Shown: piece after piece, positions 1-51,185 of the stretch
How the letters are laid out: each line of letters starts with the position of its first letter
How positions within the stretch are numbered: the first letter of the stretch is position 1
NCBI RefSeq assembly: GCF_944327115.1
Contig: NZ_CALVGS010000054.1
Location: forward strand, 1-51,185
DNA from: an uncultured Traorella sp.
GTDB taxonomy: Bacteria > Bacillota_I > Bacilli_A > Erysipelotrichales > Erysipelotrichaceae
DNA: 51,185 nucleotides
Direction: 5' to 3'
The notes under the pieces: model-generated
Told to the model about the DNA's origin: nothing
The model's database searches: none
The model's input: the letters and a program-made list of their open reading frames with translations, nothing else
Position numbers and translations under genes: made by a program

Positions 1-340
1 CTAATTTTGTTTCCTTTTCTTTGATCTTCATTTTGATCCTCTTCATTCTCTTGTCTGTTTTCCTGATAAGATTGTTATTCAAGGAAGCATTCGCTTTTAA
101 CAAGGCCTTGGCTTCATGGGTGGCAGAGAGAGGGATATAGTCACTGAGATGAAACTGCTTTTTAAGAAGCTGATGAAGCTCGCTGTCCTTGAACGAGGCT
201 CCCTTATAGGCACGATCGTAAAGATATTTATAGGCCTTATGAAGAACACGGTTATAGACTCTCAGATCATGAAGAATGATGTTCTTCAGATCAGGGAATT
301 CACGGTAATAGAAACGGTTGGAAAGAGAAAAGACTTTCAT
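1..340 (-). mobile_element. TnpB-like transposon nuclease, N-terminal part (runs off the left edge)
   Basis: An open frame of 113 codons starts at the ATG at 340-338 and runs without a stop off the left edge, so only the N-terminus is visible. A strong AGGAGG site lies just upstream (343-350). The protein is very basic. Residues such as DLRVYNRVLHKAYKYLYDRA and the later SDYIPLSATHEAKALLKAN segment look like the N-terminal wedge/helical region of IS200/IS605 OrfB (TnpB) proteins, which are RNA-guided nucleases carried by transposons. The RuvC and zinc-finger parts would lie outside the window, so the family call rests on the N-terminus alone. It could instead be another transposase with a similar helical start. 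Confidence 0.5.
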
Positions 341-398
341 GATGCCTCCTTGAAAGAAAAAAGAGAATTTACACAGATATTATATCATAATAGTAACT

Positions 399-443
399 AT
401 AATGATATTATAATTTAAAATTAATTAAACATAATATCATAAT
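399..443. repeat. AT-rich imperfect inverted repeat upstream of the TnpB-like gene
   Basis: ATAATGATATTAT at 399-411 is mirrored by ATAATATCATAAT at 431-443 with one mismatch, and a related copy lies at 378-391. The 341-517 stretch holds no gene. The repeat may belong to the left end of the transposon or may only be AT-rich spacer. Confidence 0.35.
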
Positions 444-517
444 ATAAAGTATAATTAACTTTTTTCAATCTCTTTCATTATCTTTCTGCCCATCAAAATT
501 GAAATTTCCTAATATAC

Positions 518-548
518 AAAAAAAAGCTGATGCTACGCATCGGCTTTT
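518..548 (-). terminator. Intrinsic terminator of the amidase gene
   Basis: Arms 523-533 and 537-547 pair with one mismatch around a three-base loop. They are followed on the minus strand by eight U residues (from 518-525). The hairpin includes the stop codon of the amidase gene. Confidence 0.85.
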
Positions 549-1276
549 ATTTGCGACATGATCCCATCAACGATCGCATGACATAACAACGCCTGTGTAT
601 TCTCTCCAGTCAGATATGACACATCATCGGCATTTGATAAAAAACCCATTTCAACGATAACACATGGAAGCGTATTATACGTCAAAAGATGAAATTGTCC
701 AGTCTTGACGCCACGACTGACTAGTGCCGGACTGAGCGTTTCCAGTTGGGCATTAATTGCTTCGGCAAGCGCTAAAGAATCACTTTGTGACAGATTGACA
801 TAAATCTCACTTCCCTTTACATTTTCCGGATCTTCCTCCGAAATATTACAATGAAGCGAAACCATCAGCTGCGCCTGTGCCGCGGCAGCTATATCCAGCC
901 TTGCCTGTAAATCTTCCACATTGTCATCAGGCCAGCTGATCTCATCACTATCCCGGGTCAGGACGACATGGATTCCATTTTCCTCAAGCAAATCTCTTAC
1001 ATTCATTGAAATTTCAAGATTCAGCTCTTTCTCTACGACACCATTCTCAGAGCTGCTTCCATTGTCATAACCGCCATGACCCGGATCGATGACAACGATT
1101 GGACGATCGTCCTGAGGCTCATAGGTATTGACATTTTCGGAAGCATTTCCCTCCTGAAAAACAGGGACATCCGGCATCATAAAGGAAAATAAAACAAGGA
1201 TCAGCAGGCATATAAAACCAATAGAAGCTGATAAGATCAGATTTTGTTGTGTTCTTTTTTTCAATTTCTTCACCAT
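533..1276 (-). CDS. Membrane-anchored N-acetylmuramoyl-L-alanine amidase (Amidase_3, CwlD-like)
   Basis: This 247-residue enzyme should cut the amide bond between muramic acid and L-alanine in peptidoglycan outside the membrane. A basic start is followed by one hydrophobic segment (about 12-34) that acts as an uncleaved anchor. The Amidase_3 zinc ligands and catalytic residues are all visible: DPGHGG (His67), the VVEKELNL stretch (Glu82), SLHCN (His142) and VEMGFLSN (Glu209). The size and the single domain match CwlD-type amidases more than large autolysins. It is monocistronic, lying between two terminators. No Shine-Dalgarno site precedes the ATG. Instead TGGTAGAAT, an extended -10 motif, ends four bases before it, so the message may be leaderless. 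Confidence 0.88.
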   Translation of the reverse strand: MVKKLKKRTQQNLILSASIGFICLLILVLFSFMMPDVPVFQEGNASENVNTYEPQDDRPIVVIDPGHGGYDNGSSSENGVVEKELNLEISMNVRDLLEENGIHVVLTRDSDEISWPDDNVEDLQARLDIAAAAQAQLMVSLHCNISEEDPENVKGSEIYVNLSQSDSLALAEAINAQLETLSPALVSRGVKTGQFHLLTYNTLPCVIVEMGFLSNADDVSYLTGENTQALLCHAIVDGIMSQIKADA

Positions 1277-1310
1277 TCTTATTCTACCACATTCACTTAA
1301 GAATTATTTA

Positions 1311-1342
1311 AGAAAAATCCTGATTTTTTTAAATCAGGATTT
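1311..1342 (-). terminator. Intrinsic terminator after the PEPCK/HprK-like gene
   Basis: A perfect 12-base-pair stem (1315-1326 with 1331-1342) has a four-base loop and is followed by a short U-rich stretch. It overlaps the stop codon of the upstream gene. Confidence 0.8.
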
Positions 1343-3028
1343 CTGAATAAATTCTAACAGCTGTTTTGCACCTTCCTGAATGCCACTGCGATCTTCCTTT
1401 GAGAATCCTAAATGCGTAAAAATCTCACCTACGAAAATATTATTTTTATATAAGCATTCAAATACTTCATCGATCAATGGCTGACAGATTTCCTGTTTCT
1501 GCATCGGACCGAATGGGTTTGCGAAATACGTTCTTGACAGACCGACTTCCTGTGTCGTACCTAAGGCCATACGCTGTCCCTGAATACAGATCTTTTTAAT
1601 TTCCTCTGGATCATCAATACGGCGCAGTCCCAGCTCCTTGTCATAGTTGTTGGCATAAGCAAATAAATCAATCTTATGATTATGTGCTACGATATCATAG
1701 CTTGCAGCCGGTGTGATGACACGGGCATTTGAGCTGTCCGGATTTAAGAATACCGAACGATCCATATCACGATAAGGGGTACCTTTATCCAAATCATCCA
1801 AGCGGATAAACGCACCGATCTCTGTTCCCTGACCATAAGGAATGCCATCTTCAATGTGGATCGTACCCATATCATCAAATACTACTTCGATGTTGCTGAT
1901 GACTTCATCACCTAATGAACGCAGCGCTTCGATCGATTCGCTCTTTCCTGCTCCGGAATCTCCCATCAGCATGATTCCTTTTTTCTTGCCGTCACGCAGC
2001 GTAACATTAACAAAAGCACCATGGATCGGCAGCCAGCCTCTTTGCATCATCGCCAGATTATGAAGCGTCAGACTCATCTTCTTGATATATCCGAAATATT
2101 CGATCTTCTGTGAATATGAAACCGAACCGATCCAGATATCATTCTTTTCATCATGATGGAAGGTCGTTTCATTCAAACCGTCCTGATTACCAAACAGCAC
2201 GATACAATCCGGTTTATGCGTACATTCTTCAGCTGTCGCAATTTCAAACAGATTCGCAAGCGAAACACCGCTGCACATAAAGTCACGATGGAAATAAACA
2301 AAGCATAAAAGACGTCCGATCTTGATCGGCATACAGAACCATTCTTTCGGTGTTCCCTTGAAAACAGCAATCGGATTGTCGGCTCTTTCCGTAAACATAC
2401 CTTCACGCTTGTTGCTTCTTGTCGTCAGCATCAATGGTGTCCTTAACATGATGCTGTCGATCATCGGTATCCGCTTTAAGCACTCATATTCCTCCGGAAG
2501 ACGTGTATGCGGGATCCTTACTGCCGCAGCAGCATTTGTTCCGGACTGCAATTGACGATAGATCTTATTTTTTCTGCCCTGGACCTTTTCTTCGATATGA
2601 CGATAGGTATCCCGTATCAGACGGTTAAAATTAGAATCATTCGTAATATAGTTTACAGCTGTTGACGTTTGTCCGTTTCCGATATAAGTGATGGAAAAAC
2701 GCTGATGATGCTTCCAAAAATCATAAAATTCCTCAATAAATTCAAGCAGCTGATCTTTATCATTCAAATAATAGTTGTCAATTTCATTACACTCAAAAAC
2801 ACTCATCAGACGAAAGCATCTTGTAATTTCAACCTTCGCTTCCCGAACGGTCTTGCCATTCAAGATCCAGTTATACAGATCTCTGTTCGTTTCCTTTAAG
2901 CTTTCAATGAAAATCTCCGTTATATTGCGAAATTCCGGTGAATTTAAAAGCTCAGCCGTACTTCTTACATAAGAAGCACTGAAATTCAGAATAGCCACCT
3001 GTTCATTCATGTAAATTGATTCTTTCAT
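1334..3028 (-). CDS. Unknown protein with a C-terminal PEPCK/HPr-kinase-type P-loop domain
   Basis: This is a 564-residue protein of unknown function. The first 320 or so residues match nothing I recognise. The C-terminal part has the order of the PEP carboxykinase/HPr kinase superfamily: LPIHGAFVNV (331-342, resembling the histidine segment before the P-loop in PEPCK), the P-loop MGDSGAGKSES (355-365) and an acidic strand VVFDDMG (382-388). HPr kinases have a very similar GxSGxGKSE loop but are only about 310 residues long. ATP-type PEPCK has GLSGTGKTT and other metal-binding residues that I do not see here. It is therefore probably a phosphotransferase of new specificity. An AGGAGG five bases before the ATG fixes the start and overlaps the end of proS, so the two are translationally coupled. 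Confidence 0.6.
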   Translation of the reverse strand: MKESIYMNEQVAILNFSASYVRSTAELLNSPEFRNITEIFIESLKETNRDLYNWILNGKTVREAKVEITRCFRLMSVFECNEIDNYYLNDKDQLLEFIEEFYDFWKHHQRFSITYIGNGQTSTAVNYITNDSNFNRLIRDTYRHIEEKVQGRKNKIYRQLQSGTNAAAAVRIPHTRLPEEYECLKRIPMIDSIMLRTPLMLTTRSNKREGMFTERADNPIAVFKGTPKEWFCMPIKIGRLLCFVYFHRDFMCSGVSLANLFEIATAEECTHKPDCIVLFGNQDGLNETTFHHDEKNDIWIGSVSYSQKIEYFGYIKKMSLTLHNLAMMQRGWLPIHGAFVNVTLRDGKKKGIMLMGDSGAGKSESIEALRSLGDEVISNIEVVFDDMGTIHIEDGIPYGQGTEIGAFIRLDDLDKGTPYRDMDRSVFLNPDSSNARVITPAASYDIVAHNHKIDLFAYANNYDKELGLRRIDDPEEIKKICIQGQRMALGTTQEVGLSRTYFANPFGPMQKQEICQPLIDEVFECLYKNNIFVGEIFTHLGFSKEDRSGIQEGAKQLLEFIQKS

Positions 3029-3037
3029 GTAAACCTC

Positions 3038-4723
3038 CTATTTCTTGAATCGTTCCAATAATTCCTCAACGCTCATTTCCTCTTTCAAAGAAGTTGCACG
3101 TGTCGTACACTCAACAATCCTTTCACCTGCCCTGCGTCCGATCGTAATACGATAAGGCAGACCAATCAGATCCATATCCTTGAATTTGACACCGGCACGC
3201 TCATCCCGGTCATCCAGCAAAACATCATAGCCCATCTTCTGAAACTTGTCATAAAGCTCAAGCGACAACTCTTTCTGGGCCTCATCCTTATTGCTGACAA
3301 GCACGATACCAATTTCAAAAGGAGCAATGCTTTCAGGCCAGATGATACCATTTTCATCGTTGTGCTGCTCAACGACAGCTGCCAGGCATCTGCCCAGCCC
3401 GATGCCGTAACAGCCCATCTGTACCGGATGCAGCTGATTGTTCGCATCAAGATAATTCAAGCCCATGGTTTTTGAATACTTATCGCCAAGCTTAAAAGTA
3501 TTGCCAATTTCGATTCCCTTCGTAAAAGACAGCTTCTTTCCGCAGCACGGACAGACATCGTTTTCTGTGATCACAGAGATATCACCGATAAGATCTGCCT
3601 TGAAATCCTTCAAATTCACATTTTTTAAATGCGTATCCGTCTTATTGGCCCCACAGATGAAATTTTTCATTTTGGTCACTTCCTGATCCATGACGATCTT
3701 TACGTTTTCCAAGCCGACAGGACCGGCAAAGCCCACAGCGGCATGAGTCAGCATTTCCACATCCTCAAAAGACGCCATTTCCATTTCACTCGCATGCAGC
3801 AGCTTCAAGGCCTTTGTTTCATTCAGTTCACGGTTTCCCTTCAACAAGAATGCCACAAACTCATCAGAAACCTTATAAAGAAGCGTCTTCACAAAGCGGT
3901 CGGCATCTGTGTTCATAAATGCCGCAACTTCATCGATCGTCTTCGCATTCGGAGTCGATACCTCCTCCATCACACCCTCTTCTTCATCAGATACGCTTTC
4001 TGAAACGACTACCGGTGCAACCTCCAGATTACTTGAAAAATCACAGGAATCGCACTGTACGATCACATCTTCACCGATATCACAGGTCGCCTGGAATTCT
4101 TCACTTAAAAGACCTCCCATCACGCCCAGATCGGCATTAACGATCTTATAAGTAAGATCCATGCGATCAAAGATACGCTTATAAGCCTCAAACATTTTCT
4201 GGTAAGAAACTTCCAAGCCATCTAAATCGGTATCAAAAGAATAAGCATCCTTCATGATAAATTCGCGCACACGTATGAGTCCGTAACGCGGACGTGTTTC
4301 ATCACGAAACTTTGTCTGAATCTGATATAAATTATATGGGAAATCCTTATAAGAAGAACCATCCATGCTTGCCGCAACGGTAAAAAGCTCTTCATGGGTA
4401 GGACCTAAGACATAATTTTTCTGATAGCGGTCTTTCAAAGAAAACATATTGCTGCCGAAATTCTCACGGCGACCGCTTTTTTCATAAACCTCTTCCATGA
4501 TCAGCGTCGGCATCAAAAGCTCCTGGGCACCTGTCGCATTCATTTCCTCACGGATGATATTTTCAATCTTATTTAAAACAAGCTTGCCCATTGGCATGAT
4601 CATATAAATACCATTACTTGTTTTCTTGATCATTCCGGCTCTCACCAGAAGATTTCCACTTACACTTTCTTCATCTTTCGCATTTTCTCTTAATGTATAA
4701 AAGAAGCTTTCACTTAATTTCAT
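3038..4723 (-). CDS. proS: Prolyl-tRNA synthetase (bacterial type with editing domain)
   Basis: This class II synthetase charges tRNA-Pro. The ATG at 4723 is chosen because AAGGAG lies just before it. An in-frame ATG at 4762 lies inside the upstream gene and lacks such a site. The 561 residues show motif 1 (around GQELLMP-like GAQELLMPTL), motif 2 with FRDETRPRYGLIRVREF (about 139-155), and a long insertion (about 220-370) that is the INS editing domain removing Ala-tRNA-Pro. Motif 3 is GCYGIGLGR (437-445), followed by the anticodon-binding domain. The length fits the ProS type of most bacteria. It sits ten bases after trhP2 and just before the PEPCK/HprK-like gene, in one operon. Confidence 0.97.
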   Translation of the reverse strand: MKLSESFFYTLRENAKDEESVSGNLLVRAGMIKKTSNGIYMIMPMGKLVLNKIENIIREEMNATGAQELLMPTLIMEEVYEKSGRRENFGSNMFSLKDRYQKNYVLGPTHEELFTVAASMDGSSYKDFPYNLYQIQTKFRDETRPRYGLIRVREFIMKDAYSFDTDLDGLEVSYQKMFEAYKRIFDRMDLTYKIVNADLGVMGGLLSEEFQATCDIGEDVIVQCDSCDFSSNLEVAPVVVSESVSDEEEGVMEEVSTPNAKTIDEVAAFMNTDADRFVKTLLYKVSDEFVAFLLKGNRELNETKALKLLHASEMEMASFEDVEMLTHAAVGFAGPVGLENVKIVMDQEVTKMKNFICGANKTDTHLKNVNLKDFKADLIGDISVITENDVCPCCGKKLSFTKGIEIGNTFKLGDKYSKTMGLNYLDANNQLHPVQMGCYGIGLGRCLAAVVEQHNDENGIIWPESIAPFEIGIVLVSNKDEAQKELSLELYDKFQKMGYDVLLDDRDERAGVKFKDMDLIGLPYRITIGRRAGERIVECTTRATSLKEEMSVEELLERFKK

Positions 4724-4733
4724 ATTCTTCTCC

Positions 4734-5954
4734 TTAATATATGTGTCGATCCGATTTATCAACGATCTTACGGATCATATCATTTTCTTTCACTTCAAAA
4801 TCAATTCTTGTTTTCAATAGCTGCATCGGCTTATTCGCAACATCCACTTCAATTCCATTTTCATCAAAGCAGGGATTTAAGATCATAGGGCGTGTATAAT
4901 CCGGTCCGAAGACCTCAACAGGTATCTTCATTTCAAAATGATTCTTTACCTGAATCAAAGCCATATGCGTTGTTTTATCATATTCCAGGATCGAAGCAAT
5001 ATATTCTTGGGTCACACCCGCTCCATTGACACCATACAGCTGGTCAGATGCCTTTGGCAAGCCTTCATAGAAACCGTTGGCCGTCGGCCGGTTTTCACTT
5101 CTTGAAAGCTCATCCAGAATCATCTTCATTTTCTCATCATCCAAACTCTGTTCATAAACGGCATCGATCAGCATACGATAGGCACGAACGACCGTTGCCA
5201 GATAATAAGGCGATTTCATGCGTCCTTCGATCTTTAAAGAAGCAATATCCGCATCGATCAGATCCGGAATATAAGAAGCCGCCATCAGATCCTTGCTGCT
5301 CATGGAAAATAAATGCTTTTCATCATGAATGAACTGATCTTTTTCCAACAACCGATATTTCCATCGGCAGCTTTGGGCACATCCGCCACGATTGGCATCA
5401 CGTGTGGTCATATGATTGGAAAGCGTACAGCGTCCGGAATAAGAAATGCACATACCGCCATGAATAAATACTTCAAGCGGCAGTGAGGCATGCTTTGCTA
5501 CGCTTTTGATCTGATCAAGGCTGCACTCTCTTGCCAATACGACACGATCGGCCTGCTCACTTTTCCAAAAATCAACAGCTTTGGAATTGGTCGTTGAATG
5601 CTGGGTACTGATATGGACCTCCAGCTTCTTCGCAACCCTTTTAGCGCAGCGTACCACGCTCAAAGAAGCACAGATGATGGCATGGACACCGATCCTTTCC
5701 AAGGCCATTAAATATTGTTCCAACTCCTCTAAATCATCTTCATGAGGAATGATATTGACCGTCACATGCACATGCGCACCATGTGCCTTCGCAAACCTGA
5801 CGCCCTCTTCAATGGCCTCTAAATCAAAATTAGAAGCACGAGAACGCAAGGAGAACTGCTTTCCGCCAATATATACCGCATCTGCACCATACAGCACGGC
5901 AATCTTCAATCGTTCAAGATCTCCTGCCGGAGCAAGCAATTCAATCTTTTTCAT
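4734..5954 (-). CDS. trhP2: U32-family tRNA hydroxylation protein, YrrO/TrhP2-like
   Basis: This 406-residue member of the peptidase U32 family begins with the typical ELLAPAGDLERLK. It carries the U32 signature EVFIHGGMCISYSGRCTLS, with further cysteines in RGGCAQSCRW. In Bacillus subtilis the neighbouring genes yrrN and yrrO encode such proteins, which are needed for the prephenate-dependent 5-hydroxylation of U34 in some tRNAs; E. coli has one relative, TrhP. The older label collagenase-like protease is probably misleading here. The gene overlaps the shorter U32 gene upstream by ATGA and has a strong GGAGG site, so the pair is translated together. proS follows in the same operon. Confidence 0.9.
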   Translation of the reverse strand: MKKIELLAPAGDLERLKIAVLYGADAVYIGGKQFSLRSRASNFDLEAIEEGVRFAKAHGAHVHVTVNIIPHEDDLEELEQYLMALERIGVHAIICASLSVVRCAKRVAKKLEVHISTQHSTTNSKAVDFWKSEQADRVVLARECSLDQIKSVAKHASLPLEVFIHGGMCISYSGRCTLSNHMTTRDANRGGCAQSCRWKYRLLEKDQFIHDEKHLFSMSSKDLMAASYIPDLIDADIASLKIEGRMKSPYYLATVVRAYRMLIDAVYEQSLDDEKMKMILDELSRSENRPTANGFYEGLPKASDQLYGVNGAGVTQEYIASILEYDKTTHMALIQVKNHFEMKIPVEVFGPDYTRPMILNPCFDENGIEVDVANKPMQLLKTRIDFEVKENDMIRKIVDKSDRHIY

Positions 5955-6838
5955 TGCCCCGCCTCCTTGACAAGAGTTGTCTTTTTATACATAAACCCTT
6001 CACTGAAAGCATATTCAGGATAGGCCTGCCGATAATGCTGATAACAAGCTTCACCATCGATCTCACCCGAAAGGATGTGATGAATATCATGGGCGGCCTG
6101 AAAGATCATCTCTTCATCCAAATGAATTCCCTCAATTCTGAAATCACAGTTTTCCAATTCCTTAAGCTTAGAAAACATACAAAAAACGGTTCCGCTTAAA
6201 ATAAATGTGCCAGTTTCATCCTGAAAGATCGGCATTTTCTCATCACGCGTTTCCTCCATCAGATAAAGATCCTTAGAAGCACTGCGATCCTCTAAACCGC
6301 AAAACTCAAAATAACTCGATAAAAGCTTACGCCTGGAATGCATCATTACATTATACCCAAACACGCTGACTTCACAGCCCTGGCAGCGGCTCAAAATATG
6401 TTTCATATCATCAAGCGTGATTTCTCTTGCCAATACCACACGATCGATCCCCAAGCGAAGATATTCATTGGCATCCTGGCTGCTGGCAATCAAGGTCGTC
6501 GGCTGATAGATCAACATATCTTCCATCTTCATTTCTTTGGCCATCCAATAGACACCCATATCCGCAAAATAAATACGATCGATCTTGTTATCTTTACAAA
6601 AAAGCAACGCATCCTGAAATCGACCAAGATCGTCTTCCATGACAAAATTCAACATATTGACACCCACTTCTAATCCTAAATCATGGGCCTGCTTTACTAT
6701 TTCTTTCAAATCTTCCATCCTGTACACCCTTGCGGGCCTTGCCGATACATGGGGCAATGAAACGATGATCCGGTCGATCCCACATGCAGCATAACGATCA
6801 AGATGATTGATTTCAAGACAGTCGCTGATCAATTTCAT
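5951..6838 (-). CDS. trhP1: U32-family protein, YrrN/TrhP1-like
   Basis: This is the shorter member (295 residues) of the paired U32 genes. The ATG at 6838 is chosen because AAGGAG lies eight bases upstream, and because a longer reading would start upstream of the promoter. The protein keeps the U32 barrel pattern, for example GIDRVVLAREITLDDMK, which parallels ADRVVLARECSLDQIK in the next gene. It lacks the cysteine-rich U32 signature of the long paralogue, as YrrN does. It is therefore probably a partner subunit in tRNA U34 hydroxylation rather than an independent enzyme. It is the first gene of the trhP1-trhP2-proS operon and overlaps trhP2 by four bases. Confidence 0.82.
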   Translation of the reverse strand: MKLISDCLEINHLDRYAACGIDRIIVSLPHVSARPARVYRMEDLKEIVKQAHDLGLEVGVNMLNFVMEDDLGRFQDALLFCKDNKIDRIYFADMGVYWMAKEMKMEDMLIYQPTTLIASSQDANEYLRLGIDRVVLAREITLDDMKHILSRCQGCEVSVFGYNVMMHSRRKLLSSYFEFCGLEDRSASKDLYLMEETRDEKMPIFQDETGTFILSGTVFCMFSKLKELENCDFRIEGIHLDEEMIFQAAHDIHHILSGEIDGEACYQHYRQAYPEYAFSEGFMYKKTTLVKEAGQ

Positions 6839-6863
6839 TCTACTCGCTCCTTCCGATTGTATT

Positions 6864-6892
6864 ATTATACTGTTTTTAGGCAAAATTGTATA
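6864..6892 (-). promoter_or_regulatory. Promoter of the trhP1-trhP2-proS operon
   Basis: On the minus strand a TATAAT -10 (6864-6869) lies 17 bases from a TATACA -35 (6887-6892), some 25 bases before the trhP1 start. The plus-strand zinc-ribbon gene diverges from the same 100-base region. Confidence 0.65.
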
Positions 6893-6937
6893 GAAGGTTT
6901 CCAAAATTTTGTGTACAATATTGTTAGAGGTGGTATC

Positions 6938-7141
6938 ATGAAATTTAAATATGAAGACGAATATCTAGCCGAATGTAAACAAATCGAAGAAAATGAATGT
7001 TGCCCCTACTGCGGCCGTAAGGCACTCATCCACTGTACCGATGACGATTATTTTTTTGCCTGTAAAGCCTGCGGACATCGTTTTGAATTTGACGGCGAAT
7101 ATGCGGAGGAGTTGGCATACTACTTAGCCAGCAGGCAATAA
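6938..7141 (+). CDS. Small zinc-ribbon protein (67 residues)
   Basis: I do not recognise this family. The visible feature is a zinc ribbon: CPYCGRK near residue 22 and CKACGHRFEF near residue 48, two CxxC knuckles about 25 residues apart. The first residues are acidic and charged. The ATG at 6938 has GAGGTGG just upstream; a longer in-frame reading has no ribosome site and crosses the divergent promoter. The stop overlaps the start of the next gene (TAATG), so it is translationally coupled to a SAM methyltransferase. It may bind nucleic acid or assist that enzyme, but the sequence does not say which. Confidence 0.75.
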   Translation: MKFKYEDEYLAECKQIEENECCPYCGRKALIHCTDDDYFFACKACGHRFEFDGEYAEELAYYLASRQ

Positions 7142-7827
7142 TGAGTACGATCCATCAATGGGATCAGGCAGCAAATAGCTACCTTGACAGTCAGGAAGCA
7201 AGCAATCACGCCAAAAAGAACCGAGAAATCGTCATGAAACGCTTCAGTGATCTAAAAAATAAAAAAGTTTTAGATCTTGGCTGTGGTTATGGATGGTATA
7301 CCCACTACTTCAGTAGCATTCATGCCGATGTGATCGGGGTTGATGGTTCCTCATCGATGATCAAGCTTGCGAAAGAAAAATATCCTTCTCTTCAATTTGA
7401 TGTATATGATATTGAGCAGCCGCTTCCCTATCCGGATAACAGTTTTGATCTGGTTTTCTGTACTCCGGTCCTTATTGCTGTCATAAAAATTACTTCTGTC
7501 ATACAAGAAGTTCAACGTATCACAAAAGACAAGGGGCTTTTCTATCTTTCCATCACTCATCCGGCCTTTTATGATGGTGAATGGCTCTGTGATGAAAATG
7601 GATATAAATCAGCAAAGGTAATGGAAAACTATTTATCAGAAACCAGCTATGATAATGAATTCTGGGGCAAGACCAAACATTATCATCGTCCTCTTTCCAC
7701 ATACCTCAATCTTTTGAGCGACCATCATTTCCGACTTATTCACATGGAAGAACCTCGTATTTATGATAATACGAAACAATCTTCTGAAATACCTTTATTT
7801 ATTATGATGGAATTTGAGAAATTATAG
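7141..7827 (+). CDS. Class I SAM-dependent methyltransferase
   Basis: This 228-residue protein has a Rossmann-type methyltransferase core. Motif I is VLDLGCGYGWYT (about 43-54), followed by the acidic end of strand 2 (IGVDGSSSMIKLAKEK) and motif IV FDLVFCTPVLI. The substrate cannot be told. It resembles the minus-strand methyltransferase at 28.4-29.2 kb, sharing the GCGYGW loop, an ITHP/IEHP segment and the KxYHxxL stretch late in the protein, so the two are paralogues. Small-molecule methylation is more likely than DNA methylation, because no target-recognition domain or NPPY motif is present. It is translated with the small zinc-ribbon gene and ends at its own terminator. Confidence 0.85.
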   Translation: MSTIHQWDQAANSYLDSQEASNHAKKNREIVMKRFSDLKNKKVLDLGCGYGWYTHYFSSIHADVIGVDGSSSMIKLAKEKYPSLQFDVYDIEQPLPYPDNSFDLVFCTPVLIAVIKITSVIQEVQRITKDKGLFYLSITHPAFYDGEWLCDENGYKSAKVMENYLSETSYDNEFWGKTKHYHRPLSTYLNLLSDHHFRLIHMEEPRIYDNTKQSSEIPLFIMMEFEKL

Positions 7828-7828
7828 T

Positions 7829-7857
7829 AAAAATCCTTGATCAAAAGGATTTTTTTC
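7829..7857 (+). terminator. Intrinsic terminator after the first methyltransferase
   Basis: A ten-base-pair stem (7829-7838 with 7845-7854) and a GATCAA loop end in a run of T residues. Confidence 0.85.
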
Positions 7858-7923
7858 ATATTTTTAAATCAAAGACCAAATATAGATTTCAATAATTATA
7901 TGCAAGTCTTCTTATAGTAAAAC

Positions 7924-7948
7924 AGAACAAATGATATTATAATGTTCT
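7924..7948 (+). promoter_or_regulatory. -10 box inside an inverted repeat upstream of the second methyltransferase
   Basis: TATAAT at 7938-7943 lies about 20 bases before the gene. AGAACA (7924-7929) and TGTTCT (7943-7948) form a perfect inverted repeat around it. No good -35 box is visible. The repeat is a possible operator. Confidence 0.4.
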
Positions 7949-7963
7949 ATAAAGGAGTTTTAT

Positions 7964-8716
7964 ATGAAAAAATATACCGAAATCAATTCAAAAACGATCG
8001 ATAAATGGTGTGAAGATGGCTGGGAATGGGGCAAGCCTATCAGCCATGAAACCTATCAAAAAGCTTTAGATGGCGAATGGAATGTATTATTAACACCTAC
8101 AAGATTTGTACCTCATGAGTGGTTTGGCCATCTAAAAGGTAAAAAAGTATTAGGACTGGCAAGCGGTGGCGGTCAGCAGATGCCAATCTTTCAGGCACTT
8201 GGGACCCACTGCACCGTTTTGGATTATTCCAAGAAGCAATGTGAAAGTGAAAGATTTGTTGCCCAAAGAGAAGGTTATATGATTGATATCTTATGTAAAG
8301 ATATGACTGATGGACTTCCTTTTGAGGATGAAACTTTTGATCTCATTTTCCATCCTGTATCGAACTGTTATGTTGAAGATGTACAATCCATCTTTAAGGA
8401 ATGCTATCGAGTCTTAAAAAAGGGCGGCAGTTTTCTTGGAGGCTATGACATCGGTATCAACTATATTTTTGATGATGAAGAAAAAACGATTGCCTATGCC
8501 CTGCCATTCAATCCTTTAAAAGATAAAAAGCTCTATGATGACAGCCTAAAAAATGATTGGGGTCTCCAATTCTCACATACGCTTGAAGAACAAATCGGCG
8601 GACAGCTTCAGGCCGGTTTTCAATTATGTGATCTATATGAAGATACTAATGGTGAAGGCAATCTGCACGATCATCATATTCCTACCTTTATCGCAACACG
8701 CTGTATTAAAAAGTGA
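7964..8716 (+). CDS. Class I SAM-dependent methyltransferase (second, different subfamily)
   Basis: This 250-residue methyltransferase has a less usual motif I, VLGLASGGGQQ (about 63-73), instead of GxGxG. It then has VLDYSKKQ at the end of strand 2 and FDLIFHPVSNCY at motif IV. The GLASGGGQQMP form is common in a subfamily of small Firmicutes methyltransferases whose substrate I cannot name. The later segment YRVLKKGGSFLGGYDIG is the usual post-strand-5 turn. AAAGGAG lies seven bases before the ATG. It has its own -10 box and its own terminator, so it is probably a single-gene unit, although it follows another methyltransferase on the same strand. Confidence 0.85.
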   Translation: MKKYTEINSKTIDKWCEDGWEWGKPISHETYQKALDGEWNVLLTPTRFVPHEWFGHLKGKKVLGLASGGGQQMPIFQALGTHCTVLDYSKKQCESERFVAQREGYMIDILCKDMTDGLPFEDETFDLIFHPVSNCYVEDVQSIFKECYRVLKKGGSFLGGYDIGINYIFDDEEKTIAYALPFNPLKDKKLYDDSLKNDWGLQFSHTLEEQIGGQLQAGFQLCDLYEDTNGEGNLHDHHIPTFIATRCIKK

Positions 8717-8745
8717 ACCCTCATCAAAGAAGGTTCACTTTTATC
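8711..8745. terminator. Bidirectional terminator between convergent genes
   Basis: AAGTGAACC (8711-8719) pairs with GGTTCACTT (8732-8740). T residues follow on the plus side (8739-8742) and at least five U residues follow on the minus side. It serves the methyltransferase and the cyclophilin gene. Confidence 0.8.
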
Positions 8746-9283
8746 ATGCCAGATATTTCTTTACAGGTTGAGGTTGACAATCGTGATATTCAATTTTGAC
8801 CGTCTCGATGATTTCATCATCTTTAGGACGCTTGATAACCACATTTTCTTCCTCACAAGGTACATCCACAAGTTCTGCATGTTCAATTCGCTGAATCTCT
8901 TCAAAACCACTGATCACTTTACCAATCATCGCAAACTTCTGATTCAAATGCGTTACATGATCAGAAAGGGTGATAAAGAAACAGCTGGGAACCGATATCT
9001 TATCACCATCTCCCGCCAGTCCTACACAATAGGCATCAAATTTGTGTCTTTCATCGTGAAATTCACCATCACAGACATATTGATAAAATTCACCTTTCGT
9101 TGTTTCATCACACCATGGCTGAAGTACAAAGCCGGGCACCACACGTTCAATAGGCATCTTGTCAAAAGCATGATGTTCGATTGCCTCCATCAGACCACTG
9201 ATCGAATTTGGAGCATGTTCATAAAACAGTTCAATTTTAATTTCCTGATGATTATTCATCACGATAGTCATTACCGGATTCAT
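8744..9283 (-). CDS. Cyclophilin-type peptidyl-prolyl cis-trans isomerase
   Basis: This 179-residue protein has the cyclophilin pattern. It begins with IKIELFYEHAPNSISGLMEA, then RVVPGFVLQ in the place of the usual RVxxxFMIQGG, then SCFFITL (usual SQFFI) and LNQKFAMIGKVISGFEEIQRI (usual LDGKHxVFGxVxxG). The active-site arginine is kept, but several other consensus residues have changed, so activity may be altered. No signal peptide is present, so it is cytoplasmic. Its ATG overlaps the stop of the UPF0210 gene (TAATG), and no clear ribosome site is present, which suggests translation by coupling. It is the last gene of the ACT-UPF0210-cyclophilin operon. Confidence 0.85.
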   Translation of the reverse strand: MNPVMTIVMNNHQEIKIELFYEHAPNSISGLMEAIEHHAFDKMPIERVVPGFVLQPWCDETTKGEFYQYVCDGEFHDERHKFDAYCVGLAGDGDKISVPSCFFITLSDHVTHLNQKFAMIGKVISGFEEIQRIEHAELVDVPCEEENVVIKRPKDDEIIETVKIEYHDCQPQPVKKYLA

Positions 9284-10641
9284 TAGTTTTTCAAGCTCTG
9301 CATCGGTGCAGGAATCTTGCCTCCGCGATCAATCATGACCTGACAGCTGCCTTCATTGACCTTCATGATCGGTCCGCTTCCTAAAAGACCTCCAAATTCA
9401 AGTTCTTCACCGGCAGCCTTGCCAATGGCCGGAATCAGACGTACTGCTGTTGTCTTGGAATTCACCATACCGATGGCAGCTTCATCCGCAATGATACCGC
9501 TGATCGTAGAAGCCGGTGTATCCCCCGGAACAACGATCATATCCAATCCTACGCTGCATACTGCTGTCATTGCTTCCAGTTTTTCAAGCGTTAAAGCACC
9601 GCTGCGGGCAGCCTTGATCATACCGGCATCTTCACTGACCGGAATAAAAGCACCTGATAAACCACCTACACTGCTGCTGGCCATCACACCGCCTTTTTTA
9701 ACGGCATCATTCAGCATCGCCAAACAAGCCGTCGTACCATGTACACCACAGCTGGAAAGACCCATTTCCTCTAAGATATATGCAACCGAATCACCCACAG
9801 CCGGTGTTGGTGCCAATGACAAGTCAACGATGCCAAACGGTACATGCAGGCGGCGACTTGCTTCACTGCCCACCAATTGACCCATACGCGTGATCTTAAA
9901 AGCTGTTTTCTTGACGATATCGGCAATTTCATTCATCGGCAGATCTTTCGGTGCCTTAGCCAACGCACTGCGCACCACACCCGGTCCGCTGACACCTACA
10001 TTGATGACGCAATCTCCTTCACCTACACCATGAAAGGCTCCTGCCATGAACGGATTATCCTCTGGAGCATTACAGAAGACAACCAGCTTCGCAGCCCCGA
10101 TACAATCTTTTTCCTTTGTCATTTCAGCGGCTTCCACGATCTTTTCACCCATCAGCTTGACCGCATCCATATTGATACCGGCCTTCGTGCTTCCGATATT
10201 GACCGAGGAACAAACATGATCCGTCATCGCCAACGCTCTGGGAATCGAATCGATCAATTCTAAATCACCTGCACTAAATCCCTTTTGAACCAAAGCACTA
10301 TAACCGCCAATAAAGTTTACCCCTAGTTCATTGGCACACTTTTCAAGCGTTAAGGCATACTTTACCGGATCGCCCCCACTGACACCTGCCAGAATCGCAA
10401 TCGGCGTCACAGAGATACGTTTGTTGATGATAGGAATTCCATATTCCTTCTCAATATCACAGCCAACAGCGACAAGATCCTTCGCCAATCGTGTAATTTT
10501 CTGATAAATCTTTTCACATGAACGATCGATATCGCTATCCGCACAATCAATCAATGAAATACCCATCGTAATCGTACGGACATCCAGATCCTCTTCATCG
10601 ATCATCTTGATCGTTTCTAATATTTCACTTGCATTCAACAT
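9283..10641 (-). CDS. UPF0210 (DUF711, PFL-like) family protein
   Basis: This 452-residue protein belongs to the UPF0210/DUF711 family, often labelled PFL family protein. Recognisable stretches include [28 protein letters not shown] and [18 protein letters not shown]. The family fold is related to pyruvate formate-lyase-type barrels, but no glycyl-radical motif is visible and the biochemical role is not known to me. The gene starts just seven bases after the small ACT protein gene, with AGGTGAG as ribosome site. The pairing of UPF0237 (ACT) with UPF0210 is common in Firmicutes and streptococci and suggests a shared function, perhaps with the ACT protein sensing an amino acid or other ligand. 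Confidence 0.92.
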
Positions 10642-10648
10642 AACTCAC

Positions 10649-10918
10649 CTATATCTTATGCATCGAATTGAAGATATCCTCATGCATCACATGAATCTTC
10701 AACTGATTTTCCTCTCCAAATTGACTCATATGGTCAACAAAATCCTTAAAGTCCACATTAATCTTGCGAATATCAATCATCATGATCATGACAAACATAT
10801 CCTGCATGATATTCTGACTCACTTCAAGAATATTGGCATTTACCTTGGCACATTCACCCGATACCTTCGCTAAGATGCCTCGGTTATCCTTGCCCAAAAC
10901 ACTGATAACAGCTTTCAT
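10649..10918 (-). CDS. ACT-domain protein, UPF0237 family
   Basis: This is an 89-residue stand-alone ACT domain of the UPF0237 type. It starts MKAVISVLGKDNRGILAKVS, which matches the first strand and helix of ACT domains of the GcvR kind, followed by ANILEVSQNIMQDMFVMIMM. The ATG at 10918 has GAGGTG eight bases upstream and is preferred to an earlier in-frame ATG at 10945 that has none. ACT domains usually bind amino acids and control a partner protein. The natural partner here is the UPF0210 protein encoded seven bases downstream. It is the first gene of its operon. Confidence 0.9.
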   Translation of the reverse strand: MKAVISVLGKDNRGILAKVSGECAKVNANILEVSQNIMQDMFVMIMMIDIRKINVDFKDFVDHMSQFGEENQLKIHVMHEDIFNSMHKI

Positions 10919-10936
10919 ATTTTCACCTCGGTATAT

Positions 10937-10965
10937 ATCATACACATTTTTTACTTATTTTTCTA
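10937..10965 (-). promoter_or_regulatory. Likely promoter of the ACT-UPF0210-cyclophilin operon
   Basis: TATGAT (10937-10942) and TAGAAA (10960-10965) are read on the minus strand with a 17-base spacer. The -35 matches TTGACA at four of six positions. Confidence 0.45.
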
Positions 10966-11007
10966 TCCTTTCTGTCAGAATTATTGTAAAATAAAAACGG
11001 TGATTTT

Positions 11008-11652
11008 ATGATAAAAGCAGTCTTATTTGACTTTGATGGTGTCATCTGTGACACTGAACCTCAATTTTTTGAGTATAAATTAAAAAAGATGAATGAAATG
11101 GGATTCCCGGTAACCCGTGAATTTCTTTTAAAAAGAATCGGCGAAAGCTTCCGAGTCATGTTTCCTCGTGAATTTAAGGTCAAAGATCCTGAAAAATACA
11201 TCAATGAATATTATTCAGGTGTCGGACACTCCATTACCGATTATAAAAAGCTGATGTTTCCGGAACTCACCGATCTTTTGGAATACTGTACCAGGAAACA
11301 TCTCATCTGCGCCATTACCTCAAATTCCAAACATGAACGTCTTGAAGCAGCACTTAAAGAGATGGAAATCGATAAATACTTCTATCGTGTCTATTCCAAT
11401 GAAAGCTTAGGGGTCGCTAAACCAAATCCACTATTTTATACCAAAGTCCTTGAGGACCTGCACCTGTCTTGCGAAGAAGCAGTCGTGATCGAAGATTCTG
11501 TTCATGGCATTGCTGCCGCAAAAGATGCTGGTATCTATACGATCGCTAAAAAAGAAAACTATTTCCATATCGATCAATCATATGCCGATACCCAGATCGA
11601 TCAGTTGACAGAAGTCATTGACATCATTGAAAAAAAGAACCAGTCAAAATAA
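11008..11652 (+). CDS. HAD-superfamily phosphatase/phosphomutase, beta-phosphoglucomutase-like
   Basis: This 214-residue HAD hydrolase has all four motifs. The nucleophile loop is LFDFDGVICDTE (residues about 6-17), motif II is ITSNS, motif III is the lysine in GVAKPNPLFY, and motif IV is VIEDSVHGIAAAKDAG. The helical cap between motifs I and II is of the C1 type seen in beta-phosphoglucomutase and in sugar or nucleotide phosphatases. The exact substrate cannot be read from the sequence. No sugar-utilisation genes are adjacent. A weak ribosome site (GGTGA) precedes the ATG. It is a single-gene unit ending in a strong shared terminator. Confidence 0.88.
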   Translation: MIKAVLFDFDGVICDTEPQFFEYKLKKMNEMGFPVTREFLLKRIGESFRVMFPREFKVKDPEKYINEYYSGVGHSITDYKKLMFPELTDLLEYCTRKHLICAITSNSKHERLEAALKEMEIDKYFYRVYSNESLGVAKPNPLFYTKVLEDLHLSCEEAVVIEDSVHGIAAAKDAGIYTIAKKENYFHIDQSYADTQIDQLTEVIDIIEKKNQSK

Positions 11653-11681
11653 AGCACCAAGGATCAGATCCTTGGTGCTTA
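11652..11681. terminator. Bidirectional terminator between the HAD gene and hemW
   Basis: A perfect 13-base-pair stem (11652-11664 with 11668-11680) has a CAG loop and T-rich flanks on both sides. It includes the hemW stop codon. Confidence 0.8.
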
Positions 11682-12764
11682 TTCCATAAAATCAATTAAA
11701 ATACTATTCAGTATGGCCCATCCCTCACACGTACATCGAAGATGACCATTCATGATCTCTAAATGATTGCTCCTGACATGCTTTTCGATCGCTTCATGAA
11801 AGACTTTCCTTAAATCTTCATGAAAAACAAGATTGAACCTTTCTAAAGAAACCCCTTGCTTCATCCTTAATCCCATCATGATCATTTCAAACATCTCATC
11901 TGCCTTAGTAAGCTTTGTTTCTTCTCGCTTTAATGTACCCTTTATATAATCATTCAAACGAAACGGCCAATGATAATAAATATGCTCTTCCTTGCCATAA
12001 GCACCTGCACCGATTCCAATAAAATCATCATATTTCCAATAGGCACTATTATGGCGGCTATATCTTCCATAACGACAAAAATTAGAAATTTCATACTGTT
12101 CAAAACCAAATGATTCTAAAACACGGATACCTTCAAAATACATCTTCTCATCCAATTCATCACTCACCTTTTCAATCTTTTTTCTTCCAAAAGCACTATT
12201 TTCTTCAATTGTAAGTGAATAAATGGATACATGTGAGATTTTTTTATTTGAAGCAATCTGTTTTAGATCCGCTAACCAGATATCAAGACTTTGCGTCGGG
12301 AGTCCATAAATCATATCCACACTGATATTTTCAATCCCACATGCATGGATCTCATCAATCTTAGAAAAAATATCTGAAGCGCTGTGATGACGTTCAATGA
12401 TCTGAATCAGATGATCATTAAGTGACTGAACTCCCAGTGAAATGCGATTGACACCGTGCTCTTTCAAAAGCATGATTTTATCTTTTGTAAGATTTTCGAT
12501 GTTGGCTTCGATCGTATATTCGACAGGCTTAAAACAATCACAGGCAGATAAAAGGATCTCTAATTCATCGTATGACAATGAGGTGGGCGTTCCCCCACCG
12601 ATATATAAGGTTTGGATCGGTTCATTCTTTCTGTCTTGAATGTCTTTAATGATCACATCCAGCCATCTTGATGTTAAAAGAGGATGCTTCTTACATCTTT
12701 CAAAATCACAATAGGCACAAATCGAATCACAGAAAGGAACATGGATATACATGGCATTACTCAT
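11679..12764 (-). CDS. hemW: HemW-like radical SAM heme chaperone
   Basis: This radical SAM protein is of the HemW type, a heme-binding relative of oxygen-independent coproporphyrinogen oxidase (HemN). The cluster motif is CDSICAYCDF near the N-terminus (CxxxCxxC), followed by GGGTPTSL, the VNRISLGVQSLN stretch and VDMIYGLPTQ. It lacks the N-terminal extension of true HemN. The ATG at 12764 is chosen because GGGAG lies seven bases upstream, giving 361 residues; an earlier in-frame ATG lies deeper in the previous gene. It overlaps the Spo0A-like gene by eight bases. lepA followed by hemW is a common order in Firmicutes, but here two regulator genes lie between them. Confidence 0.9.
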   Translation of the reverse strand: MSNAMYIHVPFCDSICAYCDFERCKKHPLLTSRWLDVIIKDIQDRKNEPIQTLYIGGGTPTSLSYDELEILLSACDCFKPVEYTIEANIENLTKDKIMLLKEHGVNRISLGVQSLNDHLIQIIERHHSASDIFSKIDEIHACGIENISVDMIYGLPTQSLDIWLADLKQIASNKKISHVSIYSLTIEENSAFGRKKIEKVSDELDEKMYFEGIRVLESFGFEQYEISNFCRYGRYSRHNSAYWKYDDFIGIGAGAYGKEEHIYYHWPFRLNDYIKGTLKREETKLTKADEMFEMIMMGLRMKQGVSLERFNLVFHEDLRKVFHEAIEKHVRSNHLEIMNGHLRCTCEGWAILNSILIDFME

Positions 12765-13401
12765 ACTGACACTCCCTAAAACATGCATCGACAAATTTCG
12801 CATTGCTCAACAAAGAACCGCTGGCATTGATAGCCAAACGAAGATTTTTTTCCACACGACTGCTCGTCGTATGATGTTTCTTTGCTATTGTATCATAGAC
12901 ATCCTTCATGCGAAAGCTGGCATGTTCATTTTCAATATAATATAAGATAGCGCTTTGTAAATAATCAAAGCCCTTGAGATGGGCAGACACACCTCTTTTT
13001 AAACATATCTTTTCAATTCTCTCATAGATGGACAGCTTCATCTTATCATGATCATTCATCATACGTAATAAAAGGAGATACAAGCCTTCATCCGTGATCT
13101 GGTAATCACACTGATAATCCAGATGAAATTTTAAGATGCTTTCGATCAGATCGTCTGTATATTCATTTAAGACACAGATACTTTTTATATTTAATTTCAT
13201 ACATATCTTTTCAAAAGACTCTAAGCGAGGACATTCATCATGATTCAGATCATAGATCATGACATCGATCTTCAGATCCCTGATTTCCTCCATACGCTCC
13301 ATTGATAATTCATAAATCAACAGTTCATGATCAAAACTATATAAATTCCATATTTTTTGAATCAACATCTCATTTTTCACATCATACCCTATTTTTATCA
13401 T
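12757..13401 (-). CDS. Spo0A-type DNA-binding regulator with a degenerate receiver domain
   Basis: The C-terminal 90 residues (about 125-213) closely resemble the DNA-binding domain of Spo0A, the sporulation master regulator. The best matches are GVSAHLKGFDYLQSAI (Spo0A: GVPAHIKGYLYLREAI) and the recognition-helix region IAKKHHTTSSRVEKNLRLAI. The last segment, LSNAKFVDACF, parallels the Spo0A tail, but the loop before it is shorter by roughly 20 residues. The first 115 residues have receiver-like spacing with a possible Asp51 in VMIYDLNHDEC. The paired acidic residues near the N-terminus and a clear switch lysine are missing, so normal phosphorylation is doubtful. It is translationally coupled (ATGA) to the winged-helix gene upstream, with its AAAGGAG inside that gene. 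Confidence 0.72.
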   Translation of the reverse strand: MIKIGYDVKNEMLIQKIWNLYSFDHELLIYELSMERMEEIRDLKIDVMIYDLNHDECPRLESFEKICMKLNIKSICVLNEYTDDLIESILKFHLDYQCDYQITDEGLYLLLLRMMNDHDKMKLSIYERIEKICLKRGVSAHLKGFDYLQSAILYYIENEHASFRMKDVYDTIAKKHHTTSSRVEKNLRLAINASGSLLSNAKFVDACFRECQYE

Positions 13402-14021
13402 AATACTCCTTTATAAACATGCTTCTTTCCGATCTTATGGCAGCCAAGAATTCCTAAATCACACATTCTTGACAAATGTAAGCGTGCTGTTTCATAGCTG
13501 ACATGCAGCTTGTTTTGATAAGTTTCGATATCAAAATAGGTCTGTGCTTCATGTTCATAGAAAATTTGCTGTTTTTTTGTAAGAAAGCTCATCTTATGCT
13601 CATAGTTTATCACTTTCATCAAAGAATGGTGCTCCAAATGCTCAAGCCATTCTAAAAAGGATTTCGTGATATTTTCTTCAAAACTATAAATATAATCAAA
13701 AGTTTGAAGATATTTTTCAGATAAATGATATCGTTGCAGGCATTTCAAGCATTTATCAGGTTCATTTCTTAACATGAAGATCTGGATCATGGGATGTAAG
13801 AAATCATCGTGATGCTTCATATGCCGATGCATCAGCTCTTCGATCCTGGCTGTTAAGACAATGGAGATCCTTTGTCCGTGAAAATTAAAATAGATGCGAA
13901 ACTGATTACGATATTTCTCTATTTCATCGAGGATCAAATGACTTCCCGCCACATCAAAATCATTTCTGATTTCTTCAATAGAAGCATAATACTCGTCGGT
14001 ATATTTCTGTATGAGTTTCAT
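13398..14021 (-). CDS. Unknown protein with a C-terminal winged-helix domain
   Basis: I do not recognise this 207-residue protein as a named family. The C-terminal 50 residues (about 155-207) look like a winged helix-turn-helix: YQNKLHVSYETARLHLSR followed by MCDLGILGCHKIGKKHVY, similar to the winged domains at the ends of Fic proteins and to DeoR-like heads. The N-terminal 150 residues are charged and helical, with no Fic motif (HPFxxGN). It lies between lepA and the Spo0A-like gene and overlaps the latter by ATGA, so the two are probably made together and may regulate the same targets. No ribosome site is visible before the ATG; TATGAT lies 11 bases upstream, so the message could have a very short leader. 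Confidence 0.6.
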   Translation of the reverse strand: MKLIQKYTDEYYASIEEIRNDFDVAGSHLILDEIEKYRNQFRIYFNFHGQRISIVLTARIEELMHRHMKHHDDFLHPMIQIFMLRNEPDKCLKCLQRYHLSEKYLQTFDYIYSFEENITKSFLEWLEHLEHHSLMKVINYEHKMSFLTKKQQIFYEHEAQTYFDIETYQNKLHVSYETARLHLSRMCDLGILGCHKIGKKHVYKGVL

Positions 14022-14075
14022 ATAAAAATTTTATCATATTTAAAGAGCATTTGAAGATTTTCGACATTTTATTAC

Positions 14076-14100
14076 AAAAAAAGGGATCTTTGTCCCTTTT
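14076..14100 (-). terminator. Intrinsic terminator after lepA
   Basis: AAAAGGGA and TCCCTTTT pair (14079-14086 with 14093-14100) around a six-base loop, followed by U residues. lepA is therefore separated from the regulator pair and hemW. Confidence 0.8.
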
Positions 14101-15901
14101 ATTCATCATCAACCGAAAGAATTGCCATGAAAGCTTCCTGTGGCACTTCTACCGAACCTACCTGCTTCATACGCTTCTTTCCTTCTTTTTGTTTTTCCAA
14201 AAGCTTTTTCTTACGGGTAATATCCCCACCGTAACATTTTGCCAAGACATTTTTACGTAACGCCGAGATATTCGTACGGGCAATGATCTTACCGTTCAGG
14301 GCTGCCTGTATCGGAATTTCAAACTGCTGACGTGGAATCAGCTTACGGAGCTTTTCACATAAAGCCTTGCCGCGATTATATGCAAAATCCTTATGGACGA
14401 TACTGCTTAATGCATCGACTACTTCTCCATTTAATAAGATATCCATCTTGGCCAATTTGCTGACGCGATAGCCGCTGAGCTCATAGTCAAAGGAAGCATA
14501 ACCTCTTGATACGGATTTTAAACGGTCAAAGAAATCATAAACGATCTCTCCCAAAGGCAGCTGATATATGATCGATACCCGGCTGTCATCCAAATAGATC
14601 ATATCTTCATAGATACCTCGTTTATTCTGAGCAACTTCCATGACTGCTCCGATATATTCCTTTGGACACATGATCGTTGCCTTTACAAAAGGTTCTTCGA
14701 TACTTTCGATTCGCTGGACTTCCGGAAGCTGTGAAGGATTATCAATATGTATCTGCGTACCATCTGTCAGATTGACATGGTAAACAACGCTGGGTGCCGT
14801 AGCTATGATATCAATATTAAATTCTCTTTCGATACGCTCCTGGATGACATCCATGTGCAAAAGGCCTAAAAAGCCGCAGCGAAATCCAAAACCTAGGGCC
14901 TGTGAGGTTTCAGCCTCAAACTGCAAGGAAGCATCATTAAGCTGTAATTTCTCCAAAGCATCACGTAAATCATTATAGCGATTGCTTTCTACCGGATATA
15001 AGCCACAGTAAACCATCGGATTTAACTCACGGTATCCTGCTAGCGGCTCAATGGCCGAGGCATCTTTTAATGTGATCGTATCACCGACACGTACATCTTT
15101 GATATTTTTTATGGAAGCTGCAATCCAGCCAACCTCTCCGCATACCAGACAATCCTTTTTGATTTCTTTAGGTGTGCGAATACCGCATTCCAGCACTTCA
15201 TATTCAGCACCGGTTGCCATGAACTTCATCGTATCGCCGACCTTGATCATACCTTCCTTGATACAAACCTGTACGATGACACCTCGGTAAGCATCATAAG
15301 CACTATCAAATACGAGTGCTTTTAAACGGTTATGACGATCCCCCTTAGGCGGTGGCACAAGCTTTACGATCTGTTCCAGCACCTCATGTACATTCAAACC
15401 GCTTTTAGCGCTGATCAACGGAGCATTGTGGGCATCCAGTCCGATCACATTTTCAATTTCTTCGATCACACGTTCGGGATCCGCACTCGCCAAATCAATC
15501 TTATTGATGACCGGCAGGATCTCGAGATCATTATCTAATGCCAGATAAACATTGGCCAGCGTCTGTGCTTCAATTCCCTGCGCCGCATCAACGACCAGCA
15601 CAGCCCCCTCACAGGCAGCCAGTGAACGAGATACCTCATAAGTAAAATCGACATGTCCGGGCGTATCAATCAAATGAAAGGTATAGGTTTCGCCATCATC
15701 TGCCTTATAATTCAGCGTAACGGCATTTAATTTGATCGTAATACCTCTTTCCCTTTCAAGATCCATTGTATCGAGCAGCTGATCCTTCATTTCACGAAGA
15801 GCCACTGTATCTGTCATTTCAAGTATGCGATCCGCAAGTGTAGATTTTCCATGGTCAATATGAGCAATAATAGAAAAATTACGAATTTTACTCTGATCCA
15901 T
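14099..15901 (-). CDS. lepA: Elongation factor 4 (LepA), ribosome back-translocase GTPase
   Basis: This 600-residue translational GTPase has full LepA length. The G1 loop is AHIDHGKST, switch II is DTPGHVDF, G4 is NKID, and G5 is in the SAKSGLNV stretch. The LepA-specific C-terminal domain is present ([20 protein letters not shown]). LepA binds ribosomes and is thought to help with mis-translocated or stalled complexes and with initiation. GGAGGG lies six bases before the ATG. It has its own promoter and terminator. The usual downstream neighbour hemW is displaced by two regulator genes. Confidence 0.98.
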
Positions 15902-15925
15902 TCAATCCCTCCAATTCACTCACCT

Positions 15926-15954
15926 ATTATAAAGAAAACAAAAGAAATAAGCAA
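15926..15954 (-). promoter_or_regulatory. Promoter of lepA
   Basis: TATAAT (15926-15931) and TTGCTT (15949-15954) are read on the minus strand with a 17-base spacer. The -10 lies about 25 bases from the start codon. Confidence 0.75.
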
Positions 15955-15955
15955 T

Positions 15956-15986
15956 AAAAAAGAGATTTGAGTTGGTACCAAATCTC
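15956..15986 (-). terminator. Intrinsic terminator just upstream of the lepA promoter
   Basis: GAGATTTG and CAAATCTC pair (15962-15969 with 15979-15986, as written on the plus strand) around a nine-base loop, followed by six U residues on the minus strand. The loop side also contains the palindrome TTGGTACCAA. nrnA already has its own terminator at 16140-16167, so this one may end a separate short RNA. Confidence 0.65.
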
Positions 15987-16139
15987 CCCTTTCACAAAAT
16001 AGTAAACATTGACAGACATTTCAGACATTTTATTTCGATTCGTTTATAATACTTCTATACATCAAAGATATTCATTAGACAAGCTGCATGCATGAACGAT
16101 AATGTCTAGATATTCTTGCATTATTTTTTTATTATTTAT

Positions 16140-16167
16140 AAAAAAAGCCAGAATTACTTCTGACTTT
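16140..16167 (-). terminator. Intrinsic terminator after nrnA
   Basis: A ten-base-pair stem with one G-U pair (16144-16153 with 16158-16167) has a TTAC loop and is followed by a U run. It overlaps the nrnA stop region. Confidence 0.85.
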
Positions 16168-17083
16168 CATGCATACGATCGATCAGCTCCTGATTAGCTT
16201 TTTGAATATCTTCAAGCGTAAGATTTTTAGCGCCGCTGGCAAAATTATGACCACCACCGCCAAAATGAGCTGCAATATCATTTAAAACCGTTCTTTTCGA
16301 TCTGAAGGAAGCCGCATAGTTTCCTTCCGGCTGTTCGGTATATAAAACATAAGATTCGATCTCATCGACATTGGCCATGACATTGACCTTCTCTTTTGCT
16401 TTTTCGTATGTTATGCCATATTTTTCATAATCAGCTTTATTGACAACGATATAAGCAAGTGAATCCTTATAGATCACTTTGCTGCGAAGATAATTTTCAA
16501 ACCCATATTCCTTCAGATTGATCGAAAACATCTTTAAGTTGCACTTTTGAATGTCCACTCCAAAGCTGACCAGATATGAAGCAGCTTTCAATGAGCGCTC
16601 GCTGACCGTCGGTATTGAAAATTTCTGTGAATCTGTCAACAGGCCGCAATACAGATAAGTCGCTGTTTCTAATGTCAGTGTTTCATGATGATCCATGAAC
16701 ATCTGGGCAATCACTTCACAGGCGGCACATGTCGTATCATCGACGATATTCAGATCACCGTAGCTATCAACCACAGGATGATGATCGATCTTGATGACCT
16801 TTGCACATTGATCCCAGCCTTCACCATCGATCCTTTCACGATTTGACGTATCACAAATGATGGCCAGTGCTTTTGAAAAATCAATGCTTTCCTGATCACA
16901 ATCCGGGAAAAAAGAATTTGGTGTATCTTTGCCGATCGCAACTACTTTTTTATCCGGCCATTTATTTTTGATCCAGCTTTTCATGCCAAACTGGCTTCCT
17001 TTGGCATCCCCATCCGGCAAGATATGACGATAGATGCAGATCGTATCAAACTGTTCAATAAGCTCTATGATTTGATCCAGCAT
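16154..17083 (-). CDS. nrnA: DHH-family nanoRNase/pAp phosphatase (NrnA-like)
   Basis: This 309-residue DHH/DHHA1 phosphoesterase degrades very short RNAs and can dephosphorylate pAp. Metal-binding motifs are visible: HILPDGDAKGS near residue 20, the ICDTS strand, the DHH motif IDHHPVVD, and the substrate-binding GGGGH in HFGGGGHNFASGA near the C-terminus. The start codon lies one base after the ackA stop, with only a weak AGGA site, so it is coupled to ackA. It ends the smc-ftsY-ylxM-ackA-nrnA run. The length is typical of NrnA (about 310 residues). Confidence 0.92.
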   Translation of the reverse strand: MLDQIIELIEQFDTICIYRHILPDGDAKGSQFGMKSWIKNKWPDKKVVAIGKDTPNSFFPDCDQESIDFSKALAIICDTSNRERIDGEGWDQCAKVIKIDHHPVVDSYGDLNIVDDTTCAACEVIAQMFMDHHETLTLETATYLYCGLLTDSQKFSIPTVSERSLKAASYLVSFGVDIQKCNLKMFSINLKEYGFENYLRSKVIYKDSLAYIVVNKADYEKYGITYEKAKEKVNVMANVDEIESYVLYTEQPEGNYAASFRSKRTVLNDIAAHFGGGGHNFASGAKNLTLEDIQKANQELIDRMHESQK

Positions 17084-17084
17084 A

Positions 17085-18281
17085 TTAAAATCCTAAGATA
17101 CGGTATGTATCTCTTGCAATCACAAGCTCTTCGTTTGTCGGAACGACATAAACGTCAACCTTGCTGTCATCGTTGCTGATCTTTGCTTCTTTGCCATGAA
17201 TCTGATCATTCAGCTCGGAATTGATGCTTAAGCCAAGTCCTTCCTTCAGAGCATCTAAGATCAAACCTCTGAGATGGGAATCATTTTCACCTAAACCGGC
17301 CGTAAAGGAAATCGCATCCACATGTCCTAACTGCATCACATAACCACCGATCACATTGATGACACGGTTTACATACAGCTTCAGTGTCAAAATCGCTCTT
17401 TCATTTCCTTCATGATATGCCTTTTCAATATCGCGGGCATCACTGGAAATACCGCTGATACCTAACATACCCGATTTCTTATTGAAAGCCGTATCCAGCT
17501 CATCCGGCGTCATGCCTGCCTGACGTGCCATATAAACACCTACGGCCGGGTCGATATCACCACAGCGTGTACCCATCATGATACCTCCAAGTGGTGTAAG
17601 ACCCATGGAAGTATTCACGCAGACACCACCATCAACAGCACTGATCGACGCACCATTTCCTAAATGGCAGGTAATGATCTTCGTATCTTTGATATCCTTG
17701 CCCATCAGCTCGGCAGTACGCTGCGAAATATACTGGTGGCTCGTTCCATGCGCTCCGTATTTTCTTACCTTGTAATCCGTGTACCATTCATATGGCAGTG
17801 GATATAAGAAGCTTTCCGGCTTCATCGTCTGATGGAAAGCCGTATCAAACACAAAGACGTGAGAGATTTGTGGCAATGCTGCCTTAAACGCACGATATCC
17901 GATCAAATGAGCCGGATTGTGAAGCGGTGCCAAAGGTGCCAGTTCTTCAACCTTATTGACAACATCCTCATCAACCAAAGCACTTCCCTTAAAATAATCA
18001 CCGCCCTGGACGATACGATGTCCTGCACCCTTGATCTCATCCAGACTTTCTACGACCTTGTAATCCACAAGAGCCTTTAAAAGCAGATCAACTGCAACCG
18101 CATGATCCGGAATCGGAAGATTCTGCACATGCTTTTCCCCATTGACCTTGATCGTAAAGATACCTTCTTCTAATCCGATCCTCTCGGCATTGCCGCTTGT
18201 CAGAACTGTTTCTGAAGGCATGTCGAAGAGCTGAAACTTTAAGCTTGAGCTTCCTGCATTCACTGAAATAATTTTTGTCAT
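17085..18281 (-). CDS. ackA: Acetate kinase
   Basis: This enzyme interconverts acetyl phosphate and acetate with ATP formation, the last step of acetate fermentation. The 398 residues have the family signature VNAGSSSLKFQLF at the start and a GAHGTSHQYI motif. Also visible are HLGNGASISAVDGG, the TPLGGIMMGTRCGDIDP stretch and the ADP-binding FTAGLGEN. The length is standard. GGAGG precedes the ATG and overlaps the end of ylxM. The partner phosphotransacetylase gene (pta) is not in the window, and finding ackA behind ftsY-ylxM instead of ffh is an unusual order. Confidence 0.98.
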   Translation of the reverse strand: MTKIISVNAGSSSLKFQLFDMPSETVLTSGNAERIGLEEGIFTIKVNGEKHVQNLPIPDHAVAVDLLLKALVDYKVVESLDEIKGAGHRIVQGGDYFKGSALVDEDVVNKVEELAPLAPLHNPAHLIGYRAFKAALPQISHVFVFDTAFHQTMKPESFLYPLPYEWYTDYKVRKYGAHGTSHQYISQRTAELMGKDIKDTKIITCHLGNGASISAVDGGVCVNTSMGLTPLGGIMMGTRCGDIDPAVGVYMARQAGMTPDELDTAFNKKSGMLGISGISSDARDIEKAYHEGNERAILTLKLYVNRVINVIGGYVMQLGHVDAISFTAGLGENDSHLRGLILDALKEGLGLSINSELNDQIHGKEAKISNDDSKVDVYVVPTNEELVIARDTYRILGF

Positions 18282-18293
18282 GTCATCCTCCTA

Positions 18294-18605
18294 CTAATCT
18301 AAATCTTCAATTTTTTCTAAATACTGATTGACTTCTTTGATATTCAGCTTTCTTATTTTATCATAAATTTGCTTTCTTGAATGATATTTCTCAATTAAAT
18401 GCATCTTTTTTTCATATTCGATCAGCATTTTCTCACTTCTTTTGATTGTATCCAGTACCGCTGCCCGACTGATTTCATAATTTTCAGAAATCTCTGATAA
18501 AGAAAGATCCTCTTTAAAATAGAGATCGCAGATATCCTGCTGCTTCTGCGTTAATAAAATGCCATACCAGTCAAGATATTCATTCATTTCCTCAGTTTTC
18601 TTCAT
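18294..18605 (-). CDS. ylxM: YlxM/p13-like helix-turn-helix protein (UPF0122)
   Basis: This 103-residue protein belongs to the UPF0122 family. The family start (B. subtilis YlxM: MLEKTTRMNYLYDFYQ) aligns with MKKTEEMNEYLDWYG, which supports the ATG at 18605. The helix-turn-helix is LSLSEISENYEISRAAVLDT, followed by a coiled-coil-like helix. YlxM proteins accompany the signal recognition particle and in streptococci stimulate its GTPase activity. The gene overlaps the end of ftsY by 14 bases, in line with a role beside FtsY. Unlike in most Firmicutes, ffh does not follow. Confidence 0.88.
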   Translation of the reverse strand: MKKTEEMNEYLDWYGILLTQKQQDICDLYFKEDLSLSEISENYEISRAAVLDTIKRSEKMLIEYEKKMHLIEKYHSRKQIYDKIRKLNIKEVNQYLEKIEDLD

Positions 18606-19569
18606 GGTCGATAAATCCCTTGCCGATCGAATAAAGATAGCTTTCGAGATCAAATGGCTTTAAATCCTCCAATTGTTCGCCAAGTCCGATAAATTTCACG
18701 CCAAGATGAAGCTGGTCTTTGATCGCAATGACGATACCGCCCTTTGCGGTACCATCTAATTTTGTCAGCACGACACCGCTCAGATCTGCCGCTTCATTAA
18801 ATATTTCGGCCTGTGATAAGCCGTTCTGTCCGGTAGTCGCATCCAGCACGAGCCACGTTTCATGAGGTGCCCCTTCGATTTCCTTGCCGACCACCCGCCG
18901 CATCTTTGCCAGCTCATTCATCAGATTCACCTTATTCTGAAGCCTTCCGGCCGTATCACAGATCAAAATATCCATCTGATGCTCTTTGGCATAGCGGCAG
19001 CCATCAACAAGCACACTGCTAGGATCTGCATTTTCCCTGCCTTTGACACATGGAATATTTAACATCTCGGCCCATTGGGCCAGCTGATCGACCGCTCCGG
19101 CACGGAAGGTATCCGCTGCAGCAAGACAGACGCTTTTATCCTGAGCCATAAAATAGTTGGCCAGCTTGGCGGCCGTTGTCGTCTTACCGCTGCCGTTCAC
19201 ACCGACCATCATGATGACCGTTACGCCCTCTTTATTTTCATTAAACGGCTTCTCGTCCTCCTGCGTATAAAGATCGCTCAATACCTCGATCAGACATTCC
19301 TCGATCTGATCCGCGCTCTTCAATTTTTGATCCAAGGCCCTGTTTTCAACCTCATCAACAACTTTCTGGGCTGTATGGATCCCCAGATCCGCCTCCAAAA
19401 GAACCATCATCAGCTCCTCTAAAAACTCTTCATTGACGCCCGCAAAATTTAAGGACAGCCTGCGGATCTTTTCCGAAAAGCTGTTCCTGCTTTTCTCAAG
19501 ACCGCTTAAATAACGGTCATGATCCTTTTTTGAAGAAAAAGAATTTTTTAATTTTGAAAGAAATCCCAT
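18592..19569 (-). CDS. ftsY: Signal recognition particle receptor FtsY
   Basis: This GTPase docks the signal recognition particle at the membrane. The 325 residues comprise a short N domain, without the long acidic A domain of E. coli FtsY, and a complete G domain. G1 is GVNGSGKTTTAAK (123-135), followed by DTFRAGAVDQLAQWA, the DTAGRL motif, TKLDGTAKGG and the C-terminal GLGEQLEDLKPFD. The ATG overlaps the smc stop (TAATG). The order smc-ftsY-ylxM is conserved in Firmicutes. Confidence 0.98.
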   Translation of the reverse strand: MGFLSKLKNSFSSKKDHDRYLSGLEKSRNSFSEKIRRLSLNFAGVNEEFLEELMMVLLEADLGIHTAQKVVDEVENRALDQKLKSADQIEECLIEVLSDLYTQEDEKPFNENKEGVTVIMMVGVNGSGKTTTAAKLANYFMAQDKSVCLAAADTFRAGAVDQLAQWAEMLNIPCVKGRENADPSSVLVDGCRYAKEHQMDILICDTAGRLQNKVNLMNELAKMRRVVGKEIEGAPHETWLVLDATTGQNGLSQAEIFNEAADLSGVVLTKLDGTAKGGIVIAIKDQLHLGVKFIGLGEQLEDLKPFDLESYLYSIGKGFIDHEEN

Positions 19570-22499
19570 TATTGACCTCCCTTTTCATCGATATAATCCA
19601 AAGCTTCGCTCAATTGAACACGCAGCAAGGAGCTGACACCCTTCTGCTTCATCGTCACCCCATATAAAGCATCACATTGCTCCATCGTACCCGGACGATG
19701 CGTTACGACGATAAACTGTGAGCCCTCTTTAAATTGAGAGATATACTTCGCAAAACGCTCTACATTTGCCGTATCCAATGCTGCCTCAACCTCATCAAAG
19801 ACACAAAGCGGCATCACGCAGGCTCTAAGGATCGAAAAGAGCACACAAATGGCAACCAGGCTCTTTTCACCACCGCTCAAAAGCGTCAGATTCTGAATAT
19901 TCTTGCCCGGTGGCTGCACATCGATATCGATACCGGTATTCAGGATATCATTCGGATCCACCAGCTTCAAGGAAGCTCTTCCTCCGCCAAACAGCTTCTT
20001 AAATTCATCATTGAGCTGGGCATTGATCGCATCAAAGCTTTCCTTAAACTGCTTGATCATGATCTCATCCATCTCATCGATCGCTTCTAAGATCTTATTT
20101 TTCGCATTCACAAGATCTTCCTTCTGACGTGTCAAAAATTCATAACGCGATGAAACCTCTTCATATTGGCTCGGTGCTTCAAGATTGATATTGCCTAAAG
20201 CCGCAATTTCATTTCTGAGCTCCAACACCCGCTTTTTCGCTTCTGACGTATCCTGGTCGATCTTTTGCGTTCTCGCAAACTCATAGGTCATCTCATAATG
20301 CGTACTCAATCGATGCAAGGCATTTTCCAGATTGGCCTCCGCTTTTGCCTTTTCAACCTCCACATCTTTCTGCTGTGTATTGATCACATTGCTTTCCCGC
20401 CGGATTTGACGGATCTGCATATCGATCCTTTCCGACTCATTGCCGGCCTTCATCCTTCTTTCACGCTTGATCTTGATCTGTGAAGTGATTTCATCACGCT
20501 TCTTATAAGCTTCTGACAGCTGTGATATCAGCGTATCCTCATGGGATACCTCGATCGTATCACCCTTTGGTGCCAATTCTTCATACTGGACACGTAAGGA
20601 ATCCATCTTTGATTTTTTGGCGTCAACGACCGGAGTCAGGGTCGCCAGGTCGATCTGAAGCTGCACGATCTCACCGGAGATGGCTTCTCGTTTTGAATTT
20701 AAAGAAGTGATCTTGGAATCAAGCTCGCTGACTTCATGCTGCTGCTTTTCTATCTTTTCTTTCACATCATGCAATTCTTTTTTCAGCGTCATCGGTGATG
20801 ACTGGCTTCTCGAACGTCCGCCGCTCATCGAACCGTCACGATTGACCGTTTCGCCATCCATCGTAACGATCTTATATTTATAGCGCAAGGCTTTCGCCAG
20901 CTCATTGGCATTGGCCAGCGTGTCACATACCAGCACATTGCCCAATAAATAGCTGTTTAAGATCTCATAGATCGGATCACAGTCCACAAATTCACTGGCA
21001 ACCCCTAAATAACCACTCATATTCTCACAAATGATCTGATGCTCCTTATTGAGCACCCTTTCACGACATACGCTCAACGGCAGAAACGTCGCTCTTCCCG
21101 ACTGATTTTTCTTAAGATAAGTAATCGCATGACGGGCACTCATTTCATCCTCACAAACGATATGATACATCGCTCCTGCAATCGCACTGCTGATGGCCTG
21201 TTCATAAGAATCATGGGGCTTCAAAACTAAAGAAACCACACCCAGGATGCCCATGAAGGAATCCTTGGCACTCATGATCGTCTGTACGCCCTGCTGATGA
21301 TTAAACGGCGAAGAAACAAGATTTTCCAATACCGAAGAACGGTTTTTCAACCTGTTTAGATACGCACTCTGTTCCTGAAACTTATCCCGGTACTTATTCA
21401 ACTGTTCCAGCAGGCCGCGATCCTGTTCCTGCTTGGCCGCAAAATTTACTTTCAATTCATTGACACGCTTCTGACGATCCTCATACTCATACGTCACTTC
21501 TTCCAGCATCGCTTTGATTTCTTTCAGCTTATCCTCATTGGTCGCTGTCTGAAGGGCATATTTCCGCTTCTCATCAATTTCGGTCTTGCTGGCCTCAAGC
21601 CGCTGGATCTCATTCATCACACTGACAAAGCTTTCCTGCAGCTTGTTGATCTCCTGATCCAGCTGGCTCATTTCTTTTTTCAGATCAAGATTCCTGGCTT
21701 CGCCCACACCGATCGTCGTTTCATGGATCGCTTTTCTTGATTCCAGTTCAAAGGCCTGCTTCTTCAATTCCTCGATCTTCTGTGTCAGCGTTTCGATCTC
21801 ATCCACCAAAACACTGATTTCGATCGTCTCCAGCTCTTTTTTCTTCTCCAGATATAAAGCTGCCTTCTTGGCCTGCCGTTTCAATGGATTGACCTGTCTT
21901 TCCAGCTCCAGCAAAATATCTTCCAGACGATCCAGATTTTCCTGGGTACGATTCAGTTTTCCTAAAGACTCATTCTTTCTTTTCTTATACTTCGAAACGC
22001 CCGCCGCCTCTTCAAAAAGACCCCGGCGGTCCTCCGGTTTGCTTTCCACAAAATTAGAAACCGTTCCTTGAGATATGATGCTCAGTGAATCCCTTCCTAA
22101 TCCCGTATCCGCAATCAGATCTCTCACATCCTTTAAACGGCAAGGTGTTTTATTGATGAAATACTCACCTTCACCCGTATTGCGATGCAGACGACGCGTA
22201 ATTTCCACCTCTTCATAATCTACATGAAGATAATGCTTCGAATTATCCAAAACCAGCGTCACCTCGGCTACATTGACCGGTTTGCGCGTATCTGTCCCAT
22301 TAAAGATCACATCGCTCATTTTTTCACCGCGCAAGCTTTTTACCGATTGTTCACCCAATGCCCACCTCAGTGCATCTGTAATATTACTTTTACCACAGCC
22401 ATTCGGACCTACGATTCCCACCACTTCACTGTCAAAGTTAATAATCGTCTTGTCCGCAAATGATTTAAATCCCTGCAGTTCTATCCTTTTTAGAAACAT
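19569..22499 (-). CDS. smc: Chromosome segregation SMC ATPase, short-armed form
   Basis: SMC dimers form the ring of the bacterial condensin. The Walker A motif GPNGCGKSN lies near residue 32, the hinge at roughly 405-560, and the signature LLSGGEKSL at 873-881, with Walker B in the PLCVFDEVEAALD stretch. Heptad-rich coiled coil fills the two arms. At 976 residues it is about 200 shorter than the B. subtilis protein (1186) and close to the roughly 980-residue mycoplasma P115 proteins. Both heads, the hinge and the signature motifs are intact, so the shortening lies in the arms. GGAGGG lies before the ATG. It is the first gene of the operon; rnc is not upstream. Confidence 0.97.
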   Translation of the reverse strand: MFLKRIELQGFKSFADKTIINFDSEVVGIVGPNGCGKSNITDALRWALGEQSVKSLRGEKMSDVIFNGTDTRKPVNVAEVTLVLDNSKHYLHVDYEEVEITRRLHRNTGEGEYFINKTPCRLKDVRDLIADTGLGRDSLSIISQGTVSNFVESKPEDRRGLFEEAAGVSKYKKRKNESLGKLNRTQENLDRLEDILLELERQVNPLKRQAKKAALYLEKKKELETIEISVLVDEIETLTQKIEELKKQAFELESRKAIHETTIGVGEARNLDLKKEMSQLDQEINKLQESFVSVMNEIQRLEASKTEIDEKRKYALQTATNEDKLKEIKAMLEEVTYEYEDRQKRVNELKVNFAAKQEQDRGLLEQLNKYRDKFQEQSAYLNRLKNRSSVLENLVSSPFNHQQGVQTIMSAKDSFMGILGVVSLVLKPHDSYEQAISSAIAGAMYHIVCEDEMSARHAITYLKKNQSGRATFLPLSVCRERVLNKEHQIICENMSGYLGVASEFVDCDPIYEILNSYLLGNVLVCDTLANANELAKALRYKYKIVTMDGETVNRDGSMSGGRSRSQSSPMTLKKELHDVKEKIEKQQHEVSELDSKITSLNSKREAISGEIVQLQIDLATLTPVVDAKKSKMDSLRVQYEELAPKGDTIEVSHEDTLISQLSEAYKKRDEITSQIKIKRERRMKAGNESERIDMQIRQIRRESNVINTQQKDVEVEKAKAEANLENALHRLSTHYEMTYEFARTQKIDQDTSEAKKRVLELRNEIAALGNINLEAPSQYEEVSSRYEFLTRQKEDLVNAKNKILEAIDEMDEIMIKQFKESFDAINAQLNDEFKKLFGGGRASLKLVDPNDILNTGIDIDVQPPGKNIQNLTLLSGGEKSLVAICVLFSILRACVMPLCVFDEVEAALDTANVERFAKYISQFKEGSQFIVVTHRPGTMEQCDALYGVTMKQKGVSSLLRVQLSEALDYIDEKGGQ

Positions 22500-22527
22500 A
22501 GATCCCTCCGTTTGACTTAACTATAAA

Positions 22528-22536
22528 ATTATAACA
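22528..22536 (-). promoter_or_regulatory. Extended -10 promoter of smc
   Basis: On the minus strand TGT precedes TATAAT (22528-22533), forming an extended -10 box about 28 bases before the smc start. The -35 region is poor, as is usual for extended -10 promoters. Confidence 0.6.
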
Positions 22537-22638
22537 TATTTCGACCATAAAAGAAGTACACTTTCATCTTTTCATCCTATAAATTTCATCTGTGATGTGC
22601 ATGAACCCTCTCCAACAGAACATCATCCGTGTCATTCC

Positions 22639-22700
22639 ATATACAAAAGAAGATCATCCTTGCTTTCTGGTTTTGTATATATCTAGTATCAAATACTAGA
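22639..22700. repeat. Two adjacent inverted repeats between smc and the hemolysin III gene
   Basis: ATATACAAAA (22639-22648) and TTTTGTATAT (22671-22680) form a perfect ten-base-pair stem with a 22-base loop. Directly after it, TCTAGTAT (22682-22689) and ATACTAGA (22693-22700) form a perfect eight-base-pair stem with a three-base loop, followed by T-rich sequence. Either could be an RNA hairpin or an operator. The rest of 22537-22787 holds no gene. Confidence 0.5.
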
Positions 22701-22787
22701 TTTTATGTTTTTTAAGACAATATAAAGTAAATGTATGGTACAATATCTTCTATCTGGTGTATAATATTGAAAAGCGAGGTTTTATTT

Positions 22788-23486
22788 ATGGAAAACAAAA
22801 AAACGATCAGTCCGGATGATGCAATGAACCACAGCGGTTCTATGAAAAATCTGATCCAGCTCAGTTTTGGTGAAGAAGTAGGAAATGCCATCACTCATGG
22901 AGTCATGGCCGTCATCTGCCTTTTCCTGCTTCCTGTCGCAGCCATCAAGGCATATCTGGAAGGCGGTGCTTTACAGGCAGCGGGAACCAGTATCTTTATC
23001 ATATCGATTTTTATGATGTTTTTAGTTTCCTGTCTTTACCACTCAATGAAATATGAAACACCCCAGAAAACGATCTTTCGGATCCTTGACCACTGTTTCA
23101 TCTATGTCGCCATTGCCGGAAGCTATACGCCGATTGCATTATGCATCATCGAAGGCTGGCAGGGATTATTGATTTTGATCCTTCAATGGGCCATGGTCTT
23201 GGCCGGTGTCCTTTATAAATCCATTGCCCGTCGTTCTTATCCAAAGATCAGCGTCACGATTTATCTGATCATGGGCTGGATCGCTGTTTTGTTTATTCCG
23301 CTTCTATTAAGAAAAGCCAGTGCGATCTTTTTGGCGCTCATTGTTTTAGGCGGTATTTTCTATTCAATCGGAACGCTTTTCTATAAAAAACAATATAATA
23401 AAAAATATTATCATATGATCTGGCATTTCTTTATCAATGCAGGCGCTATTTCACATATGATCGCCATCATCTTTTTTCTGCGTTAG
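22788..23486 (+). CDS. Hemolysin III/TrhA-type membrane protein (PAQR family)
   Basis: This 232-residue integral membrane protein has seven predicted hydrophobic helices and the PAQR/hemolysin III pattern. It has GEEVGNAITHGVMAV near the start, SCLYHSMKYETPQKTIFRI and LDHCFIYVAIAGSYTP in the middle, and YHMIWHFFINAGAISH near the end. The conserved Ser, His and Asp residues for metal binding are present. Bacterial relatives (YplQ/TrhA) affect membrane lipid state and fluidity. The ATG at 22788 is preferred because of GCGAGG upstream and a TATAAT at 22760-22765. The stop codon overlaps that of the convergent recombinase gene by four bases. Confidence 0.92.
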   Translation: MENKKTISPDDAMNHSGSMKNLIQLSFGEEVGNAITHGVMAVICLFLLPVAAIKAYLEGGALQAAGTSIFIISIFMMFLVSCLYHSMKYETPQKTIFRILDHCFIYVAIAGSYTPIALCIIEGWQGLLILILQWAMVLAGVLYKSIARRSYPKISVTIYLIMGWIAVLFIPLLLRKASAIFLALIVLGGIFYSIGTLFYKKQYNKKYYHMIWHFFINAGAISHMIAIIFFLR

Positions 23487-24343
23487 ATCAAATTACGGGG
23501 ATTTTTATCTATCAGGATCTTTTTTTGCTGATTATTGCTGATATGGGTATAGATTTGGGTCGTCGTGATCGAGCTGTGACCCAAGATATATTGGATATTG
23601 CGAATATCTACCTCTTCTTGAAGCAATAAGGAAGCAAAAGTATGACGAAACATATGAGGTGTCATCGGCGTGCTGATCTGCGCATGATCGCCTGCCTTAT
23701 GAATAAGATTGCGAATGCTTTGCTCCGACATTTTCTGATCATATTTATTGGTGAAGTAATATTCGCTCTTTTTTTGTATTTTCTCATAATTTTTTAATGA
23801 ATGTACGACCTTTTCTCCCAAATAGATCACCCGTTCCTTTTTACCTTTGCCATGGACCCGGATCATGCCTTCATGCAGATCCACATCTTCTTTTTTCAAG
23901 GAACACAGCTCCGATACCCGTATGCCCGTCGATATCAGGATATCTAATATTGCGATATCACGCTCTTTACCGCTGTATGACATGGATGCAAACAGCTGTT
24001 TCAAATGGTCGGTCGCAATCGTTTTAGGAAGGCTTTTTTCTTCTTTAATACGGTAACGGATCTTACGAAGCGGATTGATATCGATCAGATCCTCATATTC
24101 ACCATAACAAAAATATGCATGCAAAGAAGCCAGTTTCCGTTTCACCGTTTTGGCTTCATATCGTTCATTCAGAAAGCGTATATAGCTGACAAGACCTGCT
24201 TTATCATCTTCAAGCTTTTCCATGCCCATATAGTCATAATATTGATTCAGATCAATGCGATAAGCCTTGAGCGTATGCATGCTGAGCCGTTTGTTTTCAC
24301 ATTCTTCTAAATAATTACATAAATGCTTTCGTTCTAATTTCAT
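23483..24343 (-). CDS. Tyrosine recombinase of the XerC/XerD type
   Basis: This 286-residue recombinase has a SAM-like N-terminal core-binding domain and a complete catalytic domain. The active-site residues are visible: Arg in STGIRVSELCSL, Lys in VHGKGKKER, HxxR in HMFRHTFASLL, His in ILGHSSITTT and the tyrosine nucleophile in TQIYTHIS. Xer enzymes resolve chromosome dimers at dif. The size and lack of extra domains fit a housekeeping Xer rather than a phage integrase, but no dif-like site or partner gene was recognised nearby. GGAGG lies before the ATG at 24343. It is convergent with the hemolysin III gene. Confidence 0.9.
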   Translation of the reverse strand: MKLERKHLCNYLEECENKRLSMHTLKAYRIDLNQYYDYMGMEKLEDDKAGLVSYIRFLNERYEAKTVKRKLASLHAYFCYGEYEDLIDINPLRKIRYRIKEEKSLPKTIATDHLKQLFASMSYSGKERDIAILDILISTGIRVSELCSLKKEDVDLHEGMIRVHGKGKKERVIYLGEKVVHSLKNYEKIQKKSEYYFTNKYDQKMSEQSIRNLIHKAGDHAQISTPMTPHMFRHTFASLLLQEEVDIRNIQYILGHSSITTTQIYTHISNNQQKKILIDKNPRNLI

Positions 24344-24408
24344 ATGATTTCCTCCCAAAAAATATGAAATCATTGTAACATAAGAAAAGCATACCCTTGA
24401 AGATATGC

Positions 24409-25146
24409 TTAATTTGTCTGATTTGTAAAACGTGCCAAAAATTTCTTCAGCTGTTCGCTTTTCGGTGATACAAGAATATCCTGTGGTGCCCCCTCTTCAA
24501 CGATCACACCTTTTTCCATAAAGACGACACGGGAGCTGACATCTCTGGCAAAGGCCATTTCATGGGTCACGACGACCATGGTCATGCCTTCCTCTGCCAG
24601 CTTTTTCATGACATCCAATACCTCACCGACAGTCACCGGATCCAAAGCACTTGTCGGTTCATCAAAAAGCATGACCTCACAATCCATGCACAGTGCCCTG
24701 GCAATGGCCACACGCTGCTTCTGGCCCCCTGAAAGCTGCGTCGAAGGCTTATCGGCAAAGGCATCCATGCCAACTTTTTTTAGATTCTGATGAGCAATCT
24801 TCAAGGCCTCCGCTTTATTTCTTTTCAAGACCTTCGTCTGAGCGATCAGACAGTTGTCAATCACCGACATGTTATTGAAAAGATTGAAGGACTGGAAGAC
24901 CATGCCCACTTCCCTGCGATGCTGGTTGATGTCCCCTTCCAGCACATTTTTTCCATTGATAAATATTTCTCCGCTATCCGGCATTTCCAAAAGATTGATA
25001 CAGCGCAGCATCGTACTCTTGCCTGAACCGCTGCTGCCGATAACGCTGACCACCTCTCCTTTATGAACCGTAAAATTAATATCTTTTAAAACTTCCAGCT
25101 CACCAAAACTTTTTGCCAGATGTCTGATTTCAATGACTTTTTCCAT
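24409..25146 (-). CDS. Amino-acid ABC transporter ATPase (probable lysine uptake)
   Basis: This 245-residue ATPase of the polar amino-acid (GlnQ/HisP) class has Walker [10 protein letters not shown], the signature [15 protein letters not shown], Walker [14 protein letters not shown] and a switch histidine in [12 protein letters not shown]. It is the last gene of a binding protein-permease-ATPase operon. Its start lies one base after the permease stop. The lysine riboswitch in front of the operon points to lysine, or a basic amino acid, as the substrate. Confidence 0.95.
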
Positions 25147-25147
25147 C

Positions 25148-25906
25148 TTATCGATTCTCCATGTTTTCTACGACCGTCGAGCTTGAAAAATAATTTGATT
25201 CCGTGTGATTGATACGCTTTTCAAGCTTCTTCATGATAAAGGAAGCCAGGCTTGTCAATATCAGATAGATGATTGCCGCAATCATATAGGCCGGAACCGT
25301 TTTATAAGTAGAACCGGCAATCGTTCTTGCCTGATAGAAAAGCTCCGTGATCATGATCGTACTCAGGGTACAGCAATCCTTGATATTTACGATCAGCTCA
25401 TTTCCGATTGAAGGGAATGAATTACGTATTGCCTGTGGAAGTACGACATAACGCATGGCCTGCATACCGCTCATACCGATGCTTCTGGCCGCTTCTTCCT
25501 GACCGGCGTCGATCGATTGAATGCCGGCACGGATGATTTCTGCCATATAAGCACCTGTATTGATCGAAATTACGACCAATCCGGCAACAAAAGGATCCCA
25601 TTGCAATCCCATATCAAAGACACCGAAATAGATGATCATGGCTTGTACCATCATCGGTGTTCCTCGGAATATCGTAATATAGATATTCATGATTGCATTA
25701 ACGATCCATTTGATGACACGAACGACACTGCTTTCAGAAGGTTCATGCTTCACACAGATCACTCGTAAGGCACCCACGATCAAACCGATGATAAGTCCAA
25801 CGACGGTACCTACGATACCAAGTATCAATGTCCGATAGATACCCATCCACAAAAGACTTTGATATTTTGTGACAAGGTCTATCATTGTCGAAATAAAATC
25901 AACCAT
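25148..25906 (-). CDS. Amino-acid ABC transporter permease (probable lysine uptake)
   Basis: This 252-residue permease of the HisM/GlnP class has about five membrane helices. It has the cytoplasmic EAA loop [20 protein letters not shown] with [13 protein letters not shown] following, which contacts the ATPase. The [14 protein letters not shown] stretch is typical of polar amino-acid permeases. Only one permease gene is present, so it probably works as a homodimer. It starts two bases after the binding-protein gene and has only a weak ribosome site, indicating coupling. Confidence 0.94.
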
Positions 25907-25908
25907 AC

Positions 25909-26742
25909 TTATTCTTCATTTGCAGGCTGTCTGCTAGCCGCATCCTTCATCATCTGATCACGCTCTTCCTGTGTAATGGAAGCTAATGCCTTTTGCACAT
26001 CATCAAACAGCTCACTGTTCTTCTTGATCCCGATCGATACCGAAGTATCCGTCAGATCGACATCAAAGCCCTTGCCGCTTTCAAATTCAACCAGTGTCAG
26101 CGCATCACCATTTGCCGCAACATTTCCCTGTCCAACAGGTGTTTCAGCCGTCACACCATCCACGACACCGCTTAACAGAGCCTGTACGAGCAGCGGATAA
26201 TTTTCCATGGCCGTCGCATGATTTACATTTGGTATCTGATCGATGACAGTATCATAAAGCGTCCCCATCTGTCCGGCAATCGTTGCCCCTGAAAAATCCT
26301 CCAATGAAGTCGCATTGGCATAAGGTGAATCCGAACGGACGATGATCGTCATATCTGATTCATAATACGGATCCGTAAAATCAATCGATTCACGTCGCTC
26401 AGGTGTGTCTGTCATACCGGCAATGATCAGATCGATGATACCGGAATTAATGCTTGTCGTTAAAGAATCCCATTCCATTTTCACAATCTCCAGATCCATG
26501 CCCAAGCTATCGGCAATTCTTTTCGCAATAGCCACATCATAACCATCACAATAACCGCCTGAGCTTAACGGAACATTTGTTTCATTTGCTTCTGCATCCG
26601 TCCAATTAAACGGTGCATAGTTACATTCCATTCCAACACGCAAGGTTTCTCTTCCTGATGTGGAATCTTCATCTGTGTTTCCTGAGCATCCTGCCAGAAT
26701 CAAAGATGCTGCACATAAACTAGCCATTAATCTTCTCATCAT
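25909..26742 (-). CDS. Amino-acid-binding lipoprotein of the ABC transporter (probable lysine uptake)
   Basis: This is a 277-residue family 3 solute-binding protein. The start has a signal peptide with lipobox LILAGC (Cys about 19), so the mature protein is lipid-anchored outside the membrane. LRVGMECNYAPFNW and YDVAIAKRIADSLGM are the usual first lobe motifs, and TGMTDTPERRESIDF-like sequence (AGMTDTPERRESIDFTDPYY) follows. The ligand cannot be read from the binding residues by eye, but the operon leader is a lysine riboswitch. GAGAGG lies before two tandem ATG codons, and either may be used. Confidence 0.94.
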   Translation of the reverse strand: MMRRLMASLCAASLILAGCSGNTDEDSTSGRETLRVGMECNYAPFNWTDAEANETNVPLSSGGYCDGYDVAIAKRIADSLGMDLEIVKMEWDSLTTSINSGIIDLIIAGMTDTPERRESIDFTDPYYESDMTIIVRSDSPYANATSLEDFSGATIAGQMGTLYDTVIDQIPNVNHATAMENYPLLVQALLSGVVDGVTAETPVGQGNVAANGDALTLVEFESGKGFDVDLTDTSVSIGIKKNSELFDDVQKALASITQEERDQMMKDAASRQPANEE

Positions 26743-26760
26743 ATTTCCTCTCTTCCATAT

Positions 26761-26795
26761 AAAAATAAAGCCGTGCTATTATAAAGCACGACTTT
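26761..26795 (-). terminator. Riboswitch-controlled terminator upstream of the transporter operon
   Basis: An 11-base-pair stem with one G-U pair (26767-26777 with 26785-26795) is followed by U residues. It lies between the lysine aptamer and the first gene, the normal place for the expression platform. Confidence 0.85.
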
Positions 26796-26803
26796 TGTCA
26801 TCT

Positions 26804-26966
26804 CAATATAATAGCTCCTCTACATCAGTAGGAGTGTCATAGGTATTCCCTAAGACCCCAAGATACTGCTTCGCCAAACAGCTCTTTCGGCGATGATTGC
26901 CTTTCGCTCACTTCACAGTCCGCCGACTCCATGAGTTACTCATCTGCACCGCTACCTCTATCGGTT
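26804..26966 (-). promoter_or_regulatory. Lysine riboswitch (L box)
   Basis: Read on the minus strand, the segment shows the L-box landmarks in order: GATAGAGGTAGCGGTGC with GAGTAACTC after it, then GCCGAAAGAGC. These are followed by TTGGGGTCTTAGGG, then ACACTCCTACTG and GTAGAGGAGCTAT, closing the P1 helix. The known mechanism is premature termination when lysine is bound, and the terminator follows at once. It controls the three-gene amino-acid ABC operon and names its probable substrate. Confidence 0.85.
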
Positions 26967-26979
26967 TTATTTGTCTACT

Positions 26980-27008
26980 ATCCTAAACTTGTTTCATTCA
27001 TTTGTCAA
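26980..27008 (-). promoter_or_regulatory. Promoter of the lysine-riboswitch operon
   Basis: A perfect TTGACA -35 (27003-27008 on the minus strand) and a TAGGAT -10 (26980-26985) have a 17-base spacer. Transcription would start about ten bases before the aptamer. Confidence 0.8.
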
Positions 27009-27099
27009 TAGTAAATTTCATTTTTTCATTCTTATCTACGATCAATATGTTGAGATCTGTTTTACCACATCAGCTAAAGAGCTGTTTTCTGACTTTATA

Positions 27100-27149
27100 A
27101 AAAAAGGCTGTAAGCCATCCAATGTTCATCAGACGTTTTACAGCTTTTA
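27100..27149 (-). terminator. Intrinsic terminator of the infC-rpmI-rplT operon
   Basis: GGCTGTAA (27107-27114) pairs with TTACAGCT (27139-27146) around a 24-base loop, with a run of U residues after it. The stem is modest and the loop is large. Confidence 0.65.
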
Positions 27150-27154
27150 TCGTT

Positions 27155-27514
27155 TTATTTTTCCAATGCTTTCTTTGCCTTATCACAGATGGCAGTAAAT
27201 CCCTTTTCATCGTGAATAGCAATTTCAGAAAGCATCTTTCTGTTGATCGTGATATTTGCAAGATTCAATCCATGCATCAGCTTGGAATAGCTTAAACCAT
27301 TCATTCTTGCAGCTGCATTGATACGAGCGATCCACAGTTTACGCATTTCACGCTTTAACTGTTTTCTATCTCTATAAGCATAACGCAATGAACGCATTAC
27401 CTGCTCATTTGCAGTTCTGTAAAGCAAATGCTTGGAACCAAAATATCCTTTAGCTAATTTTAATACTTTCTTTCTTCTGTTGCGTGCAACAGTTCCGCCT
27501 TTTACTCTAGCCAT
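27155..27514 (-). CDS. rplT: 50S ribosomal protein L20
   Basis: This 119-residue ribosomal protein begins [20 protein letters not shown] and contains [19 protein letters not shown], both diagnostic of L20. It binds 23S rRNA early in assembly and, in Bacillus, also represses its own operon by binding the infC leader. It is the last gene of the infC-rpmI-rplT operon, 11 bases after rpmI, and AGGAGG precedes its ATG. Confidence 0.99.
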
Positions 27515-27525
27515 GACTCATCCTC

Positions 27526-27720
27526 CTATTTCTGTAACATCAATTTGATTCTCTTGTAATCTGAACTGCTTACCAGTCCTGATTTTGCTAATTGACGTCT
27601 TTGTTTTTTAGTTTTCCCATGGAAACGGTGAGAAGTATAAGCATGACTTCTCTTTAATTTTCCTGAACCAGTTCTTTTCACACGTTTTGCAAGTCCACTG
27701 TGTGTTTTCATTTTTGGCAT
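27526..27720 (-). CDS. rpmI: 50S ribosomal protein L35
   Basis: This 64-residue basic ribosomal protein starts [20 protein letters not shown] and contains [11 protein letters not shown], the L35 hallmark. It is the middle gene of the conserved infC-rpmI-rplT operon, with AGGAGG before its ATG. Confidence 0.99.
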
Positions 27721-27732
27721 AATCTTTTCCTC

Positions 27733-28278
27733 CTATTTACCAGTCTTTTTTGGTGCCAATACACAAGACATCGTATTGCCTTCAAGGTTTGGCTTCTTTT
27801 CCACATTGGCCACATCGCTCATGGCTTCCACAAACTCATTCATGATCTTGCGGCCAACCTCAACACGAGTAATCAAGCGTCCACGAAAACGCATATCGAT
27901 CTTGACCTTCATCCCATCTGTTGCCCATTTACGTGCCTGACGTAATTTAGTTTCAAAATCATGAGTATCAATTACAGGAGATAAGCGTAATGGCTTTACC
28001 TCTGTAACATGCTGTTTCTTTTTAGCTTCCTTTGATTTTTTCTGCTGTTCAAAATGATAGCGACCGTAATTCAAAATCTTGCATACCGGCGGATTTGAAT
28101 TCGGCGAAACACACAATAAGTCTAGATCCTGACTATACGCAATCTCTAATGCCTCCTGACGAGATTTGATTCCCAGCTGTTGTCCCGTTGGACCTATCAC
28201 AAGAACCTCTCTAAAACGAATTTTTTCATTTACCAAATCGTCATTGACATTATTTGGAATCACTTTTTTGTTAATAAT
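27733..28278 (-). CDS. infC: Translation initiation factor IF-3 with an ATT start codon
   Basis: IF-3 keeps 30S subunits free and checks the start codon. The protein (about 181 residues) has the N domain with VNEKIRFREVLVIGPTGQQL, a lysine-rich linker and the C domain with VKPLRLSPVIDTHDFETKLR. No ATG lies near the start. AGGAGG (28285-28290) is followed five bases later by ATT ATT, so translation very probably starts at ATT (28278 or 28275), the rare codon that lets IF-3 limit its own synthesis. The in-frame GTG at 28284 abuts the ribosome site and is too close to be used. It is the first gene of the operon behind an L20-type leader. Confidence 0.95.
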   Translation of the reverse strand: MINKKVIPNNVNDDLVNEKIRFREVLVIGPTGQQLGIKSRQEALEIAYSQDLDLLCVSPNSNPPVCKILNYGRYHFEQQKKSKEAKKKQHVTEVKPLRLSPVIDTHDFETKLRQARKWATDGMKVKIDMRFRGRLITRVEVGRKIMNEFVEAMSDVANVEKKPNLEGNTMSCVLAPKKTGK

Positions 28279-28299
28279 CGACACCTCCTGTTTTTAAAA

Positions 28300-28326
28300 G
28301 AAAAAATGGGCACAAACCGCACCCAT
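28300..28326 (-). terminator. Leader terminator (attenuator) of the infC operon
   Basis: On the minus strand AUGGGU and GCCCAU (28321-28326 with 28306-28311) pair around a nine-base loop, followed by six U residues. It lies about ten bases before the infC ribosome site. Confidence 0.75.
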
Positions 28327-28425
28327 GCTCTGTACTTTAACACTTTTTGTACAATGTCGCATTGACCCACAGACACTATCTGTCGGGTGAGAAGGGGTGC
28401 TTCTTCTTTCCACATTTCTTCAACG
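28300..28425 (-). promoter_or_regulatory. L20-type ribosomal protein leader of infC-rpmI-rplT
   Basis: The leader between the promoter and infC has a strong hairpin (28365-28373 with 28379-28388, ACCC...GGGT) and ends in an intrinsic terminator. In Firmicutes, L20 binds such a leader and favours the terminator, so excess ribosomal protein shuts the operon down. The position and layout fit. I judged the match by architecture, not by alignment to the family model. Confidence 0.65.
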
Positions 28426-28430
28426 GGGTT

Positions 28431-28459
28431 ATCATACCCTATTTAAAGCCTTTTGTCAA
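28431..28459 (-). promoter_or_regulatory. Promoter of the infC operon
   Basis: A perfect TTGACA -35 (28454-28459) and a TATGAT -10 (28431-28436) are read on the minus strand with a 17-base spacer. The -35 lies inside the last codons of the upstream methyltransferase gene. Confidence 0.88.
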
Positions 28460-29183
28460 CAGTTTCTCTCTTTTTTGCTTTCACCATCAGCATCATCGGC
28501 CGACGCATCTCATCACGCATCCATACACGCGCTTCTTCACTCGGCATCGCTTCTTCCACATCTTCGATCTCAAAGCCACATTCCAACAGACCATGTAAGA
28601 TCTGTGTTAATGTATGATGGTATTTCATGACCTTTTTTCCCAAAAAGACCGTTTCTCTTTTTCCCGGATAAAAATAGTTATCGATCGGCCAATAAAGGGG
28701 TTTTCCCTGATCATTACAGACCCACTCTTCACGGACACCGGAAGTAAAAACAGGATGTTCGATATTGAAAAGAAAGATTCCCGATTCTTTTAATGTCTGA
28801 TAGACATGCCGGTAAACAGCCTGGATATCTTCTATATAATGCAAGGCCAGATTTGAAATCACAAGATCATACGTATTTAGTGGATATTCGTATTCCTCGA
28901 TACCGCAGATACGATACGTAATTTTTTCATCGGCATTTCTCACTTCAGCTTCATGAATCATTTTTGTGCTCATATCGATTCCTAACACATGCAAAGCACC
29001 CCGTTTGACAGCTTCTTTGCAATGCCATCCATAACCGCAGCCAAGATCCAAGACATTTTTGTCCTTTACATCGGGAAATAAATTTTTCAGCTGATACCAC
29101 TCACCTGCTTTTTCAAGTCCCTGACTTCTTTCCATATTTGCATATTCTTTAAAAAAAGAATCATCATCATATATATTTGTCAT
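28443..29183 (-). CDS. Class I SAM-dependent methyltransferase (third in window)
   Basis: This 246-residue methyltransferase has motif I NVLDLGCGYGWHCKE (near residue 40), IGIDMSTKMIHEAE-like sequence (LGIDMSTKMIHEAE) at strand 2 and YDLVISNLALHYIED at motif IV. The later HPVFTSGVREEWVC and KVMKYHHTLTQIL parts place it in a family of small-molecule methyltransferases found widely in Firmicutes. It is a paralogue of the plus-strand enzyme at 7.1-7.8 kb. GAGGGTGAG precedes the ATG. It has its own promoter, and its 3' end contains the infC promoter. Confidence 0.88.
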   Translation of the reverse strand: MTNIYDDDSFFKEYANMERSQGLEKAGEWYQLKNLFPDVKDKNVLDLGCGYGWHCKEAVKRGALHVLGIDMSTKMIHEAEVRNADEKITYRICGIEEYEYPLNTYDLVISNLALHYIEDIQAVYRHVYQTLKESGIFLFNIEHPVFTSGVREEWVCNDQGKPLYWPIDNYFYPGKRETVFLGKKVMKYHHTLTQILHGLLECGFEIEDVEEAMPSEEARVWMRDEMRRPMMLMVKAKKRETVDKRL

Positions 29184-29199
29184 TCAGCTCACCCTCTAT

Positions 29200-29228
29200 A
29201 TTAAAACGAAAATCATAATTGAAGTCAA
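29200..29228 (-). promoter_or_regulatory. Promoter of the third methyltransferase
   Basis: TTGACT (29223-29228) and TTTAAT (29200-29205) are read on the minus strand with a 17-base spacer. Confidence 0.65.
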
Positions 29229-29261
29229 TATCTTATCTTATAATCAAATTGAGGCGATTCT

Positions 29262-29348
29262 ATGAGATGTGAATGTTCAAAGTTCAAAGCAATCAAAGGT
29301 AAAGCTTTCTTTTTAAACAACAGCACCTCTCTTTCTAAGGGCAGATGA
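29262..29348 (+). CDS. Candidate 28-residue small protein in the gdhA upstream region
   Basis: The 317-base gap at 29184-29500 holds no ordinary gene. Within it TATAAT (29239-29244), GAGG (29251-29254) and an ATG at 29262 are in good order and open a short frame that ends at TGA (29346-29348). The peptide starts MRCECSKFKAIKGKAFF, with two cysteines and several lysines. No -35 box at normal spacing and no terminator follow, so it may be chance. The rest of the gap shows only the promoters of the flanking genes. Confidence 0.25.
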   Translation: MRCECSKFKAIKGKAFFLNNSTSLSKGR

Positions 29349-29446
29349 ATAACTCTCATCAATACATGCATTCCGGTATCCCAGATGCTTCTGATTGATT
29401 CATGGATGTAAATCTGTGAAAAATTTATGAAATTTTTTTAAACTTG

Positions 29447-29475
29447 TTTTCAAATATTGGAAATAAGGCTATAAT
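29447..29475 (+). promoter_or_regulatory. Promoter of gdhA
   Basis: TTTTCA (29447-29452) and TATAAT (29470-29475) have a 17-base spacer. The -10 lies 25 bases before the start codon. Confidence 0.65.
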
Positions 29476-29485
29476 ATATTTATAA

Positions 29486-30833
<1,348 letters not shown>

Positions 30834-30835
<2 letters not shown>

Positions 30836-30857
30836 GGCACTTCAGGTGCCTTTTTTT
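30834..30857 (+). terminator. Intrinsic terminator of gdhA
   Basis: AAGGCAC (30834-30840) pairs with GTGCCTT (30846-30852) around a TTCAG loop, with seven T residues from 30851. Confidence 0.88.
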
Positions 30858-30925
30858 ATTGGAAAAAGCAGTTTTCTAATAATTAACTGCAATCATTTTC
30901 TTGTTTTTCAGGCATACAATGAAAC

Positions 30926-31852
30926 ATGGATCGTACTAAATTAAGATGGATCATCATTTTCTTATCCATCTATCTTTTTTTTAAATACTGTTTTTTCGTT
31001 TTAGCGCCTTTTATCTGCGGCTTTATGCTTGCAAAGCTGATTTCCCGTTTTAAAGGCTCCTCTTTCATCGTTTATTTTCTTCTGCTGCTCTTTATTTTTT
31101 CGGCCCTCTTTTTTGTGATCATTTTCTTTTATATGCAAATCAAGCAGGTTTATTTTGATTTACCTGCTTTTATCGAAGCACTGCTTGCTTACATGAATAA
31201 TGATCATTTTCTTTTACAGCTCCTTCATGAACCAATGATCGCTTTGCTTCAAAAAATATTACCGCTGGTTTCTTCTTTTTTGATTTTGCTGCCAAAGATC
31301 CTTTCCTTTCTTTTTATGACAATGCTTCTTACCTTTCTTTTTCTTTTGGACATCCATGCCCTCGGACGTATTCTTCTTACCCTGTCACCTTTGCTTTTTC
31401 ATCAGGCACAGGCACTTCAGACCATCTTATTTCAGACCTTCTTTTCCATGCTGATCTCTTCTTTCAAATTATTTTTGATCACAGGCAGTCTTTGTTTTTT
31501 AGGACTGTCGATCTTACAGATCGACCATGCCCTTTTTTTATCATTGCTGGCTGCAGCATTTGATTCAATGCCCCTTATCGGTATCGGCTTCATCCTGCTT
31601 CCCTATACGATCTATCTCTTTCTTATTCAAAGCAATAAGGCTTTTTCTCTCTTGATGCTTTATCTTATCATTACGGGACTTCGTTTTTTCATCGAACCGA
31701 AAATTCTTTCGAAGCAGCTCGATATTCCTTTGCTGCTTCATCTCACCATGATGTTTATCTGTTCCTATCTTTTCGGATGGATCGGTTTTTTCTATGCCCC
31801 TATTTTTTGTGTCTTGCTTCTTATATGGTATAAAGAAAAACAAAAGGGCTAG
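30926..31852 (+). CDS. AI-2E family (YtvI/PerM-like) integral membrane protein
   Basis: This 308-residue protein is extremely hydrophobic, with about seven or eight membrane helices. The late segment MPLIGIGFILLPYTIYLF, then EPKILSKQLDIPLLLHL and LFGWIGFFYAPIFCVLLL, matches the conserved C-terminal half of the AI-2E transporter/PerM family. Members include the sporulation-linked YtvI and transporters of signalling molecules or ions. The substrate is unknown. It is somewhat shorter than usual (about 350 residues). No good ribosome site precedes the ATG. The downstream exported protein starts 18 bases later and is probably cotranscribed. Confidence 0.75.
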   Translation: MDRTKLRWIIIFLSIYLFFKYCFFVLAPFICGFMLAKLISRFKGSSFIVYFLLLLFIFSALFFVIIFFYMQIKQVYFDLPAFIEALLAYMNNDHFLLQLLHEPMIALLQKILPLVSSFLILLPKILSFLFMTMLLTFLFLLDIHALGRILLTLSPLLFHQAQALQTILFQTFFSMLISSFKLFLITGSLCFLGLSILQIDHALFLSLLAAAFDSMPLIGIGFILLPYTIYLFLIQSNKAFSLLMLYLIITGLRFFIEPKILSKQLDIPLLLHLTMMFICSYLFGWIGFFYAPIFCVLLLIWYKEKQKG

Positions 31853-31870
31853 AATAACAGGGGTGAACTT

Positions 31871-32356
31871 ATGAAATATCTGTTGATGCTGATGCTTTTC
31901 TCTTCTTCGAGTGTTCAAAGTGTAATATACAATACACCAACCTCACAGTATTATGTCATTGATACCGCTGTTGATCCTATTCAGATTCTTGTATTAGAGG
32001 AAAATATGAAACTTCCTGTCGCTTGTATCGCTGACCAAAGCTATTTGCTGGGACAGGTTGATTTCACAGATCAAAGCGACTGTCTGATTGCCACATTAAA
32101 TCAGGCATATGACCTCAATATTCAAGAATATGTCGATCTGAAAGACAGCTACTCTAAGGATGACTTGCTTGCATTGAAAGAAGCCGGCCTTCCTACATTG
32201 ATACAGACCGTCTTGTCTGTTTCACATTCTTATTCGCTTTCAGAGATCTATGCTGTTTATGCAAGTGCAAATAAAAATGAATTTCGTTATGAAATTCATC
32301 ATTTGACTTATGTAAAGATTCACGAAGAATATCTTCCTCTCAATTATCCGTTGTAA
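31871..32356 (+). CDS. Exported protein resembling part of an LCP (LytR-CpsA-Psr) domain
   Basis: This is a 161-residue protein I cannot assign firmly. The start MKYLLMLMLFSSSSVQS looks like a signal peptide. The body resembles the middle of LCP domains, enzymes that attach glycopolymers to the cell wall. ILVLEENMKLPVACIADQSY recalls the LCP strand before the conserved arginine, and LIATLNQAYDLNIQEYVDLK recalls the LCP helix and strand with DLNIQDYV. The key arginines of active LCP enzymes are not visible and the domain is shortened, so it may be a degenerate or pseudo-LCP protein. AGGGGTGA precedes the ATG. The stop lies 13 bases inside the convergent transporter gene. Confidence 0.5.
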   Translation: MKYLLMLMLFSSSSVQSVIYNTPTSQYYVIDTAVDPIQILVLEENMKLPVACIADQSYLLGQVDFTDQSDCLIATLNQAYDLNIQEYVDLKDSYSKDDLLALKEAGLPTLIQTVLSVSHSYSLSEIYAVYASANKNEFRYEIHHLTYVKIHEEYLPLNYPL

Positions 32357-33507
32357 GGACGTTCAAAAGTAATGACACAATAATACTTTTCTTTCTTTTT
32401 CGAAAGCATCTCTTGAAGATGCTTTTCAATTTCCTCTTTTTTGACAGGACATGAATAAGGAATCACACAATCGAAAATCAAATTTGAATGGGTCTTTCCC
32501 AAAACCGCCCGGAAATCGTGGATCTTCAGATCATCCGAAAGCTCCCGGACACAGGCAGATACCTCTTCCTTAAGCTGATTGATCAACGGATTATCTAAAA
32601 CGATCGGATCCAGATGAATGACCAGATGGATACCTTCTTCTAAAAAATCCTTTTCAATTCGATCGATCAGATCATGGGATACGAGAATATCGACCTTACT
32701 GTCAACCTCCGCATGAGCGCTGACAAAGCAACGGTTAGGGCCATAGCTGTGGACCATGAGATCATGAATGCCGTAAATACCGGGATAACTGCAGATCTTC
32801 TTTTCCATCGAAGCTACAAATTCCTTATCCGGTGCTTCTCCCAGGATCTTATTTGCGGCATCCTTCATGATGGAAATACCACTGATAAAAATTAAAATTG
32901 CGACACCGACCCCCATGTAGCCATCCAGATTCAAATTGAAGAAACGATACAGCAAGGTCGCAGCTAATACTGCTGTGGTCGAATAAACATCATTGATGCT
33001 GTCCTGAGCACTTGCTTCAAGAACCGTTGATTCTATTCCTTTGGCACAGTTTTTATAAAACTGATACAAAAGAAGCTTTCCTACAATTGAAGCACATAAA
33101 ACAACGACCAGCAAAACAGAAAAATCAATATCGCTCGGATGCAGTATCTTGTCTAAGGAAGAGCGGAACAGCTCAACACCTAAAAGCAGGATCGATAAAG
33201 CTACGATACAGCTTGCCAGATATTCAATTCTTTCATGACCGAAGGGATGCTCTGCATCTGCTTCCTTGCTGCTCAGCTTGAAGCTGATCAGAAGAATCAG
33301 TGAATTGCCCGCATCAGAAAGGTTGTTGACACCATCTGCCAGAATGGAAACAGAATGAAAGACAATGCCGGAGATCATCTTCATCAAAGATAAAGAAATA
33401 TTCAATATAATTCCTACATAACTGGTCATCCGTCCTACCTGCTCACGCTGCTGGGCCGTTGCCTTTCCTTGCACATTTGCTTTTTTCAATATAAACTTAC
33501 TTAACAT
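32344..33507 (-). CDS. Cation diffusion facilitator family metal transporter
   Basis: This 387-residue CDF protein has an N-terminal block of six membrane helices and a cytoplasmic domain. The metal-binding pattern is visible as ILADGVNNLSDAGNSL in helix 2 (usual HSxxD site, here ADGVNNLSD) and HPFGHERIEYL after helix 3. A second D-rich site is ASAQDSINDVYST in helix 5. CDF proteins export Zn, Mn, Fe or Co by proton exchange. The NxxSD/DxxND type pattern is often seen in Mn or Fe exporters, but the metal is not certain. The C-terminal part is longer than in many CDFs (about 100 extra residues). AGGTGAG precedes the ATG. Confidence 0.92.
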   Translation of the reverse strand: MLSKFILKKANVQGKATAQQREQVGRMTSYVGIILNISLSLMKMISGIVFHSVSILADGVNNLSDAGNSLILLISFKLSSKEADAEHPFGHERIEYLASCIVALSILLLGVELFRSSLDKILHPSDIDFSVLLVVVLCASIVGKLLLYQFYKNCAKGIESTVLEASAQDSINDVYSTTAVLAATLLYRFFNLNLDGYMGVGVAILIFISGISIMKDAANKILGEAPDKEFVASMEKKICSYPGIYGIHDLMVHSYGPNRCFVSAHAEVDSKVDILVSHDLIDRIEKDFLEEGIHLVIHLDPIVLDNPLINQLKEEVSACVRELSDDLKIHDFRAVLGKTHSNLIFDCVIPYSCPVKKEEIEKHLQEMLSKKKEKYYCVITFERPYNG

Positions 33508-33549
33508 ATTCTCACCTTTTTGCTATTATACAACTTTTAAGAAAAGTTT

Positions 33550-33583
33550 CAATAAAGAAAGCCATCTTCTTAGAAGAAGATGG
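33550..33583 (-). terminator. Intrinsic terminator of the AIM24-type gene
   Basis: CCATCTTCTT (33562-33571) pairs with AAGAAGATGG (33574-33583), and U-rich sequence follows on the minus strand. Confidence 0.75.
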
Positions 33584-33584
33584 T

Positions 33585-34262
33585 CTATTTTTTAGGAACT
33601 AAGGCAATGATCCGATCTGCCAACACGCTAAATGGCATGGTCTGCAGCCAGACCTTTCCCGGTCCTTCCAAGGTTGCGACAAAGAAACCTTCACCTGAAA
33701 ACAGTTTATTTTTCATTCCTTTGACAGTATCAATATCAAACTTCACCGTTTCTTCGAAAAAAGCCACATATCCCTGATCTACCTTGATTTTCTCTCCTGC
33801 GGCAAGATCTCTTTCTACCAGATCCCCGTCAATTTCCAGAAAAGCTACTCCCTGGCCACTGAGCCGCTGCAAGATAAAGCCTTCACCGCCAAAAAAGCCG
33901 GTTCCTAATTTCTTACGAAAATGAATGTTGAGCTCAACTCCCTCTTCGCTCGCTAGAAACGCTGTCTTCTGGGCAATGATCGACTTGCTTCCATCCAGTT
34001 TCACAGGCATGATCCTACCCGGAAATGAAGAACCGAAGGCAATGTTTCCCCCATCCTTAGTACAGGTGTAAGCAGTCATAAAAATAGATTCACCGCTAAA
34101 GGCACGCATCAGTCCTTTCATCGCTCCGCCGCGGGTAGATGTTTCCATCTCAAAGCAGTCATCCATCCAGCACATGCCTCCCGATTCCGTTACGATGCTT
34201 TCATTTTTTTCTAAGGTACAGCTAACGACCGGAAGCTGTCCTCCCTTGATTTCATATTTCAT
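33585..34262 (-). CDS. AIM24/TIGR00266 family protein
   Basis: This 225-residue beta-rich protein is of the AIM24/TIGR00266 family. Recognisable parts are ESIVTESGGMCWMDD near the start, a GGxxxGLxRxxSGES-like stretch (GGAMKGLMRAFSGESIF), TGFFGGEGFILQRLSG and NKLFSGEGFFVATLEGPG. Bacterial members have no settled function; the fungal AIM24 acts in mitochondrial inner-membrane organisation. No signal peptide or membrane helix is present, so it is cytoplasmic. GGAGG precedes the ATG. It is a single-gene unit. Confidence 0.88.
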   Translation of the reverse strand: MKYEIKGGQLPVVSCTLEKNESIVTESGGMCWMDDCFEMETSTRGGAMKGLMRAFSGESIFMTAYTCTKDGGNIAFGSSFPGRIMPVKLDGSKSIIAQKTAFLASEEGVELNIHFRKKLGTGFFGGEGFILQRLSGQGVAFLEIDGDLVERDLAAGEKIKVDQGYVAFFEETVKFDIDTVKGMKNKLFSGEGFFVATLEGPGKVWLQTMPFSVLADRIIALVPKK

Positions 34263-34324
34263 ACAAGTTCCTCCATCTGATTATAGTATAGCATACATAA
34301 ATTGGAAAAAACCGTATTTTTTAA

Positions 34325-34495
34325 TTATTCTGAAAACTTTCCTCCTGTAAAAAAACAATACATTCCATAAACCAGACAAACGATCCCTCCGGCAATCATG
34401 ATCATCTCGTTCATATCAATTCCTTCCATGAGCGCAATGGCACCGATCAAAGAGAATATGATTCCCAGAATAAGATAGCGCATATGCTCATTCAT
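34325..34495 (-). CDS. Small two-helix membrane protein (56 residues)
   Basis: The ATG at 34495 lies eight bases inside the histidine kinase gene, with AAAGGA upstream, and starts MNEHMRYLILGIIFSLIGAI. Two hydrophobic segments (about 6-20 and 29-48) are joined by a short MEGIDMNE loop, and the protein ends in a polar tail. I do not recognise the family. Overlap with the kinase gene suggests that it is made with the two-component system and might modulate the sensor in the membrane, which is inference from position. A longer in-frame reading (from 34660) would lie within the kinase gene and looks spurious. Confidence 0.6.
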   Translation of the reverse strand: MNEHMRYLILGIIFSLIGAIALMEGIDMNEMIMIAGGIVCLVYGMYCFFTGGKFSE

Positions 34496-36590
34496 CAATA
34501 TTTTCCTTTCTGAAAAAACGAATGATGACTTTAAACAGATCACCGTCAATCTCGATCTTAAATTCACCGTTTTGAATTTCCGTAAAGCTTTGGGCAATAG
34601 CCAATCCAAGACCGCTGCCGCTTTCATGTCTTGATTTATCACCACGTACAAAGCGTTCAACGATCTCTTCCGGTGTGAAATTCATCTCCGCTTCGCTCAT
34701 ATTTTTCAATTCAATTCTTACCGCATCATTTTCATCCCTTACATCGATATAGACACGGCTCTCCGGCATGGCATATTTACCGATATTCGTAAATAGATTT
34801 TCAAAGATGCGGCATGTCTTGCCTCCATCCAGATACAGCATGATTTCATTTTTATCATAATGACTGATGACCTTCAAATTTTTCGACTGCAGCATCTCTT
34901 CGCTTTCCGCACATATCTGCTCGATCAAAGCAACGATATTCAAATCAACGCAATCCAGCTGAACATTGCCGCTGTTGACCTTGCTGACCTCAAAGAGATC
35001 TTCGATCAATGTCGTCAGACGGCTGGAATAATAAGCCAGATTTTTTAGATATTCCTGACGTGTTTCATCGCTGATGGATTCATCCTGAAGCAATACGATA
35101 TAGTTTTTGATGCAGGTCAGAGGAGTTTTCAGATCATGGGATACATTGCTGATCAGCTCGGTCTTCATATTGGAAGATTTGATCTCATCCTCGACTGCTT
35201 TTTCAAAGCCGCTCTTGATATGGGCAAATTCCTCATTCAATGCATTAAAGACACCAACATCCCCGCTCATTTCCTGATCAAAATTTCCTTTGCTTAATTC
35301 TTCGGCAGCCTTTAACAGCTTCTGATAATCCTTTTGTATCTTCTTGACCTTATTCAAAAGCCAGAAAAATAATCCCAAGACATAAAGGATCGCAAACACA
35401 TAACCAAAAGGTCCCCAGACAAGCAATAAGATAATGACAAGCTGGATCAGCATAAACTGCATCAATGGCCGATTTACAGGCTGACTGAGGTCCACTTCCG
35501 CAAGCTGATTCATTTTCCTTTTGATCCATTTACAGAATGCCCCGATAAACGTATCTTCTCTTACATACCGTCCAAAACCATGGGCAAACATATATTTGAT
35601 ATAATATAACCCCAATGAGATCATAAATAGAGTGATGAACCATATCAAACCATTGACAAAAGGTACGATATATTGAGGATATGCGATCTGATAGATATTT
35701 AAAAGACGTCCAAAAGAATCATTCAGAGAATAATAGCTGATAAAAAGACAGGCGGTACATCCGATGCTGATCAGAATGCAAAGAATAGAAAACATGATTT
35801 CACCCTTCTGTTTGATGATGCTTCTGAAAACAGGTGCCTGCTCAACGATGGATATCGGATAGATCAGGAAAAATAAGATCAATACCGCTGAGAAAAGAAG
35901 CAGTGATATGACCGCAAAACCGTTATTATTTTCCCAATTATCCAGCATATAGGTAACATAGCCGAAAGATGTCAAACTTGAGGGTACGATCATCGTGATC
36001 TCAATATTTTTTGGCATATTGATCGATACCCCTTCTAAAGAAGGAAATTCATTGCCCATGAAATAAGCGGTATTCTGATAATCATCATAATAAGGTATGA
36101 TCAGATCAAACAGATTGAAATCACTCGCTTCTTCAATATGAAGATCTCCTTCATTGATGATCTTCCCATCTCCATCAAATCGTAAAAGATCATAAAAATA
36201 ATAATCATTGATATCATCGTTTTCATGAATGCGCTCATAATGATTGGAAAGCTGTGTTTTGGTCATTGTCTGTGTGACCTGATAGACAAAATCCGCATCA
36301 TCATCAAATTTATACCGGATATCATTGATGATCTGATCCATCATTTCCCCGATCTGTTTTTTGTCTTCATCGCTGACGCTTTCATCAAAGGAAAGCAATT
36401 GATAGCTATCATCGACCTCTTGTACGATCGAAAGCACAAACAGCTTCATTTCTCTTTCCAGCACCGGATGAACCTGTATATTTTCTTTTACGCTTGTATG
36501 GGCCTTTCCTGACAAAAAAACAAAGCTTGAGCTCATAACAAGCAATAAAAGGGTAAATACGATCATAAAGATATTTTTCTTTTTTCTCAT
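34488..36590 (-). CDS. Membrane sensor histidine kinase
   Basis: This 700-residue kinase has a membrane helix at 7-27 and an extracellular domain of about 190 residues. About five more helices follow, then a HAMP-like linker (AAEELSKGNFDQEM), a HisKA domain with phosphoacceptor NVSHDLKTPLTCIKNY, and a HATPase domain. The N box IFENLFTNIGKYAMPESRVY resembles that of VanS-like Firmicutes kinases. The G boxes are partly visible, with SGSGLGLAIAQSF as G2. The multi-helix sensor part suggests detection of a membrane or envelope signal, but the ligand is unknown. The gene starts seven bases after the response regulator gene and ends inside the small membrane protein gene. Confidence 0.93.
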   Translation of the reverse strand: MRKKKNIFMIVFTLLLLVMSSSFVFLSGKAHTSVKENIQVHPVLEREMKLFVLSIVQEVDDSYQLLSFDESVSDEDKKQIGEMMDQIINDIRYKFDDDADFVYQVTQTMTKTQLSNHYERIHENDDINDYYFYDLLRFDGDGKIINEGDLHIEEASDFNLFDLIIPYYDDYQNTAYFMGNEFPSLEGVSINMPKNIEITMIVPSSLTSFGYVTYMLDNWENNNGFAVISLLLFSAVLILFFLIYPISIVEQAPVFRSIIKQKGEIMFSILCILISIGCTACLFISYYSLNDSFGRLLNIYQIAYPQYIVPFVNGLIWFITLFMISLGLYYIKYMFAHGFGRYVREDTFIGAFCKWIKRKMNQLAEVDLSQPVNRPLMQFMLIQLVIILLLVWGPFGYVFAILYVLGLFFWLLNKVKKIQKDYQKLLKAAEELSKGNFDQEMSGDVGVFNALNEEFAHIKSGFEKAVEDEIKSSNMKTELISNVSHDLKTPLTCIKNYIVLLQDESISDETRQEYLKNLAYYSSRLTTLIEDLFEVSKVNSGNVQLDCVDLNIVALIEQICAESEEMLQSKNLKVISHYDKNEIMLYLDGGKTCRIFENLFTNIGKYAMPESRVYIDVRDENDAVRIELKNMSEAEMNFTPEEIVERFVRGDKSRHESGSGLGLAIAQSFTEIQNGEFKIEIDGDLFKVIIRFFRKENIDE

Positions 36591-36597
36591 AATCTTC

Positions 36598-37302
36598 CTA
36601 CTTTCTTTCTATCTTATAGCCAATGCCCCAAACGACCTTTAAGTATTCGGGATGCTTTGGATTCACTTCGATCTTTTCTCTAAGCTTTCGTACATGGACC
36701 ATGATCGTTTCCGTATTGACCGCCTCTTCCTTCCACACCGCTTCATAAATTTCCTCTGCCGAATAGACGCGTCCCGGATATTCCATCAGAAGCTGGAGGA
36801 TCGCAAATTCCTTCGCTGTCAGGCGAATCGTCCTTCCATTGACGCTGACTTCCTTTGTAAACGTATCTAATTCCAATCCGCCAACGATCAGCTTATGGCT
36901 GTTTTCTTCAACATTGCCGCCCTTCAGCTTTAAGATCTGGTCATAACGGCGAATATTGGAATTCACTCGGGCAATCAGTTCCATAGGCTCAAAGGGCTTG
37001 GTCACATAATCATCAGCCCCTAAATTTAAACCGGTGATCTTATCGATATCTTCGCTTTTTGCACTTAAAAAGATAACGGGAACATCATCTGTTTCTCTAA
37101 GCCTCATGACCATCGTCAATCCATCCATCTTCGGCATCATCACATCTGCGATAACCAGATGGATCTTATGCTCCTTCATCTTCTCCAATCCTTCCATGCC
37201 ATCAACGGCCTCTATGACCTCATAGCCCTGATTCTTCAGGAAAACAGCCACCGTTTCCCGGATCCCCTTTTCATCTTCTACTACAAGTATCGTATGTTTC
37301 AT
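36598..37302 (-). CDS. OmpR/PhoB-family response regulator
   Basis: This 234-residue regulator has a receiver domain (ILVVEDEKGIRETV with the acidic pair, phosphoacceptor Asp in LVIADVMMPKMDG, switch Lys in YVTKPFEPMEL). A winged-helix output domain (RLTAKEFAILQLL, then MVHVRKLREKIE and WGIGYKIE) follows. It is the partner of the kinase encoded seven bases downstream. GGGGAGTGAG lies before the ATG. The TVP38 gene ends 27 bases upstream on the same strand, so all four genes may be cotranscribed. Confidence 0.96.
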   Translation of the reverse strand: MKHTILVVEDEKGIRETVAVFLKNQGYEVIEAVDGMEGLEKMKEHKIHLVIADVMMPKMDGLTMVMRLRETDDVPVIFLSAKSEDIDKITGLNLGADDYVTKPFEPMELIARVNSNIRRYDQILKLKGGNVEENSHKLIVGGLELDTFTKEVSVNGRTIRLTAKEFAILQLLMEYPGRVYSAEEIYEAVWKEEAVNTETIMVHVRKLREKIEVNPKHPEYLKVVWGIGYKIERK

Positions 37303-37329
37303 ATCTCACTCCCCCTCGCCTTTTCCATT

Positions 37330-37992
37330 TTATACGATTTTATCATTTTTTTGAATGACTCTTTTATAATAAATGGCTCCGCCGATCACCAGAAGCAGCG
37401 TAATGAGTGCGATCATGATCGTCATGACAAGATCCCCGCTCTTAAAAGAAGCTGACAAAAAGGTCGATGTGATGATGCTGGGAATACGTCCGATCGTTGT
37501 CAATGCCAGCCATTTCACCAAACGGATATTTCCCAGACTGACAAGATAGGTCATGACATCCTTGGGCGATCCGGGTATCAGAAATAAGACAAAGATCCAG
37601 AACATGCTTTTTTTAGATGCGATCAGCGCTTCTGCTTCTTTTACTTTGTCGGAAGCAAACATGACATCAATGATCTTATGACGGAAGATGCGCACCAGGC
37701 CATACACAAGCAGCGTCCCGAGAAATGAGCCGATCAGACAGATCAGCGTACCATTCCATGCACCAAATAAATAACCGCTGGCCAGCTCCAGGGGTTCTCC
37801 CGGAAGAAAGGCAAGAAAGATCTGGGCAGCGATCAGTCCGATCATGGATAAGACCTTAAGTCCTATTGGCATAGCTTCAACAGTTTCAAGAATCTTATTC
37901 ATATCAAAATTCAATAAACTTACCACTGTAATTATAGCTAAGACAATGACACATGATAAAAGGATCATTTTATTTTTCGTTGACATTTTCAT
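37330..37992 (-). CDS. TVP38/TMEM64 family membrane protein
   Basis: This 220-residue protein has about five membrane helices and the TVP38/TMEM64 (SNARE-associated, DedA-related) pattern. FLPGEPLELASGYLFG is the first re-entrant motif, FLGTLLVYGLVRIFRH follows, and FLIPGSPKDVMTYLVSL is the second. DedA-like proteins act in lipid flipping and membrane homeostasis, so a link with the downstream envelope-type two-component system is plausible. The ATG at 37992 is chosen because AGGAG lies eight bases before it; an earlier in-frame ATG has none. Confidence 0.88.
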   Translation of the reverse strand: MKMSTKNKMILLSCVIVLAIITVVSLLNFDMNKILETVEAMPIGLKVLSMIGLIAAQIFLAFLPGEPLELASGYLFGAWNGTLICLIGSFLGTLLVYGLVRIFRHKIIDVMFASDKVKEAEALIASKKSMFWIFVLFLIPGSPKDVMTYLVSLGNIRLVKWLALTTIGRIPSIITSTFLSASFKSGDLVMTIMIALITLLLVIGGAIYYKRVIQKNDKIV

Positions 37993-38066
37993 ATCTGATT
38001 CTCCTAACACGATCATTCTAAGCAATACTTATAAAAAGAAAACAGAGGAAATTCTTAAATTTTTCT

Positions 38067-38093
38067 AAAAAAAATAGAAGCAGTGCTTCTATT
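38067..38093 (-). terminator. Intrinsic terminator of the lipoprotein gene
   Basis: AATAGAAG (38073-38080) pairs with CTTCTATT (38086-38093) around a CAGTG loop, followed by eight U residues. It includes the end of the gene. Confidence 0.88.
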
Positions 38094-38526
38094 CGTATTT
38101 CTTAAAAGCTTCAGATAACTTATTAAGATCCGTACCCTGTTTGGTTACCATCAGATACTCCCCATTGATAAGCGCATCATAGCTTTCATCCGTTCCATTC
38201 TGATTGATCGTTACCTTACCGCTGTTTTTGATTTCTTTCATCCAGCTGGATATTTTTTCATCCTGCATGTTCATCCGATATAAATAGACCGGATTTCCCT
38301 GATATTCAAAGGCTTTTCCTTCATGGGCATTGATATCGACGACTTCCATATCCTTGGCATTATCATATTCCAGACCCTGTTGATCAAAATAAGAAAACAT
38401 ATCCTTCATTTCACTTGTTTTGACAGGCTGATTTGCCGACGGATCTTCCTGTGTCACTTCATTCTGGCCAAACCAGCTGCATCCGCTTAGCAGCATTGAT
38501 AAACATAATATATATAAAAGTTTCAT
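38089..38526 (-). CDS. Small lipoprotein of unknown function
   Basis: This 145-residue protein begins with a signal peptide ending in lipobox SMLLSGC (Cys about 16), so it is anchored to the outer face of the membrane. The mature part is polar with no family I recognise. NGEYLMVTKQGTDLNKLSEA near the end suggests a small alpha/beta domain similar to many bacterial putative lipoproteins that lie beside metabolic genes. Its ribosome site (GGGAGGAA) lies within the 3' arm of a long hairpin shared with the end of rpiB, so translation may be regulated. Confidence 0.75.
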   Translation of the reverse strand: MKLLYILCLSMLLSGCSWFGQNEVTQEDPSANQPVKTSEMKDMFSYFDQQGLEYDNAKDMEVVDINAHEGKAFEYQGNPVYLYRMNMQDEKISSWMKEIKNSGKVTINQNGTDESYDALINGEYLMVTKQGTDLNKLSEAFKKYE

Positions 38527-38527
38527 A

Positions 38528-38560
38528 AAATTCCTCCCATAGCTACTATGGGAGGAATTT
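38528..38560 (-). terminator. 15-base-pair hairpin containing the lipoprotein ribosome site
   Basis: A perfect 15-base-pair stem (38528-38542 with 38546-38560) has a CTA loop. On the minus strand its 3' arm carries GGGAGGAA, just before the lipoprotein ATG, and four U residues follow. It could end rpiB transcripts and also hide the ribosome site in read-through RNA. Confidence 0.6.
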
Positions 38561-38562
38561 GT

Positions 38563-39021
38563 TTATTTATTCATCAAACCTTCATTATTTTCAATTTCTT
38601 CGATCATCTTTACACGCCGGGCATGACGTCCTTCTTCAAATTCAGCTTCCAGCCAGCTGTCAACGATCATCTTCGCCAGCTCAATACCCACGACACGTGC
38701 CCCAAATGAAAGAATATTGGAATTATTATGCATTTTTGATAATTTGGCACTATACGGCTCCGAGCAGGTCGCACAACGAATGCCCTTCACCTTATTGGCC
38801 GCAATACCGATGCCGATCCCTGTACCGCAGATAAGGATGCCGCAATCTACTTCTTTATCGACGACTGCATGTGCCACCGCCGCTGCTGCTTTGGGATATG
38901 GATAACTTTCTGTGCTGTCTGTACCATAATTGATGATCTCATATCCTTTCGCCTGCAAATATGCCGAGATTTCTTTTTTCATCTCTACTGCCGAATGATC
39001 ATTTCCGATTCCTATTTTCAT
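38563..39021 (-). CDS. rpiB: Ribose-5-phosphate isomerase B
   Basis: This 152-residue RpiB/LacAB family isomerase interconverts ribose 5-phosphate and ribulose 5-phosphate in the pentose phosphate pathway. The start IGIGNDHSAVEMKKEI corresponds to the family GxDHxGxxLK segment. CGILICGTGIGIGIAANKV carries the catalytic cysteine and the phosphate-binding loop, and HNNSNILSFGARVVG follows. The length and motifs fit RpiB better than LacA/LacB. A distant link with the split transketolase genes at 46.4-48.2 kb is possible through the pathway. Confidence 0.93.
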   Translation of the reverse strand: MKIGIGNDHSAVEMKKEISAYLQAKGYEIINYGTDSTESYPYPKAAAAVAHAVVDKEVDCGILICGTGIGIGIAANKVKGIRCATCSEPYSAKLSKMHNNSNILSFGARVVGIELAKMIVDSWLEAEFEEGRHARRVKMIEEIENNEGLMNK

Positions 39022-39042
39022 ATTTTCTCCATTTCTATGATC

Positions 39043-40674
39043 TTACATCATCTTAAGTAAATTAGAAAGCTTTGGTACTAATTGCTGCTTACGGGAGATG
39101 ATCTCACTGTCATAACCGCTCATTTCATCAATTTCCGTTTCAATGAGATCCTTCATGATATTTTTAAGCGGACCGCTGTAAACGAACATGCTTCCTTCAG
39201 CCATGATATTTGAGAACATCATGATCACCAGATCATAATTTTTCTCACTCTGTTCCTTTTCGATATATTCCTTAAACGAAGGAAGGATCGATTGGATATC
39301 TTCCATATGTTCAAAATTAGTCTGCCCGATTGCTATCTTATATTTACCGATTTCATAAGTTTTCAGGTCACGGTTCAAGATATTTTCAGGAGTGCTCTTT
39401 TTCAGTGAGATCGAAGCACTTAATACACCTAAGGCAAATTCATTGAGATCAACCTGTGCCAGATCGGCAAGCCATCGTGCCATTCGTTTATCAAATTCTG
39501 TCGTTGTCTTCGATTTAAAATACATCGTATCACTGATGATGGCACCCAGCATCAGTCCCGCAAACTCTTTTTCAGGCGTAATCCCGTTTTCCTGATATAT
39601 CTGTGCGATGATGCTTGAGGTACAGCCGCAGCGCATATTGCGATAATAGATCGGATATGTCGTCTGGATATCACCGATATGATGATGATCGATGATTTCT
39701 TCTATGATCGCTTCATCAATATTATTGATGGTCTGATTCTTAGCGCTGTGATCGACCAGAATGAACCTGCGCCGTTCATAATTGCTTAAATGATAACGAG
39801 AGATCGCTCCTACGATATTTCCAAACTGATTGATGACCGGATAAGAACGATAACGGGTATGTGAAAGCCGCTGGGAAACATCATTGACATATTCGGTATC
39901 CAGACAGGTAACCACATTGCGTGTCATCACATATTCCACCGGTATTGACTCTGTGATCACCTTGGCCACCTTCATCGTATCCAGATCGGTCTGAATGATC
40001 GCACAGCCTTTTTTCAAGGCCAGCAGACGGTTTTCCTCTGATACCTGCTCCTTACAGGTAATGATCAGACATTTGACGCCACATTCGATCAGCTGACGCT
40101 GTTTTTCATCTCCATCGCTTAAGATAACGATGCTGTCTTTGAATTCTTCCGAATAATGTGATCCGTTGATCAGCGTGACGATATATATGCTTCCATCACT
40201 TTCATAATGGTCCGGTTCGATGATGATCTTCCCCTGGATCGTATCGGCAATCTGTTTGACAGAGGCCTTTGACATCAGGGAGTTGAGCTGTTCATCGCTC
40301 ATTCCCCTCGTACTGGAAAGATTGGAAGTCGATATGATGCCTTGCAGCTTAGAATGTTCATCTACGACGAATAAGGATTTGTTTTTTACCGTATAGAGCT
40401 TTTGCCATGCCTTGGCCATCGTCATATTCATCGGGATCAAGGTCGGCTCATCCATGGCGATATCCCTTAACTGGCTTCTGGCATCTTTTAAAAGAAAGGG
40501 TCCTTCGACATTGAAACGTTTGAGGATATATTTTGATTCGTCATTTAATGCTCCTAAACGTACAGCGATGGCGCTTTCTCCTAAAAGCTGCTTTAGATTT
40601 GCATATGCCAATGCACTGCATATGGAATCTGAATCAGGATTTTTATGTCCTGTCACAAAAATTGTTTTATTCAC
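39043..40674 (-). CDS. ppaC: Manganese-dependent inorganic pyrophosphatase with CBS and DRTGG regulatory domains
   Basis: This 543-residue family II pyrophosphatase hydrolyses PPi. The catalytic DHH part has TGHKNPDSDSICSALAYA (first metal site), then VDHSAKNQ and IDHHHIGD. A later C-terminal DHHA2 part has the substrate-binding SRKQQLVPKL. About 250 residues inserted between the first motif and the second hold a pair of CBS domains (for example GIISTSNLS and VVTCLDTEYVNDVSQRL) around a DRTGG domain. Such CBS enzymes are controlled by adenine nucleotides or diadenosine polyphosphates. The start is GTG at 40674, with AGGTGG six bases upstream. Confidence 0.95.
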   Translation of the reverse strand: MNKTIFVTGHKNPDSDSICSALAYANLKQLLGESAIAVRLGALNDESKYILKRFNVEGPFLLKDARSQLRDIAMDEPTLIPMNMTMAKAWQKLYTVKNKSLFVVDEHSKLQGIISTSNLSSTRGMSDEQLNSLMSKASVKQIADTIQGKIIIEPDHYESDGSIYIVTLINGSHYSEEFKDSIVILSDGDEKQRQLIECGVKCLIITCKEQVSEENRLLALKKGCAIIQTDLDTMKVAKVITESIPVEYVMTRNVVTCLDTEYVNDVSQRLSHTRYRSYPVINQFGNIVGAISRYHLSNYERRRFILVDHSAKNQTINNIDEAIIEEIIDHHHIGDIQTTYPIYYRNMRCGCTSSIIAQIYQENGITPEKEFAGLMLGAIISDTMYFKSKTTTEFDKRMARWLADLAQVDLNEFALGVLSASISLKKSTPENILNRDLKTYEIGKYKIAIGQTNFEHMEDIQSILPSFKEYIEKEQSEKNYDLVIMMFSNIMAEGSMFVYSGPLKNIMKDLIETEIDEMSGYDSEIISRKQQLVPKLSNLLKMM

Positions 40675-40817
40675 TTTTTACCACCTGCTTTTATGATAAA
40701 CGAAATATGCTTTTTTTTCAACCAAATTCATTGAACATGAGCATTTTCTGCTTCAGGATTACATAAGATTTCAAACTCATATGAAATATGATAAAATAAG
40801 AAAAAAAGGAGGTTTTT

Positions 40818-41291
40818 ATGCATATAAGAAAAGCTGAAGAAAAAGATGTCAAGCGAATCAATGCCCTTTTGATACAGGTGAATCAGATCCATCATGAAGG
40901 AAGAAAGGATCTGTTTAAGGCAGGCGGCAGAAAATACAGCGATGAGGATCTGAAAAAGATGCTTCATGATGAAAAACGCCCTGTCTTTGTAGCTGTGGAT
41001 GATAACGATGAGGTCATGGGATATGCCTTCTGCATCTTCCAACAATATGTCGATCATCCGATCATGACCGATATCAAAACGCTTTATATCGATGATTTAT
41101 GTGTTGATGAAAAATTCCGGGGACAGCATATCGGTACAGCTCTTTATGAATATGTCGTTGATTTTGCGAAAAAGAAGAAGTGTTACAATGTGACCCTGAA
41201 TGTGTGGTGCCTGAATGAAAAGGCCATGCGGTTTTACGAATCCTTAGGACTCCGACCACAAAAGATCGGTATGGAAATGATCTTAAAATAA
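40818..41291 (+). CDS. GNAT-family acetyltransferase
   Basis: This 157-residue N-acetyltransferase starts HIRKAEEKDVKRINALL and has the acetyl-CoA loop in CVDEKFRGQHIGTALYEYV (RGQHIG is motif A, R/QxxGxG/A). Motif B follows as NVTLNVWCLNEKAMRFYESLGL. The acceptor could be a protein N-terminus, an amine or a drug; the sequence does not tell. AGGAGG lies before the ATG. It is a single-gene unit convergent with pyrE, and its best terminator lies inside the pyrE coding region. Confidence 0.92.
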   Translation: MHIRKAEEKDVKRINALLIQVNQIHHEGRKDLFKAGGRKYSDEDLKKMLHDEKRPVFVAVDDNDEVMGYAFCIFQQYVDHPIMTDIKTLYIDDLCVDEKFRGQHIGTALYEYVVDFAKKKKCYNVTLNVWCLNEKAMRFYESLGLRPQKIGMEMILK

Positions 41292-41317
41292 AAAGCCGGA
41301 TCATTTCATCCAGCTTT
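41287..41317 (-). terminator. Intrinsic terminator after pyrE
   Basis: A ten-base-pair stem with a G-U pair (41292-41301 with 41308-41317) is followed on the minus strand by U residues. It includes the pyrE stop codon. Confidence 0.78.
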
Positions 41318-41930
41318 CATCATTGGGATTATCTCTGAATCGGATCAGATTTTCGATCTGATCTTTTTTTATGTAGCCTTCTTCAGCCGCAACTTCCAAG
41401 AGGGTATCATAGTCACTTGCGGATATATTTTGAACATGGTGCTCTTCAAGCCGCTGGGCCGCTTTTTTCATGCCATAGGTAAAGATGCTGGCAATGCCCA
41501 AAACCTCTGCTTTTGCTTCCCGCAAAGCTTCTACGACTTCGATGCAGCTTCCTGCCGTAGATATCAGATCTTCAATAACGACGACCTTCGTATGCGGTTC
41601 ACATTTTCCTTCGATACGGTTATTCCGGCCATGATCCTTGGCACTGGCACGCACATAGCCCATAGGTTTGTTGAGAAGCGTTGCTACGATGGCTGCATGA
41701 GCAATTCCCGCCGTACTTGTTCCCATGACTGCTTCACATTCAGGATAATGCTCCTCAATGATCTTCGCAAGGGCATGCTCGACATCATTGCGTACCCTGA
41801 CATCCGATAAGGTCAAACGATTGTCACAATAGATCGGACTTTTGATACCGCTGGCCCATACAAAAGGCTCTTGGGGACGTAAAAAGACAGCCTGAATAGA
41901 TAATAAATCTTTCGCAATCAATCTTTTCAT
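41301..41930 (-). CDS. pyrE: Orotate phosphoribosyltransferase
   Basis: This enzyme makes orotidine 5'-phosphate from orotate and PRPP. The 209 residues show the PRPP-binding signature VVVIEDLISTAGSCIEVVEAL (usual VEDxxTTGGS). The early stretch WASGIKSPIYCDNR, which binds orotate, and the flexible loop around RASAKDHGRNNRIEG are also present. It overlaps pyrF by ATGA, so the two final UMP-synthesis steps are translated together. It is the last gene of the symporter-pyrF-pyrE operon. Confidence 0.97.
   Translation of the reverse strand: MKRLIAKDLLSIQAVFLRPQEPFVWASGIKSPIYCDNRLTLSDVRVRNDVEHALAKIIEEHYPECEAVMGTSTAGIAHAAIVATLLNKPMGYVRASAKDHGRNNRIEGKCEPHTKVVVIEDLISTAGSCIEVVEALREAKAEVLGIASIFTYGMKKAAQRLEEHHVQNISASDYDTLLEVAAEEGYIKKDQIENLIRFRDNPNDESWMK
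41343..41370 (+). terminator. Plus-strand terminator inside pyrE, for the GNAT gene
   Basis: GATCAGAT (41343-41350) pairs with ATCTGATC (41356-41363) around a five-base loop, with seven T residues after it on the plus strand. It lies about 50 bases after the GNAT stop codon, within codons near the pyrE 3' end. Confidence 0.75.
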
Positions 41931-42634
41931 GCTTCAGCCCCGCTTTCAAACTCCCGGCTTGCCTTGCGATAAGCAGCGAGTGGATCACTGCTTCCGGTAA
42001 TCGAACGGCCGACAACGATATAATGTGACCCCAATTGATGTGCCTTGGCAGGTGTTGTCACACGCTTCTGATCACCCTTAGAATCACTGGCAAAACGAAT
42101 GCCCGGTGTTACCGTCACAAAATCTTTGCCGCACTTTGCACTTACTGCCGCAACCTCCAAGGGTGAACAGATAACCCCGTCACAGCCGGCAAGTTTTGCG
42201 TTATATGCATAATGCTGTACCGTTTCCTCCATGCCATGATCGATCCACAGCTCTTCATGCATTCTCTCTTCACTGGTGCTGGTCAGCTGCGTCACAGCCA
42301 GCAATATTGCCTTTGAATGCATCTTTACCAAGGCATCTTTGGCTGCTTTCATCATTTCAATCGTACCGCCTGCATGAACATTGATCATATCGACATCCAG
42401 CTTAGCCAGATTCATCATTGCTTTATATACGGTATTGGGAATATCATGAAGCTTTAGATCCAAAAAGATCTTATGGCCTCTTTTTTTGATCTCATGAACG
42501 ATTGCAGGCCCTTCCGCATAAAACAGCTCCATGCCAATTTTAACGAACGGCTTTTCTTCTGTGAACCTCTCCAAAAATTCTAATGTTTCCTGCTGACTTG
42601 AAAAATCACAGGCAATTATGACCTCTCTTTTCAT
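41927..42634 (-). CDS. pyrF: Orotidine 5'-phosphate decarboxylase
   Basis: This TIM-barrel enzyme forms UMP from orotidine 5'-phosphate. The 235 residues contain the catalytic DxKxxD motif in IFLDLKLHDIPNTV. VNVHAGGTIEMM, a VTPGIR motif (FVTVTPGIRF) and VVGRSITGSSDP at the phosphate-binding end follow. GGGAGG precedes the ATG. It starts only 30 bases after the DAACS symporter stop, without a visible terminator between, and overlaps pyrE by four bases. No other pyr genes lie in the window. Confidence 0.97.
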   Translation of the reverse strand: MKREVIIACDFSSQQETLEFLERFTEEKPFVKIGMELFYAEGPAIVHEIKKRGHKIFLDLKLHDIPNTVYKAMMNLAKLDVDMINVHAGGTIEMMKAAKDALVKMHSKAILLAVTQLTSTSEERMHEELWIDHGMEETVQHYAYNAKLAGCDGVICSPLEVAAVSAKCGKDFVTVTPGIRFASDSKGDQKRVTTPAKAHQLGSHYIVVGRSITGSSDPLAAYRKASREFESGAEA

Positions 42635-42664
42635 TGTGTACCTCCCTTTTTAAATCATTTCAGC

Positions 42665-44017
42665 TTATTCTTTGCTTTCCGCATAATAAACGTCTTCATC
42701 CAATAATTTTTCACTCTTGGCGACCACCATCGAGCATGCGGTATCACCTACGACATTTAAAGCCGTACACAGCATCTCGATCGGACGATTGATTGCCAAA
42801 ATCAGCGTATAAGCCATCAACGCCATATCATTGCCGTATCCCATGCCGGAAAGGATCGTAAAGAGAATGACAGCCCCTGCCCCCGGTGCGGCCGGTGTTC
42901 CGATCGAAGCCACCAGTGCCAAGATACCTACCACCAACAAGGCTTGAAAAGTAATCTCATAACCGCCGCAGCTGGCAATAAAGATCGTTGCAATCATCTG
43001 CATGATCGCTGTTCCATCCATATTGATCGTCATCCCCAAAGGAAGCACGAATGAAGCAATTTCTTCATGAACGCCCAGCTCCTTCGTTGCCGTTTTCAAG
43101 TTCAAAGGCAATGTCGCTGCACTTGAAGAGGTAGAAAAGCCAAACAGGGCTACCTTGCTGACCTTCTTGACAAACTGCCTCGGATTGACGCCGGCTGCGA
43201 TCCACACGAACAGCGCATAACCGAAGATCAGCACGACCAGCAGCAAGACAACGGTCAAGATCACATAGGCTAAGGCAGGCTTCAAATAATTGATGCCATA
43301 GACCGCAAAGGTTCTCGTAATCAGCACGAAGATTGCCAGAGGACCAAATTTATGAATGATGAAGCCTAAGATGATCGTAATGATATCACTGATTTCTTCA
43401 CAAAGCTTTTGGAAGGTTTCCATCTTTTTCTTACTTGAATTCATCGCCAGTCCGATGCCGATCGCCATGACCAGTACAGCCAGCACGCCACTGTTATTTG
43501 AAAAAGCCGAAGTAACATTATTTGGCATCGCTTCTAATAAGATATTCAGAGGATTGCTTCCTGTTGTACTGGTGGATGTTTCAAGTCCTGCCAGGGACGT
43601 ATTGCTGAAAAAGCCCATCTGATACGTCACATAGCCGGCAATCGCGGCAAGAATCAATGCCACTGTTGTTGTAAACAGGAAGCATATAAGCGTTTTTGAA
43701 GAAATACGGCCTAATTTTTTAGTATCGGTGATCTGAATCATCGCCAAGACGATGCTCGTAAATACCATCGGAATGATAACTACCTGCAAGCCGCGGATAA
43801 ACAGCTGTCCAAGAATATAAAATATTCCCAAGGCACTTTCATTGCCCTGTGCGGTAATATCAGCAAATAATAATGAATTGATCTGATTCCACAGTTCTGC
43901 ATTGCCATTAGCATTCAGATTTTCACGCAATGCGATCATGGCAACTCCGCAAATAAGCCCGAATAATAAAGCAAGCATCATTTTTGCGGCCAATTTTGTT
44001 GTAGACTTTTTTGACAT
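42665..44017 (-). CDS. DAACS-family dicarboxylate/amino-acid:cation symporter
   Basis: This 450-residue symporter has about eight membrane helices and two re-entrant loops. The serine-rich motif STSSSAATLPLNLKTA (HP1) and FVLPLGMTINMDGTAIMQM (TM7 NMDGT motif, which binds the sodium/substrate) are clear. So is an ASIGTPAAPGAGAVI HP2 loop. Relatives transport glutamate, aspartate, serine or C4-dicarboxylates, and E. coli DctA also takes up orotate. The gene lies under a leader that resembles a PyrR attenuator and is followed directly by pyrF and pyrE. That favours aspartate or orotate as the substrate, which is inference. GGAGAGAGAG lies before the ATG. Confidence 0.93.
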   Translation of the reverse strand: MSKKSTTKLAAKMMLALLFGLICGVAMIALRENLNANGNAELWNQINSLLFADITAQGNESALGIFYILGQLFIRGLQVVIIPMVFTSIVLAMIQITDTKKLGRISSKTLICFLFTTTVALILAAIAGYVTYQMGFFSNTSLAGLETSTSTTGSNPLNILLEAMPNNVTSAFSNNSGVLAVLVMAIGIGLAMNSSKKKMETFQKLCEEISDIITIILGFIIHKFGPLAIFVLITRTFAVYGINYLKPALAYVILTVVLLLVVLIFGYALFVWIAAGVNPRQFVKKVSKVALFGFSTSSSAATLPLNLKTATKELGVHEEIASFVLPLGMTINMDGTAIMQMIATIFIASCGGYEITFQALLVVGILALVASIGTPAAPGAGAVILFTILSGMGYGNDMALMAYTLILAINRPIEMLCTALNVVGDTACSMVVAKSEKLLDEDVYYAESKE

Positions 44018-44033
44018 AACTCTCTCTCCTTAT

Positions 44034-44064
44034 AAAAAAACCTCATAAGTCGAGACTTATGAGG
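44034..44064 (-). terminator. Leader terminator of the symporter-pyrF-pyrE operon
   Basis: A ten-base-pair stem (44041-44050 with 44055-44064) with a CGAG loop is followed by seven U residues on the minus strand. It sits about 17 bases before the symporter ATG, so it must be bypassed for expression. Confidence 0.88.
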
Positions 44065-44109
44065 AAATCATATAAACAGAAATAGCCTGGATACAGCTAA
44101 AAAAATGTT

Positions 44110-44154
44110 GTCTGTCATCCTTCATAGTCTCTCGTACTATATTAAAGGTTGTCC
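44110..44154 (-). promoter_or_regulatory. PyrR-type RNA hairpin in the leader
   Basis: On the minus strand the leader folds into a hairpin from 44148 to 44119 with ATAGT-ACGAGAG-ACTAT at its top. It is followed by GAAGGATGACAGACAAC. The top resembles the PyrR-binding consensus ARUCCNGNGAGGYU with one base lost and a few changes. A terminator follows about 60 bases later, and pyrF and pyrE lie in the operon. The PyrR assignment is a judgement by eye; pyrR is not in the window. Confidence 0.55.
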
Positions 44155-44160
44155 GTATCT

Positions 44161-44188
44161 ATTATAGGAAAAAAGAAAGAAATGTCAA
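44161..44188 (-). promoter_or_regulatory. Promoter of the symporter-pyrF-pyrE operon
   Basis: A perfect TTGACA -35 (44183-44188) and TATAAT -10 (44161-44166) are read on the minus strand with a 16-base spacer. Transcription would begin near 44154, leaving a leader of about 135 bases. Confidence 0.85.
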
Positions 44189-44313
44189 TTATGAATTTTG
44201 TCATTTTTTAGTAAAAAATATATAAAATCAAATTAAATAATATAAATAAACCACCTTTTTATATTTTGTTATGAAAGAAAGAATGCTACAATAGAAACAT
44301 AAAAAAGGAGTAT

Positions 44314-45570
44314 ATGATGAAACTAAATACAAAACAAACATTTTTTATCGGACTTGCCTTTATGTCTATCTGTGCCTTCTGGCAGCTCTATGACCAAATC
44401 ATTCCCTTGATGCTGGATCATACCTTTCATCTGAATGCGACGCTGATCGGTATCATCATGTCATTTGATAATATCCTGGCTTTGTTCATGCTGCCATTTT
44501 TCGGAAGTCTTTCAGACAAGATTAATACCCGTATAGGAAAAAGAATGCCCTTTATTCTGACAGGCACCTTCACTGCCGCAGTCTTTTTGATCCTGATACC
44601 GATTGCCGCCAATATGAAATCAATCGCTCTTTTCATCATCGCCCTGGCCTTGACCTTGATTGCCATGCAGTCCTATCGATCACCCGCAGTTGCGCTTATG
44701 CCCGACTTAACACCCAAGCCTTTGCTTTCAAAAGCCAATGCCATCATCAATTTAATGGGAGCCATTGGCGGAATGCTGGCACTGATCCTGATCAGCCTCT
44801 TCGTACCCGAAGGTGTTGAAAATTATCTTCCTTTATTTATTTCTCTCGCTGCTATCATGCTGGTAAGTGCAGCATTGCTGTTCATCACTGTCAAAGAAAA
44901 GAAGCAAACGATTGAAAGCAGCAGAGATGAACCGCTCATACAGTCACATAAGCAGCTGCCTAAGGATGTAAAGCGTTCCTTATCCTTTCTTTTATTTTCC
45001 ATTGCCTTTTGGTTCATGGGCTATAATGCAGTTACCACCGCCTTTTCCCGCTATGCTGCTGCCGTATGGGATAAAGGAGCCGGCTCAAGTGCTACCTTAA
45101 TGCTGATCGCCACAGCTGCCGCAACGATTGCCTACCTTCCTATCGGACAGTTATCCGCAAGATTCGGCCGCAAAAAAATGATTCAGTTCGGTATCATCTT
45201 ATTAAGCTTCAGCTTTCTTGTCGGCGGCTGGTTCACAAGTCTGTCACCGCTCGCTTATCTTATCTTTGCCTGCGTCGGTATCGCCTGGGCCAGCATCAAT
45301 GTCAACAGCTACCCGATGGTCGTGGCAATGGCAAGTGAAGGCGATACAGGAAAATATACCGGCATCTATTATACCTTCTCCATGTCTGCACAGATCATCA
45401 CCCCGATCCTTTCCGGCCTCTTTATCGATCTGACAGGCTATGGCTCCTTATTTCCTTATGCCTTTATCTGTACCTTATTGGCTTTTATCACATTTACACA
45501 GGTAGCACATGGCGATGAAAAATGTGCCGGTGCAAAAGGAATCGAAGCGTTTGAGGAGATGGATGCATGA
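44314..45570 (+). CDS. MFS transporter, probable sugar permease (SLC45/GPH-like)
   Basis: This 418-residue permease has 12 predicted helices. The loop between helices 2 and 3 is LSDKINTRIGKRMPF, similar to the GPH/SLC45 pattern SDxxxTRxGRRxPY. The segment RSPAVALMPDLTPKPLLSKA with NAIINLMGAIGG after it is typical of SLC45-type sugar:proton symporters. Sugar or a related small polar solute is therefore the best guess. AAGGAG lies before two tandem ATG codons. Its last codon overlaps the start of the phosphodiesterase gene (ATGA), so the two are coupled; import and hydrolysis of related compounds is possible but not shown. Confidence 0.9.
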   Translation: MMKLNTKQTFFIGLAFMSICAFWQLYDQIIPLMLDHTFHLNATLIGIIMSFDNILALFMLPFFGSLSDKINTRIGKRMPFILTGTFTAAVFLILIPIAANMKSIALFIIALALTLIAMQSYRSPAVALMPDLTPKPLLSKANAIINLMGAIGGMLALILISLFVPEGVENYLPLFISLAAIMLVSAALLFITVKEKKQTIESSRDEPLIQSHKQLPKDVKRSLSFLLFSIAFWFMGYNAVTTAFSRYAAAVWDKGAGSSATLMLIATAAATIAYLPIGQLSARFGRKKMIQFGIILLSFSFLVGGWFTSLSPLAYLIFACVGIAWASINVNSYPMVVAMASEGDTGKYTGIYYTFSMSAQIITPILSGLFIDLTGYGSLFPYAFICTLLAFITFTQVAHGDEKCAGAKGIEAFEEMDA

Positions 45571-46367
45571 TCTGGTTAGTGATTTTTTTATTCTTATTGC
45601 TGTTTTTCTATCTCTTTCTGATATTTCCCCGCTTTTCAAAGAAAAAGGAACTCTTAAGGTATCAATCTGTTGATTATGCCCATCGTGGACTACATAATGA
45701 AAAATATCCCGAAAACAGTCTGAAGGCCTTTGAAAATGCGATAAAGCACAATTATGGCATTGAATTGGATGTACAGCTTACCAAGGATGATGTCGTTGTC
45801 ATATGTCACGATTTTAATTTAAAAAGAGTCTGCGGCATTGATAAGGAAATCGATACCTGTACTTATGAAGAGCTGTGTCAATATCGCCTTTTCAATACTG
45901 AATATACGATTCCTACGCTCAAATCTGTCTTAGAGCTGATCGATCATCAGGTTCCCATCATCGTTGAAATCAAACAAAAAAGCATTGATTGTAAGACCTG
46001 TGAGCTGACAGCACGATTACTGGATGCATATCATGACAACTATGTAGTTGAATCCTTTAATCCTCTGGCCATGCATTGGTATATGAAACATCGCTCACAT
46101 GTCATACGAGGACAATTAAGCAGTGATTTTTCTAAAAACAAAGAGGTTCATCCTCTCATGGGCTTTCTATTTAAGCACTTATGTGCAAATTTTCTCTCCC
46201 GGCCGGATTTTATTGCTTATGATATCAAAGATGCCCATGAATTGAGCTTTCAGCTGTTGAAAAGGTTTATTTGCAGCGTTGGATGGACATGTAAAAGTGA
46301 AGATGAATTTAAGAAAGTAAGAAATGATTATGATATCATTATTTTTGAAGGATTTCTTCCGAAATAA
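45567..46367 (+). CDS. Membrane-anchored glycerophosphodiester phosphodiesterase
   Basis: This 266-residue enzyme should hydrolyse glycerophosphodiesters to glycerol 3-phosphate and an alcohol. An N-terminal hydrophobic helix (about 2-20) anchors it to the membrane. The catalytic TIM-barrel follows: the signature histidine and arginine in YAHRGLHNEKYPENSL, then ELDVQLTKDDVVVICHD with the metal ligands and second His. IPTLKSVLELI and VEIKQK follow. The length fits the family. It is translated with the MFS permease upstream. Confidence 0.93.
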   Translation: MIWLVIFLFLLLFFYLFLIFPRFSKKKELLRYQSVDYAHRGLHNEKYPENSLKAFENAIKHNYGIELDVQLTKDDVVVICHDFNLKRVCGIDKEIDTCTYEELCQYRLFNTEYTIPTLKSVLELIDHQVPIIVEIKQKSIDCKTCELTARLLDAYHDNYVVESFNPLAMHWYMKHRSHVIRGQLSSDFSKNKEVHPLMGFLFKHLCANFLSRPDFIAYDIKDAHELSFQLLKRFICSVGWTCKSEDEFKKVRNDYDIIIFEGFLPK

Positions 46368-46397
46368 AACAGCGTGATTTTATGACGCTGTTTTATT
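46363..46397. terminator. Bidirectional terminator between convergent genes
   Basis: AATAAAACAGCGT (46363-46375) pairs with ACGCTGTTTTATT (46385-46397) around a nine-base loop. A U run lies on both sides. Confidence 0.85.
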
Positions 46398-46400
46398 ATA

Positions 46401-47372
46401 TTATTGGTTATTTTTCTTAGAAATCGCTTTTCTGACCCCGTTTTTAATATCTTCAACGCTCATGTGCAATACTTTTTTCAAGTAATCCACATTACCGACC
46501 TCCCCAAAACGATCTTGAGCACCCAGACGGACAAGCGGAGCCGGTGCATCTTCACAGAGAACTTCGGCGACAGCACTGCCAAGACCATTGATGATATTAT
46601 GATTTTCAATTGTTACGATAGCGCCGGTTTCTTTAGACGCCTGAATGATCGCTTCACGATCGATCGGTTTGATCGTAAACATATCAATGACCCTTGCATC
46701 GATTCCTTCCTGTTTCAACTCAGCTGCGGCTTTGCAGGCATCTGCCACACAGATACCACTGGCAATGATGGTCACATCCTTTCCTTCTCTTAACAAATTG
46801 GATTTGCCAATCGTAAAAGTAGAGCCTTCTTTATAGATCTGTTCACTTTTCTTTCTTGAAAGACGAATATAATATAAACCATAAAGATCTTTTGTCTGAC
46901 GAAGCATATCTGCCAATACATTTGAATCTGCAGGTTCAATGATCGTGGCATTTGGAATGCAGCGCATCATACCAATATCTTCTAAAGGAATATGCGTTCC
47001 TCCATTGCTTCCTGCTGTGATTCCCGGATCAGACCCGATGATACGGACATTTAAGTCAGCATAAGCCACCGATACAAAGACCTGATCCATCACCCTTCGT
47101 GTCGCAAAGGGAGCAAAGGTGTGTGCAAAAGGTATAAGCCCTGTTTCCGATATGCCCGCAGCCACACCGATCATATTTGCTTCCTGTATGCCACAGTCGA
47201 TCGTTCTTTGAGGATATTTTTTAGAGAAAGACGTCATCTTAATGGAATTGATAATATCCGCATCTAAATAGATCACACGGCCGTCACTGCCTGCCAGCTC
47301 ATCCATGACTTGCGCAAAGACTTCTCTCATTTCTTTGCTTTCAGGTTTGATTTCTTCACAAATCTGATACAT
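46401..47372 (-). CDS. Transketolase, C-terminal subunit (split enzyme)
   Basis: This is the 323-residue second half of a two-gene transketolase. It has the pyrimidine-binding domain (VIYLDADIINS and DCGIQEANMIGVAAGISETG, with the glutamate that activates thiamine diphosphate), then the C-terminal transketolase domain (VTIIASGICVADACKAA). Such split transketolases are common in Firmicutes and archaea and are often placed in carbohydrate operons distinct from the housekeeping tkt gene. GGAGGAAC precedes the ATG, 11 bases after the first-half gene. It should form a heterotetramer with that subunit. Confidence 0.95.
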   Translation of the reverse strand: MYQICEEIKPESKEMREVFAQVMDELAGSDGRVIYLDADIINSIKMTSFSKKYPQRTIDCGIQEANMIGVAAGISETGLIPFAHTFAPFATRRVMDQVFVSVAYADLNVRIIGSDPGITAGSNGGTHIPLEDIGMMRCIPNATIIEPADSNVLADMLRQTKDLYGLYYIRLSRKKSEQIYKEGSTFTIGKSNLLREGKDVTIIASGICVADACKAAAELKQEGIDARVIDMFTIKPIDREAIIQASKETGAIVTIENHNIINGLGSAVAEVLCEDAPAPLVRLGAQDRFGEVGNVDYLKKVLHMSVEDIKNGVRKAISKKNNQ

Positions 47373-47383
47373 ACCCGTTCCTC

Positions 47384-48220
47384 CTAACTCAGCTTGGCAA
47401 TCAGCTGATCAAGATGCTGATTGGCTTCATCCAGCTGTTCTTGCGTAAATGTCATATGATGATTATAGAAAACATCTTCCGCAAAGGTACAGTCTTTTCC
47501 TTTCACCGTGTGCAAAACGATCACCGACGGTTTTTCATTTTGCTTCTTGGCATTTTCGATTGCCTCAGCGATAGCCATGACATCATGACCATCGACATCC
47601 TGTGCATACCAGTCAAACTGTTCAAACTTTTTAGCGAGATCACCTACATTACAGATATCCTTTGTATAACCATCTAACTGCTTCTCATTTTTATCGATCA
47701 AAGCAATGACATGATTTAACTTTTTCGTTGACGCAAACAGTGCCCCTTCCCATACCTGTCCTTCATCACATTCGCCATCTCCTAAAAACAAATAGGTATA
47801 CGCATCATTTTGCTGATAACGCAGCCCCCAGGCAATTCCCAAAGCTGTTGACATGCCCTGGCCTAAAGAGCCTGTCGTCATATCAATACCCGGAACTTTG
47901 TTTTTATCACAGTGACTTGGCAGTTTCGTTTCCGGCTGATTGATAGTCAGCATCCATTCCATCGGAAAGAATCCTTTCACTGCCAAAGCAGCATAAACAG
48001 CAGGACCACAATGACCTTTAGAAACGACCAGACGATCACGTTCTTCCCATTTCGGATTGTTAGGATCAACCTTCATTTCTTTTCCATATAAGACAGCCAA
48101 GGCATCGCTCATTGACATGGCTCCCCCGATATGTCCGGCCTTCGATGTGCCCAGACCGTAAAGAACCGTCTTACGGATCTGTGCGGCTAATAATCTTAAG
48201 TTTCTTTCAACCTTATCCAT
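47384..48220 (-). CDS. Transketolase, N-terminal thiamine-diphosphate subunit (split enzyme)
   Basis: This is the 278-residue first half of the split transketolase. It begins like a transketolase core (KAGHIGGAMSMSDALAVLY, equivalent to SGHPGxxxS). The thiamine diphosphate/magnesium motif runs from FLGDGECDEGQVWEGA to the Asn in IDKNEKQLDG. TTGSLGQGMSTALGIAWG binds the cofactor as well. It transfers two-carbon ketol units between sugar phosphates. GGAGAGGG precedes the ATG, and the ADH gene ends nine bases upstream, all on the same transcript. Confidence 0.95.
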   Translation of the reverse strand: MDKVERNLRLLAAQIRKTVLYGLGTSKAGHIGGAMSMSDALAVLYGKEMKVDPNNPKWEERDRLVVSKGHCGPAVYAALAVKGFFPMEWMLTINQPETKLPSHCDKNKVPGIDMTTGSLGQGMSTALGIAWGLRYQQNDAYTYLFLGDGECDEGQVWEGALFASTKKLNHVIALIDKNEKQLDGYTKDICNVGDLAKKFEQFDWYAQDVDGHDVMAIAEAIENAKKQNEKPSVIVLHTVKGKDCTFAEDVFYNHHMTFTQEQLDEANQHLDQLIAKLS

Positions 48221-48229
48221 AACCCTCTC

Positions 48230-49351
48230 CTATTTATCATAGACACTCGTATAAATCTGCATCATCTCTTCATATGAAAGCTCTACATAATTATTATTTA
48301 AAAGACGCTGCTGTCCCTCAATCACACTTTCAGTAAAGACAGGAAGCTCTTCTTTCCTGATACCATATGTGCATAACGGTTTACGTACTAAGATCTGATC
48401 CATCAGGTGATACAAAGCATTTAAGCTTGTTTCCTTTTCTACCTGCAGTTCATTTGCTAAGACCTCTTTGAGATCATCAAGACGTCCATGAGGATCCTTT
48501 CTCTCATACATACGTAAAACAGCTTCAAACATAAGCTGATTTGCTTCTCCATGAGGAATATGATATGTTCCCCCTAAAGGATAGCTCATGGCATGAACAG
48601 CCGCACAGCCCGCATTACCGAAAGCGATGCCCGCAAAATTACTTGCCATCAGAAACTGATCAGCCAGCTGATTCCAGTGATCCTTCCCCTCTCGAATGAC
48701 AGTCTGATATCCTTTTAAGATCATTGAAATGGCCTTACAGGAAAACATCTTGGAATATTCGCTAGCCTTTGGTGATAAATAAGACTCAACCGCATGAACC
48801 AATGCATCAATCGAACTTGTCGCAAAAAACTTATATGGCAAACTTTCAACCAATTCCGGTATCAGGACAGCTTTATCCGGATAAAGCGCATCATCCGCCA
48901 GACCTTTCTTCGTCTTACGACTAATCAGCTCCGCAATCGCAACATTGGTCACTTCACTTCCGGTACCACAAGTTGTTGGAAGTACGATCAACTCTCTTGC
49001 CTTATGATATTCCTTTTCTTTCATGATCATTTCATCAATACTGCCATCACTCTCTAAAACAAGAAATTTCGCAATATCAATGACCGTTCCGCCGCCAACA
49101 GCAAAGATACGCTGAATATCATTTGGCATATCTTTTTTTATTGACATGACCATCTCATCTGTTGGCTCACCGCTTCCATATTCCTCCTGAAAGATCAATG
49201 AGGCATTTTGTACATGACCTTTCAGCTTGCCCTCAGCCATAAAACGATTCGTGATAATCAGATCGCTCTTTGTCAGCTTTTGAGATTCAAAAAACTCTTG
49301 AACCGTTGCAAACTGATGAATCTCAGTTTTTAATAGAAACATTTTTTCCAT
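48230..49351 (-). CDS. Iron-containing alcohol dehydrogenase, 4-hydroxybutyrate dehydrogenase-like
   Basis: This 373-residue group III dehydrogenase has the NAD-binding GGGTVIDIAK and the family segment LPTTCGTGSEVTNVAI. Metal ligands lie in the DALVHAVESYLSPKA and AVHAMSYPLGGTYHIPHGEA parts. Long stretches such as ASNFAGIAFGNAGCAAVHAM recall the 4-hydroxybutyrate dehydrogenase of Clostridium kluyveri, so a short hydroxy-acid or semialdehyde is a good candidate substrate. A polyol or sugar derivative is also possible, since transketolase genes follow. It is the first gene of the operon, divergent from the GntR gene. Two ribosome-site-like stretches (GGAGG and AAGGA) precede the ATG. Confidence 0.88.
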   Translation of the reverse strand: MEKMFLLKTEIHQFATVQEFFESQKLTKSDLIITNRFMAEGKLKGHVQNASLIFQEEYGSGEPTDEMVMSIKKDMPNDIQRIFAVGGGTVIDIAKFLVLESDGSIDEMIMKEKEYHKARELIVLPTTCGTGSEVTNVAIAELISRKTKKGLADDALYPDKAVLIPELVESLPYKFFATSSIDALVHAVESYLSPKASEYSKMFSCKAISMILKGYQTVIREGKDHWNQLADQFLMASNFAGIAFGNAGCAAVHAMSYPLGGTYHIPHGEANQLMFEAVLRMYERKDPHGRLDDLKEVLANELQVEKETSLNALYHLMDQILVRKPLCTYGIRKEELPVFTESVIEGQQRLLNNNYVELSYEEMMQIYTSVYDK

Positions 49352-49374
49352 ATGTTATCCTTACCTCCGGCTTT

Positions 49375-49403
49375 ATTATAACTCAGATTGTCGACAATTA
49401 CAA
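49375..49403 (-). promoter_or_regulatory. Promoter of the dehydrogenase-transketolase operon
   Basis: TATAAT (49375-49380) and TTGTAA (49398-49403) are read on the minus strand with a 17-base spacer. The spacer contains the palindrome described next, so repressor binding there would block polymerase. Confidence 0.78.
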
Positions 49404-49411
49404 TATTATTG
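49387..49411. promoter_or_regulatory. Probable GntR operator: palindromes in the divergent promoter region
   Basis: ATTGTCGACAAT (49387-49398) is a perfect 12-base palindrome of the TTGTnnACAA kind bound by FCD-type GntR regulators. CAATATTATTG (49401-49411) is a second, overlapping-turn palindrome. Both lie in or beside the operon promoter and 120-140 bases from the GntR gene. Confidence 0.7.
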
Positions 49412-49527
49412 TGTACATTTAATATATATAGTGCACTTTTTAATAAAACAATATACAAATATTCAAAATGTTGATGAATTTATGATTGAATTATGATATG
49501 ATAGAGCCATCAATCAATGGAGAACCT

Positions 49528-50187
49528 ATGAAAAAGAATATATCAAGCTTAAGTGAAGAGGTCTATCAGCATTTATTAGATCAAATCTTCAGTAATCAGT
49601 TAAAACCAAAAGAAAAAATAGCGGAATCCAAGATTGCCGCAGAATTTAATACAAGCAGGACTCCGATCCGTGAAGCCATGCGCAAGCTTCAAAGTCAGGG
49701 ACTTGTCAACATTTATCCAAATCGCCATGCGGAAGTAGCTTCCTTTACCACAAAAGAAATACAGGATATCGGAACCCTGCGTATTTCTTTAGATCTACTT
49801 TCGATCAAACTGGCGGCACTTTATGGAAGTCGTGCTGATTTTATATATTTAGAAGATCTGGCTCATCAATGCCTGCAAGCTTTTTATGATAAAAACGGTT
49901 ATTTAAGAAGAAAATTGGATACCGATTTTCACATGGAGCTATGTCGAATATCACAAAACGAGCTTTTATATCAGATGCAGAAGGACCTGTCACTCAAAAT
50001 ACAGTTTATCCTGCTTCATTACGAATTCCCGATTGAAAATGAAGAAGAACATTTAAAACAGCATCTTACCATGATCGATCACATCAAGAATAATGAAATT
50101 GAACAAGCAAAGAAAATCAGTATTCAACACTTAATGGAATTCTACCATCTTGATATCAAAGATCCTGAAGAATTCTTTATGAAATAA
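49528..50187 (+). CDS. GntR-family regulator, FCD/VanR-FadR type
   Basis: This 219-residue regulator has an N-terminal winged helix (EVYQHLLDQIFSNQLKPKEK, then FNTSRTPIREAMRKLQSQGL) and a C-terminal all-helical FCD ligand domain. That domain has the metal-binding pattern around DTDFHMELCRISQN (His of the FCD set) and QHLTMIDHIKNNEIEQAKK. FCD regulators respond to carboxylates or sugar acids. The ATG at 49528 has TGGAGA before it. It is divergent from the dehydrogenase-transketolase operon and very probably controls it, likely as a repressor released by the pathway substrate. Confidence 0.93.
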   Translation: MKKNISSLSEEVYQHLLDQIFSNQLKPKEKIAESKIAAEFNTSRTPIREAMRKLQSQGLVNIYPNRHAEVASFTTKEIQDIGTLRISLDLLSIKLAALYGSRADFIYLEDLAHQCLQAFYDKNGYLRRKLDTDFHMELCRISQNELLYQMQKDLSLKIQFILLHYEFPIENEEEHLKQHLTMIDHIKNNEIEQAKKISIQHLMEFYHLDIKDPEEFFMK

Positions 50188-50203
50188 GCAATCGCAATAA
50201 AAT

Positions 50204-50231
50204 AGATGATCTGATTGGATCATCTTTTTTC
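50204..50231 (+). terminator. Intrinsic terminator of the GntR gene
   Basis: AGATGATC (50204-50211) pairs with GATCATCT (50218-50225) around a TGATTG loop, with six T residues after it. Confidence 0.88.
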
Positions 50232-50235
50232 AATC

Positions 50236-50625
50236 TTAGTCATTATGATTCCTATTTGTGATCAACAACGAAATCATATAGGCAAATAAGAATAAATTAA
50301 TTACAAATAAAGTATGAAAGAGGGCAATTTCTTGTTTTTCCGCAAGCGAAATCAAGCTTGAATTCATCGTTAATGACACCCAATACGTAAAATAGCCTAA
50401 AAATAATGTCACAACGATAATAATCATGCTTCCTGCTAATTTATATAATCCGTCAGGATGTGATCGCATTTCCATATAAATACATAAGATCATATACATC
50501 ATTGCGATGATCCCAAAACTTCCTATTCGAAAATCAAGATTGCTTATGCCGACAGCCCCACAGGCCATTACAAAGACTGACCAGAAAATAATGATGCACC
50601 ATAACCAAAATTTTAATGATTTCAT
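50236..50625 (-). CDS. Small membrane protein, four predicted helices
   Basis: I do not recognise this 129-residue protein. It has four hydrophobic segments (about 7-25, 35-51, 64-86 and 104-123), with short polar loops and a basic, polar C-terminus (NRNHND). The first segment could be read as a signal anchor. GAGGAG lies six bases before the ATG, and the 3' end abuts the GntR terminator. Its neighbours give no clue to function; transport, a toxin-type role or a sensor subunit are all possible. Confidence 0.7.
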   Translation of the reverse strand: MKSLKFWLWCIIIFWSVFVMACGAVGISNLDFRIGSFGIIAMMYMILCIYMEMRSHPDGLYKLAGSMIIIVVTLFLGYFTYWVSLTMNSSLISLAEKQEIALFHTLFVINLFLFAYMISLLITNRNHND

Positions 50626-50699
50626 AAATTTCTCCTCTTCATTTTATATGTTTTTATTTTCATAAACACTTTATCTCTTATCAAAGCATTGTTCTTGTA

Positions 50700-51185
50700 T
50701 CTTTTGATATTCAAATCTGTTTAGCTCATACCATATCGCCTTTATAAACTTCATTTTCAAGTATGGCAGTAATAGAAGAATCTCGCCAGTTTGTTTTTCC
50801 TAAAACTTTTTTCTTCATTTAAAATGTTAGATATAGTTTGATAAGAGTTTCCCTCATAATAAAGATTAAATATTCTTTTAACAATATCTTTAGTAGAGTA
50901 GTCTATTACTAATTTCTTATCTTCATGTTTATAACCTAGTGGTGCTCGACTTGGAATATGTCCTTATTTAATTGCTCCTGCTAAAACGATTTTTGTTCTC
51001 TCTGATGTTCTTTCAATTTCATTTTGACTAACACTCATTAATAGTCTTGAAATCATTTTACCATTAGCATTAGTTGTGTTTATTTCATCATTAGCACAGT
51101 CTAGGTAGGCATCATTTTCTTCTAAAAAGGTCATTAACTTTTCCCAGTCAAAGATACTTCTTGTTATTCTATCTAGTTTTAAAGC
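50700..51185 (-). pseudogene. Serine recombinase (resolvase type), decayed and cut by the right edge
   Basis: On the minus strand the reading frame entering from the right edge gives ALKLDRITRSIFDWEKLM, then MSVSQNEIERTSERTK and a tail like RAPLGYKHEDKKLVID. These are the end of the resolvase catalytic domain and the recombinase domain of large serine recombinases. The frame is broken by a TAA at 50966-50964 (where relatives have AIKEGHIP or similar), by a shift in an A run near 50807-50812, after which NEEK is followed by VLGKTNWRDSSIT in another frame, and by later stops. It is therefore not functional as read. The sequence is more AT-rich than its neighbours, which suggests a transferred element. 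Confidence 0.82.

Follow-up and report, generated by a model that had tools for sequence, protein, structure and literature searches.

A divergent PEP carboxykinase-fold protein with an additional N-terminal domain from Traorella and its relatives

Phosphoenolpyruvate carboxykinases (PEPCKs) that use ATP, GTP or PPi have been described, and the PPi type is unrelated to the others according to a review (PMC8100219). A second source ascribes a malate dehydrogenase and a PEP carboxykinase to L. reuteri JCM 1112 from BLAST and literature (PMC6821008). The systems compared here are ATP-dependent PEPCK, represented by E. coli PckA with PF01293, TIGR00224 and PRK09344 as membership models, GTP-dependent PEPCK (PF00821), the C-terminal domain of HPr kinase/phosphorylase (PF07475) and DUF4914 (PF16260). 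Among lactobacilli, L. plantarum lp_3418 is presumably also a PEPCK. A plasmid-borne relative of our protein from L. fermentum, sharing 44% identity, is already annotated as phosphoenolpyruvate carboxykinase, so the fold class is not in itself new. What is new in the family is the added domain, the type of P-loop and the lack of a curated model; in the open-access literature we found no paper characterising the protein or its family.

The window, a 51,185-nucleotide stretch of DNA from an uncultured Traorella sp., encodes this protein of 564 residues in an open reading frame whose coordinates and length are as originally predicted and which lies on the minus strand (Table 1). The closest sequence is from Traorella (Erysipelotrichaceae), the T. 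massiliensis copy being 96% identical. With 77 positions invariant across 69 aligned members of a conserved full-length family, the frame is no chance frame. The order LPIHGAFVNV, MGDSGAGKSES, VVFDDMG, from which a PEPCK/HPr-kinase fold had been proposed, is found as described in the translation. The proS stop codon (TAG, 3038–3040) precedes the ATG of the gene (3028–3026), and the suggested coupling to proS by an overlapping ribosome site holds locally, where AGGAGG runs over the TAG. It does not hold as a general feature; proS lies directly upstream in 5 of the 92 loci of relatives, and a conserved operon with proS was rejected on this count. Upstream of proS lie two U32-family ORFs (4734–6904), with the 406-residue ORF matching TrhP (tRNA hydroxylation) below cut-off (283 vs 534 bits). 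Downstream of the gene, at 533–1276, is an N-acetylmuramoyl-L-alanine amidase ORF that is CwlD-like, again below cut-off (134.3 vs 221.55 bits).

Table 1. Features of the gene and its surroundings in window coordinates, and of degenerate paralogs in the coordinates of their own loci.
Feature	Position	Strand	Basis
CDS, divergent PEPCK-fold protein (P0001)	1334..3028	-	ORF, family and structure
Shine-Dalgarno AGGAGG, overlaps proS stop codon	3034..3039	-	direct reading of sequence
proS, upstream neighbour, context only	3038..4762	-	identity checked
Extra N-terminal domain, mostly helical, residues 1-166	2531..3028	-	no confident fold match
PEPCK N-domain, residues 167-300, boundary approximate	2129..2530	-	structural alignment
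Invariant R208, candidate for E. coli R65	2405..2407	-	family alignment
YFGYIKK (311-317), equivalent to E. coli Y207...K212K213	2078..2098	-	alignment to PckA
PIHG (334-337), with H336 equivalent to E. coli H232	2018..2029	-	alignment to PckA
P-loop GDSGAGKSE, residues 356-364, HPr-kinase-like wording	1937..1963	-	family alignment
FDDMG, residues 384-388; D385 D386 invariant, likely metal-binding Asp pair	1865..1879	-	family alignment
Invariant pair E403...R409, candidate for E. coli E282...K288	1802..1822	-	spacing
NAR (434-436), candidate for E. coli N331-T-R333	1721..1729	-	hhalign; weak post-P-loop match
FANPFG, residues 502-507, invariant	1508..1525	-	family alignment
Degenerate paralog	L197:3548-4996		
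Degenerate paralog	L198:4192-5580		
Degenerate paralog	L199:4117-5532		
Degenerate paralog	L200:4214-5644		
Degenerate paralog	L201:1158-2621		

A full-length match to an already characterised family, which the original prediction had named as the finding that would speak against it, was not obtained by sequence: scans against Pfam and NCBIfam brought no model over its curated cut-off. The best matches beneath the cut-offs were PEPCK_ATP, Hpr_kinase_C, DUF4914 and generic P-loop models, with ATP-PEPCK at 18.2 vs 26.5 bits for PF01293 and 18 vs 369 for NCBIfam. The likeness to DUF4914 is a weak match near the P-loop (E 0.0068, profile positions 221–286 of 612) at 15 bits against a cut-off of 25.7, and the remainder is unmatched. 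Across the family, 55 of the 62 members scanned gave a PEPCK_ATP match at E ≤0.1 (best 2.7e-7), and some relatives exceed the PF01293 cut-off with a partial match; PDB sequence searches returned low-scoring P-loop and chance matches only. With the P-loop left out, residues 165–348 matched the PEPCK profile at E 8.4e-5, as against 0.59 for an ABC-ATPase control, and the part following the P-loop, taken alone, matched it weakly (E 0.01). The whole-length hhalign probability for PEPCK (96.0%) is not diagnostic because the ABC-ATPase control cluster scored nearly as high (95.4%, 83 columns at the P-loop); the argument for PEPCK is carried by the P-loop-free segment and by the structural match.

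The structural match was obtained with an AlphaFold2 model of the protein built from a 62-sequence alignment (mean pLDDT 90.4, pTM 0.90). All 50 of the 50 Foldseek matches listed were PEPCKs (best E 7.9e-15), which bears out the fold class originally assigned. VIA-align superposed the model on T. thermophilus ATP-PEPCK with a Z of 19.2 (349 residues, 3.1 Å) and on E. coli PckA entries with Z 17.1–18.2, PckA residues ~4–466 pairing with model residues ~170–564; GTP-dependent PEPCK shares the fold as well (Z ~16). The two-domain PEPCK fold is present in the predicted model (Z 17.1–19.2, ~350 residues, 3.1–3.7 Å). By predicted structure, then, a match to a characterised family does exist for residues ~170–564 and does not for residues 1 to ~166. 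PEPCK chains align from their own N-terminus at model residues 170–177, and therefore only residues 1–166 are extra; of the approximately 320 N-terminal residues previously described as unfamiliar, ~170–310 belong to the PEPCK N-domain by structure and 1 to ~166 remain additional.

Modelled alone, residues 1–166 reached a pLDDT of 83.9. Foldseek with this model returned nothing better than E 0.88, and rows 1–20 of the VIA results were globins at Z ≤5.3 (100 residues at 3.9 Å), below the background stated for the tool; on these values, a known fold for the domain is not supported. The family alignment has no invariant His in residues 1–166, so that if the domain were globin-like, haem would not be held in the usual way. 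The globin likeness may be taken as a lead only.

Although the metal and substrate motifs typical of PEPCK had been reported as not visible, YFGYIKK...PIHG is spaced as YGGEMKK...SMHC is in E. coli PckA, and NAR is a candidate for the E. coli NTR. The counterparts of E. coli Y207, K212/K213 and H232, which we take to belong to the metal and substrate sites, are Y311, K316/K317 and H336; the spacing is identical and all are invariant. P-loop residues K362 and S363 occur in 62 of 62 members, within a consensus, GDSGAGKS, unlike the GLSGTGKT of ATP-PEPCK. The D385/D386 pair is also present in 62 of 62, located 23–24 residues past the P-loop Lys as against 14–15 in E. coli; given this difference in spacing, and given that hhalign places the E. 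coli pair D268/D269 elsewhere, we only infer the equivalence. N434 and R436 are invariant and aligned with E. coli N331xR333, presumably the site of the substrate carboxylate, a correspondence made insecure by the weak post-P-loop sequence match. E. coli R65 has no firm counterpart; R208, invariant in 62 of 62, is a better candidate than position 204, which varies, and the region has no local profile alignment. The adenine-site R449 shows no visible conservation in the family. All 69 aligned members keep the core residues without change, as do all 62 in alignment A1, which is drawn from the 69 (alignment A2 holds 57 of these 62). The protein has in common with ATP-PEPCK the fold over residues ~170–564, the Tyr, Lys-Lys and His counterparts, the P-loop Lys and a candidate NxR, and differs from it in its low identity (~16% in structural alignment), shorter C-terminus and additional 166-residue N-terminal domain.

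Both the P-loop GDSGAGKSE and the segment with IHG look like what we take to be the HprK motif, which, along with a weak Pfam Hpr_kinase_C match (E 0.02) and a shared fold class, brings up a protein kinase/phosphorylase of HPr kinase type that would act on a serine of HPr or of another protein. However, the scores lie well under the cut-offs (14.8 vs 33.3 bits for PF07475; 18 vs 240 for TIGR00679), the fold matches over ~350 residues are to PEPCK, and a bona fide HPr kinase is encoded separately in the same genome, as in 90 of the 95 Erysipelotrichaceae genomes. We hold this activity to be very doubtful, and an HPr kinase identity was rejected on the sub-cut-off scores and the separate true HprK. 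The invariance of the PEPCK metal-site residues and of the candidate substrate residues, together with the true HPr kinase elsewhere in the genome, also makes an oxaloacetate/PEP enzyme more likely than the role first suggested, a new phosphotransferase without a named target.

Relatives of the protein are present in 61 of the 95 genomes of its own family, the Erysipelotrichaceae, in 62 of the 295 genomes of a phylum sample, and in 40 of the 201 genomes of the family of Limosilactobacillus vaginalis; of the 17 loci given by a genome-contig scan, 14 belong to lactobacilli. The own-family tally was lowered from 62 to 61 because the match in genome G027 is a degenerate paralog, and the phylum tally from 65 to 62 by leaving out G242, G276 and G293, in which the weak core matches are divergent PEPCK-like proteins of a different type, here called type D. 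Partial matches in G029, G070 and G073 were counted as carriers, as were those in four f12 genomes within the 62 of 295. Very long reading frames across the gene in these four genomes were dismissed as artefacts of masked bases.

We compared the presence of the family with that of other PEPCKs, using co-occurrence sets compiled by hand for the own family and the phylum sample and excluding PF01293 matches that belong to the family itself. Another PEPCK occurs in 14 of the 95 own-family genomes (11 canonical ATP-PEPCKs and three divergent), all of them outside the 61 carriers, where an overlap of 9.0 was expected (P 7e-8, phylogeny ignored); counted by genus, the family occurs in 39 genera and another PEPCK in 9, with a single genus shared (P 3e-4). 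In the L. vaginalis family, where 40 of 201 genomes carry the 564-residue family and 33 the divergent type, none carries both (expected 6.6, P 3e-4, phylogeny ignored), and another PEPCK was absent in 11 of the 11 searchable lactobacilli from the contig scan. PEP carboxylase over cut-off and GTP-PEPCK were each found in 0 of the 95 own-family genomes, that of the window included for PF00821, and a pyruvate carboxylase/OadA (oxaloacetate decarboxylase) domain in 2 of the 61 carriers vs 12 of the 14 genomes with another PEPCK; PF00311, PF02436, PF00821 and PF07475 were searched in the own family only. The genome from which the window comes (95.9% complete) holds no other PEPCK, PEP carboxylase, GTP-PEPCK or pyruvate carboxylase/OadA domain. 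Five own-family genomes with canonical ATP-PEPCK (G002, G023, G026, G059 and G071) have an OadA-type gene ~1 kb away on the same contig, which suggests a PEPCK–oxaloacetate decarboxylase module in those genomes.

In f2, another family of the same order, 8 of 10 genomes carry the 564-residue family alongside a canonical ATP-PEPCK, and two genomes of f9 carry it alongside the divergent PEPCK type; across all 295 genomes of the phylum sample, the overlap with other PEPCKs is 10, above the 5.9 expected. Replacement of other PEPCKs thus characterises certain lineages and is not a rule. The f2 coexistence, together with the divergent C-terminal half and the family-specific conserved blocks GTEIGAFxRLDD, YANNY, GTTxE and FANPFGPxQ, would fit a PEPCK-fold kinase that keeps the metal and triphosphate sites and acts on another small molecule, such as a different keto acid or enol. 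We regard this alternative as rather unlikely, in that the counterparts of the PEPCK-pocket Tyr, Lys-Lys, His and NxR are invariant and the family and other PEPCKs exclude each other in two families. The f2 coexistence and the weak C-terminal sequence match are likewise among the chief doubts on the PEPCK reading.

Two further groups of proteins have to be set apart from the family. Type D (~550 residues; L081–L083, L133–L136), with the motifs YFGELKK, CHGG, GLSGSGKS, VLHDDAF and ANPF, replaces the 564-residue family between genomes of the L. vaginalis family. Unlike that family, type D scores 40–87 bits to PF01293 and has a GRxAxARR segment like the E. coli GRSPKDK; the extra N-terminal domain of our protein does not align to it. 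In the own-family genomes G009 and G064, type D lies ~1.5–4 kb from an OadA-type gene, which supports an oxaloacetate role for type D. The second group consists of degenerate paralogs of ~470 residues, 19–27% identical, that have lost the P-loop and other core residues, in five own-family genomes. Each of the five has, next to the paralog, an ORF with a PyrR-like start (L201 by NCBIfam PyrR, L197 by Pfam Pribosyltran, L198–L200 by sequence appearance only), and a class V aminotransferase lies upstream in L198 and L201. These paralogs have the look of a pseudoenzyme with the PEPCK fold, set in a pyrimidine context. Their existence, at least one of them beside a confirmed pyrR, lends some ground to the idea that the 564-residue protein is itself a catalytically dead PEPCK-like regulator; unlike the paralogs, however, its family retains the core residues in 69 of 69 members, and we consider this idea extremely improbable.

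Most neighbours in the 92 loci are unrelated and not conserved (cluster members beyond the scanned proteins were assigned by BLAST clustering). Besides proS, the recurring ones are U32-family genes in 8 loci, two genes upstream, and MFS transporters in 7. Formate-THF ligase (fhs) is upstream in 5 loci, with purE downstream in 4 of those; asnA (asparagine synthetase) is upstream in 2, at 24 and 55 bases; enolase is downstream in one. A class I/II aminotransferase adjoins the gene in 4 loci, two of them on the same strand at 0 and 8 bases. An NCBIfam scan of the adjoining aminotransferases gave none over cut-off, and for two searched in the PDB the nearest entries were uncharacterised aminotransferases followed by aspartate aminotransferases. 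This minority of neighbours, namely fhs with purE, asnA, enolase and the aminotransferases, fits an oxaloacetate/aspartate/purine role.

Taken together, a model for the protein emerges. The computed basis is the fold, the invariant residues, the distribution, and the absence of other known oxaloacetate-forming carboxylases; on this basis we think it likely that this is a divergent PEPCK whose main direction is toward oxaloacetate, and we infer the reaction, its direction and the nucleotide. It would be a divalent-metal-dependent P-loop enzyme interconverting oxaloacetate and a nucleoside triphosphate with PEP, CO2 and a nucleoside diphosphate. The metal would be held by K317, H336 and an Asp of D385/D386, the oxaloacetate or PEP by Y311, N434/R436 and an N-domain Arg, and the triphosphate by GDSGAGKS. 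The role is probably anaplerotic: in these fermentative cells the enzyme would chiefly convert PEP to oxaloacetate and supply the synthesis of aspartate, asparagine, pyrimidines and purines. A more far-reaching version, which we deem unlikely, has the family as a separate PEPCK clade outside the curated ATP and GTP models, in which the HPr-kinase-like P-loop would go with another phosphoryl donor, which might be PPi or a non-adenine nucleotide; the N-terminal domain would be a sensor, perhaps haem-free and globin-like, controlling what would be, for many lactobacilli and Erysipelotrichaceae, the chief way of fixing CO2 into oxaloacetate.

If the divergent PEPCK reading is true, it would name the oxaloacetate-forming enzyme of gut Erysipelotrichaceae that are otherwise apparently without one, and would suggest that the ‘PEPCK’ of a number of lactobacilli is of this divergent type. 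Metabolic models would gain a checkable reaction, and the added N-terminal domain a checkable regulatory role.
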